Assembly (NCBI RefSeq): GCF_002563925.1
Contig: NZ_PDJD01000001.1
Location: 186,001 to 250,000, forward strand
Length of the DNA: 64,000 nucleotides
From: Serinibacter salmoneus
Lineage (GTDB): Bacteria; Actinomycetota; Actinomycetes; Actinomycetales; Beutenbergiaceae
Reading direction: 5' to 3'
Below, one piece after another: positions 1 through 64,000 of the stretch; the first letter of the stretch is position 1; the number at the start of each line of letters is the position of its first letter. Position numbers and translations under genes: made by a program. The notes below the pieces were generated by a model. The model was not told the origin of the DNA. It was given only the letters and a program-made list of their open reading frames with translations, and did no database searches.

Positions 1-19
1 AACCTCACCCGACGCTGCG

Positions 20-88
20 CGAACCCGTGGCGTGTGCGGCGAGGCCGTGGTCTGGCGCCACGGCCTCGCCGCGGACGCCACGGGTTCG
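20..88. repeat. Long imperfect palindrome (about 31-bp arms)
   Basis: The arms at 20-50 and 58-88 are inverted copies matching at 29 of 31 positions around a 7-nt loop. The palindrome lies just downstream of the Mrp operon, so it could act as its terminator. A related palindrome starting with nearly the same bases occurs at 54679-54747, so it may instead belong to a dispersed repeat family. Confidence 0.75.
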
Positions 89-138
89 GCGGGGGTGGGG
101 TGTCGGCGGGGGTGGGGTGTCGGCGGGGGGTGGGGTGT
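87..138. repeat. Three tandem copies of a 17-18 bp G-rich unit
   Basis: The unit cggcgggggtggggtgt repeats at 87-103, 104-120 and 121-138, the last with one extra g. It directly follows the palindrome and ends eight bases before the mnhG stop codon. No coding function is visible. Confidence 0.8.
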
Positions 139-146
139 CGGCGCGG

Positions 147-536
147 CTACTCGGCCTCGCGTTGCACGCTCTCGCGGGCCGCTTCGAGGTCGTCGGTGAG
201 TTCGTCGACGATCAGCAGGTCGCGACGCACCCGGCCGGTGCGGTACCCGGAGCGCCCGACCATGTGCGCCGAGACGGGGGCGGTGATCAGTTGCAGGAGG
301 AGCACGAGCACGAGGGTCCAGATCGCCACGCCGGTGCGCAGTTCGAGCGCGAGCCCGATCATGAGGAACGCCAGCCCGAGGACCTGCGGCTTGGTGGCGG
401 CGTGCATGCGGGAGAGCAGGTCGGGGAAGCGCAGGATCCCGATGCCCGCGACCATCGCGAGGAACGACCCCGCGAGGAAGAAGGCCGCGGAGGCGACGTC
501 CATCGCGGTGTCCAGGAGACTTCCGGGCTCGATCAT
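147..536 (-). CDS. mnhG: Na+/H+ antiporter subunit G (MnhG/MrpG)
   Basis: This 129-aa protein is the last subunit of the Mrp complex, which expels Na+ in exchange for protons across the cell membrane. It has three hydrophobic segments (about residues 10-35, 45-70 and 72-95). It also carries the family stretch GIGILRFPDLLSRMHAATKP, followed by the small-residue helix typical of MnhG, and a charged C-terminal tail. It is the terminal gene of the operon and overlaps mnhF by 4 bp. Length and motif fit the family, so the call is secure. Confidence 0.93.
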   Translation of the reverse strand: MIEPGSLLDTAMDVASAAFFLAGSFLAMVAGIGILRFPDLLSRMHAATKPQVLGLAFLMIGLALELRTGVAIWTLVLVLLLQLITAPVSAHMVGRSGYRTGRVRRDLLIVDELTDDLEAARESVQREAE

Positions 537-1009
537 CGGTCCTCACCCGCCCCGTGGCTGCGGCCCTCGTCCACGGCACCCTCGAGGGACCCCTCGAGCG
601 GACCGGAGGACTCCCCCTCCGAGACGATCAGCGGCATCTCCCCGGTCAGCGCGCCCTCGCGCTCCTCGGCGATGTCCAACTCCGCCAGGCGCTGACGCTC
701 CGCGCGCTGGGCGGCCGCCTCCTCCGGGGTGAGGATGCGGCGCTCCTCATCGCTCTCCGCGGCGGCGAACCGTGAGACCGTCACCGAGCCGACGAACCCC
801 AGCAGGGCCAGCACCACCAGCACCGGCAGCACGTCGATGCGCATCGTGTAGGCGGAGAGCAGGGCCACGGAGGCGAGCACGATCGCCACGATCACATCGA
901 CCGCCACCACCCGGTCCAGCATGCTCTGCCCGCGTTCGGTGCGGGCCACCACGCAGGCGGCGCCGATCGCGAGCATCACACCGCAGATCGTCACGATCAC
1001 CGGGTTCAT
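533..1009 (-). CDS. mnhF: Na+/H+ antiporter subunit F (MnhF/MrpF)
   Basis: This 158-aa protein is the small F subunit of the Mrp complex. The core has three membrane helices with the MnhF pattern RTERGQSMLDRVVAVDVIVA in helix 2. The start chosen is ATG at 1009, because it overlaps the mnhE stop as ATGA; the open frame extends further upstream only as shadow. About 70 charged, Glu-rich residues follow the membrane part. This is longer than usual for MnhF (about 85-100 aa), and such tails are common in actinobacterial versions. Confidence 0.9.
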   Translation of the reverse strand: MNPVIVTICGVMLAIGAACVVARTERGQSMLDRVVAVDVIVAIVLASVALLSAYTMRIDVLPVLVVLALLGFVGSVTVSRFAAAESDEERRILTPEEAAAQRAERQRLAELDIAEEREGALTGEMPLIVSEGESSGPLEGSLEGAVDEGRSHGAGEDR

Positions 1010-1701
1010 CGGGTGCCTCCCTCGTTCGCGTCCGGCCCGGTCCCGGTGCCCGACGGCGCGGCCGCCCCGGTCACGTCGGCCCGCCGGAACCCGCCTCGCC
1101 CGGGCCCGCCGAGGTGCCGGGGTGGCAGCCCGGCCTCGCGGATCTCCTGGGGGGAGGCCAATGCGTACAGCACGCGCGCCTCCTGCTCCAGCACGGTGCG
1201 CCGCGCCCGCTCCACATCGGCCGCGGTGGGCACGTCCAGGGCGTGCACGTACAGGGTGCTGGTGGCGCGGTGCGCCTCCACGATCAGCGACCCGGGCACC
1301 ACCGAGCACAGGTCCGCGGTGAGGGTGAGGTACAGGTCGGAGCGGGAGCGCAGCGGCACCCGCAGCACCGCGGAGGTGGGCTCGCGGCCGAACCGCAGGG
1401 CCACGCCCACCACCTGGGCGCTGGCCACGACGATGTCCCGGGTGAGCCTGCCCAGCAGGCGCAGCACGCCGAGCAGCGAGGGTCGTCCGCCGAAGGGCAC
1501 CAGCGGCAGGGGCAGTGCCCACTGCACCAGGAGACCGAGCACGATCCCGACCACCACGTTCGCCAGGGAGAAGTCCCCCCACAGCAGCACCCAGACCAGG
1601 GCGAGCCACGCCGTCGCGGTCCAGGAGACCCGCTGCTTCAGGCGCTTGGACGCACGCACGTCGGCGCCGGTGGTCATCGCGGGGGGTGGCAGGTCACTCA
1701 T
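1006..1701 (-). CDS. mnhE: Na+/H+ antiporter subunit E (MnhE/MrpE)
   Basis: This 231-aa protein is the E subunit of the Mrp antiporter. It has an N-terminal hydrophobic hairpin (about residues 28-75) and then the conserved soluble part containing LTADLCSVVPGSLIVEA and TLYVHALDV, which are hallmark segments of MnhE. ATG at 1701 is preferred over the upstream in-frame ATG because it overlaps mnhD in the same way as the other subunits. The C-terminal Gly/Pro-rich tail is not conserved in the family. Confidence 0.92.
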   Translation of the reverse strand: MSDLPPPAMTTGADVRASKRLKQRVSWTATAWLALVWVLLWGDFSLANVVVGIVLGLLVQWALPLPLVPFGGRPSLLGVLRLLGRLTRDIVVASAQVVGVALRFGREPTSAVLRVPLRSRSDLYLTLTADLCSVVPGSLIVEAHRATSTLYVHALDVPTAADVERARRTVLEQEARVLYALASPQEIREAGLPPRHLGGPGRGGFRRADVTGAAAPSGTGTGPDANEGGTR

Positions 1702-3328
1702 CGTCGTCCTCCTGCCCCTGAGACCCGGACCCTGTCTCGGACTCCGACCCTGACCCCTCCGACCCAGACCCCTCCGACCCATCGGATCCCTCGGTGCCGG
1801 CGACCTCCGCGGACTCGCCCTCGCCGCGCTCCCCGTCCACCAGGACCGCGTTGATGTACGGGGTGCGCAGCGTGAGGTCGCGGGCCGCGGAGGTGGCGTA
1901 GGCGTACAGCGGCCCGGCCACCAGCGTGATCGCGGTGCTCGCGCCCACGATCGCGGTGGCCGCGCCGATCATGCCGCGCCGGATCCTCACCGTGGGCAGC
2001 GGCTTGGGGGAGGACTGCCAGAACGCCTTGTTCCACGCCTTGACGATGGCGTACAGCGTGAGCAGGGAGGTGAGCAGGCCCGCCGCGATCGCGGCGTAGG
2101 CCAGCGGTGTGGCGGCGTCCGCGGCGGCCTGCAGCAACCCGACCTTGCCCATGAAGCCGGACAGCGGGGGGATCCCGGCGAGGTTCATCGCGGGCACGAA
2201 GAACACCACCGCCAGCATCGGCGCGAGCTTCGCCAGGCCCCCGAGTTCGTCCAGGGAGGTGGTGCCGCCGCGCTGCTCGATCCAGCCCGCCACGAGGAAC
2301 AGGGCGGTCTGCACGGTGATGTGGTGGGCCACGTAGAAGATCGTGGCGGCCAGCCCCACCTGGTTGGCGATCGCGATCCCGAACAGCATGTACCCGATGT
2401 GGCTGACCAGGGTGAAGGACAGCAGACGTTTCAGGTCGTTCTGCGCCACGGCGCCCAGGATCCCGATGACCATCGTGAGGATGGAGAGCACGATCAGCAC
2501 GTCGTCGAGCGCGTCGTTGGCGGGGAAGAGCAGCACCTGGGTGCGGATGATCGCGTAGATGCCCACCTTGGTCAGCAGCCCCGCGAACACGGCGGTGACG
2601 GGGGCCGGCGCGGTGGGGTAGGAGTCCGGGAGCCACGCCGAGAGCGGGAAGATCGCCGCCTTGATCCCGAACCCGAGCAGCAGCATCACCTGCAGCACCG
2701 TCTGGGTGCCCACCGGCAGTTCCGGGAGGCGCTCGGCGAGGGTGGCCAGGGTCAGGGTGCCGGTGGCGGCGTAGATCAGCGCGAGGGCGGTGAGGAACAG
2801 GATCGAGGAGGCCAGGGAGACGACGACGTAGATCGTCCCGGCGCGGATCCGCTCCCCGGTGGCGCCGAGGGTGATGAGCACGAACGAGGCGCCGAGCAGG
2901 ATCTCGAAGGCCACGTAGATGTTGAACAGGTCCCCGGAGATGAAGGCGTTGCCGACCCCGGCGGCCAGCACCAGGTAGGTGGGGTGGAACACCGAGACGG
3001 GGGTGCGGGAGTCCCGCCGCTCCATGCTGGTGCCCTGCGAGACGGAGTACAGCAGCACCCCGAGCAGCACCACGCTGGAGACCACGAGCATGAGCGCGGA
3101 GAGCCGGTCCACCACCAGGGCGATCCCGACCGGCGCGTTCCACTCCCCGACGTTGAGCACCAGCGGCCCGGCGTCCACGAGGGCGAGCATCCAGATCGCG
3201 TCGATCAGCACCAGGGAGATGGTGGTGATGGAGATGATCGCCTGCACCCGCGGCCGGCTCGCCTGGGTGAGTGCGAGGCCCGCGCTGAACAGCGGGAGGG
3301 CGACGACGAGCGGTACCAACCAGTTCAT
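1694..3328 (-). CDS. mnhD: Na+/H+ antiporter subunit D (MnhD/MrpD)
   Basis: This 544-aa multi-pass protein is related to the proton-pumping subunits of complex I (NuoM/N). The family core is visible, with KAAIFPLSAWLPDSYPTAPAPVTAVFAGLLTKVGIYAIIR and LLSFTLVSHIGYMLFG, and the lysine in the proton channel helix is present. ATG at 3328 begins [14 protein letters not shown] and overlaps the mnhC stop by 4 bp. The last about 45 residues are Ser/Glu/Gly-rich (repeats of GSEGSGSE type), an unusual acidic tail not seen in the core family. Confidence 0.95.
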   Translation of the reverse strand: MNWLVPLVVALPLFSAGLALTQASRPRVQAIISITTISLVLIDAIWMLALVDAGPLVLNVGEWNAPVGIALVVDRLSALMLVVSSVVLLGVLLYSVSQGTSMERRDSRTPVSVFHPTYLVLAAGVGNAFISGDLFNIYVAFEILLGASFVLITLGATGERIRAGTIYVVVSLASSILFLTALALIYAATGTLTLATLAERLPELPVGTQTVLQVMLLLGFGIKAAIFPLSAWLPDSYPTAPAPVTAVFAGLLTKVGIYAIIRTQVLLFPANDALDDVLIVLSILTMVIGILGAVAQNDLKRLLSFTLVSHIGYMLFGIAIANQVGLAATIFYVAHHITVQTALFLVAGWIEQRGGTTSLDELGGLAKLAPMLAVVFFVPAMNLAGIPPLSGFMGKVGLLQAAADAATPLAYAAIAAGLLTSLLTLYAIVKAWNKAFWQSSPKPLPTVRIRRGMIGAATAIVGASTAITLVAGPLYAYATSAARDLTLRTPYINAVLVDGERGEGESAEVAGTEGSDGSEGSGSEGSGSESETGSGSQGQEDDDE

Positions 3329-3813
3329 CGCGCCCCTCCCTCGCTCTGCTCGTTGTCCTCGTCCTCGGTCTCGTCGCGCACCGTGAGCGCCTCCATGGCG
3401 GCGTTCACGCTGGCGTCGTCCGCGCGGGCGTCCAGGGCACCCTCCTCGGTGCGCTTGGCCACCCGACGGTCCTCCACGTCGTCCTGCACCTCGTCGTGCC
3501 CGTGCAACTGCCAGGAGCGGTAGGCCATCGCGAGGATGAAGGCGGTGAACCCGAGCGTGATGACGATCGCGGTGAGGATGAGGGCCTGGGGCACAGGATC
3601 GGCCATCGGCTCCTCGCTCTCCCCGACCAGCGGTGGGGCACCGGCGGCTCCGCCCGCCACGAGCAGCAGCAGGTTCACGCCGTTGCCGATGAGCGCGACC
3701 CCGATGAGGATCCGGGTCAACGAGCGCTCCAGCAGCAGGTAGACCCCGGTCGCCACGAGGATGCCGATGAGGATCACCAGCACCAGGTTGGGCGTCATCT
3801 CCGAGACGATCAT
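3325..3813 (-). CDS. mnhC: Na+/H+ antiporter subunit C (MnhC/MrpC)
   Basis: This 162-aa protein is related to NuoK. It has three membrane helices in the first about 105 residues, with the motif [16 protein letters not shown] and [20 protein letters not shown] diagnostic of MnhC. The C-terminal 55 residues are acidic and soluble. ATG at 3813 overlaps the upstream MnhAB stop; a second Met five codons in is an alternative start. Confidence 0.94.
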
Positions 3814-6800
3814 CGGTGCTCCTCCCCTCGGGTGCCGCCCGGGCTGTCGGTGGCGGCGTGGGCGTCGGCGGTCGGGGTGCCGGCGGTCGGGGTGCCGGGC
3901 AGGGTGTAGGCGACGAGCGGGTGATGATCATCGCCCTGCGCATCGGGGTCGTCGTGCGCCACGTCCGGCGGGCTGGTGCCCTCGACCTCGCCCTGCCGGT
4001 CCAGTTCCGCGCCCAGAGTGCGCAGCACGTCCAGCACCAGGCCGATCACCAGCACGTACACGCCGATGTCGAAGAACAGGGTGGAGACGAACTTGATCTC
4101 CCCGAAGGGTCCGGCGTCGAACTCCACCACGAAGGACTGCAGCATGGTGCCGCCGAACAGCAGCGGCACCATCCCGGCGCCCACGGACAGGAACAGGCCG
4201 GAGCCCAGCAGCACACCCGCGTTCACGGGCGCGGCCTCGCCGAGTTCGTACCGCCCGCCGGCGAGGTAGCGCAGCACCAGGGCGATCCCCGCGACCAGGC
4301 CGCCGGCGAACCCGCCGCCGGGGGCGTTGTGCCCGGAGAAGAGCAGGAAGAGGGAGAACAGCACCATGGTGTGGAACAGCAGCCGGGTGGCGATCTCCAG
4401 GATCACGCTGCGCCGCTGCGGCGCGAGGGTGGCGCCGGCGGGTAGCCAGCGCTGGTTGCGCATCGCCCGGGAGCGCTGCTCCTCGGTGCCCTCCTGCGGG
4501 CCGGGGCCGGCCGAGCCGGTGGCGCGCGCCGCCCCGCTGGACTGCAGCCGCAGCAGCGCCAGGCTCTGCTCCTGACCGCCCCACACACCGCCGAGGCGGG
4601 AGTCGGAGACGTCCGCTGCCCGCTCCACCCTCCCGGTGCGCACCCGCAGGAAGACCAGCGAGGCGATGCCCGTGGCGGCCACCAGCAGCACGCTGATCTC
4701 GCCCATGGTGTCCCAGGCGCGGATGTCGACCAGGGTGACGTTGACGATGTTCTTGCCGTAGCCGAACTCGTACGCCTCGCTGGGGAAGTTCACCGAGACC
4801 GGCTCGGCCACCCGGGCGTTGGTCATCATCAGCGCCAGGAGGCTCACCGTGGCCCCCACCGCGATCCCGACGGCGGCGCGCAGCCACCGCGACCCCGCCA
4901 GCGGGCGGTCGGAGAAGTAGGCGGGCAACCGGCGCAGGACCAACACGAAGACCACGAGGGTGACGGTCTCCACGAGCAGCTGGGTCAGGGCCAGGTCGGG
5001 GGCGCCGTGCAGTTCGTACAGCAGCGCCATGCCGTACCCGGAGATGCCCAGTAGCAGCACCGCCTTGAGGCGGCGGCGGGAGCGGGCCGCGAGGAAGGCG
5101 GAGACCGCGATGACGACCGCGACCGCCAACTGCGCGGGCATGTCCCAGGCCCGGACCGGGCCGAGGGAGGCGCCCGAGGTGGCCATCGCCGTCGTCCCCG
5201 CCAGCACCGTGACCAGGAAGATGATCGTGAGGTAGACCGGGATCGAGCCACGCTGGGTCAGGGCGGTCACCCAGCCGGCAAGCAGGTCCAGGCGGCGCAT
5301 CGAGGTGCGGTAGGTCTGCTCCGCGTCGATGCCCAGCGGGCGGTGGGCCTGCAGGGCGGAGTCGCGGCCCAGGAACTGGAAGACCAGCCACCCGGCGCCG
5401 AGGATCACCACGGTCAGCAGGAGCGGCACCCCGAACCCGCCCCACAGCACCAGGTGCCCGGCCTCGCCCTCGGGGTAGGTGTCGGCGTAGGGCGCGAGCA
5501 GTTCCTCCCCCAGGGTGGGCACCAGGCCCGCGGCGAGGCCGGCGAGCGCGAGCGCGGTGGGGGCGATGAAGATCGGCCGGGCCTCGCGGTCCACCTCGGT
5601 GTCCGCGAGGTCCTTCTTCACCCCGAACGCGCCCCACCAGAACCGCAGCCCGTAGGCCACCGTGAGCACCGAGCCGAGCACCACGACGGCGAGCAACGGC
5701 AGGGAGGAGGCGGCGCCGTCGCCGGTCTCCACGGAGTGCCACAGCCCCTCCAGGGCGGCCTCCTTGGCCACGTACCCGGCGGTGGGCGGCAACCCGATCA
5801 TCGAGGCCGTTGCCAGGGCCGCGACCACCGCGAGGAACGGCATCGAGCGGCGCAGCCCGGAGAGCTGGTGGATGTCGCGGGTGCCGGCGGCGGCGTCCAC
5901 GATCCCGACGGTGAGGAACATCGCGGCCTTGAACATGGCGTGCCCGCCGATCATCGCCAGGCCCGCCAGGGCCACCGCGCGGTCGGCCTGGCCCACCAGC
6001 ATCATCAACAGGCCCAGCTGGCTCACCGTGCCGTAGGCGAGGACGAGCTTGAGGTCCCACTGCCGCAGCGCCCGGTAACCGCCGAGCAGCATGGTGGCGC
6101 TCGCGAGCACCAGCAGCGGCCACTCCCAGGCGGCGCGGTCGGCGTACCCGGGGGCCAGGCGTGCCACCAGGTAGACGCCGGCCTTCACCATCGCGGCGGC
6201 GTGCAGGTAGGCCGAGACGGGGGTGGGGGCGGCCATCGCGGCGGGTAGCCAGAAGTGCAGCGGGATCAGCGCGGACTTGCTCATTGCGCCGATCAGCACA
6301 CAGATGATCGCCACGTTCGTCAGGGTGGTCGCCGCGGGCGGGTTCGTGGCGAGTTCGTGCAGCGAGTAGGAGCCGCCGGGTGCCTGACCGAGCAGGATCA
6401 GGCCGCCGAGCATCACCAGGCCACCGGCGGTGGTGACGATGATCGCCTGCATGGCCGCGCGGCGGGAGACCTTGCGCTCGTAGTAGTGGCCGATCAGCAG
6501 GTAGGAGAAGACCGTGGTCAGCTCCCAGAACAGGTACAGCATCAGGGTGTTGTCGGTGCTGACCAGGCCGAGCATCGCCCCGGCGAATGCCACGAACACC
6601 CCGGCGAACCGCGGCGTCGCGGAGGCCTTGGGTGCGAAGTACCAGGCGCAGTAGAGCAGCACCAGGGCGCCCACGGCGCCCACGATGAGCACGAGGAACC
6701 AACTCAGGGAGTCCAGTCGGAAGGTGATCTCCAGGTCGATCGCCGGCACCCAGCGGATGGTCTGGACCGGAGGGTCCTGCGAGTGCGCCCGGGAGGTCAA

Positions 6801-6929
6801 CGCGAGGGCCCACACGGCGGCGCTCGCCGGGGCGAGCGCGAGCAGGCCGAACGCCTTGCGGCCCAGGGCACGCACGAGGAAGGGCCCGAGGATGGCCGCG
6901 ACGAGGTGCACGGTCAGCAGCAAGGGCAA
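3810..6929 (-). CDS. mnhA: Na+/H+ antiporter fused subunits A+B (MnhAB)
   Basis: This 1039-aa first gene of the operon fuses the large MnhA subunit (NuoL-like) to MnhB. The MnhA part (about residues 1-780) contains [50 protein letters not shown] and the C-terminal MnhA extension. The MnhB part (about residues 830-1000) contains [26 protein letters not shown]. Separate A and B genes occur in many Firmicutes; fusions are known in Actinobacteria and some Proteobacteria. The start is a TTG (another TTG lies two codons in), with no strong ribosome-binding site visible. The operon order is AB-C-D-E-F-G, all 4- to 8-bp overlaps. Confidence 0.95.
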
Positions 6930-7015
6930 GGCAGGGGTCCCGTCAGTTGTCGTGGCGGTTGACCCTCAGTCTACGAGAGGGGTGCGGCGCTGTCGGCGCC
7001 GTGGGAGATGCAGGA

Positions 7016-7057
7016 GGCCCCCGCAGCTCTCGAGGGGCCGTGAGAGCTGCGGGGGCC
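7016..7057. terminator. Perfect 16-bp stem-loop terminator
   Basis: The arms at 7016-7031 and 7042-7057 pair perfectly across a 10-nt loop. The hairpin lies 80 bp downstream of the small minus-strand gene ending at 7137 and upstream of mnhAB, both read leftward. It therefore probably ends the small gene transcript and insulates the Mrp operon. No long T-run follows, as is usual in high-G+C actinobacteria. Confidence 0.8.
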
Positions 7058-7136
7058 AGGTGTGGGGCCGACTGGCGGGGGCTTGTCAAGATGCCGACCC
7101 CACGGGTGACCCGCGTCGGTGACGCGGGAGTCTGGG

Positions 7137-7247
7137 TCAGGCGCGGGTGGCCTGGGTCCTGCGCGAGCGCAGCGCGACGGCGCCGGCGGCGGCCAGGACG
7201 AGAGCGCCACCGGCAATGCGCGGGTCGATGATCGGTGACGTAGCCAT
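7137..7247 (-). CDS. 36-aa small membrane protein
   Basis: This very short gene encodes one hydrophobic helix (RIAGGALVLAAAGAVAL) followed by a basic tail (RSRRTQATRA). That predicts a single-pass protein with the tail inside. The start at 7247 is chosen because AGGAG sits 5 nt upstream; an in-frame ATG at 7277 lacks any ribosome-binding site. It has its own extended -10 promoter, divergent from the WecB-like gene, and its own strong hairpin terminator, which argue that it is real despite its size. The function is not recognised. Confidence 0.55.
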   Translation of the reverse strand: MATSPIIDPRIAGGALVLAAAGAVALRSRRTQATRA

Positions 7248-7360
7248 GGCTCTCCTGATGTCTTCGTTGGTGTCCATGTGGTGCGGGCTTGGCGTTGGTG
7301 GACCCGGTCTCCCCTGGGGCGAGGAGCCGGGCCAGCTTGAACTGCTGGAGTTAGGAATGC

Positions 7361-7443
7361 AGAATATCAGTTGTGACCGCGCGCCGTGCCCCGTCACCAT
7401 GTGGGGATCGTCACACGTGCTACATGTGAGCAACTGATATATT
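7361..7443. promoter_or_regulatory. Symmetrical divergent promoter with 10-bp inverted repeat
   Basis: ATATCAGTTG at 7364-7373 and CAACTGATAT at 7431-7440 form a perfect inverted repeat 57 bp apart. Each half carries an extended -10. Rightward it is TGaTATATT (-10 at 7438-7443), serving the WecB-like gene; leftward it is TGaTATTCT, serving the 36-aa gene. The identical surroundings of both -10 elements suggest shared control of the two genes. Confidence 0.6.
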
Positions 7444-7488
7444 TGAGCCCCCTGAGCGGGGAGAGCCAATAGCCAAGGGGGCGACGTC

Positions 7489-8742
7489 ATGTACCGCATC
7501 TCTCCACCCCGACGTGGACTCACTGTTGTCCCGGCACTCGGCTCGGGCGCGCGGCTCTCGCTGCAATCGCTCGTGCAGGAACCTCGCCGCGCATTCGGCG
7601 ACGTCGCCGTGGTTCTGGATGTACGGCCGCAGTTCATCAAGCTCGCCAGCGTGATCAAAGTGCTCGGGGAGCGGGCCCGTGTCGTGCAGGCTTGCCAGCA
7701 CCGGGACCAGGGCTCTGCGGGGCAGTTCCTGCGAAAGCTCGGGCTCGGCGAACCCGATGTCACACTGGATGGTGTGCATGGCGCAGATCGTGCGCAGCGG
7801 ATCGGGCGGGGGATCATTGCACTCACCGAGCACCTGGAAGCGCATCCTGCGCAAGTGATCGTGGTCCAAGGGGATACCGACTCCACTCGGATCGGCGCCC
7901 AGGTGGGCAGCCGGCTCGGCGTCCCTGTGATCCATGTCGACGCCGGCCTGTCCAGCCAGGCGAGCGTGAAGTCGACAGGTTTGGATCGGTTGCGGGTCGC
8001 TCCTCTCGTGGACCTGCACTGCGCGGCCACTCCCGGGGCTGTAGCCAATCTGCTTGCCGAGGGTGTCGCTCCGCGCCGTGTTCGATTGACGGGCAACGCG
8101 TTGGCGGACGTGACGACGTCGGCCTCGGCACTGCAGTACCGGCGGTGGTCGGAAATTGCGGGCGCGGGAGTCCGGGTAGGGGGGTACGTCCTTGCGCCTA
8201 TCCTCCGTCCAGAGACCACGAACTCCCCGGTCTTCCTGCAGCGAATTCTCCATGCGCTGGGCACGTCGCCGATCCCGGTGTTGATGATGGTGCGGCCACG
8301 CACCCTCACAGCGATCGGACGACTCGATCCCCCCACCGGTGCGGTCCGGCTACGCGCGGCTGTGTGCCATTCGGACTACCTCGAGTTGGCGCGCCGCTGC
8401 GCACTGGTGGTCTCGGATTCCAGCGAGGTCCAGGAGGAGGCCGCTGTCCTGGGCAAGCCTGTGCTCGTGATCTCCGAGGCCTCCGAGCACCCCGAGTTCA
8501 TCGCGGCGGGGTTCGCCCGCTTGGCAACACGAGAGGTTGATCTTGTCGGGGAACTCGCTGAATGCCTGAAGCGGCGGGCGTTCCCTGCCCTCGAGGGGGC
8601 GAGGTCTACGGATGAGTTCGGTCGTGCGGCGTCGCTGATCGCCGACGCGGCACGGGCGCTGGCGGCAGGAGAGGAGCCGGCCGGGGACTTGATGACCGAT
8701 CGATTGCTCGCGGGTAGCGGGTCCCTCGGCGGTGTGCGATGA
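7489..8742 (+). CDS. UDP-GlcNAc 2-epimerase (WecB)-like protein, probably catalytically dead
   Basis: This 417-aa protein has a strong ribosome-binding site (AAGGGGG). The GT-B fold landmarks of non-hydrolysing UDP-GlcNAc 2-epimerases are recognisable: QHRDQGSAGQFLRKLG, VQGDTDSTRIGAQ, HVDAGLSS, NLLAEGVAPRRVRLTGN and VVSDSSEVQEEAAVLGKPV. Compared with E. coli WecB, however, HVEAGLRT has become HVDAGLSS and PWPEEANR has become VKSTGLDR. The HRRES histidine loop reads LRPETTN, GTRPE reads DVRPQ and DSGGIQEE reads DSSEVQEE. Most acid/base and nucleotide-binding residues are therefore altered, while fold residues are kept. It is translationally coupled (ATGA) to an orphan regulator domain. A sugar-nucleotide-sensing role is inference only. 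Confidence 0.7.
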   Translation: MYRISPPRRGLTVVPALGSGARLSLQSLVQEPRRAFGDVAVVLDVRPQFIKLASVIKVLGERARVVQACQHRDQGSAGQFLRKLGLGEPDVTLDGVHGADRAQRIGRGIIALTEHLEAHPAQVIVVQGDTDSTRIGAQVGSRLGVPVIHVDAGLSSQASVKSTGLDRLRVAPLVDLHCAATPGAVANLLAEGVAPRRVRLTGNALADVTTSASALQYRRWSEIAGAGVRVGGYVLAPILRPETTNSPVFLQRILHALGTSPIPVLMMVRPRTLTAIGRLDPPTGAVRLRAAVCHSDYLELARRCALVVSDSSEVQEEAAVLGKPVLVISEASEHPEFIAAGFARLATREVDLVGELAECLKRRAFPALEGARSTDEFGRAASLIADAARALAAGEEPAGDLMTDRLLAGSGSLGGVR

Positions 8743-9167
8743 GCCACGGTGCCGCGGACTACGAGGGGGGGAGCGTCGCTGATGCCTTGGAGGCTCTTGG
8801 CGCGTTGCGCAGCCACGCGGTGCGACGCGCACTGCCCACGTTGCTCCCCCAGGACATTGCCTGCCTGCGCGACCGATGGGCGCAGGTGGAACTGGCGTGT
8901 GCCACCGGTTCTTTCGAGGAGTTCATGCTCGCTGGGCTGGAGTACGTGCGCGTGCTCGATGACCGCGGGATGAACCCCGTGGTTCATCGGACAGCCGCTC
9001 ACTTGAACGAGAAGATCCGTCGGGAGTCCGTGGGTGTCGCGAGCAAGCCGCCTCGCGCCGACCTGTTGATGGACTTCCGGGATCTCCATGTCGCATGCTG
9101 CGATGGGGACGCGGACGCGGCGGCGGCTGCGGTGCGGCGGTTGTACGCATCTGAGCGTTGGCGCTGA
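8739..9167 (+). CDS. Orphan GntR-type (FCD-like) C-terminal domain without DNA-binding domain
   Basis: This 142-aa all-helical protein aligns along its whole length with the C-terminal half of the GntR regulator at 11517-12167. Shared anchors are DALEALGALRSHAVRRAL versus DAIEVAGALRRHALRSTL, MNPVVHRTAAHL versus GNPVLAETVRKM, and DFRDLHVACCDGDADAAAAAVRRLY versus HFEDLHGAIVERDLDGALESLQHIY. No winged helix precedes it; the start codon overlaps the WecB-like stop (ATGA). It may be a degraded regulator, or a free ligand-binding or dimerisation partner for the intact GntR paralogues nearby. Function unproven. Confidence 0.6.
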   Translation: MSHGAADYEGGSVADALEALGALRSHAVRRALPTLLPQDIACLRDRWAQVELACATGSFEEFMLAGLEYVRVLDDRGMNPVVHRTAAHLNEKIRRESVGVASKPPRADLLMDFRDLHVACCDGDADAAAAAVRRLYASERWR

Positions 9168-9220
9168 TGCGTCGCCCTGGGTGGGATGAGTCGGCTGAGC
9201 TTGGGAACGAGGATGGAGTC

Positions 9221-9789
9221 ATGCCGAAGGGGCAGAGGGCAGGGAAGCCGACCCCGAGGCGGTACTGCGATCAGCAGAGGGCGACCGCGGTCCGAACGGT
9301 TCGTTCGCTGCGAGCGCAATTGGGGGACTGAGCACGGCGCGGTGCACCGGGATGCCACGTGGTTGGAGTTCGGGGCCAGAGTCGGTGCAGGTGTGAGTGA
9401 CGCAGGCCGATCTCGATGAGGGTGTGGTGCCGGGTGTGAGCACTGATGAGGAGGCCCGTGTGAAGGCCCTGGAGCAGCAGGCTTGGGGACTGCGCCGGGC
9501 GCGCGAGAGCGGCGCACTTCCTTGCCGCAGGCGTCCCGAACACCGATGCAAGGGGCCACGTTCATCGACGCCAACCGCGAGGACGTCATCGAAGGACGTG
9601 GGGATCGAGCGCATCAGCCGGGGGGCTGCAGGTGGCCCCAAGCGCCTACAAGTGCCGGCGGAGCCGGCAACGTTCGTCGTGTCAGTTCCGCGACAGGGAA
9701 GGTGATCGAGGACATCGAGATCGCGATCCAGTTGTGTCCGCCGACACGACCGCCGGCGGCCCCACGGCTACCTCGGCGACGTCACCTGG
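9221..9789 (+). mobile_element. Decayed IS3-family element (orfA/orfB remnants)
   Basis: Scraps of an actinobacterial IS3 transposase occur in order but in three frames. From 9221 comes MPKGQRAGKPTPRRY (OrfA start). Then GTEHGAVHR follows in another frame, then DLDEGVVPGVSTDEEARVKALEQQ from about 9403 in a third. OrfB then begins around 9558 (TFIDANREDVIEGR, VAPSAY). After an internal deletion that removes the DDE core, the OrfB end appears around 9710-9789 (VIEDIEIAI, RPHGYLGDVT). Frameshifts plus the deletion make it non-functional. It accounts for most of the 830-bp gene-free stretch 9168-9997; I see no clear terminal inverted repeats. Confidence 0.75.
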
Positions 9790-9997
9790 CCGGGGCTTCC
9801 ATCAAGGCAAACCAGGGTCGACTCCCTGTTGCCCGACTCCGTGAGGCACGGCCGGCTGCTCCAGCGGACTCTCGCGGTACCCTTTCCCCCAAACCGCCTC
9901 CTACCAGAGGGCGGAGCATGTCGGCCGCACGATGCCGTGGGCCGACGAGCTCCCGCCCTCGGGGCGCCGGTGCAGGTCGTCGAGCGGGTCTCGCGTC

Positions 9998-10525
9998 CTA
10001 CCAGGTGCGATCGCGTTCGACGGTGTTCGAGAGGTTGATCGGCGGTCCCGCCGCGACGATCCAGTCGCCGACGCCAGGCTGGAGCCCGACGAACTGCAGC
10101 CCCACATGAGTCTGGGGTGTGGTCAGGGCGACGCTGATCTGAACCTGCCCGTACCCGGGCGTGAAGGTGATGTTGAAGCCGCCGTAACCAGGGGCCGGGA
10201 TGACGTTGAGCCACCCGATCGAGGTGTTCTCGGTTCCATCGACGAAGACGGCCGTTATGAGGAAAGTCTGCGTGGATGCGAATGGTACATCGCCGTACGG
10301 CGGTGTCGAAGACAGGCCCGAGAGGGTGAGGACGGATGTGGCCTCATCCCAACTGCCGACCCAGTCATCAGCAACCGCTTCCGAGCTCGCGGCCGAGGGC
10401 GCTGCGACTGCCGCGACTGCGATCACGGGTGTTGCCCATGCCGTGGTGGAGAGGAGTCGGCGGCGCGAGAGCGCGGTGCCTTCTCGGTCGGTGGGGGGTG
10501 GCGTGTGGTCGGGGGGATTGGTCAA
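9998..10525 (-). CDS. Small Tat-signal secreted protein
   Basis: This 175-aa protein has an N-terminal export signal with a twin arginine (ALSRRRLLS), a hydrophobic stretch (TTAWATPVIAVAAVAAPSAA) and then a beta-rich Gly/Thr/Val-rich mature part with no recognised catalytic motif. The only ATG gives an extra N-terminal stretch. TTG at 10525 is chosen instead because GGA lies 6-8 nt upstream and the resulting MTNPPDHTPPPTD start mirrors MTHTPDNAPSTS of the similar protein at 13660-14190. It is divergently transcribed from a GntR regulator. An adhesin-like or envelope role is possible; the function is not recognised. Confidence 0.6.
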   Translation of the reverse strand: MTNPPDHTPPPTDREGTALSRRRLLSTTAWATPVIAVAAVAAPSAASSEAVADDWVGSWDEATSVLTLSGLSSTPPYGDVPFASTQTFLITAVFVDGTENTSIGWLNVIPAPGYGGFNITFTPGYGQVQISVALTTPQTHVGLQFVGLQPGVGDWIVAAGPPINLSNTVERDRTW

Positions 10526-10572
10526 GAGGGTGTCCTTTTCTGGGGTTGCTTCAATGAGCCTCCGCAGTTGGA

Positions 10573-10601
10573 ATTCTAGGGCCACCCCGTGTGGTCAGCA
10601 A
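10573..10601 (-). promoter_or_regulatory. Sigma70-type promoter for the Tat-signal protein
   Basis: On the minus strand TTGCTG (10596-10601) is followed after 17 nt by TAGAAT (10573-10578), about 48 bp before the TTG start at 10525. Confidence 0.5.
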
Positions 10602-10716
10602 CGCCCATCCGGGGCCAAGCGGGACCAAACAAAACCCGGTGAACCACAAGCGCCGCGGAGCAGCCCTGCGGTGCGCTTGCGGGGCACAAAGAAAGCAAAC
10701 CGCGAGTCCCGGCGGG

Positions 10717-10731
10717 TCTCATAGTGTGAGA
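10717..10731. promoter_or_regulatory. Palindromic candidate operator TCTCA-N5-TGAGA
   Basis: The perfect palindrome TCTCATAGTGTGAGA lies between the divergent secreted-protein and GntR genes, upstream of the GntR start. Size and position fit a GntR-family operator; binding is inferred. Confidence 0.45.
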
Positions 10732-10795
10732 TATGGTGATCGTCCGCTCGGTGGTGCCCGAGGGCCCTCAGATGCTGGCATGTGATAATTGCGGT

Positions 10796-11443
10796 ATGCC
10801 AGTACCGAAGTCCACCGGCCGGACGGCGCGCCGGCTGGTGCGTGACGATGTGTACGACCGTCTGCTCGAGGTGATACTCGATGGCACCCTGCAGCCGGGC
10901 GAGCGCATCGTGGACAGTGATATCGAGGCCTGGCTCGGCGCATCGCGAACACCTGTGCGCGATGCCATCGCGCGGTTGGAACGCAAAGGGCTCGTCGAGA
11001 TCGTTCCGCAGCGCTACTCGCGCATCGCGCTGATCGACGCGGCTCAGGTGCGCCACCACCTGGAGGTGCTCGAACCGCTGATTCTCCTTGCGGTGGAGAA
11101 GGCGACGGCCGCCCTCACGCCGCAGGAGCGCGCCCAGGCGGCGAGGTTGAGTGAGCGGATCGCCGGAGCGCAGCCGGGGCGTGAGCGGGTGGGGGCGGTG
11201 CGCGAACTCCTGTCGCTCTGGATCGCCCGCTACGGCAACGCCCACCTGCGGGAGGTCGTGGAGGATCTCAGCCTTCTCGTCGTGGTGCACCTGGTCAACC
11301 ACCCCGAGATGGCCACGCCGGAGAGTGCGGCCAGCCTGGTGGCAGCCGCCGATGCCGCGGCCGCAGGCGATCCCGCAGCGGCGGTGGCCGCCGTCTCCGA
11401 GGCGTTCCGCCGGATCGACGACGGCGTGGACGCCCTGCCGTGA
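10796..11443 (+). CDS. GntR-family transcriptional regulator
   Basis: This 215-aa regulator has an N-terminal winged helix (about residues 10-75: VRDDVYDRLLEVILDGTLQPGERIVDSDIEAWLGASRTPVRDAIARLERKGLVEIVPQ in pieces) with the FadR-type recognition pattern WLGASRTPVRDAI. An all-helical C-terminal domain follows. The start at 10796 gives MPVPKSTGR, matching MPIPTSGER of the next paralogue. No ribosome-binding site precedes it, but GATAAT lies about 7 nt upstream of the ATG, so a leaderless transcript is plausible. It is divergent from the Tat-signal protein gene, which it may control; the ligand is unknown. Confidence 0.8.
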   Translation: MPVPKSTGRTARRLVRDDVYDRLLEVILDGTLQPGERIVDSDIEAWLGASRTPVRDAIARLERKGLVEIVPQRYSRIALIDAAQVRHHLEVLEPLILLAVEKATAALTPQERAQAARLSERIAGAQPGRERVGAVRELLSLWIARYGNAHLREVVEDLSLLVVVHLVNHPEMATPESAASLVAAADAAAAGDPAAAVAAVSEAFRRIDDGVDALP

Positions 11444-11516
11444 CGCCGCGGGCTGACCACGCGATAATGCAGGCACGCCCCGGCCGGTGCGTGCAGGGAG
11501 ACTCAAGGGGGTAGCG

Positions 11517-12167
11517 ATGCCGATTCCGACCTCGGGTGAGCGGCAGGCGCCGGTGTCGCGACGGTTGTTGCGCGATGACGTCTATGACCGCATGCACGCC
11601 GCGATCGTGGACGGCACCCTCGCGCCCGGAGAGACGCTTCGCGACGAGGAGCTCATCGCGTGGCTCGGTGTGTCCCGGACTCCGATCAGGGAGGCGCTCC
11701 TTCGCCTGCAGGAGGAGGGCCTCGTCGTCGCGAGTCCGAACAACTCGACGAAGGTTGCCGAGGTTCGGCCGGACGGTCTCGATGACGCCATCGAGGTTGC
11801 GGGAGCGCTGCGCCGGCACGCGCTGCGTAGCACCCTGCAGTCGGTGCCGCGCGAGCAACTGGAACTCCTGTCCGAACCGATGGCCGCGCTACGCACCGCC
11901 GCCCAGAGCGGTGACCACGCCGCCGTCGCCCTCGCGGCGTTCGCCTACTTAGAGACCTTCGACCGGGCGACCGGCAACCCGGTGCTCGCCGAGACCGTCC
12001 GCAAGATGAGCGCCCACATGATCCGGACGCTTCGTGAGGACCCGCACGGGCGCTCGGTGCCGGAGATCCACGGCCACTTCGAGGACCTCCACGGCGCCAT
12101 CGTGGAGCGTGATCTCGATGGCGCCCTGGAGTCGCTTCAGCACATCTATCGCATCAGCGGTGAGTAA
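11517..12167 (+). CDS. GntR-family transcriptional regulator (FCD-like)
   Basis: This 216-aa paralogue of the preceding gene has the winged helix RLLRDDVYDRMHAAIVDGTL and WLGVSRTPIREALLRLQEEGLV, followed by a helical ligand domain resembling the orphan protein at 8739-9167. ATG at 11517 has AAGGGGG 6 nt upstream, and a GATAAT -10 element lies at 11463-11468. It has its own leader after the first regulator (73-bp gap). Two complete regulators plus one headless copy within 4 kb suggest local duplication. Confidence 0.82.
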   Translation: MPIPTSGERQAPVSRRLLRDDVYDRMHAAIVDGTLAPGETLRDEELIAWLGVSRTPIREALLRLQEEGLVVASPNNSTKVAEVRPDGLDDAIEVAGALRRHALRSTLQSVPREQLELLSEPMAALRTAAQSGDHAAVALAAFAYLETFDRATGNPVLAETVRKMSAHMIRTLREDPHGRSVPEIHGHFEDLHGAIVERDLDGALESLQHIYRISGE

Positions 12168-12704
12168 CTCACCGGTGCTTCGCCGCGGCCCTCGGGGGGA
12201 GTCCAGGCTCCCGTCCTGAGGCCCACCTGCAGGATCGCCGGGACCTCGCGCCTCGCCCTCCTGGGCGGCCGCGCTGCCTCGCCTCCTGATCCTCCACGTC
12301 CCCGCCTGCGCGCACGCCCTCGTCCGCGCCCTCGGTCCTCGTGCTGCCCTCTCGCGCCTTGGTGGCGACCCACGTCTCCTGCTCCTCTCGGGATCCGGGC
12401 CCTTGGCCCGCGGTGATCCGCAGGCGTCGCTGCCTGCGGCGTGACTCATGTCACGCCGCAAGTATGCTCCTCTTCGGAGAGTATGTCAGCGGACTGCGTA
12501 TTGATCCGAGAGGCTTCACTGTCACCGAGTGCACCGGCACGCTCGCCGAATGTGCTGTTCCTGCGATCCGCGAGGCTTCGACGCTCACGACGCGAGACCT
12601 GACCGGTACCCACGCGCCCCAAGACGCCACCAAGATTCAGGCAGTTTCTCTTCAAGCGTGGCACGATGGGAGTCCTCAGCACGACGACGTGAAGGGACTT
12701 GCCG
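12168..12704. other. Gene-free 537-bp stretch
   Basis: I see no convincing gene here: the minus-strand open frame over it lacks family motifs and is ordinary high-G+C shadow. The only structure noted is the perfect hairpin at 12435-12460. A ribosome-binding site (GAAGGGA) for the next gene lies at its right edge. Confidence 0.6.
12435..12460. terminator. Perfect 11-bp stem, 4-nt loop hairpin
   Basis: TGCGGCGTGAC (12435-12445) pairs exactly with 12450-12460 around TCAT. It lies 270 bp after the second GntR gene, so it is either a distant terminator or, being so symmetric, a protein-binding site upstream of the hydrolase gene. Confidence 0.5.
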
Positions 12705-13589
12705 ATGGTCAGCATCCTGCTTGTGCACGGCCGCAGCCGCCCCCTGTTCGGCCCGGCCCAGATGAAGGAGCAGTGGATCGTTGCGCTGCGCAGCGGATTC
12801 GAGGCCGCGGGCCTGCAGGTCCCGTTCGCCGACTCCGACGTGCACCTGCCCTGGTACGGCGACAGCCTCACCCACCTGGTGGGCGGCGATGCGCGCAGCG
12901 AGGCCGAGCGGGTCTCCCTGCGCGGTGACATGCCGGTGGACGAACGCGAGTTCGTGCGCGCCGTGGTGGCCCAGGTCGCCGAGACGTTCGCCTTCACCCC
13001 GGCCCAGCTCGCCGAGGTCGCCGACCCCGGGGACGCCGAGGCGGCGCCGGGGCAGTGGGGTCACGTCCGCACGGTCCTGGCGGCCGTGGACCGCTACGTC
13101 CCGGGTATGAGCGGTGCGACGGTCGCGTTCGTGGCCCGGGAGTGCTTCGGGTACCTCACCGACGCCCGGCTGCGCCAGACGATCGACGACGGCGTGGCCA
13201 ACGTCGCCCGGCCCGGCGAGCCCACGGTGGTGCTCGCCCACTCCCTGGGCGCGGTCATCGCCTACCAGGTGCTGCGCTCGAGCGAGCGGATGCGGGACCT
13301 GGACGTGCGCCTGTTCCTCACGGTGGGGGCACCGCTGGCCTGGCGGCCCGTGATTACCCACCTCGGCCGCCTCGCCACGCCCCGGATGCCGGCGCAGGTG
13401 CGCGAGTGGGTGAACGCGCGCGACACCTCCGACGCGGTGGCGCTCGGGCCGATCATCGGGGGCCTGCTGGCCGCCGGGGCCGTCACCGAGGAACCCGGGG
13501 TGGTCAACCCGGACGACGGGCGTCACGCCATCGAGTACTACCTTGCCGACCCGGTGGTGGCCCGGCACATCGCGCGCACGCTGGGGTAG
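12705..13589 (+). CDS. Alpha/beta hydrolase (serine hydrolase) of unknown substrate
   Basis: This 294-aa protein has no signal peptide. The N-terminal strand VSILLVHGRSR carries the oxyanion HG. The nucleophile elbow is AHSLGAVIAYQVL (G/A-H-S-L-G), and a late NPDDGRHAIEYYLADP segment carries the probable catalytic His (GRHAIE); an Asp in NARDTSDAVAL is the likely third member. This arrangement (WVN..D..D.VAL followed by HAIEYYL) recurs in actinobacterial hydrolases annotated only as alpha/beta hydrolase. ATG at 12705 has GAAGGGA 7 nt upstream. It is monocistronic, ends at a strong hairpin, and has no obvious partner. Confidence 0.7.
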   Translation: MVSILLVHGRSRPLFGPAQMKEQWIVALRSGFEAAGLQVPFADSDVHLPWYGDSLTHLVGGDARSEAERVSLRGDMPVDEREFVRAVVAQVAETFAFTPAQLAEVADPGDAEAAPGQWGHVRTVLAAVDRYVPGMSGATVAFVARECFGYLTDARLRQTIDDGVANVARPGEPTVVLAHSLGAVIAYQVLRSSERMRDLDVRLFLTVGAPLAWRPVITHLGRLATPRMPAQVREWVNARDTSDAVALGPIIGGLLAAGAVTEEPGVVNPDDGRHAIEYYLADPVVARHIARTLG

Positions 13590-13608
13590 GCCACCACGGC
13601 GGGTCGGC

Positions 13609-13647
13609 GGGGGCTGCGGCGAGGTGCGGCACCCCGCCGCAGCCCCC
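13609..13647. terminator. Bidirectional terminator, 13-bp G+C stem
   Basis: GGGGGCTGCGGCG (13609-13621) pairs with 13635-13647 around a 13-nt loop, between the convergent hydrolase gene and the Tat-signal gene ending at 13660. Confidence 0.75.
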
Positions 13648-13659
13648 CGCCGCAGCAGA

Positions 13660-14190
13660 TCAAGCGAAACGGGGTGCGTACTTCGAGTCTGGGTCGAAGT
13701 CACCGTCGACGGCGGTGACGGTGAACCCGGAGACGGCGTAGAGCAAGGCTGTCGTTGTATCTGCTTCTTCGTCAGTTGCGAAGTGAACGGTGATCCCGGT
13801 CGTCCCCGTTGTCGTGAGGGTCGTGATCGGGCTATCCCAGGCGATGCTCGCGCCGGTCACGTCGGGATATTCACGTCCTTCCCTGACCTGCCAGGGCTTC
13901 TGCCCCTGGTTGGCACTGGCGGGGTCCCAGCTGGCGACCAACGTGAACACCTGGTCGACTGCGAACGTTCCCGCTACGGGGGTGATGGTCAGGGTGCCGG
14001 TTCCGTAAGTCGAGGGATCCGAAGTGTCGTTCGCCACGGCCAGGGTGGCGGTGAAGGCGGTCGCGGTACCTGAGGTGGTCGCGGCGGCGGGGATCGCGGC
14101 GCTCGCAGCGACCACGGGGACACTCCACGCGGCACCCTTCAAAACGGTGCGGCGGCTGGTGCTGGGCGCATTATCGGGCGTGTGCGTCAT
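13660..14190 (-). CDS. Small Tat-signal secreted protein
   Basis: This 176-aa protein has the twin-arginine motif SRRTVLKG (close to the Tat consensus), then AAWSVPVVAASAAIPAAA and a mature domain rich in Thr, Ala, Val and Asp that looks like a beta-sandwich. ATG at 14190 has GGGAG 5 nt upstream; the longer open frame adds only three codons after a weaker start. It shares signal architecture and size with 9998-10525, but the mature parts are only loosely alike. No enzyme motif is visible. Confidence 0.65.
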   Translation of the reverse strand: MTHTPDNAPSTSRRTVLKGAAWSVPVVAASAAIPAAATTSGTATAFTATLAVANDTSDPSTYGTGTLTITPVAGTFAVDQVFTLVASWDPASANQGQKPWQVREGREYPDVTGASIAWDSPITTLTTTGTTGITVHFATDEEADTTTALLYAVSGFTVTAVDGDFDPDSKYAPRFA

Positions 14191-14238
14191 GAGTGCTCCC
14201 AAGGTCGGGGGTGGAGTCCGGGGTGGCGCTTCGCGTCG

Positions 14239-14268
14239 ATGCTAAAGGGCGCGTTCAGCGGTGTCCAA
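14239..14268 (-). promoter_or_regulatory. Promoter for the second Tat-signal protein
   Basis: Minus strand TTGGAC (14263-14268), an 18-nt spacer, then TAGCAT (14239-14244), about 50 bp upstream of the ATG at 14190. Confidence 0.5.
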
Positions 14269-14318
14269 CGGGGGCGTCGGCATCTCATTCCAATCCGCCC
14301 GAAATGGCCAGTACTGCC

Positions 14319-15287
14319 CTACAAGATATCGCCGCGCAGTTGCTGCGGCTCCACGAAGAAACCGTCCTCGTCGAGGATTTCCCCGCCCACGGCCTCGTGC
14401 AGCACGAGCACCGCGCCCTCGATGGCCTGCCGCGCGGCATCCCGCCGGCGGGTCTCGGCGCGGGTGCGCGCCTCCCGGTGCTGCTGCGCGGGTAGGTAGT
14501 GCATCGCATAGGTGATCACGCCGTCGGCCGCCCACGGCGCGAACCGCAGGGCGGGCCGCAACCGCTCGGCCGCGAACACCTCGACCAGCACCCGGTCGCC
14601 ACCGCCGAGGTCGGCACCCGCCTGGTAGGTGCCGTCCTCGCTCCGCACCGGGCCCTGCGGATCGTCCACGTGCACCTGCAGGCCCGGGAGCGCCGGGGCG
14701 AGCACGTGCCGAAGGGCGACCGGCTCGAGCCAGACGGGGGCATGCACGGCATGGTCGACGGCGGAGCCCGGGTCGGGCACGATCACGACCCCGGTGGTGG
14801 TCCGCAGGGCGCCCCCGAGTCGCCTCGCGCAGGCGTGCGCCACATCCAGCACCTGCTTCTCCACGCCCCGCGGGTGATGCGGGCCGAAGGCGTCCAGCAG
14901 GGCGCCGTACCCCAGTGGCAGGGGCGGGGCCGGCAGCGGGGAGCGATCGGTCGCCACCTCGACCAGGTAGGCGGTGTTCGCCCAGTCGGGAAGGGCCAGG
15001 CGCCGTCGGGCCTCGCCGTTCAGGGACCAGGGTCCGACGACGGCGGCCCGCTCCCGCTCGCCCGGGGCGGGCAGCTCGTGGGTGGCGTCGACGGCGGGCA
15101 GCGGCAGCAGGTCCATGGTGCCCGGGGCGCCGGGTGCGGGCGCCGGATCCCACTGCGCGTCCAGCACGAGGGAGAGCAGCAGGGTCTCCAGCTCGTCGTC
15201 CGCGACCTCGTGGTCCACCGCGAGCACGTGGTGTGCCAGCGCTCGCTCGATCGGGAGCGGCGCGGGCAGCGGGGTGGGGGCGCTCAC
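14319..15287 (-). CDS. Conserved-looking hypothetical protein downstream of dcd
   Basis: This 322-aa soluble protein, not recognised, starts with GTG 2 bp after the dcd stop, so it is probably co-transcribed with dcd. Visible features are a Pro/Ala-rich N-terminus, an alternating alpha/beta middle (PDWANTAYLVEVATDRSPLP, VLVEVFAAERLRPALRFAPW) and a Glu/Arg-rich helix near the end (ARTRAETRRRDAARQAIEGA). A truncated second copy of its 5' part, with a stop caused by a single base change, lies at 28441-28737. This copy is the intact one. Confidence 0.6.
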   Translation of the reverse strand: MSAPTPLPAPLPIERALAHHVLAVDHEVADDELETLLLSLVLDAQWDPAPAPGAPGTMDLLPLPAVDATHELPAPGERERAAVVGPWSLNGEARRRLALPDWANTAYLVEVATDRSPLPAPPLPLGYGALLDAFGPHHPRGVEKQVLDVAHACARRLGGALRTTTGVVIVPDPGSAVDHAVHAPVWLEPVALRHVLAPALPGLQVHVDDPQGPVRSEDGTYQAGADLGGGDRVLVEVFAAERLRPALRFAPWAADGVITYAMHYLPAQQHREARTRAETRRRDAARQAIEGAVLVLHEAVGGEILDEDGFFVEPQQLRGDIL

Positions 15288-15289
15288 CC

Positions 15290-15868
15290 TCACTGCACCC
15301 GGGTGCGGTGGAAGTTCAGGTGGCTGCGCGACGCCGTCGGCCCCCGCTGGCCCTGGTAGCGCGATCCCGCAGCGCCGGCCCCGTAGGGGTTCTCCGCGGG
15401 GGAGGAGAGGCGGAAGAAGCACAGCTGGCCGATCTTCATGCCCGGCCACAGGGTGATCGGCAGCGTGGCGACGTTGGAGAGCTCCAGCGTGACGTGCCCG
15501 GTGAAGCCGGGGTCGATGAAGCCGGCGGTGGAGTGCGTCAGCAGGCCGAGGCGGCCCAGGGAGGACTTGCCCTCCAGGCGGGCTGCGACGTCGTCCGGGA
15601 GCGTGACCTGCTCGTGGGTGGCACCGAGCACGAACTCCCCCGGGTGCAGCACGAAGGGCTCCTCCGGCTCCACCTCGACCAGGCGGGTGAGTTCGGGTTG
15701 GTCCTGCGCCGGGTCGATCACCGGGTACTTGTGGTTGTCGAAGAGCCGGAAGAATCGGTCCAGGCGCACGTCCACGGAACTGGGCTGGACCATCGCCGGG
15801 TCGAACGGGGCCAGGCGCACGCGGCCGGAGTCGAGTTCGGCGCGGATGTCGCGGTCGGAGAGCAGCAC
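15290..15868 (-). CDS. dcd: dCTP deaminase
   Basis: This 192-aa enzyme converts dCTP to dUTP; actinobacterial enzymes of this type may also hydrolyse dUTP to dUMP. The motifs are complete: [72 protein letters not shown] (the catalytic Glu lies in the last stretch) and [10 protein letters not shown]. The C-terminal [11 protein letters not shown] segment that closes over the active site is present. It is the full-length copy; a 3'-deleted copy lies at 28755-28991. Confidence 0.96.
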
Positions 15869-15913
15869 GCGGCAACGGTAGCGCGCCCGGGGGGTCAGAG
15901 GGCGCTCGAGCCG

Positions 15914-16200
15914 TCAGGGGGCTGGGTGCTCGGCGGGTGAGGTCTGGTCGGTCGTGAGGCGCTGGAGCCGGGCGAGTTCGACGTCGATCGCCGCCAGCCG
16001 GGGCTCGGCGGGCGGCAGGGCGGGGCGCGCGGGGTCCAGCACACGCCGTAGCCACGCCGCACGCGCGGCGATCGGGGCCGCCAGGCCGGCTCGGTCCACG
16101 CCCAGTTCCGCGGTGATCGCATCGCTCAGGCGCTCCGCCGCGGTGATCATGGGGAACCACGCCAGTGCGATGCGGTTCGCGGGCGGCGGCTCCGCGAGGG
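15914..16200 (-). pseudogene. 3' fragment of FUSC-family gene
   Basis: These 287 bp encode only the last about 95 residues of the FUSC protein found complete at 29037-31448 (EPPPANRIALAWFPMITAAERLSDAI to SPAEHPAP). Identity stops abruptly at 16200, where island DNA begins, so the fragment has no start or membrane domains and is a relic of the duplication. Confidence 0.88.
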
Positions 16201-16343
16201 CGAAGAGGGTCGGGGCCCAGGCGCCGACGTCTACCAGGACATCACAACTAGGTGGTGTGGCATGCGCGTGGCAGTCCGGCGGAAGTTGAACGGCCCTACG
16301 CGCCCGACCCCTGGCACTGAAGGCTCGAGGACACCGGTCCCTG

Positions 16344-16372
16344 TTGATGAACTGGTCAGGCGGGCCTATCAT
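16344..16372 (+). promoter_or_regulatory. Promoter of the glucanase gene
   Basis: TTGATG (16344-16349), 17-nt spacer, TATCAT (16367-16372), 54 bp upstream of the GTG start. It lies inside the island, 144 bp after its left edge. Confidence 0.55.
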
Positions 16373-16426
16373 TCGCCGCGCTCAGCCGAGGGCGTGGCGA
16401 AATTTCTCTCACCACGAGGACGTGAC

Positions 16427-18637
16427 GTGTTTCCCCAACCGAGAACCGAGACTCCCCCATCGCGGCATCGCACTGCACGGCGGTCGTGCCGCACCGCTGC
16501 TGCCGTGGCTGCCGCAGCAGCGGTGGTGGTCAGCCCTCTTCTGACGCTTCCGGCAAACGGCAGCACGGTGATGGCTGCTCATCCACCGTACATCCAGCCG
16601 GAGACTGCCCCAGCGGCCGCAGACCTATCGCGGGCACAGCGCGAGGAACTCCACCGCTACCTCGCCGACACCTACGCCTCCCTTGCCGCGATGACAGATG
16701 AGACCACTGGACTGCCAGCAGACAACATTACCGGTGGTCTCGAGGCGGGGGATCGCTCGCCATACACCTCGCCCACTAACATCGGTGGCTACCTCTGGTC
16801 GACCGTGGTCGCGCGAGAGGCGGGACTCGTCTCGGTCGATGAAGCGCGCGAGAGGATGGCGACCACGCTGGACACCGTGGACGGACTGGCCCGTCACGAA
16901 CCCAGCGGGATGTTCTACAACTGGTACGACCCCGCCACCGGAGATCAGGTGCTTGCGTGGCCGGGATCCGGCGAGCACGTCAACCAGTTCCTCTCGTCTG
17001 TGGACAACGGGTGGCTCGCCGCCGGGCTGCGGATCGTCGCGTCGGCTGAACCGTCGTTAGCCGATCAAGCGAGAGCCTTGTACGACTCCATGAACTTCGG
17101 CGCCTTCTTCGACGCCCACGCACGCCCGGATGTCGACCTCGGGTTGATTCGCGGCGGCTTCTGGGACGCCGAGCCCGAGAACCAGGGCGGCTGGGTGTTG
17201 GACAACTACCTGGGCGAGGGGGACGACCTTTACTACACCGGCCACCACTACGACACTGCGGTCTCGGAGACGCGCATCGCGACCTACCTGGGGATTGCCA
17301 ACGGTCAGATCCCGCCCGAGACCTACTACGCGACGTGGCGTACCTTCCCCTCCACCTGTGACTGGTCCTGGCAGGAGCAGCGGCCCTCCGGTATCGCGCG
17401 TTCGTATGGAGACGTGGAGGTTTTCGAGGGCGTGTACCACTATCGCGGGATGTCCATCGTTCCGGGCTGGGGTGGGTCGATGTTCGAGGCGTTGATGCCC
17501 GACATGCTGGTCCCGGAGGCGCAATGGGGCGAGCAGTCCTGGGGGGTGAACCATCCGTTGGTCGTTCGCGCGCAGAAGGAGCACGGGCTGCTGGAGGCCC
17601 AGTACGGGTACTGGGGGTTCTCACCTGCGTCCAATCCCCATGGGGGCTACCTGGAGTACGGAGTGGATCAGCTCGGGCTGGGTTCAGAGGGCTATACGTC
17701 GGACGGGACCACGCAGGTCGACGCCGGCTTCTTCGGCTGCCGCGAGGGTGAGAACCCGGATCCTGAGTATGGCGACGGCGTGGTCACCCCGCACGCCTCC
17801 TTCCTCGGTCTGGCATACGACCCCATCGGAGTGCTCGATAACGCCGCGGCGATGGAGCGCGATCTCGGCGCGTACGGCCCCGGGGGCTTCTACGATGCGG
17901 TGGCCGTGAAGTCCGGCACTGTGGCGGAGCGCTATCTCTCGCTGGACCAGTCGATGATCGTTGCCGCAATCGGGAACTTTCTCTTCGACGGTGTACTGCG
18001 CACGCACTTCGTCGATGATCGCCTGGAGACGGCGCTGCGCCCCGTGATGGCTGCCGAAGTCTTCTCCTCGTCGGCCGCGGACGTCGTGCCCGTTCTCGAC
18101 AGCCCGCAGAAGGGCGGGCATCTCAAGCCCGGGGCACAGGCGTTGCAGGGGACAGCGGAGCCGGGCGCGCAGGTCACGGCCCGAGTCGGCGATTCGAATC
18201 GCGAGGAGTGCGTCTCCGCGGTCGATGCCGATGGGGCATGGAGATGTGAGATCGTCCTCGCTCAAGGGGACTACGACGTGGAGGTTCAGTCCACCAACCT
18301 CGCCGGGATCATCACCCTCGGGGAGTCCGTCCCCGTGAGCGTCTTTGACTCGGCACCCGAGCCCACCACCGACCCGACTGACGCGACGACCGAGCCGACC
18401 AGCCGTCCCACCGTCGAGCCGACCGCAGATCCGAGCTCCGAATCCACGGGCGGCTCCGCCTCCATCCCGACCCAGGAGGAATCGGACTCCTCTGGTGCGG
18501 AGGCGGCGCCCGGAGGCGGCGCGGGCGGTTCACTGGCAAACACCGGCGCTAGCGTCGCTGCGGTGATCGGTGCAGCCGTCATAGCGATGGTGTCCGGTGC
18601 GGTCATGCTGCGCCGTCGTCATCAGGCACGTGTGTAG
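16427..18637 (+). CDS. Cell-wall-anchored GH144-type (glycoamylase-fold) endo-beta-1,2-glucanase, putative
   Basis: This 736-aa protein starts at GTG 16427, with GAGGA 6 nt upstream. A signal peptide (RTAAAVAAAAAVVVSPLLTLPANGS) is followed by an (alpha/alpha)-barrel of the Glycoamylase type (PF10091). Its hallmarks include TSPTNIGGYLWSTVVARE, TSWTFPSTCDW-like WRTFPSTCDWSWQEQ, YRGMSIVPGWGGSMFEALMPDM and TPHASFLGL. A small Ig-like domain (GTAEPGAQVTARVGD), a Pro/Thr/Glu spacer and the sorting signal LANTG (703-707) plus a hydrophobic helix and RRRHQ tail follow. LAXTG is the class E sortase motif of actinobacteria. The GH144 substrate assignment rests on family memory and on the SOGP-like neighbour; other glucans are possible. 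Confidence 0.7.
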   Translation: MFPQPRTETPPSRHRTARRSCRTAAAVAAAAAVVVSPLLTLPANGSTVMAAHPPYIQPETAPAAADLSRAQREELHRYLADTYASLAAMTDETTGLPADNITGGLEAGDRSPYTSPTNIGGYLWSTVVAREAGLVSVDEARERMATTLDTVDGLARHEPSGMFYNWYDPATGDQVLAWPGSGEHVNQFLSSVDNGWLAAGLRIVASAEPSLADQARALYDSMNFGAFFDAHARPDVDLGLIRGGFWDAEPENQGGWVLDNYLGEGDDLYYTGHHYDTAVSETRIATYLGIANGQIPPETYYATWRTFPSTCDWSWQEQRPSGIARSYGDVEVFEGVYHYRGMSIVPGWGGSMFEALMPDMLVPEAQWGEQSWGVNHPLVVRAQKEHGLLEAQYGYWGFSPASNPHGGYLEYGVDQLGLGSEGYTSDGTTQVDAGFFGCREGENPDPEYGDGVVTPHASFLGLAYDPIGVLDNAAAMERDLGAYGPGGFYDAVAVKSGTVAERYLSLDQSMIVAAIGNFLFDGVLRTHFVDDRLETALRPVMAAEVFSSSAADVVPVLDSPQKGGHLKPGAQALQGTAEPGAQVTARVGDSNREECVSAVDADGAWRCEIVLAQGDYDVEVQSTNLAGIITLGESVPVSVFDSAPEPTTDPTDATTEPTSRPTVEPTADPSSESTGGSASIPTQEESDSSGAEAAPGGGAGGSLANTGASVAAVIGAAVIAMVSGAVMLRRRHQARV

Positions 18638-18662
18638 CGCCACAACCCGTCACTGAGAAGGC

Positions 18663-18687
18663 GGCGCCCCGTCAGGTCGGGGGCGCC
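18663..18687. terminator. Hairpin between convergent glucanase and lacI genes
   Basis: GGCGCCCC (18663-18670) pairs with GGGGCGCC within 18679-18687 around an 8-nt loop. It overlaps the last codons of the LacI gene and could stop transcripts from both sides. Confidence 0.55.
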
Positions 18688-19748
18688 GTCGTCTCGCGGG
18701 TGATGAGTCGGGTGGGCAGCACCACTCTGGGTAGCTGTTCCTGACTCGCAGGAGCGCGTTGGGCAAGGTCGAGGGCGTCTGCGACCGCGCGTACGCCTAG
18801 TTCTTCGATGGGCTGATGCACTGTCGTGAGGGCGGGTTCCGACCACCGTGCCGTGGGAAGATTGTCGAACCCCACGACGGACATCCCACCCGGAACGGCC
18901 ACCTGCGCCTCGCGGAGCGCCCGCAGGAGCCCGACTGCGCTGTCGTCGCTCGCCGCGAAGACAGCGGTGGGTGCCTCCGGCAGAGCGAGGAAGTACTGTC
19001 CGGCCCGATACCCGCACGCCACGGTGTACCGTCCCGCGCGCAGCAGGTCTGGTTCCACTGCGACACCCGCCTCGTGCATGGATCGGAGGAACCCCTCGAG
19101 GCGCAGCTGGGCATTCGCCAACGCGGGCGGGCCGCCGAGGAAGGCGATGCGCCGGTGTCCCAGTGCAAGCAGGTGCTCGGTGGCCACCTGCGCCCCCGCG
19201 CGATGGTCGCAGGTCACGGTCGCCAGTTCCGGTGTGGGGCGCCATGGGTCAATCGCGATCACCGGGACACCGGCCCCGCTGGCCAGGTCGATTGCTCGTG
19301 TCGAGGGAAGGCCGACGGCGCACAAGAGTGCCAGGGCGCCGCGTTGGAGTGAGTGGGCGACCCACGTGTCGAACTCGTGAGGGGTGCCCGTCGAGACCAC
19401 CACTTCTAAGTCCTCCTCGGAGGCGGCGTGGACGACACCGCGGACCAGTTCCTGGAACCACGGACCGTCGAGGTTGTCCACCCGCAGGGAGAGCAGGTGC
19501 GAGCGGCGTGGACGTCGGGGCCGTGCCGGGGCGCCGAGCTCAGCTAGCGCCGTTAGCACTCGACGCCGCGTCGACTCCGAGACCCCAGGACGGCCGTTGA
19601 GCACCTTGGAGACGGTGGGCACGGAGGTGGCAGCAAGCGCCGCCACCTCCGCAAGGCGAACGGTGGGCGTTCTGGTGTCTGTCGCTTCTTGCGTCCCGGC
19701 TGATTGCGGTGGGAGCGCCCGGGTGGTGCGCGCGCGTGACCGGGTCAT
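18672..19748 (-). CDS. LacI-family sugar-responsive repressor
   Basis: This 358-aa protein has the LacI helix-turn-helix with hinge at residues about 28-75 (VRLAEVAALAATSVPTVSKVLNGRPGVSESTRRRVLTALAELG in pieces), then a periplasmic-binding-protein-like ligand domain (VIAIDPWRP, HLLALGHRRIAFLGG, AVFAASDDSAVGLLRAL, SVVGFDNLP). The ATG overlaps the SOGP-like stop (ATGA), so it is third in the TetR-GH94-LacI operon. It probably senses a gluco-oligosaccharide and controls the island; its operator is not identified. Confidence 0.92.
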   Translation of the reverse strand: MTRSRARTTRALPPQSAGTQEATDTRTPTVRLAEVAALAATSVPTVSKVLNGRPGVSESTRRRVLTALAELGAPARPRRPRRSHLLSLRVDNLDGPWFQELVRGVVHAASEEDLEVVVSTGTPHEFDTWVAHSLQRGALALLCAVGLPSTRAIDLASGAGVPVIAIDPWRPTPELATVTCDHRAGAQVATEHLLALGHRRIAFLGGPPALANAQLRLEGFLRSMHEAGVAVEPDLLRAGRYTVACGYRAGQYFLALPEAPTAVFAASDDSAVGLLRALREAQVAVPGGMSVVGFDNLPTARWSEPALTTVHQPIEELGVRAVADALDLAQRAPASQEQLPRVVLPTRLITRETTAPPT

Positions 19749-22700
19749 GTTCCGGCGGGGACGTGTACCTCCAGGTAGGGGTGCGTCTCCAGGTCGTCGA
19801 GTGCCACAGTGACGCCGCCGGTGCGGTAGGGCGCCGATCGGGTCGCGTGTGTCGGCAGGGCCTCAGCATGGGCCGCATCGGGGCCCGCGAGAACGCGACG
19901 TTCGGTGCCTTGTTCGCCGACCCTGAATCGCACCTCGCGTTCGTGTCCGCCCAGGTTCAAGTGAACGGTCAACCCGTCGGCACTCGGCGAGAGGACGGGA
20001 TCCACGAGGAGCTCGTGCGCTCGTTCGGTCAGCCCGAGCACCCCGGTCACCAACTGACGCAGGAAGATCCCAGGCCCACTGGAGTAGATGCGCCAGCCAC
20101 CGCGGACGGGCACCTCGCCGCGGCGTAGCGCCTCGAACCCCTGGGAGAACGCGTAGCGATCCGGGAAGGCCGCGTCACTGGAGGAGTAGTAGGCGTTGCG
20201 TTGTCGCGGCGCTGCGTGAGGGAGCCGGTCATGGAGTGCGACAGGGCTCACCCGCATGAGTTCATCGAGCGCGCTCGCCCGCCCGAGGGCGCACAGTGCC
20301 TCTACCCAGCGGATGTGCGCGTGGGTGTACATCAGTCCGACTTCGCGGCCGACACTGGCTGCCTGCTCGGCCCGCAGGAACGTCCGGGGGATGCCCTCGT
20401 CGAAGTCCGCCGGTCGATCCATGAGGCGCACCCCGTCGGGGAAGGTCAGGTGATCGGCAACGAGCCGTTCGTGCGCGGCGGCCTCCCGTGGCGAGAGAAC
20501 GCCGGCCAGGATGGACCGAGTCATGGGGATGAGCCGGTACGTCATCCCGGTTCGGGTATCCCGTGGATGCATGAGCAGCTCGTCGCCCGCTTCGCCCTCG
20601 TGGAGCACATACCCCGCCATGACCCCGTTGGCGAGTCCTCGCGCGCGCAGACTCTCGCGCACCCGTTTTCCGAGTTGAGCCGTGCGGTCTCGCAGTGTCG
20701 CGGAACGTGGATCGCCAGAGAGTGCCTCGGCAAGGAGCTCCGTGGCTTGTACCAGCAAGGCAGAGGTCCAGGTGGAGGCCATCCGGGTGCGAAGCGTGTC
20801 GTCGGCGGGCTGGAGCGTGTCGTCCCAGTCGCCTTCCTCGTACGCCGGAAGGGAGGTCCCGGGTAGGCGATGGGTGCTCACGTAGTCCAGCGCGCGAGTG
20901 ACGTGATCACGCAGGACCTCGGCTGTCCCGAGGCCGGGTGCACGTCGCTCGGCGTCCCAGAAGGGCACCGGTACCTCCAGCACCGCACGGTCTCCGGTGT
21001 ACCGCAGGTACTGCCCGAGCGCCATGAGCGGCCACACCACCACGTCACCGTGCGCGCCGTCGTTGTATCGCTCCCGGTAGGCGTCGAACATGAACCATTG
21101 CGGGAAGTTCCCGCCCGGGAACTGCCGAGCGAATACTCGTAGCAGGAGCTCTCGGGCGAGATCGAAGCGTCCTCCGGTCAACGCCAACTCGAGCGGACCT
21201 TGGCAGACGTCTCGGGTGCCCCAGGCGGCACCGGAGTACTGCTCCAGGCCATGGGGGACGAGGAGATGGACGAGAGCGTTGTGGACATACCAGGGAATCA
21301 GGACGTCGAGTTCGTTGGTCGGCAGTGCGGGGTGGTCCGCGAAGCGCAGGCCACGCATGACCCCGCGCATCTGGTCTCTGTGGGCCTGCAGGTTTGATGC
21401 CATGGACGTGCGCTCGCCGAGGCGTCGCATGGCCTCGTCCTCGCTGTGTAGGCTCGCCGAGATCGTCAGTGAGAGCGCGCCGCGCGCCTGCATCGTCAGC
21501 CGTTCGACCGCCTGATCCGGGCCGGACGTCGACGTGAGGGACGTCGCTCCAGAGGTGCGCATGGCATACCGCAGCGTGGGGATGTGCGAGGCGACCTCGC
21601 CCTCCGAGGCGGGTGCAAGCATCAGAGTCGTGGGGTCGTCGTCCGACGCGCTCAGGCACCAGCCGCCGCCGATGTCGTCCAGTTCCAGTGTGGCGGTCAC
21701 ACGCAGGTCGTGGGGGGCAGCAACCGTGGTCTCGAGGCGATTGCGTGCAGCGTCGACCGTGGTGCGCACATCGATACGTCCCCAGCGGCTGAGGTAGATC
21801 CAGTGCGCCTCGCCGATGTCCAGCACCAGTGCGGTCGGAAGCCCGAGCAGCTGCGGACCGTTGTCATCCCCGACCACGACACGCAGACCACTGCCACGGA
21901 TGAGGTTGAGGTGGTGGCGGTGTACCGAGGTGAGTCGGTTCTCAGTCGTGTTTCCGAGCACCACGTGCGAGGCGAAGACTCCCGGCGCAAACACTGTCGC
22001 GGAGAGCACATCGTCGGTGGGCATCGTGGCGCCGCCCGCGCGAAGGACATGACCGTGCGAACGCTCGGTCAGGGTGTCCTTCACGCCCCTCAGAACGTGG
22101 GCGCCGTCTGAGGTGAAGAAGGACAGGAGTCTCCCGTTCTCGTCTCTCTCCGGTAGGACGACGTCGTTGGCCGTTAGGTCCAGAGCGGCGAGCAGCGCGT
22201 CGTCCGGCACGTCGTCGCCGGCGAAGGGAGGGACGTGTCGTAGGGGTGAGTCGAATGGCTCGATCTGCTCCCAGGTGCCGTGGGCGGGCATCGTTGCCAG
22301 CGAGAGCGCGTGGCATCGCCATGTCTCGATGTGCGCGGCGTGGGAGTCCAGCGGCGAGCGATCGTCCGCACGGATGACCTGCACCACGTGCAGGCTCGCG
22401 GCTCCCTGTGAGGGATCCAGGGGATGGGAGATGAGAGTGGGGGACCCGTACTCGTCCTGGCGAACCCCGCTGACGGCGGCTTCGAGGAGGCCGTGCAGTT
22501 GGCCGTCCGCACGGGTTCGCGGGGTCGCTACCTGGAGCGAGTCGGTGAGGTGGCTCGCACTTCCCTCGGCGATGAACATGAGGTGCAGCGGTAGCCGTGG
22601 AAGGGACGACATCGTCTGTCGGCTGACGAGAGCGGAGCCTGGTGTCCCGTGGCCGGGCTGGGGTGGCATGGCGAGCGACCTGTGCAGGAGGTACTGGCAG

Positions 22701-23155
22701 ACGTAGGCCTCACTGGAGAGGGCTGCCGCCGGTGGGGCGAGAGCGAGGTCCTGCGCGGCCACCACCTCCAGCGTCGTCCCCTGTGTGCCTCCGCGCAGCT
22801 CGATTCGTCGCACGAGCATCCCCGTGGCGTCCTCGGCCTCGTGGATGCCGAGTTCCACGCGATGCTCGATTCCCAAAGAGTGCCCGCTCCAGGCGATCCG
22901 GTCGCGCGAGATCTCGACCCGCGAACGCGAGTCGTCGATCCGCGCGAGGCGCACACCCCGTTCGTCGGTGAGGCGCAGCCAGAGGCCGAGAGGGGCAGTG
23001 TCGTCGCTGGAAGGAAGGTACTGATTGACGAGTAGCCCGTCGAACTCGATCCGTCTAAGGTCGCCGGCGGCGGTCAGCTCGACGGTGAGTGCGCCTGCCG
23101 TGAGAGTGCGGCGCGTGGTGGGTGCGGCACCTGCCGCGGGCAGAACTTGGGTCAC
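19745..23155 (-). CDS. GH94 phosphorylase resembling 1,2-beta-oligoglucan phosphorylase (SOGP)
   Basis: This 1136-aa cytoplasmic enzyme has no signal peptide. The N-terminal beta-sandwich domains are followed by an (alpha/alpha)6 barrel with YSGAAWGTRDVCQGPLEL (Asp at 649) and EEGDWDDTLQP, whose DWDD (Asp776 region) corresponds to the DWND general-acid motif of GH94. YTHAHIRWVEAL and SGPGIFLRQLVTGVLGL follow. The length matches SOGP (about 1100 aa) and exceeds cellobiose phosphorylase (about 820 aa). The reaction expected is release of glucose 1-phosphate from sophoro-oligosaccharides with phosphate. GTG at 23155 overlaps the TetR stop (GTGA). Substrate specificity is inferred from length, motif and locus. 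Confidence 0.8.
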   Translation of the reverse strand: MTQVLPAAGAAPTTRRTLTAGALTVELTAAGDLRRIEFDGLLVNQYLPSSDDTAPLGLWLRLTDERGVRLARIDDSRSRVEISRDRIAWSGHSLGIEHRVELGIHEAEDATGMLVRRIELRGGTQGTTLEVVAAQDLALAPPAAALSSEAYVCQYLLHRSLAMPPQPGHGTPGSALVSRQTMSSLPRLPLHLMFIAEGSASHLTDSLQVATPRTRADGQLHGLLEAAVSGVRQDEYGSPTLISHPLDPSQGAASLHVVQVIRADDRSPLDSHAAHIETWRCHALSLATMPAHGTWEQIEPFDSPLRHVPPFAGDDVPDDALLAALDLTANDVVLPERDENGRLLSFFTSDGAHVLRGVKDTLTERSHGHVLRAGGATMPTDDVLSATVFAPGVFASHVVLGNTTENRLTSVHRHHLNLIRGSGLRVVVGDDNGPQLLGLPTALVLDIGEAHWIYLSRWGRIDVRTTVDAARNRLETTVAAPHDLRVTATLELDDIGGGWCLSASDDDPTTLMLAPASEGEVASHIPTLRYAMRTSGATSLTSTSGPDQAVERLTMQARGALSLTISASLHSEDEAMRRLGERTSMASNLQAHRDQMRGVMRGLRFADHPALPTNELDVLIPWYVHNALVHLLVPHGLEQYSGAAWGTRDVCQGPLELALTGGRFDLARELLLRVFARQFPGGNFPQWFMFDAYRERYNDGAHGDVVVWPLMALGQYLRYTGDRAVLEVPVPFWDAERRAPGLGTAEVLRDHVTRALDYVSTHRLPGTSLPAYEEGDWDDTLQPADDTLRTRMASTWTSALLVQATELLAEALSGDPRSATLRDRTAQLGKRVRESLRARGLANGVMAGYVLHEGEAGDELLMHPRDTRTGMTYRLIPMTRSILAGVLSPREAAAHERLVADHLTFPDGVRLMDRPADFDEGIPRTFLRAEQAASVGREVGLMYTHAHIRWVEALCALGRASALDELMRVSPVALHDRLPHAAPRQRNAYYSSSDAAFPDRYAFSQGFEALRRGEVPVRGGWRIYSSGPGIFLRQLVTGVLGLTERAHELLVDPVLSPSADGLTVHLNLGGHEREVRFRVGEQGTERRVLAGPDAAHAEALPTHATRSAPYRTGGVTVALDDLETHPYLEVHVPAGT

Positions 23156-23862
23156 GAGGTCTCCGGTGGTGCGAGTGGTGTTGGGTCGGCGGGCTGCGGA
23201 ACGGTGAGCAGCGCGAGGAACTGGTCGAAGAGGGCGACCATGTCGACGTTGTCGGGATCGAGCAGCCACTGCAGCTGCAGGCCGTCCATCACCGCGGAAG
23301 CAATCTGCCCCATCGCCGTCGGGTCAACATCCTCGCGGAGTGCTCCGGAGTCGATGCAGGCGCGGAAGAGTTCGTCGTCCTGGTGGCGCAATGAGCGGTA
23401 GCGCTCGCGGAAGACCTCATGGGCCGGGTGTGAGGGGTCAGTGGCCTCTGCCGACACCACGACATGCAGACCGACCAGTCCCGGTGCCGCGGCGTTGCGC
23501 GCCACCTGCGCGCGCATCGTCTCGGTGAACGTGGCGCCAGCGGCCTCGTTCTCGGCGCGCCGCTCCCGGTCCCGGCGGTCGCGTTCCTCGATGGTCGCGG
23601 AGAGGAGGGCGGCCTTGCTGCCGAAGTGATGCAAGAGCCCGGCCTCGGAGATCCCGACTCTGCGAGCAATTTCCCGCAGTGAGCTCCCGCGAAATCCTTG
23701 TTCGCCGAAGACGTCGACCGCGGTGTTCAGGATGAGGCGGCGTCGCGCCTCTCCTCGCACCCGTCGACCATCCGGAAGGCCGTCCCCGCGCTCGATCGAG
23801 CCGCCAGTGGATCCTCGGCTCGTCTTGCGCGGCGCCCCCGTGCCCTCGCTGTCACTGGTCAT
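23152..23862 (-). CDS. TetR-family regulator
   Basis: This 236-aa protein has a helix-turn-helix at about residues 40-85 (RRLILNTAVDVFGEQGFRGSSLREIARRVGISEAGLLHHFGSKAALL in pieces) preceded by a long polar N-terminus, and a TetR ligand domain (TMRAQVARNAAAPGLVGLHVVVSAEATDPSHPAH). Start ATG 23862 is the first Met in a plausible context. It is first in the minus-strand operon and divergent from the ABC genes, so it probably controls this intergenic region. TetR control of a sugar locus beside LacI is less common. Confidence 0.88.
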   Translation of the reverse strand: MTSDSEGTGAPRKTSRGSTGGSIERGDGLPDGRRVRGEARRRLILNTAVDVFGEQGFRGSSLREIARRVGISEAGLLHHFGSKAALLSATIEERDRRDRERRAENEAAGATFTETMRAQVARNAAAPGLVGLHVVVSAEATDPSHPAHEVFRERYRSLRHQDDELFRACIDSGALREDVDPTAMGQIASAVMDGLQLQWLLDPDNVDMVALFDQFLALLTVPQPADPTPLAPPETS

Positions 23863-23937
23863 CCGCCCCGTCCTCTCCTGCCGTCGTCGGCGCCGCGCTG
23901 GTGCGGCGAAGCTCCCTGAGGCCGACCCTAGCAACAA

Positions 23938-23963
23938 ACTAACCGAGCGCACGCTAAGGTAGT
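23938..23963. promoter_or_regulatory. Imperfect inverted repeat in the TetR/ABC divergent region
   Basis: ACTAACC at 23938-23944 and GGTAGT at 23958-23963 are inverted with one base missing, midway between the divergent starts. TAGTCT (23960-23965) may be the -10 of the ABC operon. It is a candidate TetR or LacI operator; weak. Confidence 0.3.
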
Positions 23964-24019
23964 CTGCAGTGGAGCCACCCCGATGGTGGGGTGAGCCGCT
24001 CGAAGATGAGGAGATTCTC

Positions 24020-25312
24020 GTGATTCTTGGACGCAAGGCAGTGGCTGTCGGTGTGGTCGGCCTCCTCGCGCTCACCGCGTGTGGTCGTGGTGACGGGGGT
24101 GGCGAAGGGAACGAGGCATCCACTGCACGTCCCGCCGCTGGTGCCTCGGTGAACGATGATCCGGCCGCCGGGGACATCACCGTCTGGGCCATGGGTGAGG
24201 AAGGTGAACGCCTACCCGACTTCGTGGACGGCTTCACTCAGGCGAACCCGGAGGCCGAGGTCACCGTGACCACGATTCCGTGGGGCGATGTGATGACGAA
24301 GTTCCAGACAGCGGTTGCGGCCGGGACCGTTCCCGACGTGATCATGATCGGCAGCTCGTTCATGCCGACGATGGTGGCAACCGGTGGCCTCGCGCCGGTG
24401 CCCGAGGGCTTGGTCGACATGGGCGACTTCGTCGAGGGTGCGGCAGATTCGACGGTCGCCGACGGCGTCGCGTACGGCGTGCCCTGGTACGTCGAGACGC
24501 GCGTCCTGTACTACCGCGCGGACCTCGCGCAGCAGGCGGGGCTCGAGGCGCCGAAGACCTGGGACGAACTCACCGCCTTCGCCCAGGGTCTCGTGGGCAA
24601 CGGTGCGGACTACGGTCTGCAGTTGCCCATGGGCGACGCCGAGGACTCATCGCAGGTGATCCTCCCGTTCTTCTCCCAGGCAGGAGGTGTCGCCGTCGAG
24701 GGGGAGGAGTGGACCTTGGACACTGACGCAATGGTTTCGGCTCTGGAGTTCTACGGCTCCTTCTTCGCTGACGGACTCTCCCCCCTGTCCGGCTACGGCG
24801 ACACCCAGTCGAACGCGTTCATCGATGGCACGATCCCGACCTTCATCTCGGGGCCATGGATGATCAACGTGCTGGGCGATCTCGCCGATCCCGAGTGGGT
24901 GGAGGAGAACGTCGAGACCGCAGTGGTCCCGGCCGGCTCCGCCAACAACGACTCCTACATCGGTGGTGCCCACCTGGGTGTGTTCGCGGACGCGCCGAAC
25001 GCCGATGGGGCGTGGAAGTTGGTCCGCTGGCTCTCGCAGCCGGAGACCCAGCAGGCTTGGTTCGACACCACCAATGGTCTTCCGGCGCTGACCACCGCGT
25101 GGGACTACGAGCCGCTGCAGTCAAACCGGCGCATCGCGGTGCTGGAGGAGCAGTTGGCCAACACGATCGCGCCGCCGACGGTGCCGAGTTGGGACGAGCT
25201 CTCCGCCACACTCGAGACGGAGGCAGAAAAGGTCGCCAACGGCGTGGTGACACCGCAAGAGGCCGCGGCCACCATTCAGGCCAAGGGCGAGGCCCTCGGG
25301 CTCGGCTGGTAG
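24020..25312 (+). CDS. ABC sugar transporter substrate-binding lipoprotein
   Basis: This 430-aa protein uses GTG 24020 with AGGAG 7 nt upstream. The lipobox LLALTAC places the lipidated Cys near residue 17, so the protein is anchored outside the membrane. The family-1 binding-protein core is ITVWAMGEEGERLPDFVDGFTQANPEAEV, PWYVETRVLYYRADL, TWDELTAFAQGL and WMINVLGDL. It likely captures oligosaccharides released by the anchored glucanase. It is the first gene of the ABC-GH1 operon. Confidence 0.92.
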   Translation: MILGRKAVAVGVVGLLALTACGRGDGGGEGNEASTARPAAGASVNDDPAAGDITVWAMGEEGERLPDFVDGFTQANPEAEVTVTTIPWGDVMTKFQTAVAAGTVPDVIMIGSSFMPTMVATGGLAPVPEGLVDMGDFVEGAADSTVADGVAYGVPWYVETRVLYYRADLAQQAGLEAPKTWDELTAFAQGLVGNGADYGLQLPMGDAEDSSQVILPFFSQAGGVAVEGEEWTLDTDAMVSALEFYGSFFADGLSPLSGYGDTQSNAFIDGTIPTFISGPWMINVLGDLADPEWVEENVETAVVPAGSANNDSYIGGAHLGVFADAPNADGAWKLVRWLSQPETQQAWFDTTNGLPALTTAWDYEPLQSNRRIAVLEEQLANTIAPPTVPSWDELSATLETEAEKVANGVVTPQEAAATIQAKGEALGLGW

Positions 25313-25320
25313 TCAGCCAG

Positions 25321-26247
25321 ATGGCTGTTCTCTCTCCCCGTGGGCGGCGCCGACAAAGCGTCGGCGCCGCCCACCGGCGAAAGCAGGCGATAGTCGCCTG
25401 GTTGTTCGCGCTGCCGTTCGTGGCGGTGTTTGCGGTCTTCATGCTCGGCCCGCTGCTCGCCTCGTTCGCAATGTCGTTCACGGACTTCACGATCCGTGAC
25501 ATCCGCGACCCCTTCGCGGTCAACATCGTGGGACTCGACAACTTCATCGGCGTGTTCAGCGATGAGCTCTTCCGGAAGTCCTTGCTCAATACCTTCTACT
25601 TCGTGCTCGTCGGGATCCCACTCACGATGGTGCTGGGGCTTGCGCTTGCGGTCGCTCTCAACTCGGGCATCGAACGCTTCCGTGCTGTCTTCCGGGTCGG
25701 CTACTACACCCCCGTCGTGACCTCGATCGTGGCAGTCGCGGTGGTCTGGCGGTTCATCCTCCAGGATTCCGGGCTGCTGAACACGGTGCTCGGCTGGTTC
25801 GGGATATCGGGCCCCGACTGGCTGAACGATCCGACCTGGGCGATGCCCTCGATCATCGCGATGGCGGCCTGGCGGAACATGGGCACCCTGATGATCATTT
25901 TCCTCGCTGGACTCCAGGCCATTCCGTCCGAGGTCTACGAGGCGGCAGAGATGGACGGTGCAGGGCCGTGGCGGCGATTCACCATGATGACCGTGCCGCT
26001 GATGCGTCCGACCCTGTTGCTGGGCGCCGTGCTGCTCTCGGTCGGATTCCTCCAAGTGTTCGAGGAGCCGTTCGTGATGACAAGCGGTGGTCCACTGAAC
26101 TCGACCCTCTCCATCAGCTACTTCGTGTACAACCAGTTCGGCTATGGCGCCTATTCGTTCGCCTCTGCCGGCGCCTATGTGCTGTTCGCCCTGATCGCCG
26201 CCCTCTCTGCGGTGCAGTTCCGACTCCTGCGTTCGAAGGATGTCTGA
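25321..26247 (+). CDS. ABC sugar transporter permease (MalF-type)
   Basis: This 308-aa protein has six membrane helices and the EAA loop EVYEAAEMDGAGPWRRFTMMTVPLMRPT, the site that contacts the ATPase. ATG 25321 follows the binding-protein stop by 8 bp; no strong ribosome-binding site, so coupling is likely. Confidence 0.93.
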   Translation: MAVLSPRGRRRQSVGAAHRRKQAIVAWLFALPFVAVFAVFMLGPLLASFAMSFTDFTIRDIRDPFAVNIVGLDNFIGVFSDELFRKSLLNTFYFVLVGIPLTMVLGLALAVALNSGIERFRAVFRVGYYTPVVTSIVAVAVVWRFILQDSGLLNTVLGWFGISGPDWLNDPTWAMPSIIAMAAWRNMGTLMIIFLAGLQAIPSEVYEAAEMDGAGPWRRFTMMTVPLMRPTLLLGAVLLSVGFLQVFEEPFVMTSGGPLNSTLSISYFVYNQFGYGAYSFASAGAYVLFALIAALSAVQFRLLRSKDV

Positions 26248-26248
26248 G

Positions 26249-27145
26249 ATGAGCAACATCCCCACGCCCACCGTCTCCGGTCCCGGGAGGGACAGCGCGA
26301 CCGATGCACGGCGATCGGCGCGGCGCCGCCCTCGACTCTCGCGCGGCGTGACCTACACGGCTCTCGTCCTCGGACTCGCCGCGACCCTGCTGCCGTTCGC
26401 GTGGATGGCGCTCGGCAGCTTCAAGACTCAGGGGGAGTTGATGCAGCGGCCCATCACCTGGTGGCCGCAGGAGCCCACGCTGGACAACTACACCCGCTGG
26501 CTTACGCAGCTCGACTTCGGGCAGTTCCTCACCAACTCCGTGGTCGTGGCCGTCGTGGTGGTGCTGGGCAACCTGGTGTTCTGCTCCATGGTCGGCTACG
26601 CGCTCGCGAAGATGGACTTCCCCGGTAAGCGTGCGCTGTTCCTACTCGTGTTGATGACCCTGATGGTGCCGGGGGTGGTCACCCTGATCCCGATGTTCGT
26701 GCTTGTCTCCAACCTCGGACTCGTCAACACCTATCCCGCGCTCATCCTGCCGTTCCTCGCTGGGCCGATCGGGGTGTTCCTGATGCGGCAGTTCATCCTC
26801 GGTATCCCCGATGCGCTCATCGAGGCCGCTCGCATTGACGGCGCCGGCGAGTTCCGCGTGTTCTTCCGTATCGTGCTTCCGCAGTGCGGTCCGCCGCTGG
26901 CCACACTGGCGATCCTCACTTTCCTGGGATCCTGGAACAACTTCCTGTGGCCATTGGTGGTTGCCCAGACCGAGAGCATGTACACGCTACCGGTGGCGCT
27001 GTCGCTGTACTCGGTGGGATCGAACGGCACCTACTACGGCCTGCTGATGGCGGGCTCGGTGCTCGTCGTCACCCCGATCCTGGTTCTGTTCCTCTTCCTT
27101 CAGAGGTTCTTCGTGCAGGGCATCGCGATGAGCGGCATCAAGTAG
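26249..27145 (+). CDS. ABC sugar transporter permease (MalG-type)
   Basis: This 298-aa protein has the MalG-type EAA loop DALIEAARIDGAGEFRVFFRIVLPQCGPPLATL. ATG 26249 is preferred because AAGGA is 8 nt upstream; the overlapping ATG at 26240 would place that site too close. No ATP-binding subunit gene occurs in the island, so the importer must borrow a shared MsiK-type ATPase, as is usual for actinobacterial oligosaccharide importers. Confidence 0.93.
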   Translation: MSNIPTPTVSGPGRDSATDARRSARRRPRLSRGVTYTALVLGLAATLLPFAWMALGSFKTQGELMQRPITWWPQEPTLDNYTRWLTQLDFGQFLTNSVVVAVVVVLGNLVFCSMVGYALAKMDFPGKRALFLLVLMTLMVPGVVTLIPMFVLVSNLGLVNTYPALILPFLAGPIGVFLMRQFILGIPDALIEAARIDGAGEFRVFFRIVLPQCGPPLATLAILTFLGSWNNFLWPLVVAQTESMYTLPVALSLYSVGSNGTYYGLLMAGSVLVVTPILVLFLFLQRFFVQGIAMSGIK

Positions 27146-27207
27146 TTGCTCACGCCACGTTCGTTCCTCCCCCGCTTCCTCACTCTCACCCCGTCTCGGA
27201 GTCCGTC

Positions 27208-28380
27208 ATGTCCACACTCACCTTCCCGCATAGCTTCCTCTGGGGCGCCGCGACGGCGGCACACCAGATCGAGGGGAACAACGTCGGTAGCGATTGGTGG
27301 GCGCGAGAGACCGCGCCCGAGAGTGCCGTCGCCGAGCGCTCAGGCGATGCGGCTGATTCCTACCACCGTTATCGCGAGGACATATCCCTGCTGGCGCGGA
27401 GTGGGCTGACGCACTACCGCTTCTCCCTGGAATGGTCGCGTATCGAGCCGGCCCCAGGGATGTTCTCGCGCGCCGCCATTGCCCACTACGGCCGTGTCGT
27501 GGAGGCCTGCCTGGACGCGGGTGTTGTGCCGATCGTCACCCTGCACCACTTCACGGTCCCGCAATGGTTTGCGGCCCAGGGAGGCTGGCGTCACGCGCAG
27601 GCGCCGGAGCTCTTCGAGCGCTTCGCCGCGCGCGTGGTGCATCTGCTAGCGCCCTGCCCGTACGTCATCACGATCAATGAGCCGAACATCCTCGCGATGA
27701 TGGCCGGCGGAGAGAAGGGTGACGCCGAGCTCCAGGCCGGCGCGTTGCCAAGCCCGGATGAGGTCGTCTCCAACGCCCTCATCGGAGCCCACAAGCGTGC
27801 AGTCCGTGTGTTGAGGAGCGCTGGTCTCCGAGCCGGTTGGTCTGTTGCTCCGCAGCAGTTCTTCGCTGACCCGGGCGCTGAGGAGGTGCTGGCGGACTAT
27901 GCGTACCCCCGCGAAGGGCTCTTCCTCGAATCCTCCAGGGGCGACGACTTCGTGGCAGTGCAGGCCTACACCCGAACACGGATCAGCCTGGAGGGCCCTC
28001 AGCCGGCGCCGAGTGATGCCGAGGTGACCCTCACCGGATGGGAGTACTATCCACCGGCTATCGCCGAGGCTGCGCGTCAAGCATATGACCTCACCGGGCT
28101 GCCAGTCCTGGTCTCCGAGAACGGCATCGCGACCGCAGACGACGAGCGGCGGATCGACTACACGCGAGCCGCGTTAAGTGCCCTGCACGCTGAGATGGCT
28201 CGGGGGCTCCCGGTGATCGGATACCTGCACTGGTCACTCTTGGACAACTACGAGTGGGGCTCCTACGGCCCCACGTTCGGTCTCATCGCATTCGATGCGG
28301 AGACCTTCAAGCGTACGCCGAAGGCCAGCCTCTGGTGGCTCGGGCGCGTGGCTCGCGGCGGGGTGATGGAGTCGGTCTGA
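27208..28380 (+). CDS. GH1 beta-glucosidase
   Basis: This 390-aa cytoplasmic enzyme has FPHSFLWGAATAAHQIEG at the N-terminus, acid/base Glu158 in TINEPN and nucleophile Glu304 in VSENG, and the aglycone/glycone loop HWSLLDNYEWG. It is somewhat shorter than usual GH1 enzymes (about 440-470 aa), mostly through short loops, but every catalytic motif is present. It follows the permease by 62 bp in the same direction. It would hydrolyse the short beta-glucosides left by the phosphorylase. Confidence 0.93.
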   Translation: MSTLTFPHSFLWGAATAAHQIEGNNVGSDWWARETAPESAVAERSGDAADSYHRYREDISLLARSGLTHYRFSLEWSRIEPAPGMFSRAAIAHYGRVVEACLDAGVVPIVTLHHFTVPQWFAAQGGWRHAQAPELFERFAARVVHLLAPCPYVITINEPNILAMMAGGEKGDAELQAGALPSPDEVVSNALIGAHKRAVRVLRSAGLRAGWSVAPQQFFADPGAEEVLADYAYPREGLFLESSRGDDFVAVQAYTRTRISLEGPQPAPSDAEVTLTGWEYYPPAIAEAARQAYDLTGLPVLVSENGIATADDERRIDYTRAALSALHAEMARGLPVIGYLHWSLLDNYEWGSYGPTFGLIAFDAETFKRTPKASLWWLGRVARGGVMESV

Positions 28381-28440
28381 TCTTCGCTGCCTCTGAAAGC
28401 GGGTCTGTGCGCGTTGGCGGATCCTTGCTGGGAGACACTA

Positions 28441-28737
28441 TCCAGCAGGGCGCCTTACCCCAGTGGCAGGGGCGGCGCTGGCAGCGGGGAGCGATCGGGC
28501 GCCACCTCGACCAGGTAGGCGGTGTTCGCCCAGTCGGGAAGGGCCAGGCGCCGGCGGGCCTCGCCGTTCAGGGACCAGGGTCCGACGACGGCGGCCTGCT
28601 CCCGCTCGCCCGGGGCGGGCAGCTCGTGCGCGGGGTCGACGGCGGGCAGCGGCAGCAGGTCCATGGTGCCCGGGGCGCCGGGTGCGGGCGCCGGATCCCA
28701 CTGCGCGTCCAGCACGAGGGAACTCCACGCGGGTGCG
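28441..28737 (-). pseudogene. Truncated copy of the hypothetical gene
   Basis: Matches the 5' half of 14319-15287 (DAQWDPAPAPGAPGTMDLLPLPAVD to PAPPLPLG). It lacks the start region and ends at a stop made by a single g-to-t change (GTA of the intact copy reads TTA on the plus strand, giving TAA on the coding strand). Confidence 0.85.
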
Positions 28738-28754
28738 ATGGAAGTTCAGATGGC

Positions 28755-28991
28755 TCACTCCCCCGGGTGCAGCACGAGGGGCTCCTCCGGCTCCACCTCG
28801 ACCAGGCGGGTGAGTTCGGGTTGGTCCTGCGCCGGGTCGATCACCGGGTACTTGTGGTTGTCGAAGAGCCGGAAGAACCGGTCCAGGCGCACGTCCACGG
28901 AACTGGGCTGGACCATCGCCGGGTCGAACGGGTCCAGGCGCACGCGGCCGGAGTCGAGTTCGGCGCGGATGTCGCGGTCGGAGAGCAGCAC
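28755..28991 (-). pseudogene. dcd': 3'-deleted copy of dcd
   Basis: The 78 residues [12 protein letters not shown] to VLHPGE match intact dcd at all but a few positions and then meet a stop created by the 305-bp deletion. The catalytic and substrate loops (GKSSLGRLG to LELSN) are missing, so it cannot be a working deaminase. The start and upstream region are intact, so a short peptide could still be made. Confidence 0.88.
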
Positions 28992-29036
28992 GCGGCAACG
29001 GTAGCGCGCCGGGGGTGTCAGAGGGCGCTCGAGCCG

Positions 29037-31448
29037 TCAGGGGGCTGGGTGCTCGGCGGGTGAGGTCTGGTCGGTCGTGAGGCGCTGGAGCCGGGCGAGT
29101 TCGACGTCGATCGCCGCCAGCCGGGGCTCGGCGGGCGGCAGGGCGGGGCGCGCGGGGTCCAGCGCATGCCGTAGCCACGCCGCACGCGCGGCGATCGGGG
29201 CCGCCAGGCCGGCTCGGTCCACGCCCAGTTCCGCGGTGATCGCATCGCTCAGGCGCTCCGCCGCGGTGATCATGGGGAACCACGCCAGTGCGATGCGGTT
29301 CGCGGGCGGCGGCTCCGCGAGGGAACGCTGCAACTGGGTGCGCAGGTCCGAGAGCGAGCGCAGGGCGCCGCGGCGCAAGGCCCGGGTGGAGGCCGCATCC
29401 TGCCCGGGGTCCGCGAGCCGGTCCAGGTAGTCCGCCAGGCCGGCGACGGCGCGCGCGAAGGCCTGCGGCACGTGTGCGCCGCGGGCGCCCGGCCACAGCA
29501 GGTAGCCCAGGAGGAGCGCGATCGCGGAACCGATCGTGGTGTCCAGCACCCGCTCGCCGGCGTAGTTCACGGTGCCGCCCGGGGTGGCGTAGTCCACCAG
29601 GACCACCACCATCGGGGTCACGAAGACCGCCATCATCGCGTAGGAACGCTGCGCGGCCCATGGCATGCACGCCACCAGCGCGACGATCACCGCGATCAGC
29701 AGCGGACCCTTGGGGACCACGAGGATCAGCAGGGTGCCGAGCCCCGCGCCGAGGATCGTGCCCACGCCGCGGTGGACGCCCCGCACGAACACGGAGCCGA
29801 AGTCGGGCTTCATCACCACCGCCACCGTCAGCGGCACCCAGTAGGAACGGCCGGGGAGCAGCTCCATCACAGTGGCGGCCACGGCCATGCACAGGGTCAG
29901 GCGCAGCGCCCAGACCCTGGTCTCGTGCCCGACGGCGAGGCGCGCCTCGGCCTTGCGCAGCCGGGTGGGCAGGGGTCGGGTGGGGCGCCCGGGCCTGGTC
30001 GGTGTGGGTTCGGTGCTGGTGCTGGTGCTGGGGGTGGTGGCGGTGGTGGCGGTGGTGGTTGTGATGGTGGCGGCCGCGGGAGCGGTGTCGGGCGAGGGAG
30101 CCGGTGTGTGCCGCGAGGATCGCGGGTGCAGAGTGCGTGCCTGCGACGGCGGGATCATGACCGCGCGCAGGCGTGCGGCTGCCGCGCCGATGGGCGCGGG
30201 GAGGCCCTCGGGGGCCGGCGATGGCACGTCGCCGCGACGTTCGGCGCTCGCGCTCTCGTGCAGCCACGCGGCGAGGGCAGCGGCGTCGATGGCTGTGGGG
30301 TCTGTGGGGTCTGTGGGGGCGGCCGCCTCGCTGGCGGCCGACGGCACGACTTGCCGGCTGGATTCGGCGCCGGTGAGCGGTGCCAGCTGATGGGTGGCGA
30401 GGGCAGCGGCGAGGTCACCGATGGCGGCGAGTTGCAGTGCTCGGTGCTCCTGGTGATCCGAGCGGCCCTGGGTCACGGCGCGGGCGCCGAGCACCTGGGC
30501 GTAGGCAGCGGCGCGTGCGTCGGTGACGGCGCGCCGTGCGGAGAGGTAGGCCTCGGACTCGGCGAGCGGCGGGGGTGCGGCGGGGAGCGTCTCGGCGGCG
30601 CTGGGTTGCGCATCGGCCGCGGTGCCTGGTCCGGTCCGGCTGGTGGCTTCGCCGTCGCCCACGGTGGCGGGATTGATCTGCGCGGCGGTGCGCAGCCCGT
30701 CGTCGGAGCCGGCCGGCGCGAGAGGCGGCGTCTCAGCGAGGGTGCCGACCGCGTCGAGGTAGGTGGCGAGCAGTCGGTGCTCCGGTCCCCGGCGGACCAC
30801 CGCGAACTCGATCGCCAGGAGGGTCGCGGCCCAGGCGCCGCCGGTGAGGATCCCGGCGGGTACACCCCACAGCCCGGCGAGCGGGAGCATGTGCGGTGCG
30901 AGGGTCGCGAGAATGAGCATCTGCAGCGCCCCGCCGGACAAGCGGGCCGAGTATCCCGAGACGACGCCGGCGACCAGGGCGAGGGCGGTGATGCCCAGCA
31001 CGATCGGCACCGGGTGCTGCGGCAGCAACGCGATCGCGAGGTACCCCAGGCATGCCATGACCGAGCCGACCGCGAGTTGCCGCAGTCGCAGGGGGTAGGG
31101 GACCGGCTTCTCCGAGACCGACGGGAACAGCCCACCGAGCGCGGCCATCACACCGAGGGCGGCGTGGCCGGCGAGCGCGCCCACCACGAGCGGGCCGCCC
31201 ACCGCGAGCGCGGCGCGGAGTGAACGCGAGACCGGCCAGGTGGCACGGTTCTGCTTGGCGAGCTCGCGCACCCAGGAGGCCGGCTGTGCGCCCGCGGTCG
31301 AGGTGCGGAGTGTGGTCGAGGTGCTGGTCGTGGAGGAGGTGGCCGGGGGCGTGGTCGTGGCCGTGGCGCGGGGCGTGGCCGGCGACGGGCTGGGCGGCGA
31401 CGGGCTGGGCGGCGGCGTGGTGGGCCGCGGTCGAGATTCGGGGGGCAT
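29037..31448 (-). CDS. FUSC-family (aromatic-acid exporter-like) membrane protein
   Basis: This 803-aa protein has two membrane blocks. One lies near residues 65-200 (LRAALAVGGPLVVGALAGHAALGVMAALGGLFPSVSEKP). The other is in the C-terminal half (LRLTLCMAVAATVMELLPGRSYWVPLTVAVVMKPDFGSVFVRGVHRGVGTILGAGLG), the FUSC hallmark. Between them is a long Ala/Thr/Pro-rich soluble stretch with a poly-Thr segment. ATG 31448 has AAGGAG 5 nt upstream, so the longer open frame is not used. Its 3' end is duplicated at 15914-16200. The substrate is unknown. Confidence 0.85.
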   Translation of the reverse strand: MPPESRPRPTTPPPSPSPPSPSPATPRATATTTPPATSSTTSTSTTLRTSTAGAQPASWVRELAKQNRATWPVSRSLRAALAVGGPLVVGALAGHAALGVMAALGGLFPSVSEKPVPYPLRLRQLAVGSVMACLGYLAIALLPQHPVPIVLGITALALVAGVVSGYSARLSGGALQMLILATLAPHMLPLAGLWGVPAGILTGGAWAATLLAIEFAVVRRGPEHRLLATYLDAVGTLAETPPLAPAGSDDGLRTAAQINPATVGDGEATSRTGPGTAADAQPSAAETLPAAPPPLAESEAYLSARRAVTDARAAAYAQVLGARAVTQGRSDHQEHRALQLAAIGDLAAALATHQLAPLTGAESSRQVVPSAASEAAAPTDPTDPTAIDAAALAAWLHESASAERRGDVPSPAPEGLPAPIGAAAARLRAVMIPPSQARTLHPRSSRHTPAPSPDTAPAAATITTTTATTATTPSTSTSTEPTPTRPGRPTRPLPTRLRKAEARLAVGHETRVWALRLTLCMAVAATVMELLPGRSYWVPLTVAVVMKPDFGSVFVRGVHRGVGTILGAGLGTLLILVVPKGPLLIAVIVALVACMPWAAQRSYAMMAVFVTPMVVVLVDYATPGGTVNYAGERVLDTTIGSAIALLLGYLLWPGARGAHVPQAFARAVAGLADYLDRLADPGQDAASTRALRRGALRSLSDLRTQLQRSLAEPPPANRIALAWFPMITAAERLSDAITAELGVDRAGLAAPIAARAAWLRHALDPARPALPPAEPRLAAIDVELARLQRLTTDQTSPAEHPAP

Positions 31449-31507
31449 GCAACTCCTTCGCTCCCAGCCTAGGCGGCATCGGGCGGCCTCGCTGTAGACG
31501 GGTCGCG

Positions 31508-31628
31508 CCTCGCTGAGGGCGGTGGACCGCGCTTCGGGGCTCACTGCCGACCGCGGGTGTACGTACTTGACCAGCGGTGATGCATGGGAGCGCTCTCCGT
31601 CGGCCCCATTGGACCGCCCTCAGCGAGG
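31508..31628. repeat. 16-bp inverted repeat pair enclosing 89 nt
   Basis: CCTCGCTGAGGGCGGT at 31508-31523 recurs inverted at 31613-31628. The enclosed DNA carries the upstream CebR-like box. Its core CTCGCTGAGGG is shared with the neighbouring element at 31666-31827. Confidence 0.7.
31585..31598. promoter_or_regulatory. Second, weaker CebR-type box
   Basis: TGGGAGCGCTCTCC matches 12 of 14 positions of the CebR consensus TGGGAGCGCTCCCA. It lies 470 bp from the main box, which would allow looping; it may instead be chance. Confidence 0.4.
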
Positions 31629-31665
31629 GATGCACGGCCTGGGCGCCCCCGGTGAGGGGCGCCAA

Positions 31666-31827
31666 CCTCGCTGAGGGAGGACGACCCCTCGTGCAGGGAG
31701 GAAGCACTGCTCTCCCTTTGCTGCCCGACTGGAGTCGCAGGTCCGTGACCTGCGGTAACGCCCGCGCACCGGAACCAGGTGGCGATGTGGACCTCCCTGG
31801 GCGAGGGGTCGTCCTCCCTCAGCGAGG
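31666..31827. repeat. 162-bp MITE-like palindromic element
   Basis: The 36-bp ends (31666-31701 and 31792-31827) are inverted copies with two mismatches. In the 90-bp interior is a perfect 8-bp hairpin, CGCAGGTC (31736-31743) with GACCTGCG (31747-31754). No open frame is convincing and no target-site duplication is obvious. It resembles a miniature inverted-repeat element or a structured RNA. Confidence 0.65.
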
Positions 31828-31858
31828 GATAGACCGCGCCCCGCCGCGCCGCGCACAG

Positions 31859-31984
31859 CCCGCCCCGCACAGCCCGCCCCGCACAGCGTGCCCCGCACAG
31901 CCCGCCCCGCACAGCCCGCCCCGCACAGCCCGCCGCGCACCCCCCGCCGCGCACAGCCCGCCGCGCACAGCCCGCCGCGCACAG
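31859..31984. repeat. Nine tandem 14-bp units
   Basis: The unit cccgccccgcacag (variant cccgccgcgcacag) is repeated nine times without interruption; unit 3 starts cgtg and unit 6 ends ccc. Units 1-5 mostly carry the first form and 6-9 the second. The period is not a multiple of three and the array sits upstream of a promoter, so it is non-coding. Confidence 0.9.
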
Positions 31985-32049
31985 CCCGCCCCACCCCCAC
32001 CGCGCGCCGCGCGATGCGGCGCGCGCTGGCCATCTCCGCCGCTTCGCCC

Positions 32050-32080
32050 TACACTGACCGTGGCTTTGGAAGCGCTCCCA
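32050..32080 (+). promoter_or_regulatory. cbp promoter -10 and CebR-type operator
   Basis: TACACT at 32050-32055 is a good -10. TGGAAGCGCTCCCA at 32067-32080 differs by one base from the palindromic CebR operator, placing it at about +6 to +20 of the transcript, a classic repressor position. Cellobiose-responsive control of the following gene is inferred; cebR itself is not in the window. Confidence 0.75.
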
Positions 32081-32142
32081 CCCGTTGCGGTGCACCGAAC
32101 GCGCCCATGCCCCAACGATGGAGCAACGCGAGAGGGACTGAC

Positions 32143-34626
32143 ATGCAGTACGGCCACTTCGATGACGAGGCCCGCGAGTACGTCATCACCACGCCTCACA
32201 CCCCCTACCCCTGGATCAACTACCTGGGCTCGGAGCAGTTCTTCTCGCTGATCTCCCACATGGCGGGCGGCTACAGCTTCTACCGCGACGCGAAGATGCG
32301 CCGCCTCACGCGCTACCGCTACAACAACATCCCCACCGACGAGGGTGGCCGCTACCTCTTCGTCAACGACGGCGGCGACGTGTGGACCCCGTCCTGGATG
32401 CCCATGAAGGCCGACCTCGATCACTTCGAGACCCGCCACGGCATGGGCTACACCACCATCACCGGCGAGCGCGGCGGACTGCGGGTCACCCAGACCGTGC
32501 TGGTGCCGCTCGGGGAGAACGCCGAGGTCCAGAAGGTCACGGTCACCAACACCACCGACGCCCCCAAGTCCGTCACGCTGTTCTCCTACCTGGAGTTCGC
32601 GCTGTGGAACGCGCAGGACGACCAGACCAACTACCAGCGCAACCTCTCCATCGGTGAGGTCGAGGTGGAGGTCGCCACGCCGTCGGGCGGCAGTGCGATC
32701 TACCACCGCACCGAGTACCGCGAGCGCCGTGACCACTACGCCGTGTTCGCCGTGAACGAGCAGGCCGCCGGCTTCGACACCGACCGGGAGACCTTCCTCG
32801 GCGGCCCGTACGCCTCGCTGGCGGAGGCCGCCGTGCCGCGCCGCGGGGAGGCGAGCAACTCCCTGGCCTCGGGTTGGTACCCGATCGGATCCCACGCCAA
32901 CGCGCTGCAGCTCGCGCCGGGTGAGACCCGCGAGCTGGTGTACGTGCTGGGCTATGAGGAGAACGACGACGACGCCAAGTGGGCCGATGGGGCCCACCAG
33001 GTGGTGAACAAGCAGGGCGCGCACGCGCTGCTGGAGCGGTTCGCCACCCCGGCCGCCGCCGACGCCGCCCTGGCGGAACTGAAGGACTACTGGACGAACC
33101 TGCTCTCCACCTACTCGGTGCGCTCCACCGACGAGAAGCTGGACCGGATGGTCAACATCTGGAACCAGTACCAGTGCATGGTGACGTTCAACATGTCCCG
33201 CTCGGCGTCCTACTTCGAGACCGGGATCGGGCGCGGGATGGGCTTCCGCGACTCCAACCAGGACCTGCTCGGATTCGTGCACCTGGTGCCGGAGCGTGCG
33301 CGGGAGCGGATCATCGACATCGCCTCCACGCAGTTCCCCGACGGCAGCGCCTATCACCAGTACCAGCCGCTGACCAAGCGCGGGAACAACGACGTCGGCT
33401 CCGGCTTCAACGACGACCCGCTGTGGCTGATCGCCGGGGTGGCGGGGTACATCAAGGAGACCGGTGACGTCTCGATCCTCGAGGAGATGGTCCCCTTCGA
33501 CAACGAGGTGGGCAGCGAGGTGCCGCTGCTGGAGCACCTCACGCGCTCCTTTACCTTCACCGCCACGCATCGCGGCCCGCACGGGCTGCCGCTGATCGGC
33601 CGGGCGGACTGGAACGACTGCCTGAACCTGAACGCGTTCTCCACCCAGCCGGGGGAGTCCTTCCAGACCACGGAGAACCGCACCGACGGGCAGGCGGAGT
33701 CCACCTTCATCGCCGCGCAGTTCGTGCTGTACGGGGAGTCCTACGCCCGGCTGCTGGAACTGGTGGGGCGGCACGACGACGCAGCCTCCGCCCGCAGCGA
33801 GGTCGCCCAGGTGCGCGAGGCGCTGCTGACCGCGGGCTGGGACGGGCAGTGGTTCCTGCGGGCCTACGACTACGACGGCAACCCGGTGGGCACCGACGCC
33901 AAGCCCGAGGGGAAGATCTGGATCGAGCCGCAGGGCTTCGCCGTCATGGCGGGCGTGGGTGTGGAGCGTGGGGAGGACGGCGTCTCCACCCCCGGCTCCC
34001 CGGCGATCCGGGCGCTGGACTCGGTGGGGGAGATGCTCGGCACGCCGCACGGCCTGGTGCTGCAGTACCCGGCGTACACCACCTACCAGATCGAGCTCGG
34101 TGAGGTCTCCACCTACCCGCCGGGGTACAAGGAGAACGGCGGGATCTTCTGCCACAACAACCCGTGGGTGATCATCGCGGAGACCGTCGCGGGCCGCGGG
34201 GACATCGCCTTCGACTACTACAAGCGCATCACCCCGGCCTACCGCGAGGCGATCAGCGACACCCACCGGCTCGAGCCGTACGTGTACGCGCAGATGATCG
34301 CCGGCAAGGAGGCGGTGCGCGCGGGTGAGGCGAAGAACTCCTGGCTGACCGGGACCGCGGCGTGGAACTTCGTGGCGGTCTCGCAGTACCTGCTGGGGGT
34401 GCGTCCGGAGTTCGACGGGCTCGTGGTGGACCCGCAGATCGGCCCGGACGTCCCCTCCTACACCGTGACCCGAGTGGCCCGCGGTGCGACCTACGAGATC
34501 ACGGTGACGAACTCCGGCCGCCGCGGCGCCCGGGCGTCCCTGGTGGTCGACGGCGTGGCGATCGAGGGCAACACCGTGCCCTACGCCCCGGCCGGGGCCA
34601 CCGTGCAGGTGACCGCGACCCTCTGA
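32143..34626 (+). CDS. cbp: Cellobiose phosphorylase (GH94)
   Basis: This 827-aa cytoplasmic enzyme splits cellobiose with phosphate into glucose 1-phosphate and glucose. The N-terminus [20 protein letters not shown] and long blocks throughout are, from memory, nearly the Cellvibrio (Cellulomonas) gilvus enzyme. The general acid is Asp489 in [19 protein letters not shown] and [13 protein letters not shown] flank the phosphate site. ATG 32143 has GAGAGGGA upstream. It is monocistronic, followed by a terminator. It complements but is distinct from the SOGP-like enzyme in the island. Confidence 0.96.
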
Positions 34627-34632
34627 CTCGCC

Positions 34633-34705
34633 GCCGAGGCCGTGGCTCCCGCGCCCAACACGTGCGCGGCGGCCACGGTCTCGGCACCGGCGGCACGGCC
34701 TCGGC
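34633..34705. terminator. Terminator with alternative stems
   Basis: GCCGAGGCCGTG (34633-34644) can pair perfectly with 34694-34705 or, with one mismatch, with 34673-34685. It lies between convergent cbp and the subtilase gene. Confidence 0.6.
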
Positions 34706-34711
34706 GACGGG

Positions 34712-36010
34712 TCACGGCAGCGGGATCGGCCGCAGGATCGGGAACGGCGGCCGGATGATCAGCCACGGACGGGTCGGCGCCTTCGCCAGGCCCTTGCCCA
34801 CCAGCAGCTCCCGCTGCGGCAGCGGGGTGACCGTGGCGAGCAGCCGACTGGCCAGGGCGCGCCCCCGCAGCCCGGTGGCCTGCGCCAGGATCGCGGCGAC
34901 GCCGGAGACGTGCGGCGTGGCCATGCTGGTGCCGTTCAGGTTCGCGTAGGAGCCCTTCGTGACCGGCCATGCGGAGAAGGTCCCCACGCCGGGTGCGGCG
35001 ATGTTGACCTCGCCGCCGTCGCCGTTCAGGCCCACGCACGAGAAGCTCGCCCGCTGCAGGTTGTGGTCCAGTGCGGCCACCGCGAGGATCGAGGGGCAGT
35101 TGGCCGGTGACCCCACCGGCTGGTACCCGGCGTTCCCGGCCGCGGCGATCACGAGGCAACCGGAGTCCAGTGCTGCCCGCGCGGCGGTCTCGTAGGCGGG
35201 TGAGTAGCCCGCGCCGAGTGCCACGTTGGAGCCCAGCGACATGGAGATCACGTCCGCGTTGGAGGCGATCGCCCAGTTGATGCCGGCGAGCACGCCACCG
35301 GATGAGCCGGAGCCGTTGTCGCCGAGCACCTTCCCGATCAGGAGTCTGGCTCCCGGCGCCACGCTGTAGCGACGCTGCCCCCCGGCGGGGGAGCGGTGCG
35401 CCGCGACGGTCCCGGCGACGTGTGTGCCGTGCCCGTGCCCATCCTGGACGGCCTGCCCGGAGATGAAGCTCGCGGAGCCGACCACCTGGCCGGCGAGGTC
35501 CGGGTGCCCCAGGTCGATGCCGGTGTCCAGCACCGCCACGCACACGCCGGTGCCGCTCCACGGTGCCCGGTGCAGCAGCGGCGGGACGGCGTGCACGGCG
35601 CGCACACCCCAGGTGGAGTGGTCGGTGTCGGTGAAGGCGAGGACGTCGGGGACGTCGTCGTCCTCCGCGACGAGGAAGCCGTCCTCGCCGAGTTCGCCGT
35701 CCGCCACCGTGACCACGACCTCGGGCTCGGTGGCCAGGATCGGGGAGCGCGGGTCCTCGATCGCGGAGGTGAGGGCGCCGGAGACCGCCTCCGGCTCCTC
35801 CTGGAGGATGGCGACCCCGAGATGCTCGAGGTACACCGACCCCTCGGTGCCGGAGCCGGCCGCCTCGGCGGACATGCTCTCGGCGGTGGTGGTGTGGATG
35901 CCGAGGCTCTCCAGGGCCTCGCCCGCCTGCTCAGGCCTCGCGCGCCGGTCCATCACGACGATCGTGCGACCGGTCTGCGCCGGGAGCGCGGCGTCTGTGG
36001 TGCTGCTCAT
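34712..36010 (-). CDS. Intracellular S8 subtilisin-like protease (paralogue 1)
   Basis: This 432-aa protein has the triad Asp162 (VAVLDTGID), His194 (GHGTHVAG) and Ser362 (NGTSMATPH), with oxyanion Asn in AAAGNAG. There is no signal peptide. The first about 110 residues resemble an I9-type propeptide (TGRTIVVMDRRARPEQAGEALESLG). ATG 36010 has AGGAGG 7 nt upstream. The start is supported because the triad numbers are then identical to those of the paralogue at 42380-43627. It is the last gene of the sigma-subtilase-CHAT set and may be a target or executor of the CHAT protease. Confidence 0.9.
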   Translation of the reverse strand: MSSTTDAALPAQTGRTIVVMDRRARPEQAGEALESLGIHTTTAESMSAEAAGSGTEGSVYLEHLGVAILQEEPEAVSGALTSAIEDPRSPILATEPEVVVTVADGELGEDGFLVAEDDDVPDVLAFTDTDHSTWGVRAVHAVPPLLHRAPWSGTGVCVAVLDTGIDLGHPDLAGQVVGSASFISGQAVQDGHGHGTHVAGTVAAHRSPAGGQRRYSVAPGARLLIGKVLGDNGSGSSGGVLAGINWAIASNADVISMSLGSNVALGAGYSPAYETAARAALDSGCLVIAAAGNAGYQPVGSPANCPSILAVAALDHNLQRASFSCVGLNGDGGEVNIAAPGVGTFSAWPVTKGSYANLNGTSMATPHVSGVAAILAQATGLRGRALASRLLATVTPLPQRELLVGKGLAKAPTRPWLIIRPPFPILRPIPLP

Positions 36011-36107
36011 GATCTGCCTCCTGGTCGTGGCCGACCCCGGTGGCCGGTCACTCACACAAGAGGCGGTCCGACGGCGTGCTGATACATCCGCTCCCCGTCA
36101 CCTGCGC

Positions 36108-38522
36108 CTACCACCCGTTCCCGAAGCAGGTGAACGCGGAGACCGTCGCCGGCGTCTGGTGGGGCTGGCGGTGCGCGAGCAGACTCGCCGGGTCGTGCCC
36201 CTGCGCCAGCCCGGCGTGCAGTTCGGTCAGCAATGCCGCCTGGTCGGAGACCCGCGCGGGTGCCGCGATCACGCACCGGGCCCCCGCGTGCAGCCAGGTG
36301 CGGGCCATCCCGAGCATCTCCTGCCCCCAGGCGGCGCTGGATCGGCCCAGTTCGCACGCGGAGAGGACCACCACCTGCGGGACCCGGTCGAGCTGGTCGA
36401 TGTCGAATCCGTACCAGGTGCCGTCCACCAACTCGAAGCCGGAGAACATCGGGTTCTCCGCCGAGTGCTGCCCGTGGGCCGCCACGTGCAACACGTCCAC
36501 GCTGCGCGCCAGGTGGGCGACGGCGTCGATCCGCGCATCTGGTCCGCGCAGGATCCGGGCGCTTCCCCAGGCGGCGGCCGCGGTGGTCACCTCCGCCTCA
36601 CCGTTGCGCAGCCCGGGGCCCGCCACGAACCCGATCCGGCGGCCGGCACCGGGGCGTTCCCCGGCGCGTCGGCAGAAGTCGCGGAGCGTCTCGGCCACGC
36701 TCACCGCCACCCCGGCCAGGCCGGGCATCCGGTTCCACGGGAGTGCGCTGAGGGCGGGCGGTCCCACCACGACCAGTCGGGTGGTGGGCGGCAGGGCGAG
36801 GGGCCGCAGGAGTCGATCGCTCAACACGCGCAGCCGGGTGCGCAGGGAGGCGTGGACGACGGCGCCGATCGCCTCGGGCAGCAGGCCCGCGGCCATGTCG
36901 AGGTCGGCCAGGAGGGCGCGCACGTCCTGGATGATGGAGGGCCAGTCACCCAGCCGCACCAGGCGTGGGCGGCCCACGGCGGGGTCGAGGACCACGGACG
37001 CCACCTCCGACCCGGTCTGGACGTAGGAGATCGCCACGCTGCGGGTGGTCTGCAGCGCGGGCCACACTCGCGCCAGCAGGTCGGCAGGCGTGGGGGTGGT
37101 GGGGCGCAACGGGGGCCTCAGCGCGGCGGTGCGAGCGGCGACGCCACGGGTGATCTCCGCCCAGGAGAGCACCTCCCGGGCGTCGCCGATGCGCAGGGAC
37201 TCGCGCAGCCCGATGATGACCAGCCGCCGGGTGTGGGCGGCCAGGGACGTGCGCAGTTCCAGGTCGCGGTACTCCTCCTGCCACCGTTGCACGAGGTCCA
37301 CGCCGAGCCGGGCGCGGCGGATCGCGATCCTGCTCTGCCCACCCGCCGAGGCCACGGCGGCGCCCGCCTCCTGGTGCAGCACGCGGGCCAGGAGTCCCTC
37401 GTCCGCACGGGGGGTCAGGCGGCGTAGTTCCGCGCGCGCGGTGGTCAGGTCCCCGCGACTGGCGAGCGCCGCGACGGCGCGGCGACGCAGTTCGCGGGAG
37501 ACGTCCCACATGTGTCTGGCGCGCAGTTGCTCCCCCAGGGTGATCACCTCCCGCAGTCGCGCGGGGCCCGGACGGTGCTCCAGGTCGAGGGCCAGGGCGC
37601 GGGCGCGGGCCCGTAACGCGCCGCGCTGATCGTGGGCCGAGTCGTAGATCCGGGCGGCGCGGGCCGCCAGGCGCCGGGCCTGGGGCGCGGTCGAGGCGAC
37701 CCACGGCTGCACGATGCTGCGGGCCTGGGAGGCGGTGAGCAGCGTCTCGGCCTGCTGGCGGCGCATCCGCACGTGGCCGAATGCGCCGGCGGCGGACTCC
37801 AGCAGCGGGAGCGCGGCGCCCGGCATCCCGGAGAGCAGCAGGAGGTCCGCGCGTGCGAGGTCGCACCAGGCGGCCATCACGGGGCCGAGCGGCGCGAGCA
37901 CCACCCGCGAGGCCTCCAGCAGGGATCCGGCCCGCACGAGGTCGCCCTGCTGGTAGGCGACGATCCCCGCGTTGTGCTGCGCCTTGGCCGCGCCGACGGC
38001 GTGGTCACCGCGCCGGAAGGCCGCCTCGGCGTCCGCGAAGCAACTCCCCGCCAGGGCGAGGTCACCGCCCTCGAGCTCGATCGCGCCCCGGTTCAGCAGC
38101 ACGTTGCCCAGTTCCCGAGGTGCGTCGTCGAGTCCTGCCGCCGCGCGGTCCAGGACGGCGGCGGCGCGGGCCGGGTCGCCGTAGTGGATCAGGACGAGTC
38201 CGAGTTGACCCTCCACGATGGCGCGAGTGCGTGGCGCGAGGTCCCCTGCCAGGATGCCCTCGCACAGCGTGACGGCGGAGGCTGGATCGCCCCGTTCGGC
38301 CAGGATGTAGGCGCGCGTGCCCGCTATCAGTGCGGCGAGGTCGGCCCCCGCGTCCCTGGCCGCGCGGTCCAGGAGCGTCAGGGCCCGTAGGAGACGACCG
38401 GCGTTGGCGTGAGCGACGGCCCGGTCGTACCACTCCTCGGGCGCGACGCGACCTCGTGTGGCTCCCGCCGGTCCCGCCTCGCCCCGCTCACCGGAACCCG
38501 GCGGGGTCGTGGCCCCGCCCAT
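36108..38522 (-). CDS. TPR-CHAT caspase-like protease
   Basis: This 804-aa protein has an N-terminal half of TPR-like helical repeats (AEEWYDRAVAHANAGRLLRALTLLDRA-type units through about residue 450). The C-terminal CHAT domain has catalytic His683 (LHVAAHGQHS) and Cys723 (VVLSACELG), the caspase-superfamily dyad, and the usual GF.L.....G.D..QL link between them. GGGAGG is 5 nt upstream of the ATG. CHAT proteases cut protein partners at defined sites (separase and Craspase relatives). Here the neighbours are three subtilases, the likely partners. Activation signal unknown. Confidence 0.9.
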   Translation of the reverse strand: MGGATTPPGSGERGEAGPAGATRGRVAPEEWYDRAVAHANAGRLLRALTLLDRAARDAGADLAALIAGTRAYILAERGDPASAVTLCEGILAGDLAPRTRAIVEGQLGLVLIHYGDPARAAAVLDRAAAGLDDAPRELGNVLLNRGAIELEGGDLALAGSCFADAEAAFRRGDHAVGAAKAQHNAGIVAYQQGDLVRAGSLLEASRVVLAPLGPVMAAWCDLARADLLLLSGMPGAALPLLESAAGAFGHVRMRRQQAETLLTASQARSIVQPWVASTAPQARRLAARAARIYDSAHDQRGALRARARALALDLEHRPGPARLREVITLGEQLRARHMWDVSRELRRRAVAALASRGDLTTARAELRRLTPRADEGLLARVLHQEAGAAVASAGGQSRIAIRRARLGVDLVQRWQEEYRDLELRTSLAAHTRRLVIIGLRESLRIGDAREVLSWAEITRGVAARTAALRPPLRPTTPTPADLLARVWPALQTTRSVAISYVQTGSEVASVVLDPAVGRPRLVRLGDWPSIIQDVRALLADLDMAAGLLPEAIGAVVHASLRTRLRVLSDRLLRPLALPPTTRLVVVGPPALSALPWNRMPGLAGVAVSVAETLRDFCRRAGERPGAGRRIGFVAGPGLRNGEAEVTTAAAAWGSARILRGPDARIDAVAHLARSVDVLHVAAHGQHSAENPMFSGFELVDGTWYGFDIDQLDRVPQVVVLSACELGRSSAAWGQEMLGMARTWLHAGARCVIAAPARVSDQAALLTELHAGLAQGHDPASLLAHRQPHQTPATVSAFTCFGNGW

Positions 38523-38579
38523 GGCTGCCTCCCGTGGCCCCCGCCTGGGTCCCTAGCCTGCCACGGCGCCGGCTGAGCG

Positions 38580-40106
38580 TCACGTGGTCTCGGGCAGCGT
38601 CAGCCCCGCCCGGGCGACGGCGTCACGCGCCCGGGCAACGGCGTCGTCCCCGCTCTGCTTCCTCGGCAGGGTGCGGCCGAGTGCTACGGCCACCTCGGCG
38701 GCGACCACGGGGGCGGCGAAGGAGGTTCCGCTCCAGATCGCGAATCCTCCCTGCGGCTCGTCGGGGTTGCCGGGGTCGGGTGCGCTGTAGTCGTCCGGGT
38801 CCAGGCTCTCCCGGCGCTGCGAGGGGCCGCCGGGGAGGCTCTCGCGCGCGGCCAGGGGCTGCAGTCCGCCCCGCAGCGGCGGCGACGTGCTCACCAGCGC
38901 GGCCCCGGTGGCGTAGGTGGTGACCCAGTCCCCGGTGTTGGAGAACAGGGCGATGGTGCCGTTCGGGTTGCGAGCGCCGACCGAGAGCACCGGGGCGCCG
39001 CTGAGGCCCGCACCCGCGTAGGCGGCGGGGTAGAACGGCCGGTTGGTCGCCTCGTTGCCGGCCGAGAGCACCACCGTGACCCCGAGCCGGGTCAGGCGCT
39101 CCAGGCTCGGCCGCAGGATGTGGTCGTCGTCCGCCTCGTCGGGGTCCTCGGGGTAGAACCCGAGCGAGAGGCACAGCACGTCCAGGCCGACGCCGGTGCC
39201 GGGGTCCTCGCGGTTGGCGGCGACAAGGTCCGCCACGTTCTCCAGCGCGCTGAGCAGATCGGACTCGGGGACCACGCCGGCGCCGTCGCAGATCCGCCAG
39301 GAGTACAGGTCGGCGTGCGGGGCGCGCTGCCGCAGCATGCCCGCGATGAACGTGCCGTGGCCCGCCACCGCATCCAGTACGCCGTCCAGCGGTCCGAGCT
39401 GATCGCCGTCCTCCTCCGCGGATGACTGCGCCGCGCTCCCGGGAACCCGACGGCGCACCACATCGGCCAGCCACGGGTGCTGCCCGCAGCCGGAGTCCAG
39501 GAAGCCGATCGCGGGGCGTCGGGTCTCGGGGTCGGCGGGTTCCTCGCCCCGGTCCGGCGCTCGCAGCACGACGGCGACGGGGCTGCGTCCACCTGCACCC
39601 GGCAGCTGGTAGCTGCTCGCCGGGGAGACACCGTTGGTGCCGTACATCCCCTTGCCGTTGGTTCCGTACATCCCGATCCCGTTGGTCCCGTACATCCCGA
39701 TGCCGTTGGTGCCGTACATCCCGGGCCCCTGCGGGTGGAAGGCGGCGAGGAACACCGCATGGTCCAGCCCGGCGGCCAGGTGCGGTTCCCGGGCGCGGGC
39801 GGCCTCGAGCAGTCCGCTGGCGTCGGGCTCGGCCGCGCCCGGCTGCCGGGTGATACGCAGTCGCGTCACGGTGTCGGCGCCCGCGCTGCGCAGCACCCGC
39901 ACGGCGTCCTCGGCGGTGTCGGTCTCGGGGGCCACGATCCACCCGCGCTCCGCCGCGACCTCACGCAGCAGCGCGATCGAGCGCGCGGTGTCCTTGCCGG
40001 TGACCAGCAGGTGATCGGCGAGATGGATCGTGCCCGCGCCGGTGCCCTTCGGGTCGGCCGCGCGCCAGGGGCGGGTGGCTGCGGGTGTGCGATCGGGGTG
40101 GGACAT
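38580..40106 (-). CDS. S8 subtilase with GMYGTNG repeats
   Basis: This 508-aa protein, distinct from the two paralogues, has no signal peptide. Residues 1-125 form an unknown N-terminal domain. Residues 129-160 are four perfect 8-aa repeats (GMYGTNG plus I, I, K, V; DNA 39627-39722). The peptidase domain has Asp204 (GFLDSG), His250 (GHGTF), Asn351 and Ser462 (GTSFAAP). The repeat sits just where a propeptide meets the protease, so it could be a flexible activation loop. AGGAG precedes the ATG. It lies between the regulatory-domain gene and the CHAT gene. Confidence 0.9.
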   Translation of the reverse strand: MSHPDRTPAATRPWRAADPKGTGAGTIHLADHLLVTGKDTARSIALLREVAAERGWIVAPETDTAEDAVRVLRSAGADTVTRLRITRQPGAAEPDASGLLEAARAREPHLAAGLDHAVFLAAFHPQGPGMYGTNGIGMYGTNGIGMYGTNGKGMYGTNGVSPASSYQLPGAGGRSPVAVVLRAPDRGEEPADPETRRPAIGFLDSGCGQHPWLADVVRRRVPGSAAQSSAEEDGDQLGPLDGVLDAVAGHGTFIAGMLRQRAPHADLYSWRICDGAGVVPESDLLSALENVADLVAANREDPGTGVGLDVLCLSLGFYPEDPDEADDDHILRPSLERLTRLGVTVVLSAGNEATNRPFYPAAYAGAGLSGAPVLSVGARNPNGTIALFSNTGDWVTTYATGAALVSTSPPLRGGLQPLAARESLPGGPSQRRESLDPDDYSAPDPGNPDEPQGGFAIWSGTSFAAPVVAAEVAVALGRTLPRKQSGDDAVARARDAVARAGLTLPETT

Positions 40107-40181
40107 CCTCGACTCCTGCCGGGTGAGTGGACTGGCGTGCGGTCGGTCGGTCTGGCGTGCGGTCGGTGTCTACCTGAGCGC

Positions 40182-40730
40182 CTACCGCCCAGGGGGTACG
40201 GGATCGGGCGTGACTTGGAAGCCCGGGGTGCGGTGACGGGTGTGCAGGGATGGCCCGAGGACCAGGTCGAACAGGAGCGAGGCCATGCCCGCGGGGACGT
40301 TGTCGAGAACGAAGCGTCCGCCGTCGTCCACCTGTGCCGTGCCGGCGCCGGTGCCGTGCAACTCGACGGATCCGGGCGTGGGCGGGGCGACCCAGCCGTC
40401 TATCCGCCCGGGGGACAGGCGAAGGAGGATCTGGCGCTCGCGTCCGGCGAACTCCAGCACGAGCGGCTCCACCGCCCCGGCGTGGGTGCCGGCCCGCACG
40501 CCCAGCGCGAGCGCGTCGTGGCGGGCGACCAGCTCGAGGAGTTCGATGTCCAGCTCGTCCACGTCGGCGACCTCGGCCACGCCGTCGGCGGGCTCCGCTG
40601 CGTCGTCGGCCTCAGCCGCGCGCGCCGCGTCCACTGCCTCGGTGAGATCCCGGGCCAGGCCGGCGGGCGGCGGGTCCAGTCGCTGCCACAACGCGGCGAT
40701 CTCGTGGAGCAGCGGGTCGTTGACGGTCAT
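40182..40730 (-). CDS. Small protein with carboxypeptidase-regulatory-like beta domain
   Basis: This 182-aa protein has an acidic helical N-terminal half (EAVDAARAAEADDAAEPADG) and a C-terminal beta-sandwich (ERQILLRLSPGRIDGWVAP, then GGRFVLDNVPAGMASLLFDL) of the CarboxypepD-regulatory type. It starts 9 bp after the sigma-factor stop with a clear AGGAG, so it is co-translated. Position suggests an anti-sigma-like or adaptor role; no zinc-binding anti-sigma motif is present, so that remains a guess. Confidence 0.65.
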   Translation of the reverse strand: MTVNDPLLHEIAALWQRLDPPPAGLARDLTEAVDAARAAEADDAAEPADGVAEVADVDELDIELLELVARHDALALGVRAGTHAGAVEPLVLEFAGRERQILLRLSPGRIDGWVAPPTPGSVELHGTGAGTAQVDDGGRFVLDNVPAGMASLLFDLVLGPSLHTRHRTPGFQVTPDPVPPGR

Positions 40731-40738
40731 CGGGGCTC

Positions 40739-41395
40739 CTAGCGGGACGGGGCCGAAGGCGGCGTGGTGGGCGGGAGGGTCGTGGGGCGCGAGGTCATCG
40801 CGGTGCGGAGCTTGCCGAGGCAGCGTCCACGCGTGGGGCCGATCGAGCCGACCGGCATCTTGAGGTCGGCGGCGAGCTCGGCATAGTTCGGGCGGTCGCT
40901 GAACGCGATCACTCGCAGCAGCCTGCGGCAGCGTTCGGGGAGGGCGGCGAGTGCGCGCCAGAGCCGCCGGGACTCCGAACGCTCGAGCGCCTCCTCCTCC
41001 GCGGCGCGGTGGTGGGGAAGGTAGTGATCGAGCTCGACCTCCGGGTTCACCGGCGCGCGCCGCTGCTCCAGCCTGCGGGCGGCGGTGCGCAGGCGCCAGG
41101 CCTCGCGGCGGGTGGCGGTGATCAGCCACGCGCCGATCGCCTGGGGGTCGGCGATGGCCTCGCGGGAGCGGACCAGCGCGAGCCAGACGTTCTGCAGGCC
41201 ATCGCGCGCCTGCTCCTCGTCGAGGTCGTACGCGCGAGCCACCTGCCACAGCACCGGGGTCATCACCTCGACCAGCGCCGAGGCCGATGTCTCCTCATCA
41301 CGCCACGCCACGAACGCGTCGGCCGCACGTTGCCACGGATCGGCCGACTCACTCGCCTGCGAGCGTGGTGTCTCCACCTTCGACATTGTTGCCAT
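40739..41395 (-). CDS. ECF-type sigma-70 family RNA polymerase sigma factor
   Basis: This 218-aa protein has region 2 (ARAYDLDEEQARDGLQNVWLALVRSREAIADPQAIGAWLITATRREAWRL in pieces) and region 4 (LPERCRRLLRVIAFSDRPNYAELAADLKMPVGSIGPTRGRCLGKLR), with the HTH beginning YAELAADLKM. ATG 41395 or 41386 may be used; neither has a good ribosome-binding site. It is first of the leftward set sigma, regulatory-domain protein, subtilase, CHAT, subtilase, so it probably drives that operon. Confidence 0.9.
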   Translation of the reverse strand: MATMSKVETPRSQASESADPWQRAADAFVAWRDEETSASALVEVMTPVLWQVARAYDLDEEQARDGLQNVWLALVRSREAIADPQAIGAWLITATRREAWRLRTAARRLEQRRAPVNPEVELDHYLPHHRAAEEEALERSESRRLWRALAALPERCRRLLRVIAFSDRPNYAELAADLKMPVGSIGPTRGRCLGKLRTAMTSRPTTLPPTTPPSAPSR

Positions 41396-41460
41396 ACGAC
41401 TCAGGAGGCGCCAGGGGCATGCCTGATACATGCGCGTGGCTGCAGATGCCGAGCGGGCGG

Positions 41461-41555
41461 TGGGACTCGCCCAGTGTGTGGTTGGGCGGGGGTGGGACTC
41501 GCCCAGTGTGTGGTTGTGCGGGGGTGGGACTCGCCCAGTGTGTGGTTGGGCGGGG
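41461..41555. repeat. Three tandem 32-bp repeats upstream of the sigma gene
   Basis: The unit starts tgggactcgcccagtgtgtg at 41461, 41493 and 41525 with exact 32-bp spacing and almost no variation. It fills the space 66-160 bp upstream of the sigma start. Otherwise 41396-41719 holds no gene I can support. Confidence 0.88.
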
Positions 41556-41719
41556 TTCTCGTGCCCGCACGCTGCGCAGGAACCCGCTCGGCGGGGGTGG
41601 GTGGTGGGCGGTCTGCGGAGGCGCCCGCTCCACGCGGCGAGGCGTGCGCGCGGGCACCCCACATCACGCGCTAGGATGGTCGTCGTTGCCGTGAAGGGTG
41701 GTCCCCGTCCCGGCACGTC

Positions 41720-41790
41720 GCGGGTGTAGTTCAATGGTAGAACTTCAGCTTCCCAAGCTGACAGCGCGGGTTCGATTCCCGTCACCCGCT
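41720..41790 (+). tRNA. tRNA-Gly (anticodon CCC)
   Basis: The 71-nt cloverleaf has acceptor GCGGGTG/CACCCGC, D-arm GTTC/GAAC, anticodon stem TCAGC/GCTGA with loop TTCCCAA (anticodon CCC), and T-arm around GGTTCGATTCC. The CCA end is not encoded. It lies on the strand opposite the protease genes. Confidence 0.95.
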
Positions 41791-41797
41791 CCGCAGG

Positions 41798-41822
41798 ACG
41801 CCGAGGCCCGTGGCCTCGGCGT
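41798..41822 (+). terminator. tRNA terminator hairpin
   Basis: A perfect 11-bp stem ACGCCGAGGCC/GGCCTCGGCGT with a 3-nt loop, 8 nt after the tRNA. Confidence 0.8.
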
Positions 41823-41911
41823 TCGCCGTTTCGCCGCCCGGGCCATCGCATCGTCCGGGCCCGAGTGCCCAGCCGGCCGCATCACCCATTGCGCCAGTGC
41901 GTGGATCGCGC

Positions 41912-42205
41912 TCACCGCGGGGGCTCGGGCACCTCTCCCGGCGGGATGGACACCTCGGTGTCGTCCTCGACCGCGACCCCCGGCAGGCTCATCAGCGCCT
42001 CGCGGTGGTCCTCGTCAACCACACCCACCACCATGTGGATCGCCGTGAGGGTCCGCTCCACGTGCAGGCCGGCACCCTCCAGGGTGGGCAGTGCCTTCTC
42101 GACGTCCTCGGTCACGGTGACGATGACGCGACGGGCGTTCCTTCCCACGGCACGCCCCGTGGCCCCGTGCCCGGAGCCGCTCTGCTCCTTCGACCCCTCG
42201 CTCAT
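41912..42205 (-). CDS. Stand-alone I9-like propeptide / peptidase inhibitor
   Basis: This 97-aa protein has the fold pattern RVIVTVTEDVEKALPTLEGAGLHVERTLTAIHMVVGVVDEDHREALMSLPGVAVEDD, matching subtilisin propeptides (strand-helix-strand, ending before a D/E-rich strand). Similar small actinobacterial proteins are often mislabelled ketohydroxyglutarate aldolase. TACCCT six bases upstream of the ATG suggests a leaderless transcript. It follows the third subtilase by 174 bp and may chaperone or inhibit it in trans. Confidence 0.65.
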   Translation of the reverse strand: MSEGSKEQSGSGHGATGRAVGRNARRVIVTVTEDVEKALPTLEGAGLHVERTLTAIHMVVGVVDEDHREALMSLPGVAVEDDTEVSIPPGEVPEPPR

Positions 42206-42379
42206 GCCGGAAGGGTACTCCCGGCACGAACGCGCCGGGAGGGGCCGGGCGATACTGGCCAGAACGGCGTCAGCAGGGTGCGCGACGGCTCCGGTGCCGC
42301 GGGGGTATGCCGCGGGCGGATACCGCGCCAGGGCAGTTCCCCACGGGGAGCGCGGCCCAGCAGGCGGGCTGCGGTCCCC

Positions 42380-43627
42380 TCAGGCGGAGGTCGGCACCTG
42401 CGCGAGACCCCGGCCCACGAGTTGGGCCTCCTCGGTCAGCGGAAGCACACCGGCCAGTAGCGCATCCCAGAGTTCCTGCCCCCGAAGTCCTGTGGCCTGA
42501 GCGAGGAGCGCAGCGAGGCCCGCGACGTGCGGAGTTGCCATCGACGTGCCGCTGAGTACGGCGTAGGAACCGAGCGAGACGGGCACGCTGGAGTACACCG
42601 CCACGCCGGGACCAGCGAGGTTCACCTCGCCGCCGTCCCCGTTCAGGCCCACGCAGGAGAACTCCGCCCGCAGCAGGCTGTGGCCGACCGCGGCCACGGC
42701 CAGTGCGGAGGGACAGTTCGCGGGTGAGTTCACCGGCGCCCACCCGGCGTTCCCGGCGGCGGCCACCACCATCGACCCGGCCGCCAGGGCGGCGCTCGCC
42801 GCCGCCTCGTAGTACCGCAGGTAACTCTGCCCGATCGCGACGTCGCTGCCGAGCGACATGGAGATCACATGGGCGCCCTGCTCGATCGCCCAGTTCATCC
42901 CCTCCAGCACCCCGCCCGAGGTGCCGGAGCCGTTGTCGCCCAGCACCTTGCCGATGATGAGGGCGGCGTCGGGGGCCACGCCGTACCGCCGACCGCCCCC
43001 GGCGGGCACGTCCGGGCCCGCGACCGTGCCGGCGCAGTGCGTGCCGTGGCCGTTGCCGTCCTGCACGCCCTCGCCGTCGATGAAGGACTCCGTCACCATC
43101 GCGCGCCCCGTGAAGTCCGGGTGGCCGGTGTCGATCCCGGTGTCCAGCACGGCCACGCGGATACCGGCCCCGGAATAGGCCCCGCCGCGCGTGAGGATCC
43201 CTGAGGCCTGCAGGCCCCAGGTGAGTGCGGCCGTGTCGGAGAACGGCGGGCCGGGCGGGTCGTCCGGCCCGGGCGGGTCCGCGGGATCGGACGGGTCGGA
43301 CGGATCCGGCGGGGTGCTGAGCGTGTGGACCCACACCTCCGGTTCCGCGGCACGGACCGCCATCTCCGGGTCCTCCACGGCCTCCGCCATGAAGGCGGGG
43401 GCCTCGGGCAGGATCGCGATGCCGAGGGAGTCCAGCAGCACCGCGTCCCCGGGGGAGGCCGGGGTGAGCCCCCCGATCCCGGTGCCCCGCATCCCGCTGG
43501 GGCGTACCGTGCGCAACCCCAGCCTGCCCACCGTGCTCTCGCAGGCCTCGCGTGCGCCGTCGAGCACCACGATGGTGCGCCCGGTGTACTGCGAGCTGGA
43601 CGGGGTGGAGCTCTCCGGTGTGCTCAT
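42380..43627 (-). CDS. Intracellular S8 subtilisin-like protease (paralogue 2)
   Basis: This 415-aa protein has the triad Asp162 (VAVLDTGID), His194 (NGHGTHCAG) and Ser362 (SGTSMATPH), and the same NAGWAPVNSPANCPSALAVAAV and SCVGLNGDGGEVN blocks as 34712-36010. Like that gene it has no signal peptide and begins with a propeptide-like TGRTIVVLDGAREACESTVGRLG, then a Pro/Asp linker (DPSDPSDPADPPGPDDPP). It lies beyond the tRNA on the same strand as the sigma-CHAT set. Confidence 0.9.
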   Translation of the reverse strand: MSTPESSTPSSSQYTGRTIVVLDGAREACESTVGRLGLRTVRPSGMRGTGIGGLTPASPGDAVLLDSLGIAILPEAPAFMAEAVEDPEMAVRAAEPEVWVHTLSTPPDPSDPSDPADPPGPDDPPGPPFSDTAALTWGLQASGILTRGGAYSGAGIRVAVLDTGIDTGHPDFTGRAMVTESFIDGEGVQDGNGHGTHCAGTVAGPDVPAGGGRRYGVAPDAALIIGKVLGDNGSGTSGGVLEGMNWAIEQGAHVISMSLGSDVAIGQSYLRYYEAAASAALAAGSMVVAAAGNAGWAPVNSPANCPSALAVAAVGHSLLRAEFSCVGLNGDGGEVNLAGPGVAVYSSVPVSLGSYAVLSGTSMATPHVAGLAALLAQATGLRGQELWDALLAGVLPLTEEAQLVGRGLAQVPTSA

Positions 43628-43665
43628 GACCCCAGCGTGCCGCAGCCCACCGACATCCGGGGAGA

Positions 43666-44685
43666 TCAGTTCCCCGATCGCCCCTGGGCGCCGATCGGCA
43701 GCACGCGGCGGATCACGTCCGCGAGGGTGACCACGCGGGTGCCCTCGGGGTGGTCCACCACGGCCAGTTGCACGCTCGCGGCCTGCATCTGCGACAGCCC
43801 CTCGTAGACCGTGAGGTCGGCGGGCAGCACGAGCGGCGCTCGCACGAAGTCCCGTGCGAGGTCGGCGTCGTTGGCCACGAGGATGTCGCGCACGTGGACC
43901 ACGCCGGTGGCGCGGTCGGCGTCGTCGCGCACCAGGATCCGCAGGTGCCCGGTACGGGTGGCCTCCCGGCGCACGTCCGCGACCGTGGCGCCGTGCGCCA
44001 CCGAGGTGGGGTATCCCGGCCTGGTGAGGTCGCCCACGGTCTGCTTCTGCAGGTCCATCACCTGGGAGATCTGGCTCTGCAGCCGCGGCTCCAGGGAGCC
44101 GACCTGACCGGAGTACTCCACGAGTTGGCGGATGGTCTCCGCGTCACGGCCGCCCACGGCGGCGCGCTCCACGGGCTCCACCCCGGCCCTGGCCACCAGC
44201 CAGTTCGCCATCGCGTTGACCATCACCAGGATGGGGCGGAACAGCCAGGCCAGCGCCCGGGCGGGCGGACCCACCAGCCGCGCGGCCAGCTCGGGGTGCG
44301 CGATCGCCCAGGACTTCGGCGTCATCTCGCCGACCACGAGGTGCAGGAACGTCACCACACCCAGGGCCAGCGCGAACGCGATCCCATCGGCCAGCCAGTA
44401 CGGCAGGCCCCACTCGTCCAGCACGGGGGAGAGCAGGTGGTGCACCGCGGGCTCGGTGATCGCACCGAGCGCGAACGTGCAGGCCGTGATCCCGAGCTGG
44501 GCGACGGCGAGCATGATCGTCAGTTCGTTCATCGCCCGCAGCGCCGAACGCGCCGCGCGGTCCGTGGGGGCCATCGCCTCCAACCGGTGGCGGCGCGCGC
44601 CGAGCAGGGCGAACTCGATGACCACGAAGAAGGCGCTCGCCAGGATCAGCGCGGCGGTGATCGCCAGGGTCGTCCAGATGCTCAT
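43666..44685 (-). CDS. CNNM/CBS-domain membrane protein (short form)
   Basis: This 339-aa protein has a DUF21/CNNM transmembrane domain (residues about 1-170: LILASAFFVVIEFALLGARRHRLE, LGITACTFALGAITEPAVHHL) followed by a CBS pair (AHGATVADVRREA, TGVVHVRDILVA). It lacks the C-terminal CorC domain of its neighbour. It is second of a two-gene operon (4-bp overlap). Relatives handle Mg2+/Co2+. Confidence 0.9.
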   Translation of the reverse strand: MSIWTTLAITAALILASAFFVVIEFALLGARRHRLEAMAPTDRAARSALRAMNELTIMLAVAQLGITACTFALGAITEPAVHHLLSPVLDEWGLPYWLADGIAFALALGVVTFLHLVVGEMTPKSWAIAHPELAARLVGPPARALAWLFRPILVMVNAMANWLVARAGVEPVERAAVGGRDAETIRQLVEYSGQVGSLEPRLQSQISQVMDLQKQTVGDLTRPGYPTSVAHGATVADVRREATRTGHLRILVRDDADRATGVVHVRDILVANDADLARDFVRAPLVLPADLTVYEGLSQMQAASVQLAVVDHPEGTRVVTLADVIRRVLPIGAQGRSGN

Positions 44686-46160
44686 CGCTCCTCCTCCTGC
44701 TCGGAGGCGGGATCCGCGTCCGCGTGTGCCCGCGAGGGGGAACCCCCGCCGCTCCCGGGCGAGGACTCCTCACCCGGGTGCGCGGCGCCGTCGTGCACCT
44801 CGTCGTCCTCCGGCTCCTCCTCCAGCGGCTCCTCGAACATCTCCACCCGCACCTTGGCCGGCACGTGGCGGTCGATCTCGAGGATGTCGACCTGGAGGTA
44901 GTAGCGCACCGGGTCGTCCTCCACGAGGTCCGAGCCCTCCACGGGCAGGTCGATGCGGACCTGCTCGCCCTCCTCGGGCAGCCGCTCCAGCACGTCGATG
45001 AGCAGCCCGGAGACGGTCTCGTAGTCGCCGCGCGGCAGGTCGCGGCCGAGCTCGCGCTCGACCTCGTCCAGGTGCACGTCGCCCTCGATGACCCAGGCGT
45101 CCTCGCCGTCGGGCGTGAGGTCGTCCTCCTCGGGCGGGTCGTGCTCGTCGGTGATCTCCCCGATGAGTTCCTCGGCGAGGTCCTCCACGGTCAGCACCCC
45201 CACGAACCCGCCCCACTCGTCGATCACGCAGGCCAGCTCGTTCTTGGTGGCGAACAACTGCTCGAGCACACTCTGCAGCGGCATGGTGGTGGGCACCACG
45301 AGCGGATCGCGCATCACCTCGGTCACGGGCCGGTCGTCGTCGCTCGCGCAGGGCAGCACATCGGCCATGTGGACCACGCCGATCGGCTCCTCCCGCTCCG
45401 CGATCACCGGGTAGCGGGTGTGGCCGGCGGACATCAGCACGCGCATCTCGCGCAGGCTGGTCTCCGGCTCCACGGTGTCGGTCAGGGAGCGCGGGATCAT
45501 CGCGTGCTCCACGTCCTGATCCGGGAAGTCCAGGATCCGGTCCAGCAGCAGCGAGAGCTCCTTGGGCAGGTCACCGGACTCGGTGGAGTCGTCGATGATC
45601 TGCTCGAGGTCCTCGGCGGTGGCGGAGGAGTCGATGTCGTGCACCGGCTCCACGCGCAGCAGCCGCAGGAACGCGTTCGCGGACTTGTCGAAGAAGGTGA
45701 TGAGCCAACCGAAGACCTTCAGGTACGCCAGTGTGGAGGCGGCCAGGGTCCGCGACAGCGGCGTGGGGTTGGCGATGGCGAGGTTCTTGGGGAAGAGCTC
45801 ACCGAAGACCATCTGCACCACGGTGGAGGCGGCCAGCACGACGGCGGTGATCCAGGCCGCGCTCCCGGCCAGTCCCAGCAGCTCGCCGATCGAGGAACCC
45901 ACGAGAGGTTCGGCCACGTAGCCCACGAGCAGGCCCGTCACGGTGATGCCGAGCTGGGCGCCCGAGAGCATGAAGGAGGTGCGGCCAGTCACCTTCAGGG
46001 CGCGTTCGGCCTGCTTGTCCCCAGCGGCGACGCGGGCGCGCAGCGCCTGCCGGTCCACGGACATGTAGGCGAACTCCTGCGCCACGAAGTACCCGTTGGC
46101 GGCGATGATGACGGCGATCGCGACGATCCCGCCGAGCAGCGTGAGCCAGGTGGCGATCAT
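44682..46160 (-). CDS. CNNM-CBS-CorC_HlyC membrane protein
   Basis: This 492-aa protein has a CNNM membrane domain (ANGYFVAQEFAYMSVDRQALRA, LGITVTGLLVGYVAEPLVG), CBS pair (DFPDQDVEHAMIPRSLTDTVEPE, IGVVHMADVLP) and a CorC_HlyC domain (EDAWVIEGDVHLDEVERELGRDLP, ETVSGLLIDVLERLPEEGE). The acidic tail is about 60 residues. It likely takes part in Mg2+/divalent ion export; often annotated hemolysin-related. Confidence 0.92.
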   Translation of the reverse strand: MIATWLTLLGGIVAIAVIIAANGYFVAQEFAYMSVDRQALRARVAAGDKQAERALKVTGRTSFMLSGAQLGITVTGLLVGYVAEPLVGSSIGELLGLAGSAAWITAVVLAASTVVQMVFGELFPKNLAIANPTPLSRTLAASTLAYLKVFGWLITFFDKSANAFLRLLRVEPVHDIDSSATAEDLEQIIDDSTESGDLPKELSLLLDRILDFPDQDVEHAMIPRSLTDTVEPETSLREMRVLMSAGHTRYPVIAEREEPIGVVHMADVLPCASDDDRPVTEVMRDPLVVPTTMPLQSVLEQLFATKNELACVIDEWGGFVGVLTVEDLAEELIGEITDEHDPPEEDDLTPDGEDAWVIEGDVHLDEVERELGRDLPRGDYETVSGLLIDVLERLPEEGEQVRIDLPVEGSDLVEDDPVRYYLQVDILEIDRHVPAKVRVEMFEEPLEEEPEDDEVHDGAAHPGEESSPGSGGGSPSRAHADADPASEQEEER

Positions 46161-46461
46161 CGGGGGGCCTCGCTGACCGGGTGCACGGCGGCTCGGCGGT
46201 GCGTTCTCGTGCGAGGCGGCGCCGCGGGTGCGCGGCGGCGCGCGCGAGTGACGTCGATGTGCGCGAGATGGTGCGCCGGACGTCGACGCTCACGGGTGTC
46301 GTCGTCTCTCGCGGGCGACTGGCCGGAGTGCGCGCGCGGCACGGTGGAACTGGGGCGCTGGGGGTCGGGCGTCGACCCCTCGGGTCTGGCGCTGGGCACG
46401 GTGTGGTGTGTCCTCCTGGTAGCGGAGATTCGATGGTAGCCGGTGTGGGACATCGGAGGGC

Positions 46462-46497
46462 TTGACCGATCGGTCTAGAATTAGTCCGTTCGGTCAA
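46462..46497. promoter_or_regulatory. Twin TetR-type operator
   Basis: Two 16-bp near-palindromes, TTGACCGATCGGTCTA (46462-46477) and TAGTCCGTTCGGTCAA (46482-46497), are mirror images with centres 20 bp apart. They overlap the promoter (TAGAAT at 46476-46481) of the PH-PH-TetR operon. Box 1 contains a perfect 12-bp palindrome. The TetR encoded third in the operon is the obvious ligand. The rest of 46161-46509 holds nothing else I recognise. Confidence 0.75.
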
Positions 46498-46509
46498 CTA
46501 GGAGGGAAC

Positions 46510-47022
46510 ATGCTGGATTCACGGGATTCGCAGGGCGACGTTGATCTGCGGGAACCCGAGTTCCCCGTCTCTCGGCGGGCGATTGCGTGGTGGGCGCTGC
46601 GCTCACTGCTGGCGTGGGGATCGATCCTCACAGCGCTGATCGTTGTCGCGGTCGTGTGGCCCTCGGCGCGCGTGTGGTTGTGGGTGCCGATCGGTGTCGT
46701 CGGGGTGGTCGTGATCGCCACCGTTGGGCTGCAGCCGTGGTGGCGCTACCGCGTGCACCGATGGGAGGTCTCGCGCGAGGCCACGTACGCCCGCACGGGA
46801 TGGCTGGTGGTGGAGTGGCGCGTCTCTCCCACCTCGCGCATTCAGACCGTGGATGCAGTCCGGGGACCATTGGAGCAGCTCATGGGCCTGGCGACGCTCC
46901 GTGTGACGACGGCCTCCTCCTCCGGCGCCGTCCGCATCGTCGGCCTGGAGCATACGGTGGCGCAGGAGGCCGCCACGCGGCTCGCGCGCATCGCCGACGT
47001 CGACGAAGGTGACGCCACGTGA
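46510..47022 (+). CDS. Bacterial PH-domain membrane protein (YdbS-like)
   Basis: This 170-aa protein has two membrane helices (residues about 30-75) followed by a bPH2 domain (WEVSREATYARTGWLVVEWRVSPTSRIQTVDAVRGPLEQLMGLATLRVTTASSS in pieces), the YdbS pattern. ATG 46510 has AGGAGGG just upstream. It overlaps the next gene by 4 bp. Confidence 0.88.
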   Translation: MLDSRDSQGDVDLREPEFPVSRRAIAWWALRSLLAWGSILTALIVVAVVWPSARVWLWVPIGVVGVVVIATVGLQPWWRYRVHRWEVSREATYARTGWLVVEWRVSPTSRIQTVDAVRGPLEQLMGLATLRVTTASSSGAVRIVGLEHTVAQEAATRLARIADVDEGDAT

Positions 47023-48596
47023 ATGACGGAGCGGACCGCCCCAGCCAGCACGAGGGACCCTGGCTGAGGCTCAGCGGGCGTGTGGTCTGGGTCGACCTCG
47101 CCAAGAGCGTGATGTCGGTACTTCCGGGCGTGGTCGCCATCGCGCTGTTCGACGTGGAGCCGACCGATTCCTCGTTGTGGCCGTTCGTCGCGATCGCGAT
47201 GTGGGGGATCATCTCCGCGGGGGCAGATCTGGTGCGTTGGGCGGCGACTCGCTACCGCGTGACGCCCGACGCCGTGGAGCGCCGCACCGGCGTGTTGGTT
47301 CGCCGCGAGAGGATGATCTATCGGGACCGGATCCGCAGCGTGGACCTCACCGCTCATCTTCGCCACCGGCTCTCCGGCCTGCGGGTGGTCACGGTCGGTG
47401 CCGGGCAGCAGGCCGGTGCGGGCGAGTCCGCTCTGCATCTGGACGCCTTGAGCGTTGCCGACGCGCTCAACCTGCAGGAGCGACTCCTGATCGGCAGCGG
47501 GAAGCCGCCGGGAGTCCCGGTCTCGTCTGCGGAGCCGGTCGACCCCGCGTCCGCTGCCGTTCCAGAGGGGAGGCCCGACGGCGATCGGGAGCAGGTGCAG
47601 GTGCTTGCGCGGTTTCGGGCAGGCTGGGTGGCCTACAACGTGGTGGGTGTGTGGGGGTACGTCACGGCGGCGGGAGTCCTGTGGGGCGCGTACTGGGCGC
47701 TCGGCACCGTTGGCGTGGACCTCGTGCAGGTGGGGCACAGCGTCTCTGGCTGGGACGACCTCAGGGCGTGGCATCGAGTCCTGATCGTCGTCGGACTGGG
47801 TGCCGTCGTCGGTGGGCTCGGCATGGCCGTCAACTTCATCGTCGGGTACTGGGGCTTCGAACTCGCGCGCACCCGATCCGGCGCCGGGACGTATCTGCGG
47901 ACCCGCCGCGGACTCCTCTCGAGACGGGAGGTCAACCGCGACGAGGCCCGCGTGCGTGGGATCTCGATCGGTCAACCGCTGCTGTGGAGGTGGATGCGCA
48001 TGGCCGATACGAACGTGATCACCACGGGTCTGAGTGTGTGGAGTGTGCAGCAACCCAGCGCGATCGTCCCGCGGGGCCCGCTCGGTGTGGCTCGCGAGGT
48101 GGCTCGCGAGGTCCTCGCGCCGGCGGACCCCTTCGCCGCGCCGTTGGTCCGGCATCCCGGGGCTGCGCTGCGCCGTCGGGCATGGTGGGCGACCTGGTGT
48201 GTGGCGGCGGTTGTGCTCTTCTTCGCGCCGTCCCTCGTGGTGGGGCTGGTGCCGCTCACCGTGCTGTGGTTCGCTCCGCCGCTCCTGATCCTCGCGTTGC
48301 TCCTGGCGTGGGCCTCCTTCCGGGCGCTCGGGCACGGCGTGGACAGGGAGTACGCGATCGTGAGGTCCGGGACGATGAGTCGTACCACCTCGGCGTTGCG
48401 TCGCGATGCCGTGAGCACGGTGGCGGTGAGGCAGTCCATCCTGCAGCGCCGACTCGGTTTGAGTACGGTCACCCTCATGACGGCTGCTGGGTGGTGGGCC
48501 TATCCCGCGCCGGATCTCAGTGCGCGCGACGCGGTTGAGTTCGCTTCGGACGCCTCGGCGGGTCTCCTGGACGCCTACCGCGGCGATGCGCGATGA
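47019..48596 (+). CDS. Bacterial PH-domain membrane protein (YdbT-like)
   Basis: This 525-aa protein contains three bPH2 repeats, each with a hydrophobic hairpin: YRVTPDAVERRTGVLVRRERMIYRDRIRSVDL, then TYLRTRRGLLSRREVNRDEARVRGISI, then EYAIVRSGTMSRTTSALRRDAVSTVAVRQS. In B. subtilis the YdbS/YdbT pair works together at the membrane. The GTG start overlaps the previous stop (GTGA). Confidence 0.9.
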   Translation: MNDGADRPSQHEGPWLRLSGRVVWVDLAKSVMSVLPGVVAIALFDVEPTDSSLWPFVAIAMWGIISAGADLVRWAATRYRVTPDAVERRTGVLVRRERMIYRDRIRSVDLTAHLRHRLSGLRVVTVGAGQQAGAGESALHLDALSVADALNLQERLLIGSGKPPGVPVSSAEPVDPASAAVPEGRPDGDREQVQVLARFRAGWVAYNVVGVWGYVTAAGVLWGAYWALGTVGVDLVQVGHSVSGWDDLRAWHRVLIVVGLGAVVGGLGMAVNFIVGYWGFELARTRSGAGTYLRTRRGLLSRREVNRDEARVRGISIGQPLLWRWMRMADTNVITTGLSVWSVQQPSAIVPRGPLGVAREVAREVLAPADPFAAPLVRHPGAALRRRAWWATWCVAAVVLFFAPSLVVGLVPLTVLWFAPPLLILALLLAWASFRALGHGVDREYAIVRSGTMSRTTSALRRDAVSTVAVRQSILQRRLGLSTVTLMTAAGWWAYPAPDLSARDAVEFASDASAGLLDAYRGDAR

Positions 48597-49183
48597 ATGG
48601 CACCTTCATCGAGGCGGCTCGGCGTGCCCAGATCATCGACGGCGCGATCGACGTCATCGCCGAGCGCGGCTACCACGCTGCTTCGCTCGCATCGATCGCG
48701 GCGAGAGCGGGCGTGGCGAAGAGCGCGCTCCTGTACTACTTTGACAGCAAGGACGCATTGTTGCGGCAGGTGCTCGAGGAGGTCTTCGCGGAGATCGAGA
48801 AGCGGGTAGAGGCTGCCGTGGCCGCTCAATCCGACGCTGCGGCGCGGTTGATGGCCTACGCCAGCACGTATCTCCAGATGGTGGACGAGCAGCGTCGCCG
48901 GGTCGTGGCGGCTGTGACGATCGCGGTCGCACATCGCGACGCGGACGGGACACCGCTGTACCTGGTGCCTGAGGAGTCCGAAGGGCTGCTTCTCCGGCTG
49001 GTTCGCACCGGATTGGCTTCTGGCGCGGTCAGAGGTGAGTCCGCCCGCGATGTTGCGTCGGTGATCGAGCACTTGTTGGACGCGAGCATCACCCACGTCC
49101 AGCGCGACCCCGACGCGGACCTGCGTGGAATCACTCGCGAGATCCTCCGACTCATCCGGGATGGCGTGCTGCGCGAGGAGTGA
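48593..49183 (+). CDS. TetR-family regulator of the PH-protein operon
   Basis: This 196-aa protein has the HTH RRAQIIDGAIDVIAERGYHAASLASIAARAGVAKSALLYYFDSKDALL in pieces, with a C-terminal ligand domain. ATG overlaps the YdbT-like stop. As the last operon gene downstream of a twin operator it is very likely an autorepressor, perhaps sensing membrane-active compounds. Confidence 0.92.
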   Translation: MNGTFIEAARRAQIIDGAIDVIAERGYHAASLASIAARAGVAKSALLYYFDSKDALLRQVLEEVFAEIEKRVEAAVAAQSDAAARLMAYASTYLQMVDEQRRRVVAAVTIAVAHRDADGTPLYLVPEESEGLLLRLVRTGLASGAVRGESARDVASVIEHLLDASITHVQRDPDADLRGITREILRLIRDGVLREE

Positions 49184-49284
49184 TCTGCCGATGCGTGGGG
49201 AATGTGCAGGCCTGTCGAATCGTTACGATGGGCGCACGGCATGACTCGACGGCGAGTGCACACCACCCCACGAGAGGCCTCACC

Positions 49285-50547
49285 TTGACCGATCTCAGCC
49301 CGGCCCGCGTCCGTTGGGCGCTGCTCGCCCTCGCCCTCGGCGGCTTCGGCATCGGCGCCACGGAGTTCGTGGCGATGGGCGTGCTGCCCCAGATCGCCGC
49401 CGACCTGCTGCCCTCGATGTGGGACGCGAACGAGGCCGACGCCATCGCCCGCGCCGGCCTGCTCATCTCCGCCTACGCCGCCGGGGTGGTGGTCGGCGCC
49501 CCGACGATCGCGGCCCTCGTCGCGCGTTATCCGCGCCGCCGGGTGCTGCTGGCGCTGACCGCGGCGTTCACGCTGGGAACCGCGATGTCCGCGCTGGCGC
49601 CCACGTTCGAGCTCGCGGTGGCGGCCCGCTTCATCGCCGCGCTCCCGCACGGCGCCTACTTCGGCATCGCGGCCCTCGTGGCGGCGAGCCTGATGGGCCC
49701 CGGCAAGCGCGGCCAGGGCATCGCCCTGGTGCTGTCCGGTCTGACGGTGGCGAATGTGATCGGGGTGCCCCTGATCACCGCCCTCGGGCAGAGCTCCGGC
49801 TGGCGCATCGCCTACCTCGCCGTCACCACGATCTTCGCGCTCGCCACGGCCGCGATCGCCCTGGCCGTCCCCGCGCAGCCGGGCGACGCCGGTGCCACGA
49901 TCCGCCGGGAGCTCAGCGCCCTGCGACGTGGCCAGGTGTGGTTCGCCCTCGGATTCGGCGCGATCGGCTTCGGCGGGTTCTTCGCCGTCTACACCTACGT
50001 GGCGCCGATGACCACCGACCTCGCGGGCCTGCCCGAGGGGGCGGTGCCGTGGTCGCTGGTCTGCGTGGGCCTGGGGATGACGGTCGGCAACTTCCTCGGT
50101 GGACGCATGGCGGACACCGGGTCGATGCGCGCGGTACTGCTGCTCTTCCCGCCGCTGATCGCCTCACTGCTCGCGCTGGCGCTGCTGGCCGCGCAGCCGG
50201 TGGCGCTGTACCTGCTGCTGTTCGCCGTCGGGGCGTTCTCCTCGGCGATCTCGCCCGCGATCCAGACCCGACTCATGGACGTGGCGGGGGACTCCCAGAC
50301 GCTGGCCGCGGCGCTGAACCACTCGGCGCTGAACATCGGCAACTCCCTCGGGGCCGCGCTGGGCGGTGCGGTGATCGCCGCCGGGCTGGGGTACGCGGCG
50401 CCCAGCTGGGTCGGCGTGGTGCTGGCGCTCGCGGGCTTCGCCCTGGCGCTCACCAGCCGCGCCGTCGACCGGCGCTCGCGGATCCGCCGCGAGGTGGCCG
50501 GTCCCCCCGGCGCGGTGCCGTCTGAGTCCTCCGTGCCGGTGGGCTGA
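49285..50547 (+). CDS. MFS exporter, DHA1 (AraJ/YdhP-type)
   Basis: This 420-aa protein has 12 helices and GGFGIGATEFVAMGVLPQIAADL at helix 1, motif ARYPRRRVLLAL, and SALAPTFELAVAARFIAALPHGAYFG, typical of the AraJ/YdhP drug or arabinose-polymer exporters. TTG 49285 is chosen (GAGAGG upstream, and the protein then begins LTDLSPARVRWALLAL); an ATG at 49228 is possible. Confidence 0.88.
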   Translation: MTDLSPARVRWALLALALGGFGIGATEFVAMGVLPQIAADLLPSMWDANEADAIARAGLLISAYAAGVVVGAPTIAALVARYPRRRVLLALTAAFTLGTAMSALAPTFELAVAARFIAALPHGAYFGIAALVAASLMGPGKRGQGIALVLSGLTVANVIGVPLITALGQSSGWRIAYLAVTTIFALATAAIALAVPAQPGDAGATIRRELSALRRGQVWFALGFGAIGFGGFFAVYTYVAPMTTDLAGLPEGAVPWSLVCVGLGMTVGNFLGGRMADTGSMRAVLLLFPPLIASLLALALLAAQPVALYLLLFAVGAFSSAISPAIQTRLMDVAGDSQTLAAALNHSALNIGNSLGAALGGAVIAAGLGYAAPSWVGVVLALAGFALALTSRAVDRRSRIRREVAGPPGAVPSESSVPVG

Positions 50548-50645
50548 GGCACCTCCGCTCTCGCCCGCCGAGCGGCCTGTTGCGCCGAGGTGGGGCGCGT
50601 AAACGCTGCGTAGACGCACGCTCGGCGAGTCGGCGCCAGCTCGAC

Positions 50646-51680
50646 TCAGGGCAGCGGCGAGTGCCCGGGAGAGACCGCTTCGCCGTCGCGCACCGGCCCG
50701 GGCGGCGTGCCATCGCCGAACGGCGACCCCGCCCCCAGCGACTCCCGGCCGTGCGCCGTGAGCCAGCCCTCCAGGGATGGTCCCTTCGGCACGATGCCGG
50801 TGGGGTTCACGTCGGTGTGCACCCCGTAGTAGTGCCGCTTGATCTGCTCGAAGTCCACGGTGTCGCCGAACCCGGGGGTCTGGAACAGGTCACGCGCGTA
50901 GCCCCACAGCGCGGGCATCTCGGTGAGCCGGTTCCGGTTGCACTTGAAGTGCCCGTGGTACACCGCATCGAAGCGCACCAGGGTGGTGAACAGCCGCACA
51001 TCCGCCTCGGTGATCCGCGGGCCCATGAGGAAGCGCCGGGTGCTCAGTCGCTCCTCGAGCCAGTCCAGCGCCGTCCACAGCCGGTCGTAGGCCTCGTCGT
51101 AGGCCTCCTGGGACCCGGCGAACCCGCACCGGTACACCCCGTTGTTGACCTCGGTGTACACGCGGCGCATCACCTGCTCCATCTCCTGCGCCTGCTCGGC
51201 GGGGAAGAGGTCCGGCGCGCCGTCGCGGTGGTGTGCGCGCCACTGCGAGGAGAGATCCCGGGTGATCTGGTCGAAGTCGTTGGTCACGACCTGTCCCGTG
51301 GCGACCTCCACGACCGCCGGCACCGTGATCCCGAGCGGGTACTCGGGGTCCCGGGCCAGGTAGGCGTCCCGCAGGAAGTGGATCCCGAGCACGGGATCCA
51401 GCCCGTCGGGGTCGAGGTCGAAGGTCCAGGAGCGGGCATCGTGGGTGGGGCCGGGCAGGCCCACGCCGAGGGCGTCCTCCAGGCCGAGCAGGCGCCGCAC
51501 GATGAGCGCGCGGTTCGCCCACGGGCACGCACGGGCCGCCACCAGGCGGTACCGCCCCGGTTCGACGGCGTAGGGCGAGCTGCCATCGGCGGTGATCCGG
51601 GTGGTGAGGTAGCGGGCATCGCGCTCGTAGGCGGCGCCCTGGGTGGTGTACGTCGGCGTGCGGGAGTCCTGATCGTTCAC
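50646..51680 (-). CDS. Xi-class GST-like reductase (S-hydroquinone thiol reductase, YqjG-type)
   Basis: This 344-aa protein has the active-site Cys in ACPWANRALIVRRLLGLEDALG, a thioredoxin-fold then the GST C-terminal domain with NNGVYRCGFAGSQEAYDEAYD and HYYGVHTDVNPTGIVPKGP, family signatures. It reduces glutathionyl- or, in actinobacteria, probably mycothiol-hydroquinones. The start is GTG 51680. It converges with the MFS gene. Confidence 0.92.
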   Translation of the reverse strand: MNDQDSRTPTYTTQGAAYERDARYLTTRITADGSSPYAVEPGRYRLVAARACPWANRALIVRRLLGLEDALGVGLPGPTHDARSWTFDLDPDGLDPVLGIHFLRDAYLARDPEYPLGITVPAVVEVATGQVVTNDFDQITRDLSSQWRAHHRDGAPDLFPAEQAQEMEQVMRRVYTEVNNGVYRCGFAGSQEAYDEAYDRLWTALDWLEERLSTRRFLMGPRITEADVRLFTTLVRFDAVYHGHFKCNRNRLTEMPALWGYARDLFQTPGFGDTVDFEQIKRHYYGVHTDVNPTGIVPKGPSLEGWLTAHGRESLGAGSPFGDGTPPGPVRDGEAVSPGHSPLP

Positions 51681-51776
51681 CGTTCAATGATCGCAGGGCT
51701 GCGCGCGGAACGGGGGATTCATCGATCGGGATCGCACGAGTGCCGGCCGCGCCCGTACCCGCACTACGCTGATCGG

Positions 51777-53129
51777 GTGACGCGCGCCGCGACCACGGCT
51801 GGTCGCCCCACCCCCCACCGCTCGTCCGGCCGCAGACCCGACCGATTCCGCCCGCCCGCCTGGGCGTGGCAGGTGCTCGCCGTCTACGCCGCGAGCCGCG
51901 TGCTCGCGACCACCGCGCTGCTCATCGCGCGCCATCACCAGGCCGAGTCCTTCCCCGGCTGGCACGGTGACCCGCGCCCGCCCTACGGCGTCTTCGCGGC
52001 CCGGTGGTGGGACGGCTGGTGGTACGAGCGGATCTGGACCGAGGGCTACCCGGGGGAACTGCCCCTCGCCGATGGCTCCGGCGCCCTGCCGGCCGGCGCC
52101 GTCGACCTCAACGCCTGGGCGTTCTTCCCCCTCTACCCGATGCTGGTGCGGCTGCTGACGGACGCCCTCGCGCTGCTCGGCATCGAGGCGACGTGGCTGG
52201 TCACGGCTCCGATCGTGTCCCTGATGGCGGGCGCCGCGGCCATGCTCGTGATCCATCGCACGGTGGTGGTGGGCGCCCCCGAGGCCACCGCCCGTCACCC
52301 GTGGCTCCCCCTGGCCACGGTGGCGACCCTCGCGTTGTGGCCCTCCGCCGTCGTGCTGCAGACCGGGTACACCGAGGCGCTCGCGCTGCTGCTGGTGGCC
52401 ACCAGCCTGCTGCTCATCATGCGGCGGCGCTACGGCTGGGCGATGCTCGCCGTCGCGCTGCTCGGGCTGACGCGGGCAGTGGCGCTGCCGATGGCCGTGG
52501 TGGTGGCGGTGCACCTGGTGCTGCGCTGGCGCGAGGTGCCCGACGGCGCCGCTCGCCCCGGGCGGGCGGAGGTCGCCTCGGGGCTGGGGTTGCTGGCGGT
52601 GTGCGGCATCTCGGGCGGGCTGTGGCCGCTGGTCGCCGGGTGGGTGACCGGCCGCGGCGATGCGTACCTGGCCACGCAGGCGGCCTGGCGGCCGGAGTCC
52701 GGGGTCTCCCCGTTCCAGGGGTGGGAGCGGCTCGCGACGTTCTCCGGCGTTGGGGTGGCGCTCGCGCTCGGTGCGGTGGCGCTCGTGCTCGCCCTGCTGT
52801 GGCTCGCGCGACCGTGGCGGTCTGCGGCTTCTGCGGCGCTGCTGCGCCCGGAGCCCTGGGTCTGGTGCGCCGCGTACCTGCTCTACCTGGCGGCCGTCAC
52901 GGACGTGATCTCCAGCCAGTTGCGGTTCCTGCTGCTCGCGTTCCCCCTCGCCGTGCCGCTGCTGCTCGCGACGCCGATGGCCCTGACGCGGGCGGGTGAG
53001 CCGCGGGCGTGGGTGACGCGGGTCTGGGTGGGGACGCTGCTGCTCGGACTCGCGGTGGCGCAGGTCGCGTGGGTGTGGACGGTGTGGATGCAGGTGCTCG
53101 GGGAGGAGACGTTCCTCAAGGCGCCGTGA
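51777..53129 (+). CDS. PIG-V-family mannosyltransferase
   Basis: This 450-aa multi-pass protein has FAARWWDGWWYERIWTEGYP near the N-terminus (the catalytic Asp motif of PIG-V-type GT-C enzymes), AFFPLYPMLVRL, LWPSAVVLQTGYTEALALLL and SSQLRFLLLAFPLAVPLL. GTG 51777 is 6 nt after TACGCT, so it is probably leaderless; the longer upstream open frame is the antisense shadow of the GST gene. It probably adds mannose from a lipid carrier to envelope glycans. Confidence 0.85.
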   Translation: MTRAATTAGRPTPHRSSGRRPDRFRPPAWAWQVLAVYAASRVLATTALLIARHHQAESFPGWHGDPRPPYGVFAARWWDGWWYERIWTEGYPGELPLADGSGALPAGAVDLNAWAFFPLYPMLVRLLTDALALLGIEATWLVTAPIVSLMAGAAAMLVIHRTVVVGAPEATARHPWLPLATVATLALWPSAVVLQTGYTEALALLLVATSLLLIMRRRYGWAMLAVALLGLTRAVALPMAVVVAVHLVLRWREVPDGAARPGRAEVASGLGLLAVCGISGGLWPLVAGWVTGRGDAYLATQAAWRPESGVSPFQGWERLATFSGVGVALALGAVALVLALLWLARPWRSAASAALLRPEPWVWCAAYLLYLAAVTDVISSQLRFLLLAFPLAVPLLLATPMALTRAGEPRAWVTRVWVGTLLLGLAVAQVAWVWTVWMQVLGEETFLKAP

Positions 53130-53164
53130 GGTGAGGCACCGCCTGGTTTCCTACGATGACGGGC

Positions 53165-54544
53165 ATGAGCGAGGCGAGCGAGACCACCGAGACGGCCCGA
53201 GGCCGTGGCAGGCTGCGCCTCGCGCTGGCCAGTCCGGCCGAGGTACGGCGCGAACACTGGGAGCGCCTCGCCGCGGTGCCGCTGGCGCTCGCCGCGATCG
53301 CGTTCCTCGTGGCCTACGCGGTCCCGATCGTCTGGCCGGGTGTGGACCACACCTTGCAGCGGGTGTGCACAGTGGTGGTCCAGGTGGTGTGGCTCTCGCT
53401 GCTGGTGGACTACGTGGTGCGTTTCGTGCTCGCTCGCGCCAAGCGTCGGTTCGTGTTCCATCACCTGCTGGACCTGGTGGTGCTCGCGTTGCCGATGGTG
53501 CGCCAGCTCCAACTCCTGCGCCTGGTGGCACTGTTCTCGATCCTGGACCGGGTGGGGGTGCGCACGTTCCGCGGCCGGGTGCTGACCTACGCGGTGGCGG
53601 CGAGCGCGCTCAGTTTCCTCATCGCCTCCTTGGCGCTCACGAGCACCGAGCGGGGTGCGACCGGTGCGACGATCGAGAACTTCGGCGACGGCATGTGGTT
53701 CTCCATCGCCACGCTCACCACGGTGGGGTACGGCGACATGTACCCGGTGACGACGCAGGGCCGCGTGATCGCCGCGGCGCTGATGATGGTGGGCCTGGTG
53801 CTGTTCGGGACCGTGACGGGCACGCTCGCCTCCTACGTGGTCTCCAAGGTCTCCGGCGAGTCCGCACCGTCGGGCCAGGCCGCCGGGGCGAGCGCGCCGT
53901 CGCCGGCCGAGGGATCCCGAGTCAGCGGGGTGGAGGCCGCCGGCGACGCGGGTGGCGGCATGGGCACTGGTATCGGCACGGAGGCCGACGCCGAGGACGC
54001 CGCCACTGAGACCGACACCCAGGCCGACACCGACACCGACACCGACACTGAGACGGATACGGACACGGATACCGAGGCCGATGCCGATCCCGCCGCGGAC
54101 GCCGCCGCGGACGACCTGGTGCGCACCGGCCGCGCCGCCTGGGGTGACAGCAGGCGCCGCCGTGCCTTGACGACTCTGCTGGCCGCCGGGGCGCATGTGG
54201 CGATCGTGTGGTTCGCCGCGCTGGCGGTCTTCGCGCAGTTCGGCGGGGTGCACGCCACGGTCGCATTGGTCGCCCTCACCGCGGGGGAGGCCATCATGCT
54301 GCCGCTGACGCTCATGACGGCGTGGGGAACCTTCCGGCACCGCGCGCCGAACCCTCGGTGGCTGCACTGGGCGCCCGGCGCGATGATCGCGATCCTGGTG
54401 GCCACGCTCACGGTGGTGCTGTTCGACACCGAGACCGACACCGCCGTGCTCGCCGTCATGTCGATCACCTGGGCGTTCGTCGGCGCCGTGCCGCTCGCGA
54501 TGGCCTACGCGCAGACCATGCCGGCCCGCACCGACATCCCGTGA
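53165..54544 (+). CDS. K+ channel fused to an extra membrane domain through an Asp-Thr linker
   Basis: This 459-aa protein's N-terminal 225 residues are a six-helix voltage-type channel with the selectivity filter TTVGYGDMYPVTTQGR and S4-like LPMVRQLQLLRLVALFSIL. Then come about 110 polar residues including alternating Asp-Thr (DTDTDTDTETDTDTDTE). A second domain of four predicted helices follows (LTTLLAAGAHVAIVWFAALAVFAQFG, MLPLTLMTAWGTFRHRAPNPRW). The second domain is not recognised. The ATG at 53165 lies 7 nt after TACGAT, so a leaderless start is preferred over 53156. Confidence 0.8.
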   Translation: MSEASETTETARGRGRLRLALASPAEVRREHWERLAAVPLALAAIAFLVAYAVPIVWPGVDHTLQRVCTVVVQVVWLSLLVDYVVRFVLARAKRRFVFHHLLDLVVLALPMVRQLQLLRLVALFSILDRVGVRTFRGRVLTYAVAASALSFLIASLALTSTERGATGATIENFGDGMWFSIATLTTVGYGDMYPVTTQGRVIAAALMMVGLVLFGTVTGTLASYVVSKVSGESAPSGQAAGASAPSPAEGSRVSGVEAAGDAGGGMGTGIGTEADAEDAATETDTQADTDTDTDTETDTDTDTEADADPAADAAADDLVRTGRAAWGDSRRRRALTTLLAAGAHVAIVWFAALAVFAQFGGVHATVALVALTAGEAIMLPLTLMTAWGTFRHRAPNPRWLHWAPGAMIAILVATLTVVLFDTETDTAVLAVMSITWAFVGAVPLAMAYAQTMPARTDIP

Positions 54545-54804
54545 CGCCGCACCGCCGCACTGCCCACACCGCCGCACCGCCGCGCCGCCCACACCGCCGC
54601 ACCGCCGCACTGCCCACACCGCCGCGCCGCTGCACCCCCACACCGCCGCGCCGCCGCGCCGCCGCGCCGCCCACACCGCGAAACCGTGGCGCGTGCGGCG
54701 GGGACGTGGCCTGCGGGCACGTCCCCGGCGCGGGAGGCACGGATTCGCGCACGTGTGTGGGGCGGGGCGGCGCGGGAGGCACGGATTCGCGCACGTGTGT
54801 GGGG
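54545..54804. repeat. caccgccgc microrepeats, palindrome and 36-bp direct repeat
   Basis: After the channel gene comes a run of cacaccgccgc-type repeats (about 54550-54678). A palindromic element follows at 54679-54747 (perfect core GGGGACGTG 54700-54708 with 54718-54726), similar in its arms to 20-88. Two exact 36-bp direct copies then follow at 54727-54762 and 54769-54804. No gene is visible here. Confidence 0.75.
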
Positions 54805-54835
54805 TGGGGTGGGGCGGTGCGGTGCGGGGTGTGAC

Positions 54836-55606
54836 TCAGGCGAGGGTGGCGTTCCAGAGCCACCAGACGGCGCCGGCGGTGGCCGCAGCGATCGCGAGCA
54901 GCTGGGTGCCGACCCAGAACCAGCCCGGCCACCCGGTCTGCCGCGCGAGGTCGGCGGGGTCGCTGCCGCGCGGCGAGGGGGCGACCGCGGCCCAGTGCCG
55001 CCATGCCCCGAGCAGGAGGAGCGCCGCGATCACCAGCAGGACCGCGCCGGAGCGGTAGTCCGACCGCCACCACCACAGCGCGCCGGCGCTCGCCGCCACC
55101 AGCAGGGTGACCCCGGCGGTGGCCCAGGAGCGCACGAACGCCAGGCACAGCACGCTCACGACGGCGGTAGCCAGCATCACCGCCGGCGCCCACCCACGCA
55201 GGGTGAGCCAGATCAGGCCCGTGCCCACCAGCGCGGGAGCCGGGTACCCGGCCCAGGTGGTGAGCGCGAGGCCGAGTCCGTGCGGCTTGCCCACCGTGAC
55301 CGCGTGCCCCGACATGTCCCCGCGCACCACGAACCCCGTGAACCGGCGCCCGGTGAGGATCCCGACCGCGGCATGGCCGAGCTCGTGCACGAGGGTCACC
55401 AGGATGCGCACCACCCGCCAGGTCGCCGGCACCAGAACCAGCGCCACGCCGATCAGCAGCGGTGCCCACACCGACCAACGACCGGCGGCGTCCACCGCCC
55501 AGCCCTCGATGTGCGGGGTCCGGCCGGTGCGGATCACGACCTCCTGCCACCACGGCGCATCGCTCCAGGGCAGGGAGTCCAGCAGGATTCGCGTCACCCG
55601 CCACAT
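54836..55606 (-). CDS. M50-type membrane metalloprotease-like protein
   Basis: This 256-aa protein has a zinc motif HELGH (LVTLVHELGHAAVGILTGRRFTGFVV) in the second helix and about six further helices (PF13398, peptidase M50B-like). The start at ATG 55606 is tentative; the frame extends upstream without family similarity. Substrate unknown. It converges with the channel gene. Confidence 0.8.
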   Translation of the reverse strand: MWRVTRILLDSLPWSDAPWWQEVVIRTGRTPHIEGWAVDAAGRWSVWAPLLIGVALVLVPATWRVVRILVTLVHELGHAAVGILTGRRFTGFVVRGDMSGHAVTVGKPHGLGLALTTWAGYPAPALVGTGLIWLTLRGWAPAVMLATAVVSVLCLAFVRSWATAGVTLLVAASAGALWWWRSDYRSGAVLLVIAALLLLGAWRHWAAVAPSPRGSDPADLARQTGWPGWFWVGTQLLAIAAATAGAVWWLWNATLA

Positions 55607-55752
55607 CCTGGCAGCACGGGCTGAGACCCGCCCCGCGAGGTGCTCCCGGTCGCGCGCTTCCCCCGCCCCGTTCGCGAGGCATTCTCGCCCGCCCGGTGGA
55701 CGCATCGCGGACACCCGCGCCGCGGGACGCCGGACTCCCGCACACTGGTGAC

Positions 55753-57099
55753 GTGCCCACCTCCGCCCCCGCCGTGTTGCGCGGCGCCGGGGCCGGCGGC
55801 ATCGTCGCGATGCTCGCCCTCTCCCTCGCGCTGCGCGCGCCGTACGTCTCCGTGCCGCCGGTGGTGGCCGAGATGGGCGAGGCGCTCGGGGCGAGCCCGT
55901 CCCAGATGGCGCTGCTGACCTCGATCCCGGTGCTGTGCTTCGGCCTCATCACGCCGGGCTCCTCCTGGGTGCTGGGCCGCCTGGGGTTGCGGGTCTCCGG
56001 CGCGATCTGCCTGATCGGGGTGGTGCTCGGCGCCGCGCTGCGCAGCGGTGGCACGCTGGCGATGGCGATTCTCGGCACCGTGCTGGTGGGTGTGGCGATC
56101 TCGCTGGGCAACCTCGTGGTCCCGGTGCTGATCGGGCGCTGCTACCCGATGCGCGCCGGGGTCCTGATGGGCGCCTACACCGCCACGATGAACGTGGGTT
56201 CCACCGCCGCGACCGCCGCCACGGCGGTGCTCGCCGTCTCCCTGGGCTGGCCGCTCGCCACCGGGGTGTGGGGCGTGGTGCTCGGCGGGGTCGGCCTGCT
56301 GCTGTGGCTGTTGCTGCTGCCGCGCTCGGCCGATCACGACCGGCACCGCCCCACGACGCGCGCCGGATCCGAGGAAGCGGAGCCGACCCCCGACCAGGCC
56401 CCCGACCGGACCCCCGACCAGGCCCCCGACCGGACCCCCTCCGCGACCGCACCGGACACCTCCCACGGCCCCACGGCCGGCCGGCCGCCCGCGCCGGTCC
56501 GGGCGAGCCGGAACCCCACCACCTGGCTGCTCGCCTTCGCCTTCGCCGGTCAGGCGATGAGCTGGTACGGCGTCACCGCGTGGCTGCCGGAAGCACTGGG
56601 CGACGTCGCGGGGCTGAGCATCCAGGCCGCCGGGGTGGGTGCCGCGGGCTTCCAGGTCGCCGGGATCGTGGGCCCGATGCTGGTTCCCGCCTTCCTCGCG
56701 CTGGTGCCGCTGCGGGGCCGTGCCCGCGAGGTCGCGCTCGTGGCCACGATCTGCGCGATGTGGGCGGCCCTGCCGCTCGGCATGATCCTCGCCCCGCAGG
56801 CGTGGGTGGTGTGGGTGCTGGTGACCGGGGTGGCGCAGGGGGCGTTCTTCACGACGATCTTCCTGCTGGTGGTGCGCCGCACCGCCACGAGCGACGAGAA
56901 CCGCCGGATGGCGGCGATCGTGCAGTCCTTCGGCTACACCGCGGCGGCGCTCGCCCCGATCCTCATCGGCTGGGTGCACGAGCGGGTGCCCGGCTGGGAC
57001 GTCCTCTTCCTCGCCGTGGGGGCCTTCGTGGCGGTCATGACCGTCGCCGGCCTGCTGGCGGCGCTTCGACCCGAACCCCCACGCACGGCAGTGATCTGA
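55753..57099 (+). CDS. MFS transporter, CynX/NimT-type
   Basis: This 448-aa protein has 12 helices, with LRAPYVSVPPVVAEMGEALGASPSQMALLTSIPVLCFG at the start, a CynX/NimT hallmark. It also has a long central loop with a tandem TPDQAPDR repeat (about residues 210-230) and FAFAGQAMSWYGVTAWLPEAL in the second half. GTG 55753 lies 6 nt after CACACT, possibly leaderless. It is divergent from the M50 gene. Likely exports or imports small organic anions. Confidence 0.88.
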   Translation: MPTSAPAVLRGAGAGGIVAMLALSLALRAPYVSVPPVVAEMGEALGASPSQMALLTSIPVLCFGLITPGSSWVLGRLGLRVSGAICLIGVVLGAALRSGGTLAMAILGTVLVGVAISLGNLVVPVLIGRCYPMRAGVLMGAYTATMNVGSTAATAATAVLAVSLGWPLATGVWGVVLGGVGLLLWLLLLPRSADHDRHRPTTRAGSEEAEPTPDQAPDRTPDQAPDRTPSATAPDTSHGPTAGRPPAPVRASRNPTTWLLAFAFAGQAMSWYGVTAWLPEALGDVAGLSIQAAGVGAAGFQVAGIVGPMLVPAFLALVPLRGRAREVALVATICAMWAALPLGMILAPQAWVVWVLVTGVAQGAFFTTIFLLVVRRTATSDENRRMAAIVQSFGYTAAALAPILIGWVHERVPGWDVLFLAVGAFVAVMTVAGLLAALRPEPPRTAVI

Positions 57100-57112
57100 C
57101 AGGAGTACACCG

Positions 57113-57772
57113 ATGACCAACCCCTTCGATCAGGGCGGCTACCAGGTCCGCCTCGAGTGGGGCGCCGCCGGACTGGCACGGCTCGCCCCGGCAGACATCC
57201 TCGTCCTCGTGGACGTGCTGGGCCCGGGCGCCGCGCCCCTGGCCGCACTGGAGGCGGAGCCCACCGCCACCGTCTCCGCCGCGGCGCTCCCGGGCGGCGT
57301 GCCCGACGGCGCAGCTCACCCGGGCGGCGAGGTCACCGTGCTGTGGGGGAACCTACGCAACGCCACGGCCGTGGCGCGGGCCTGCCTGGCCGAGCAGCAC
57401 GCCCGGGGCGGGCGCACGAGCATCGCGGTGATCCCCGCCCTCGGTGTCGGGGCGAGCGCAGAGGCCTCGCAGACGTCGACGCGGTTCGCGGTGGAGAACC
57501 TCCTCGCCGCCGGCGCGATCGTCGGGGCGCTGAGCGCGCTCGGCACCGACCACACCTCACCGGAGGCCGCGGCGGCGTGCGAGGCGTTCCACGGGCTGCG
57601 CCGCGCCGTCGGGCACCTGGTCACCGCGAGCGGGACCGCCCGCGCCTTCGACCACACGCCGGATGCGGCGCCCCCGCTCCCGCCCACTGATGCGGCCCGC
57701 GTGGATGCCACCACGCTGGTCCCGGTGCTGCGCGGCGGGGCGATCGTGGCCCTCGACACCGAGGGGTCATAG
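57113..57772 (+). CDS. Shortened 2-phosphosulfolactate phosphatase (ComB) family protein
   Basis: This 219-aa protein's start MTNPFDQGGYQVRLEWGAAGLARLAPADILVLVDVL, then NLRNATAVARACL, IAVIPALG, RFAVENLLAAGAIVGAL and a VPVLRGGAIVAL ending match the actinobacterial ComB family. The middle Ser/Pro/Asn-rich LSPxSL...PSPNGS segment is missing, so it is shorter than normal (about 250 aa) and activity is doubtful. AGGAG lies 6 nt upstream of the ATG. It follows the MFS gene by 13 bp, same operon. Confidence 0.7.
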   Translation: MTNPFDQGGYQVRLEWGAAGLARLAPADILVLVDVLGPGAAPLAALEAEPTATVSAAALPGGVPDGAAHPGGEVTVLWGNLRNATAVARACLAEQHARGGRTSIAVIPALGVGASAEASQTSTRFAVENLLAAGAIVGALSALGTDHTSPEAAAACEAFHGLRRAVGHLVTASGTARAFDHTPDAAPPLPPTDAARVDATTLVPVLRGGAIVALDTEGS

Positions 57773-57839
57773 GATGACAAAGAACTGAATGGGTCGGCGC
57801 GCGGCGTCCTACCCGATTTGACGATTCTTTGGGGCGTTG

Positions 57840-60485
57840 ATGACTGATGTGCTGGCCGGGTACAGCGCCGCTGGCCCGGGGCACGACGAGATGCTGCAGT
57901 CCACCGGCGCGGCCCGCGAGGCCTGGGCCCAGATGGCGGACCTCGCCGGGCTCGCCGACGGCAGTCAACTCGCCGCCCGCGCCCGCGAGGTCGTGGACCT
58001 GCTGGAGGACAACGGCGTGCGGTTCGGCGCCGGCCGTGCCGCCGCGCCCTGGCGGCTGGACCCGCTGCCGGTGCTGTTCGACGAACTCGAGTGGGCCCGC
58101 GTGGAGGCCGGCCTGCAGCAGCGGGCGCTGCTGCTGGACCACATCCTCACCGACATCTCCGGCGACTCGAGACTGCTGACTAGCGGACTCATCCCGCCCT
58201 CCCTGGTGCTGGCCCACCCCGGGCTGCTGCGCGAGGTCGCCGACATCCGCAACCCCGGCCCGCATCAACTGGTGATGCTCGGCACGGACATCGCCCGCAA
58301 CGCCGACGGCTCCTGGCAGGTGCTCGCCGACCGCGCCCAGGTCCCGATGGGGATGGGGTACGCGATGCAGGACCGCCGGATCGTGGCCGAGGTCCTCTCC
58401 GGCCTGTACCGCCACTCCCGGATCCGCCGCGTCGGCCCGTTCTTCCAGGCCATGCGCGCCGCCGTCCACGGCGCCGCCCCCCAGCACGCCGAGGGTTCCC
58501 CGCGCGCCGTGCTGCTCAGCCCGGGGCCGTTCTCCGCGGCCGCCTTCGACCAGGCCTATGTCGCCACGATGCTCGGATACCCCCTGGTGGAGGGCTCCGA
58601 CCTCGTGGTGGAGGACGGCCGGCTGTGGATGCGCGCCCTGGGCCGGTTGGAGCCGGTGGACGTGGTGCTGCGCCACGTGGAGGCCGCGTTCTGTGACCCG
58701 CTGGAACTGCGCGGCTCCAACGGGCTGGGCGTGCCGGGCCTCGCGCAGGCCGCCCGCGAGGGCTCGGTCTCGATCGCGAACCCGCTCGGCGCCGGGGTGT
58801 TGGACAACCCGGGCCTGCTCACCTACCTGCCGCGGTTGTGCCGGGAGGTGCTCGGGGAGGAACTCCTCATCCCCTCCACCGTCACCTACTGGTGCGGGGA
58901 GCGCTCGATGGGCTCGCACGTGATCGCCAACCTGGACCGCCTCGTGGTGCGCCACACCGCACCCGGGTCGCCGAGCCTGCGCGGCTGGGAACTCACGATC
59001 GGCCAGCGCGCGGACCTCTCGGCGCGCATCGCCGCCGAACCGCACCTGTGGGTGGCGCAGGAGCGGGTGGAGGCCTCCACCACGCCCACCGTGAACGGCA
59101 CCCGGCTGGAGGCGCGAGCCACGCAACTGCGCACCTTCGCGGCGGCCTCCGGGGACGGCTACGAGATCATGTCCGGCGGGGTGGCCCGGGTGGCCGACGG
59201 CGCCTCCGACCTGGTCGAACCCGGCACCGTGGGCACGGCGAAGGACGTGTGGGTGCTCTCCTCCCGCCCCTTCACCGTCTCCGACCCGTGGCTCACCGAG
59301 GAGGCCGTCCCGGCGCGCGGCCGGGTGCCCTCCTCGATCTCCCCCGGCGCCGCCGAGGGGTTGTTCTGGTTCGGGCGGTACGCGGAGCGGGCGGAGAACA
59401 ACGCGCGCCTGGTGCGCGCCATCGGCGACCGCTGGAACGACTTCTCCGACGCGGCCCGCGGCAACGGGATCCCCGCCTCGGGCGGGCCCGCGGACCAGGG
59501 CGGGTCTGCGCCGTCGGGCACCAGCAGGATCCAGTACGACGGCGCAGCCGCCCTGGGCGTGCTGGAGGCCGCCCTGGCCGAGGTGGTGGGTCCGGGTGCC
59601 CTGCCCGATCTGGTCACCGACCCCGACCTGCTCGGCAGCGTGGCGCAGTCGGTCGGTGGGCTGCGCCAGTGCGCCACCGGCGTGCGTGACCAACTCTCGG
59701 GCGACATGTGGGCGGCGCTGAGCTCCCTCGAGCGCTCCCTGGAGGTGCAGCGGCGGCGGCAGGAGCGGCAGCGGGGCGCGGTGGACGTCGGCCCGATCAC
59801 CACCCGGCTGCTGGAGCCGCTGCTGTCCATCGCCGGAATCCTGGGCGAGGCGATGGTGCGGGACGTCGGCTGGTGCCTGCTGGATGCGGGCCGTCGCCTG
59901 GAGCGCGCGCAGTACATCGTGGAGACCTTCGCGGCCACGCTGACCGCGGACCGCGACCCCGGGGTGGATGCCCTGGTACTGGAGAGTGTGCTGAACGCCC
60001 ACGAGAGCGGCATCACCTATCGGCGCCGCTACCAGTCGCGCGCCAGCATCGAGACCCTCCTGGACCTGATGCTGATGGACGAGCGCAACCCGCGCTCCCT
60101 GCGCTTCCAACTCAGCAAGTTGCAGGTGGCGCTCGCCCAGGTGCCCGCCCCGGCCCGCGGGGTGGGGGATCGGGATGCGCTGTTGGCCGACGTCGTCGGG
60201 CTGCTCGCCGAGGCGGACACCCATGTGCTCGGCGCGCGCGGCGCGGACGGGTCGCGCGATCAGCTCGCGGACGTGCTCACCGCGATGGCGTGGCGGCTGC
60301 GTGCTCTGGGTGACGAGATCGCGCGGATCCACTTCACCCACCCGGTGCCCACCGCGTTCCTGGACGCCTCCGGAACCTATGCCGGCGCGGCCGGGCCGGC
60401 CGCGCCCGCACCGTTCGGGCCCACGCACCAGGTGGGGGACGAGGCCGTCTGGAGCGAACCGGGTCTGGGGAAGGGGGAGTCATGA
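57840..60485 (+). CDS. Circularly permuted ATP-grasp fused to alpha-E domain
   Basis: This 881-aa protein's N-terminal about 490 residues are a CP_ATPgrasp_2 domain (DILTDISGDSRLLTSGLIPPSLV, GTDIARNADGSWQVLADRAQVPMGMGYAMQDR, LVRHTAPGSPSLRGWEL-like). The C-terminal part is the alpha-E helical domain (SPGAAEGLFWFGRYAERAENNARL). The two parts are usually separate genes; here they are fused. Start ATG 57840 has GGGG five bases upstream. It overlaps the transglutaminase gene by 4 bp, the standard pairing. A peptide-bond or cross-linking function is known only by inference. Confidence 0.92.
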   Translation: MTDVLAGYSAAGPGHDEMLQSTGAAREAWAQMADLAGLADGSQLAARAREVVDLLEDNGVRFGAGRAAAPWRLDPLPVLFDELEWARVEAGLQQRALLLDHILTDISGDSRLLTSGLIPPSLVLAHPGLLREVADIRNPGPHQLVMLGTDIARNADGSWQVLADRAQVPMGMGYAMQDRRIVAEVLSGLYRHSRIRRVGPFFQAMRAAVHGAAPQHAEGSPRAVLLSPGPFSAAAFDQAYVATMLGYPLVEGSDLVVEDGRLWMRALGRLEPVDVVLRHVEAAFCDPLELRGSNGLGVPGLAQAAREGSVSIANPLGAGVLDNPGLLTYLPRLCREVLGEELLIPSTVTYWCGERSMGSHVIANLDRLVVRHTAPGSPSLRGWELTIGQRADLSARIAAEPHLWVAQERVEASTTPTVNGTRLEARATQLRTFAAASGDGYEIMSGGVARVADGASDLVEPGTVGTAKDVWVLSSRPFTVSDPWLTEEAVPARGRVPSSISPGAAEGLFWFGRYAERAENNARLVRAIGDRWNDFSDAARGNGIPASGGPADQGGSAPSGTSRIQYDGAAALGVLEAALAEVVGPGALPDLVTDPDLLGSVAQSVGGLRQCATGVRDQLSGDMWAALSSLERSLEVQRRRQERQRGAVDVGPITTRLLEPLLSIAGILGEAMVRDVGWCLLDAGRRLERAQYIVETFAATLTADRDPGVDALVLESVLNAHESGITYRRRYQSRASIETLLDLMLMDERNPRSLRFQLSKLQVALAQVPAPARGVGDRDALLADVVGLLAEADTHVLGARGADGSRDQLADVLTAMAWRLRALGDEIARIHFTHPVPTAFLDASGTYAGAAGPAAPAPFGPTHQVGDEAVWSEPGLGKGES

Positions 60486-61504
60486 GCAAGTACCGCGAGG
60501 AGGACGTGCGCCACTACCGATTGGCGCACCGCACCACCTACACCTACCCCGAGCCCGTGACGGCGTCCTACGGTCGGGCCGTCATGCTGCCCCGGGAGGG
60601 AGGGGGGCAGCAGGTGCACACCTCCGCCCTGCACATCTCCCCGCACGTGCGGCACTCCTCGGAGTTCAAGGACTACCACGGCAACCGCTCCTCCTACTTC
60701 ATGGTGGACACCGAGCACACCGAACTGGAGGTGCTCGCCGAGTCGGTGGTGACCGTGACCCGGCGCCGCGCCAGCGTGGAGCGGATGCCGATGATCTCCT
60801 GGTCGCAGGCCTCCGAGGTGACGCACACGCTCGGCTCCCCGCACCGCGGGGAGGCCGCCGCGCACGGCATCGGTGGGCGGGCCGTGATCGCGGTGGCCGA
60901 GGCCACCCTCGGCTCCCCGATGGTGGAGGTGAGCGAGCAGGTGCGGGACTTCGCCGCACCCTCGTTCGGTCCCGGGACCCCGCTGGCGGAGGTGGTTGCC
61001 GACCTCTCGCGACGCATCCACACCGAGTTGGAGTACGCGTCCGGTTCCACCACGATCGATACCCGGCTCGCGGAGGTGCTCGAACGGCGCCAGGGAGTGT
61101 GTCAGGACTTCGCGCACCTGCTCATCGCGTGCATGCGGTCGATGGGCCTGGCGGCCCGGTACGTCTCGGGCTACATCGAGACCAACCCGCCCCCGGGGCG
61201 GCCGAAGCTGCGCGGCGTGGACGCCTCCCACGCCTGGGCCTCGGTGTGGATCCCGGGCGGTGGCTGGGTGCACATCGATCCCACGAACGACCAGTTCATC
61301 GACAACCGGTACGTGGTGCTGGGCTGGGGCCGTGACTACATGGACGTCTCACCGCTCCGCGGCGTCGTGTTCACGGAGGGCGCCGGGTCCTCCCTGAAGG
61401 TGGGGGTGGACCTGCTGGAACTCACCGCGGAAGAGGTCGAGGAGGTCCGCGCGTCCCACCGGGGCGCGAGCGCGCAGCGCGCCGGGCAACGCTCCCGGCG
61501 ATAG
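60482..61504 (+). CDS. Transglutaminase-like protein of the ATP-grasp cluster
   Basis: This 340-aa protein has an N-terminal beta domain (HRTTYTYPEPVTASYGRAVMLPRE) and the transglutaminase core with Cys (RRQGVCQDFAHLLIACMRSMG), His (ASHAWASVWIPG) and Asp (HIDPTND). ATG overlaps the ATP-grasp stop. It probably acts with the upstream protein on an undefined peptide. Confidence 0.94.
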   Translation: MSKYREEDVRHYRLAHRTTYTYPEPVTASYGRAVMLPREGGGQQVHTSALHISPHVRHSSEFKDYHGNRSSYFMVDTEHTELEVLAESVVTVTRRRASVERMPMISWSQASEVTHTLGSPHRGEAAAHGIGGRAVIAVAEATLGSPMVEVSEQVRDFAAPSFGPGTPLAEVVADLSRRIHTELEYASGSTTIDTRLAEVLERRQGVCQDFAHLLIACMRSMGLAARYVSGYIETNPPPGRPKLRGVDASHAWASVWIPGGGWVHIDPTNDQFIDNRYVVLGWGRDYMDVSPLRGVVFTEGAGSSLKVGVDLLELTAEEVEEVRASHRGASAQRAGQRSRR

Positions 61505-61521
61505 CCGCGGAAGGTCGGCCG

Positions 61522-62889
61522 TCAGGGTTGGGGCGGTGACGTCGTCACGGTGGGGCTGGGTGTGGGGCTGGGCGTGGTCGGGGAGGGTCTGGGTGTGGTG
61601 GGCGCGGGGCTGGGCGTGGTGGGCGCGGGGCTGGGCGTGGTCGGCGAGGGGCTGGGGCTGGGGCTGGGCGTGGTCGGCGAGGGGCTGGGGCTGGCTGGCG
61701 AGGGGCTGGGCGTGGTCGGTGCGGGGGCCGGGTTCGGTGTGGTGGGCGCGGGAGCCGGGTTCGGTGTGGTGGGCGCGGGAGCCGATGTCCCCTCCTGCAG
61801 CCGGGCGGCCTCCTCGGCAGCCAGGCGTCGCGCCTCCTCCTCGGCCGCGATCCGGGCCGCCTCCTCCTCGCGCCAGGTGATCAACGCCGTCGTGCGCTCG
61901 GTGAGCCTGTCCGTCTCCTCCAGGAGCGCGCTGGCGCGCTCGCGCAGGTGGGCGATCTTCTCCGCGAGCACGTTCACCTGCGCGCTCGTGCGCACCTGAC
62001 CCACGGTCACCGCGTCGGCCATCTCCTGCGCTGCGGGCTCGTCGAGCAGGTCCCGGCTGGCGGTGAGGGCCTCGTTGAACTCCGCCTGCTGCGTGACGGG
62101 TTCGGCGGCCTCGATCAGGTCCGCCTCCTCACCGAGCTCGGGCTCGGCTGCCTCGAGCGCGGCGGTGAGAGCCTCCTCGGCCTGGGCGAGCTCGGCCTGC
62201 GCCTTCGCGAGGTCCGCCTCGGCGCCCGCGGTGCGCAGGGCCAGCACCAGCGCGATGGCCTGCCGCACCTCGGTGCGCTCACCCTCCAGGGTGTCGGGGG
62301 CGTTGCGGGTGGCGGCCAGCGACTGGCGGGCGGAGAGCAGGTTGCCGAATGAACCCTCATCGATCCCGGCGAGCCGGATGCTGGTGTCCTCGGCCTCCTC
62401 CACGGCGCTCTCCAGGGCGGTGATCGCCTCGGTATCGTCCCAGTCGCTGCGGCTCTCCAGTACCTCCACGGCGTCCTCGAGCACGCCGTCGGTCTGCCGG
62501 ATCGCGGAGTCCCGGGCGTAGGAGAGCGTGCCGAACTCGGCGATCGCGCTCTCGACGTAGCGGTCGTTCGCGGCGGTGGTGGCGGCGACTGCGCCGCCCG
62601 CCACGAGCACGCCGAGCAGGCTGAATGCCACCACCACCGGTCGCCGGTCGCGGCGCCGACGGCGCTTGGCGAACTCGCGTTCGGCTGCCTCCGCCTCCGC
62701 GGCGCGTTCGGAGTCCTCGGATTCGAATGCGGCGGCGAGCTCCCCGGGAGCGAAGGAGGGGCCCGTCGCGGCCTCGGCGGAGGCCGGGTCCACGGGATGC
62801 CAGGCGACGGGGCTCGGAGCGGAGGACTGCGCATCGCCCATCCCGGGCACGGCATGATCTCGACGCTCCGGCTGCCCCTGTGAACTCAC
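61522..62889 (-). CDS. Single-pass coiled-coil protein with Pro/Thr/Ser tail
   Basis: This 455-aa protein is not recognised. The N-terminal about 80 residues are polar with a basic run (FAKRRRRRDRRP), then one helix (VVVAFSLLGVLVAGGAVAATT), about 250 residues of heptad-rich Ala/Glu coiled coil, and a low-complexity tail of PAPTTP and PSPTTP repeats reaching the end. Such a design fits a membrane-anchored, wall-spanning stalk. It converges with the transglutaminase gene (17-bp gap). Confidence 0.75.
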   Translation of the reverse strand: MSSQGQPERRDHAVPGMGDAQSSAPSPVAWHPVDPASAEAATGPSFAPGELAAAFESEDSERAAEAEAAEREFAKRRRRRDRRPVVVAFSLLGVLVAGGAVAATTAANDRYVESAIAEFGTLSYARDSAIRQTDGVLEDAVEVLESRSDWDDTEAITALESAVEEAEDTSIRLAGIDEGSFGNLLSARQSLAATRNAPDTLEGERTEVRQAIALVLALRTAGAEADLAKAQAELAQAEEALTAALEAAEPELGEEADLIEAAEPVTQQAEFNEALTASRDLLDEPAAQEMADAVTVGQVRTSAQVNVLAEKIAHLRERASALLEETDRLTERTTALITWREEEAARIAAEEEARRLAAEEAARLQEGTSAPAPTTPNPAPAPTTPNPAPAPTTPSPSPASPSPSPTTPSPSPSPSPTTPSPAPTTPSPAPTTPRPSPTTPSPTPSPTVTTSPPQP

Positions 62890-63035
62890 GGGTGGAATTG
62901 TACGGGGAATCGGGCCGACGTCCCGCCTCAGGTGTGAGGGTCACGTGTGAGGAATGTGTGACGTGAGGCATGGCACCTGCCGAAGCCGGGTGCCCCCGAT
63001 ATGCCTGGCCAGCGGATTCGGGTCACGATTAACCC

Positions 63036-64000
63036 ATGACACGGGAAAGGCGATTCACAGGGCGGGTGCGCACGCTCGCCGCCGCAGTGCTGACCTCGAT
63101 CCTGGCCCTGGCCGCCTGCACGGCGGCGCCGCAGGCGGAGGTGACGCGGGCGCCGAGCACCATTCCGAGCGCCGTGCCGAGCGCCACCGAGACCACCACC
63201 ACGCCGAGCTCCTCACCCAGCCCCACGCCGTCGCCCACCCCGAGTTCCCCGCTCGGCGAGGGCGCAGTCAACGCCCTGCTGATCGGCACGGATTCACGCA
63301 CCAAGGGTGACCTGACGGGCAACGCCGACACGATCATGCTCGCGCACCTGCCGGCGGATCGGGAGGCGCTCTACCTCATCTCCTTCACGCGGGACATGTG
63401 GGTGGAGATCCCTGGCCTCGGCGAGGGGAAGATCAATGCGGCATTCGCGCGGGGCGGCACCCAGACGCTGGTGGACACGGTCTCGCAGATGCTCGGCGGG
63501 GTGGAGGTGGACTATGTGGCGCAATCGAACTTCGACGGCTTCATCGCGCTCACCCGCGCCCTGGAGGGTATTCCGGTGCAGAACAAGCACCATTCCACCG
63601 TGACCGTTCTCTCCACCGGCCGGGTGGTGGACTTCCCCGAGGGGGAGATCGTGCTGGAGAACACGGATGGACTGATCTACGTGCGCGAACGCAAGCGTTT
63701 GCCGCTGGGGGACCTGGACCGTACGGAGCGCCAGCGCGCGGTGATCGTGGGCATGCTGGACAAGATCGCCTCCTTCGCCGACGACCCGGCGAAGCTCGCG
63801 GAGGTGCTGGCCTACGTGGTGGGGAACGTGAAGATCACCGGCGATCTGGACCTCACCGACGTCACCGCGCTCGTCCCGCTCGCCGGCGAACTGACCCGCG
63901 AGGACGTGGTGGGCCTCATGGTGCCCATCACCGGTTTCGGCACGATCGACGGCGCCTCGGTGAACCTGGTGGACCAGGCGCAGACGGCGGCGCTGGGCGA
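63036..64000 (+). CDS. LCP-family (LytR-CpsA-Psr) lipoprotein, 3' end cut by the window
   Basis: At least 321 codons to the window end. A lipobox (SILALAAC, Cys28) and a Thr/Ser/Pro spacer lead into the LCP domain: NALLIGTDSRTKG, NADTIMLAHL, LISFTRDMWVEIPG, KINAAFARGG, LIYVRERKRLPLGDLDRTERQ. The Arg and Asp residues that bind polyprenyl pyrophosphate are present. LCP proteins attach wall glycopolymers to peptidoglycan. It is divergent from the coiled-coil gene. The stop is not in the window. Confidence 0.93.
   Translation, partial: MTRERRFTGRVRTLAAAVLTSILALAACTAAPQAEVTRAPSTIPSAVPSATETTTTPSSSPSPTPSPTPSSPLGEGAVNALLIGTDSRTKGDLTGNADTIMLAHLPADREALYLISFTRDMWVEIPGLGEGKINAAFARGGTQTLVDTVSQMLGGVEVDYVAQSNFDGFIALTRALEGIPVQNKHHSTVTVLSTGRVVDFPEGEIVLENTDGLIYVRERKRLPLGDLDRTERQRAVIVGMLDKIASFADDPAKLAEVLAYVVGNVKITGDLDLTDVTALVPLAGELTREDVVGLMVPITGFGTIDGASVNLVDQAQTAALG

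What the first reader, a model, noticed from the sequence alone, without database searches (positions are those of the whole stretch)
34712..43627. Sigma factor-subtilase-CHAT protease cassette
Over nine kilobases on one strand lie an ECF-type sigma factor, a small regulatory-beta-domain protein, three leaderless S8 proteases, a TPR-CHAT caspase-like protease with His683/Cys723, and an I9-like propeptide. All triads are intact. Sigma control, cytoplasmic proteases and a caspase-like trigger suggest a proteolytic cascade, perhaps stress or phage-induced. CHAT proteases are known to activate partners by cleavage; the assignment to immunity or cell death is inference.
Basis: partly seen in the sequence, partly recalled or inferred. 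Interest (0 to 1): 0.78.

Follow-up and report, generated by a model that had tools for sequence, protein, structure and literature searches.

The report
Protease relay with repeat-peptide barcodes
A gene set shared by many actinobacteria (a gene switch, a subtilisin-type protease and a caspase-like protease) hides in the first protease a row of identical short peptides that differs between lineages and seems to change together with the part of the caspase-like protein that could read it.

Summary
The core is a four-gene operon: ECF-type sigma factor, small beta-domain protein, subtilase S8a, TPR-CHAT protease. All four lie together in 138 of 143 non-duplicate loci. A review already lists this gene set as the context of sigma group ECF54 (PMC8999054, passages). 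S8c and the I9-like protein lie across a tRNA, outside the core; S8b has its own copy of the sigma motif.

What I did not find described:
(1) S8a carries, between prodomain and catalytic domain, 2-11 tandem copies of a 5-11-residue peptide. Copies agree as peptide in 1095 of 1165 copy pairs, as DNA in 98. There are 62 units in 118 loci.
(2) Where the unit differs, CHAT's TPR residues 1-220 diverge in excess (partial r 0.43-0.53 without the discovery pair), as does the S8a catalytic domain; the CHAT domain, sigma factor, small protein and prodomain do not significantly.
(3) GTATCA lies upstream of 122 of 139 operons; a full motif also precedes S8b.
(4) In one genus the motif precedes a structured RNA without an Rfam match.

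Best reading: TPR-CHAT recognises the array and activates S8a by cutting. Immunity is unproven.

The parts
41459..41548 (-). three copies of a 26-bp direct repeat at 32-bp spacing, upstream of the sigma promoter motif; found nowhere else in this genome
41405..41430 (-). promoter-like motif TGTATCA-N16-CTC ahead of the operon
   Evidence: GTATCA within 400 bp upstream of the first gene in 122 of 139 operons
40739..41395 (-). ECF-type sigma factor, 218 aa (or 215 aa from 41386)
40182..40730 (-). small protein with N-terminal helical motif and C-terminal beta domain (CarboxypepD_reg-like in relatives)
38580..40106 (-). S8a subtilase, 508 aa: prodomain about residues 32-119, array, catalytic domain from Asp204
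39627..39722 (-). tandem array of four 8-residue copies (GMYGTNGI, GMYGTNGI, GMYGTNGK, GMYGTNGV), residues 129-160 of S8a
   Evidence: the code for YGTNG occurs in this genome only in these four copies
36108..38522 (-). TPR-CHAT protease, 804 aa; TPR helices about 28-462, CHAT domain about 479-804, His683/Cys723
37863..38522 (-). CHAT residues 1-220: the N-terminal TPR stretch whose divergence goes with array change
36060..36086 (-). second promoter-like motif TGTATCA-N17-CTC, right after the CHAT stop and ahead of S8b
34712..36010 (-). S8b subtilase (432 aa from the start that follows the motif); accessory
41912..42205 (-). I9-like small protein; accessory, outside the operon
42380..43627 (-). 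S8c subtilase, 55% identical to S8b; accessory, no sigma motif near it in the window scan
41720..41792 (+). tRNA-Gly (ccc) between the operon and I9-like/S8c

Best explanation
The core is a self-contained regulatory module. An ECF-type sigma factor (probably group ECF54) transcribes its own operon from TGTATCA-N16-CTC promoters. S8a is made as a leaderless zymogen: prodomain, then a tandem array of one short peptide, then the subtilisin domain. The N-terminal TPR superhelix of the CHAT protein recognises the array peptide, which is why the two change together. On an unknown trigger the caspase-like CHAT domain cuts S8a in or near the array, parting prodomain from protease and switching S8a on; several identical copies give several equivalent docking or cutting sites. 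Active S8a then acts on the small protein, the sigma factor or other cell proteins, and S8b and, elsewhere in this genome, a trypsin-like protease are candidate further members of the regulon. Shown here: gene set, conserved catalytic residues, array, selection for identical copies, co-divergence with the TPR region, promoter motif. Inferred: physical binding, cutting, its direction, the trigger, the output.
For: 138 of 143 loci hold all four genes. Arrays found automatically in 123 of 143 loci, 109 of 123 with all full copies identical as peptide; copy pairs identical as peptide 1095/1165, as DNA 98/1165; pS 0.491, pN 0.0123; same detector finds 0 of 123 in a catalytic-domain window and 0 of 125 in shuffled linkers. 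Disjoint close pairs: TPR 1-110 partial r 0.59 and TPR 111-220 0.51 (50 pairs, 20 with different units); without the discovery pair 0.53 and 0.43, permutation p 0.0002 and 0.0018; CHAT domain -0.11, sigma -0.19, small protein 0.01, prodomain 0.21 (p 0.08). L147 against L148: sigma 198/198, S8a catalytic domain 98%, array PFIATNx5 against PLIETNx5, TPR 1-320 distance 0.230 against 0.007 and 0.032 for the rest of the protein; dS peaks at the array (0.34-0.41) and at CHAT 1-200 (0.48-0.96) with 0-0.14 between. In gene order B, where sigma and small-protein genes lie between array and TPR, TPR r is 0.69-0.70 and CHAT domain -0.09 to 0.09 (17 or 28 overlapping pairs, no p-value). CHAT model (pLDDT 82.9) matches separase, Csx29/Craspase and, for the TPR part, LGN bound to a ligand (TMt 0.80). 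Array disordered in the S8a model.
Against: The S8a catalytic domain co-diverges with the array just as strongly (0.58; 0.18 and not significant with another baseline), so the array may be read by S8a itself, or hitchhike. In overlapping close pairs the association is broader: order A CHAT domain 0.36-0.47, prodomain 0.33-0.57; order B prodomain 0.55-0.60. Over all pairs CHAT windows outside the TPR reach 0.34 and the small protein 0.25. Covarying columns are not concentrated in the groove-lining A helices (p 0.52). Charge complementarity is inconclusive (TPR 1-220 opposite in 7 of 8 contrasts, CHAT domain 6 of 8). The L147/L148 tracts look like recombination imports. S8a model is poor (pLDDT 58.7). 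No trigger, no cut site, no phenotype.
Confidence: 0.42

Rival explanations
1. Array as the zymogen's own pseudo-substrate: the repeats lie in the S8a active-site cleft or are cut by S8a itself, and CHAT acts elsewhere.
For: S8a catalytic domain co-diverges with the array (r 0.58; order A 0.69-0.76); 57 of 62 units hold F, Y or W, and subtilisins favour aromatic residues at P4 (recalled).
Against: In L147/L148 the array is replaced while the catalytic domain stays 98% identical; in order B the catalytic domain shows only 0.26-0.32; one search gives no significant link.
Confidence: 0.2
2. Proteolytic control of the sigma factor, as proposed in print for ECF54: the proteases degrade the sigma factor (or the small protein acting as a soluble anti-sigma, as CHAT proteases do with Csx30), and the array is a minor specificity element.
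For: Review passage proposing proteolysis for ECF54 (PMC8999054); Csx29 TPR-CHAT cuts Csx30, an inhibitor of an ECF-type sigma factor (PMC10028731, abstract and passages); the small gene follows the sigma gene in the two main gene orders; the operon carries its own sigma motif.
Against: The small protein and the sigma factor show no co-divergence with array or TPR; no anti-sigma match for the small protein (best solved-structure E 0.0086, a beta domain).
Confidence: 0.2
3. Multi-copy peptide signal: the array is a precursor from which many copies of a 5-11-residue peptide are released and sensed by TPR receptors, as in RRNPP quorum sensing.
For: Identical copies with free synonymous change are what multi-copy peptide precursors show (recalled); TPR receptors of RRNPP systems bind short peptides (recalled; listing only).
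Against: No exporter or signal peptide in the four genes (by eye); the array is buried inside a protease gene; no second copy of the peptide code in this genome.
Confidence: 0.08
4. Tripwire: the array mimics the cleavage site of an invader's protease, so that the invader activates S8a.
For: Fast lineage-specific turnover of units; patchy presence within a genus (80 of 149 genomes; 4 of 8).
Against: The co-changing partner is encoded in the same operon; no defence-library match for S8a; conserved ribosomal-protein neighbours recur in one set of loci, unlike a mobile island.
Confidence: 0.05

Closest known systems
Sigma group ECF54 loci
   Same: ECF-type sigma factor beside carboxypeptidase(-regulatory), subtilase and CHAT genes, mainly in actinobacteria (PMC8999054, passages)
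   Different: The passages seen mention no tandem array, TPR co-divergence, promoter motif or RNA; the two primary papers cited there are not held, so I cannot say they lack them
Type III-E CRISPR Craspase / CASP (Csx29, Csx30, CASP-sigma)
   Same: TPR-CHAT protease encoded with an ECF-type sigma factor; structural match of the CHAT model (PMC10028731, abstract and passages)
   Different: No Cas7-11 beside it (neighbours are GH94 and CNNM/CBS genes); a subtilase zymogen with an array is present instead
Separase
   Same: best Foldseek match of the CHAT model
   Different: eukaryotic, cohesin substrate; very distant
CalpL-CalpT-CalpS
   Same: protease, sigma-factor inhibitor and ECF sigma factor in one system (PMC11417357, passages)
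   Different: Lon-type protease with SAVED domain, activated by cyclic oligoadenylate
Intracellular subtilisins
   Same: leaderless S8 protease with N-terminal prodomain; closest solved S8 relatives of the S8a profile
   Different: the linker array and the operon partners

Membership tests
ECF54 locus | ECF-type sigma factor | tested here: met
   TIGR02937 54.2 bits, cut-off 42.9
ECF54 locus | carboxypeptidase-type, subtilase and CHAT genes in context | tested here: met
   the 'carboxypeptidase' is a CarboxypepD_reg-like domain in relatives, not an enzyme
ECF54 locus | sigma sequence assigned to group ECF54 by the group model | not testable with these tools
   no ECF group models held
ECF54 locus | proteolytic control without an anti-sigma factor | not tested
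   proposal in a review, no experiment seen
Type III-E Craspase | TPR-CHAT protease fold with His/Cys dyad | tested here: met
Type III-E Craspase | Cas7-11 effector encoded alongside | tested here: not met
   adjacent genes are GH94 and CNNM/CBS; relatives' neighbours were clustered but not screened for Cas7-11
Type III-E Craspase | Csx30-type sigma-factor inhibitor cut by CHAT | not tested
   the small protein was not compared with Csx30
RRNPP peptide signalling | TPR receptor | tested here: met
   TPR superhelix in CHAT model; one RRNPP-type phosphatase among the solved TPR hits
RRNPP peptide signalling | exported short peptide precursor | tested here: not met
   array lies inside a leaderless protease; signal peptide judged by eye
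Known anti-phage systems (PADLOC 2023) | match of the core proteins to a system model | tested here: not met
   none for S8a, sigma factor, small protein; CHAT E 0.021; S8b and S8c match a general subtilase model

The most novel reading that the evidence does not exclude
A barcode-and-reader protease switch: each lineage's subtilase zymogen carries a tandem array of one arbitrary short peptide, kept letter-perfect within the protein and rewritten between lineages, that is read by the TPR superhelix of its own caspase-like partner. The matched pair insulates a cytoplasmic death or stress relay from relatives' versions and can be swapped as a specificity unit; the sigma factor of the operon adds further proteases and, in some lineages, a structured G-rich RNA to the same response.
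Probability: 0.35. Interest if true: 0.9.

Novelty: new variant of a known kind. Interest (0 to 1): 0.78.

Why it matters
If the array is read by the TPR region, bacteria have a genetically encoded, lineage-specific lock and key between two proteases, with many natural lock-key pairs ready to test and engineer. It would give the ECF54 group, so far known from gene context, a testable mechanism, and would place a TPR-CHAT protease outside CRISPR next to an ECF-type sigma factor. The conserved promoter motif makes the regulon predictable. The repeats are also an unusual case of strong selection for identical neighbouring peptides under nearly free synonymous drift.

Tried and rejected
Rejected: all nine kilobases as one cassette (tRNA between, S8c and I9-like outside the core). 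Rejected: arrays as recent slippage (copies differ at synonymous sites). Not supported: concentration of covarying columns in the A helices; charge complementarity; a large regulon by motif alone: with one mismatch allowed, 45 sites against 56 for the reversed control in this genome; exact motif in 60 genomes 95 against 53, 10 of 60 genomes with no exact match. The looser exact motif gives 12 against 4 in this genome, three of the 12 being one repeated sequence and several lying inside genes. The trypsin-like gene P0008 under the second exact site has no homolog in the fetched loci (phmmer, 0 hits), so that link is not conserved in what I held. Reading frames after the post-CHAT motif in one genus were checked by clustering; the clusters look by eye like antisense frames, but L100/L101, L108/L133 and five divergent order-B loci do have an open reading frame there, so the RNA is not the only target. 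RNA model R1 finds strong matches (E < 1e-10) in 12 of 85 sources, 2 of them training rows, plus a weaker one in L257 (1.4e-4), none in the window: one subclade only. Divergent order-B transcripts were not shown to be the same RNA. Arrays not found automatically in 20 of 143 loci: L152, L161, L166 and L167 show arrays by eye, L151 is cut by its contig end, others are degenerate or lack them. Foldseek for the S8a model was not run (low confidence). 10 of 10 paper searches used; my statement that arrays were not found described rests on these and on passages of PMC8999054, PMC8103513, PMC7159879.
Full report
What is there. On the minus strand between 43627 and 34712 lie S8c, an I9-like protein, (tRNA-Gly on the other strand), an ECF-type sigma factor, a small protein, S8a, TPR-CHAT and S8b. 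The window lies in a 3.27-Mb single-contig genome. Catalytic residues of CHAT and S8a are invariant in 115 of 115 relatives. S8b and S8c are 55% identical to each other; S8a gives no significant BLAST match to S8c.

Core operon. I searched an S8a profile (alignment A1) in four samples: 25 of 296 genomes of the class at E 1e-50, 15 of these at 1e-117 or better; 58 of 396 of the order at 1e-70; 8 of 396 of the phylum at 1e-60; and 80 of 149 of one genus, g36. The samples overlap. I fetched neighbourhoods of 73 of these places and 60 more from g36, the better-scoring of its 80, besides 11 named contigs and the window. With two duplicates removed (L035/L116, L038/L114), sigma, small protein, S8a and CHAT are all present in 138 of 143 loci; two of the other five come from short contigs. 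Loci were chosen by S8a, so this counts partners of S8a, not of CHAT. All four lie on one strand, mostly in the order sigma-small-S8a-CHAT (A, 95) or S8a-sigma-small-CHAT (B, 42; duplicates included). S8b-like and I9-like genes were seen beside the operon only in the window and L115.

The array. Between prodomain and catalytic Asp, S8a holds tandem copies of one peptide, 5-11 residues (103 of 123 arrays: 6), median 4.5 copies, ending 3-51 (median 43) residues before the Asp. Units differ strikingly: GMYGTNGI here, elsewhere FYGTNP, PFTSH, GYGDGV, PYWDPV, PFTRGA, GGYWGGV and others; 62 units in 118 loci, though two units make up 29 loci. Within a protein they are near-perfect: 109 of 123 arrays have all full copies identical. 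At DNA level only 98 of 1165 copy pairs are identical; pooled pS 0.491, pN 0.0123. So each copy is held to one sequence by selection while its codons drift. Units can switch fast: L147 and L148 share 98% of the catalytic domain yet carry PFIATNx5 and PLIETNx5. The window's own array is less perfect (last residue I, I, K, V). The code for YGTNG occurs in this genome only in these four copies.

What reads it. The same pair showed a second divergent stretch, CHAT residues 1-200. Tested on 50 disjoint close pairs (20 with different units), the excess divergence of TPR 1-110 and 111-220 goes with unit distance (partial r 0.59 and 0.51; 0.53 and 0.43, permutation p 0.0002 and 0.0018, without the discovery pair). 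TPR 221-320 (0.10), CHAT domain (-0.11), sigma (-0.19), small protein (0.01) and prodomain (0.21, p 0.08) do not reach significance; residues 321-480 give 0.30 (p 0.017), and the S8a catalytic domain gives 0.58. A first version with another baseline gave TPR 1-320 p 0.002 and no other region below 0.05 by rank test, the middle region reaching 0.03 by Spearman. Ten regions were tested without correction. In overlapping close pairs the picture is broader, and over all pairs still more; relatedness is only partly removed. In gene order B, TPR keeps 0.69-0.70 although two genes lie between it and the array, which argues against simple linkage, on few pairs. Covarying columns are not enriched in A helices and charge contrasts are inconclusive.

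Structure. The CHAT model (11-row alignment, pLDDT 82.9) is a TPR superhelix to about 462 followed by the CHAT domain. Foldseek ranks human separase first and Csx29/Craspase TPR-CHAT next, with low overall TM-scores (0.26-0.46 by query length among the first 24); the TPR part matches LGN bound to FRMPD1 (TMt 0.80, 3.2 A). The S8a model is weak (58.7); it shows a prodomain at 32-119 and residues 121-180, the array, below pLDDT 50.

Promoter and regulon. [A/C/G/T]GTATCA lies within 400 bp upstream of the first gene in 96 of 98 order-A and 26 of 41 order-B operons, against 0.031 expected per 400 bp. In most of the sites listed, CTC follows after 15-17 bases. This is the look of an ECF promoter (recalled) and suggests autoregulation. 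In the window the motif occurs twice, ahead of the operon and, 25 bp after the CHAT stop, ahead of S8b. Elsewhere in the genome one exact TGTATCA-N16-CTC lies 67 bp before a trypsin-like protease gene followed by a CarboxypepD_reg gene. Allowing a mismatch, the motif is not above its reversed control in this genome; in 60 other genomes exact sites number 95 against 53. So only the operon-linked sites are firm.

RNA. In genus g36, 61 of 72 loci have the motif just after CHAT. The next 170 nt carry CTGGGG 1.43 times on average (at least once in 55 of 61), its reverse complement never, background 0.052 (all loci). Fourteen aligned rows support a fold: 13 pairs with changes on both sides against 5.3 in shuffles, 0 of 500, and at most 5 in slid controls, though the structure was derived from the same rows. 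No Rfam family matched in five loci searched. The model finds it in one subclade only. The window has none: there the motif leads to S8b. Some other loci have protein genes after the second motif.

What is known. A review states that ECF54 members lie with carboxypeptidase, subtilase and CHAT genes and that proteolytic control was proposed (PMC8999054, passages); the primary papers are not held. Kaur et al. (PMC7159879) has no mention of CHAT in the text searched. Csx29 cuts Csx30, which inhibits CASP-sigma (PMC10028731, abstract and passages). The phrase search for MYGTNG found no paper.

Verdict. Gene set: known context, correctly spotted. Array, co-divergence, motif and RNA: not found in print in my ten searches. 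Mechanism: TPR-CHAT reads and cuts the S8a array, 0.42. Immunity: open.

Noticed in passing
G000:C1:1717127-1718140 (L269:420-1433, minus): Trypsin-like protease without obvious signal peptide, followed by a CarboxypepD_reg gene, 67 bp downstream of the second exact TGTATCA-N16-CTC in this genome.
   Followed up: partly
window 41459-41548: Three direct repeats at 32-bp spacing just upstream of the sigma motif, unique in the genome; not seen as repeats in the upstream regions of 15 other loci printed.
   Followed up: partly
L206:6656-6830 and similar places in genus g36: Structured RNA with CTGGGG motifs and a strong terminal hairpin after CHAT, preceded by the sigma motif; no Rfam match.
   Followed up: partly
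L166, L167: Two S8a-CHAT pairs in tandem with one sigma gene near by; both S8a genes of the second kind carry PFTSGG arrays.
   Followed up: no
L134, L136, L137, L139, L130: A protein of about 310 aa of unknown kind follows a divergent sigma motif upstream of S8a.
   Followed up: no
L115 (G008): CHAT and S8b matches split over two reading frames: frameshift, sequencing error or decay.
   Followed up: no
L111, L158-L160 and relatives: Operon beside a gene for ribosomal protein L7/L12 (recognised by eye) in a cluster of 12 loci.
   Followed up: no
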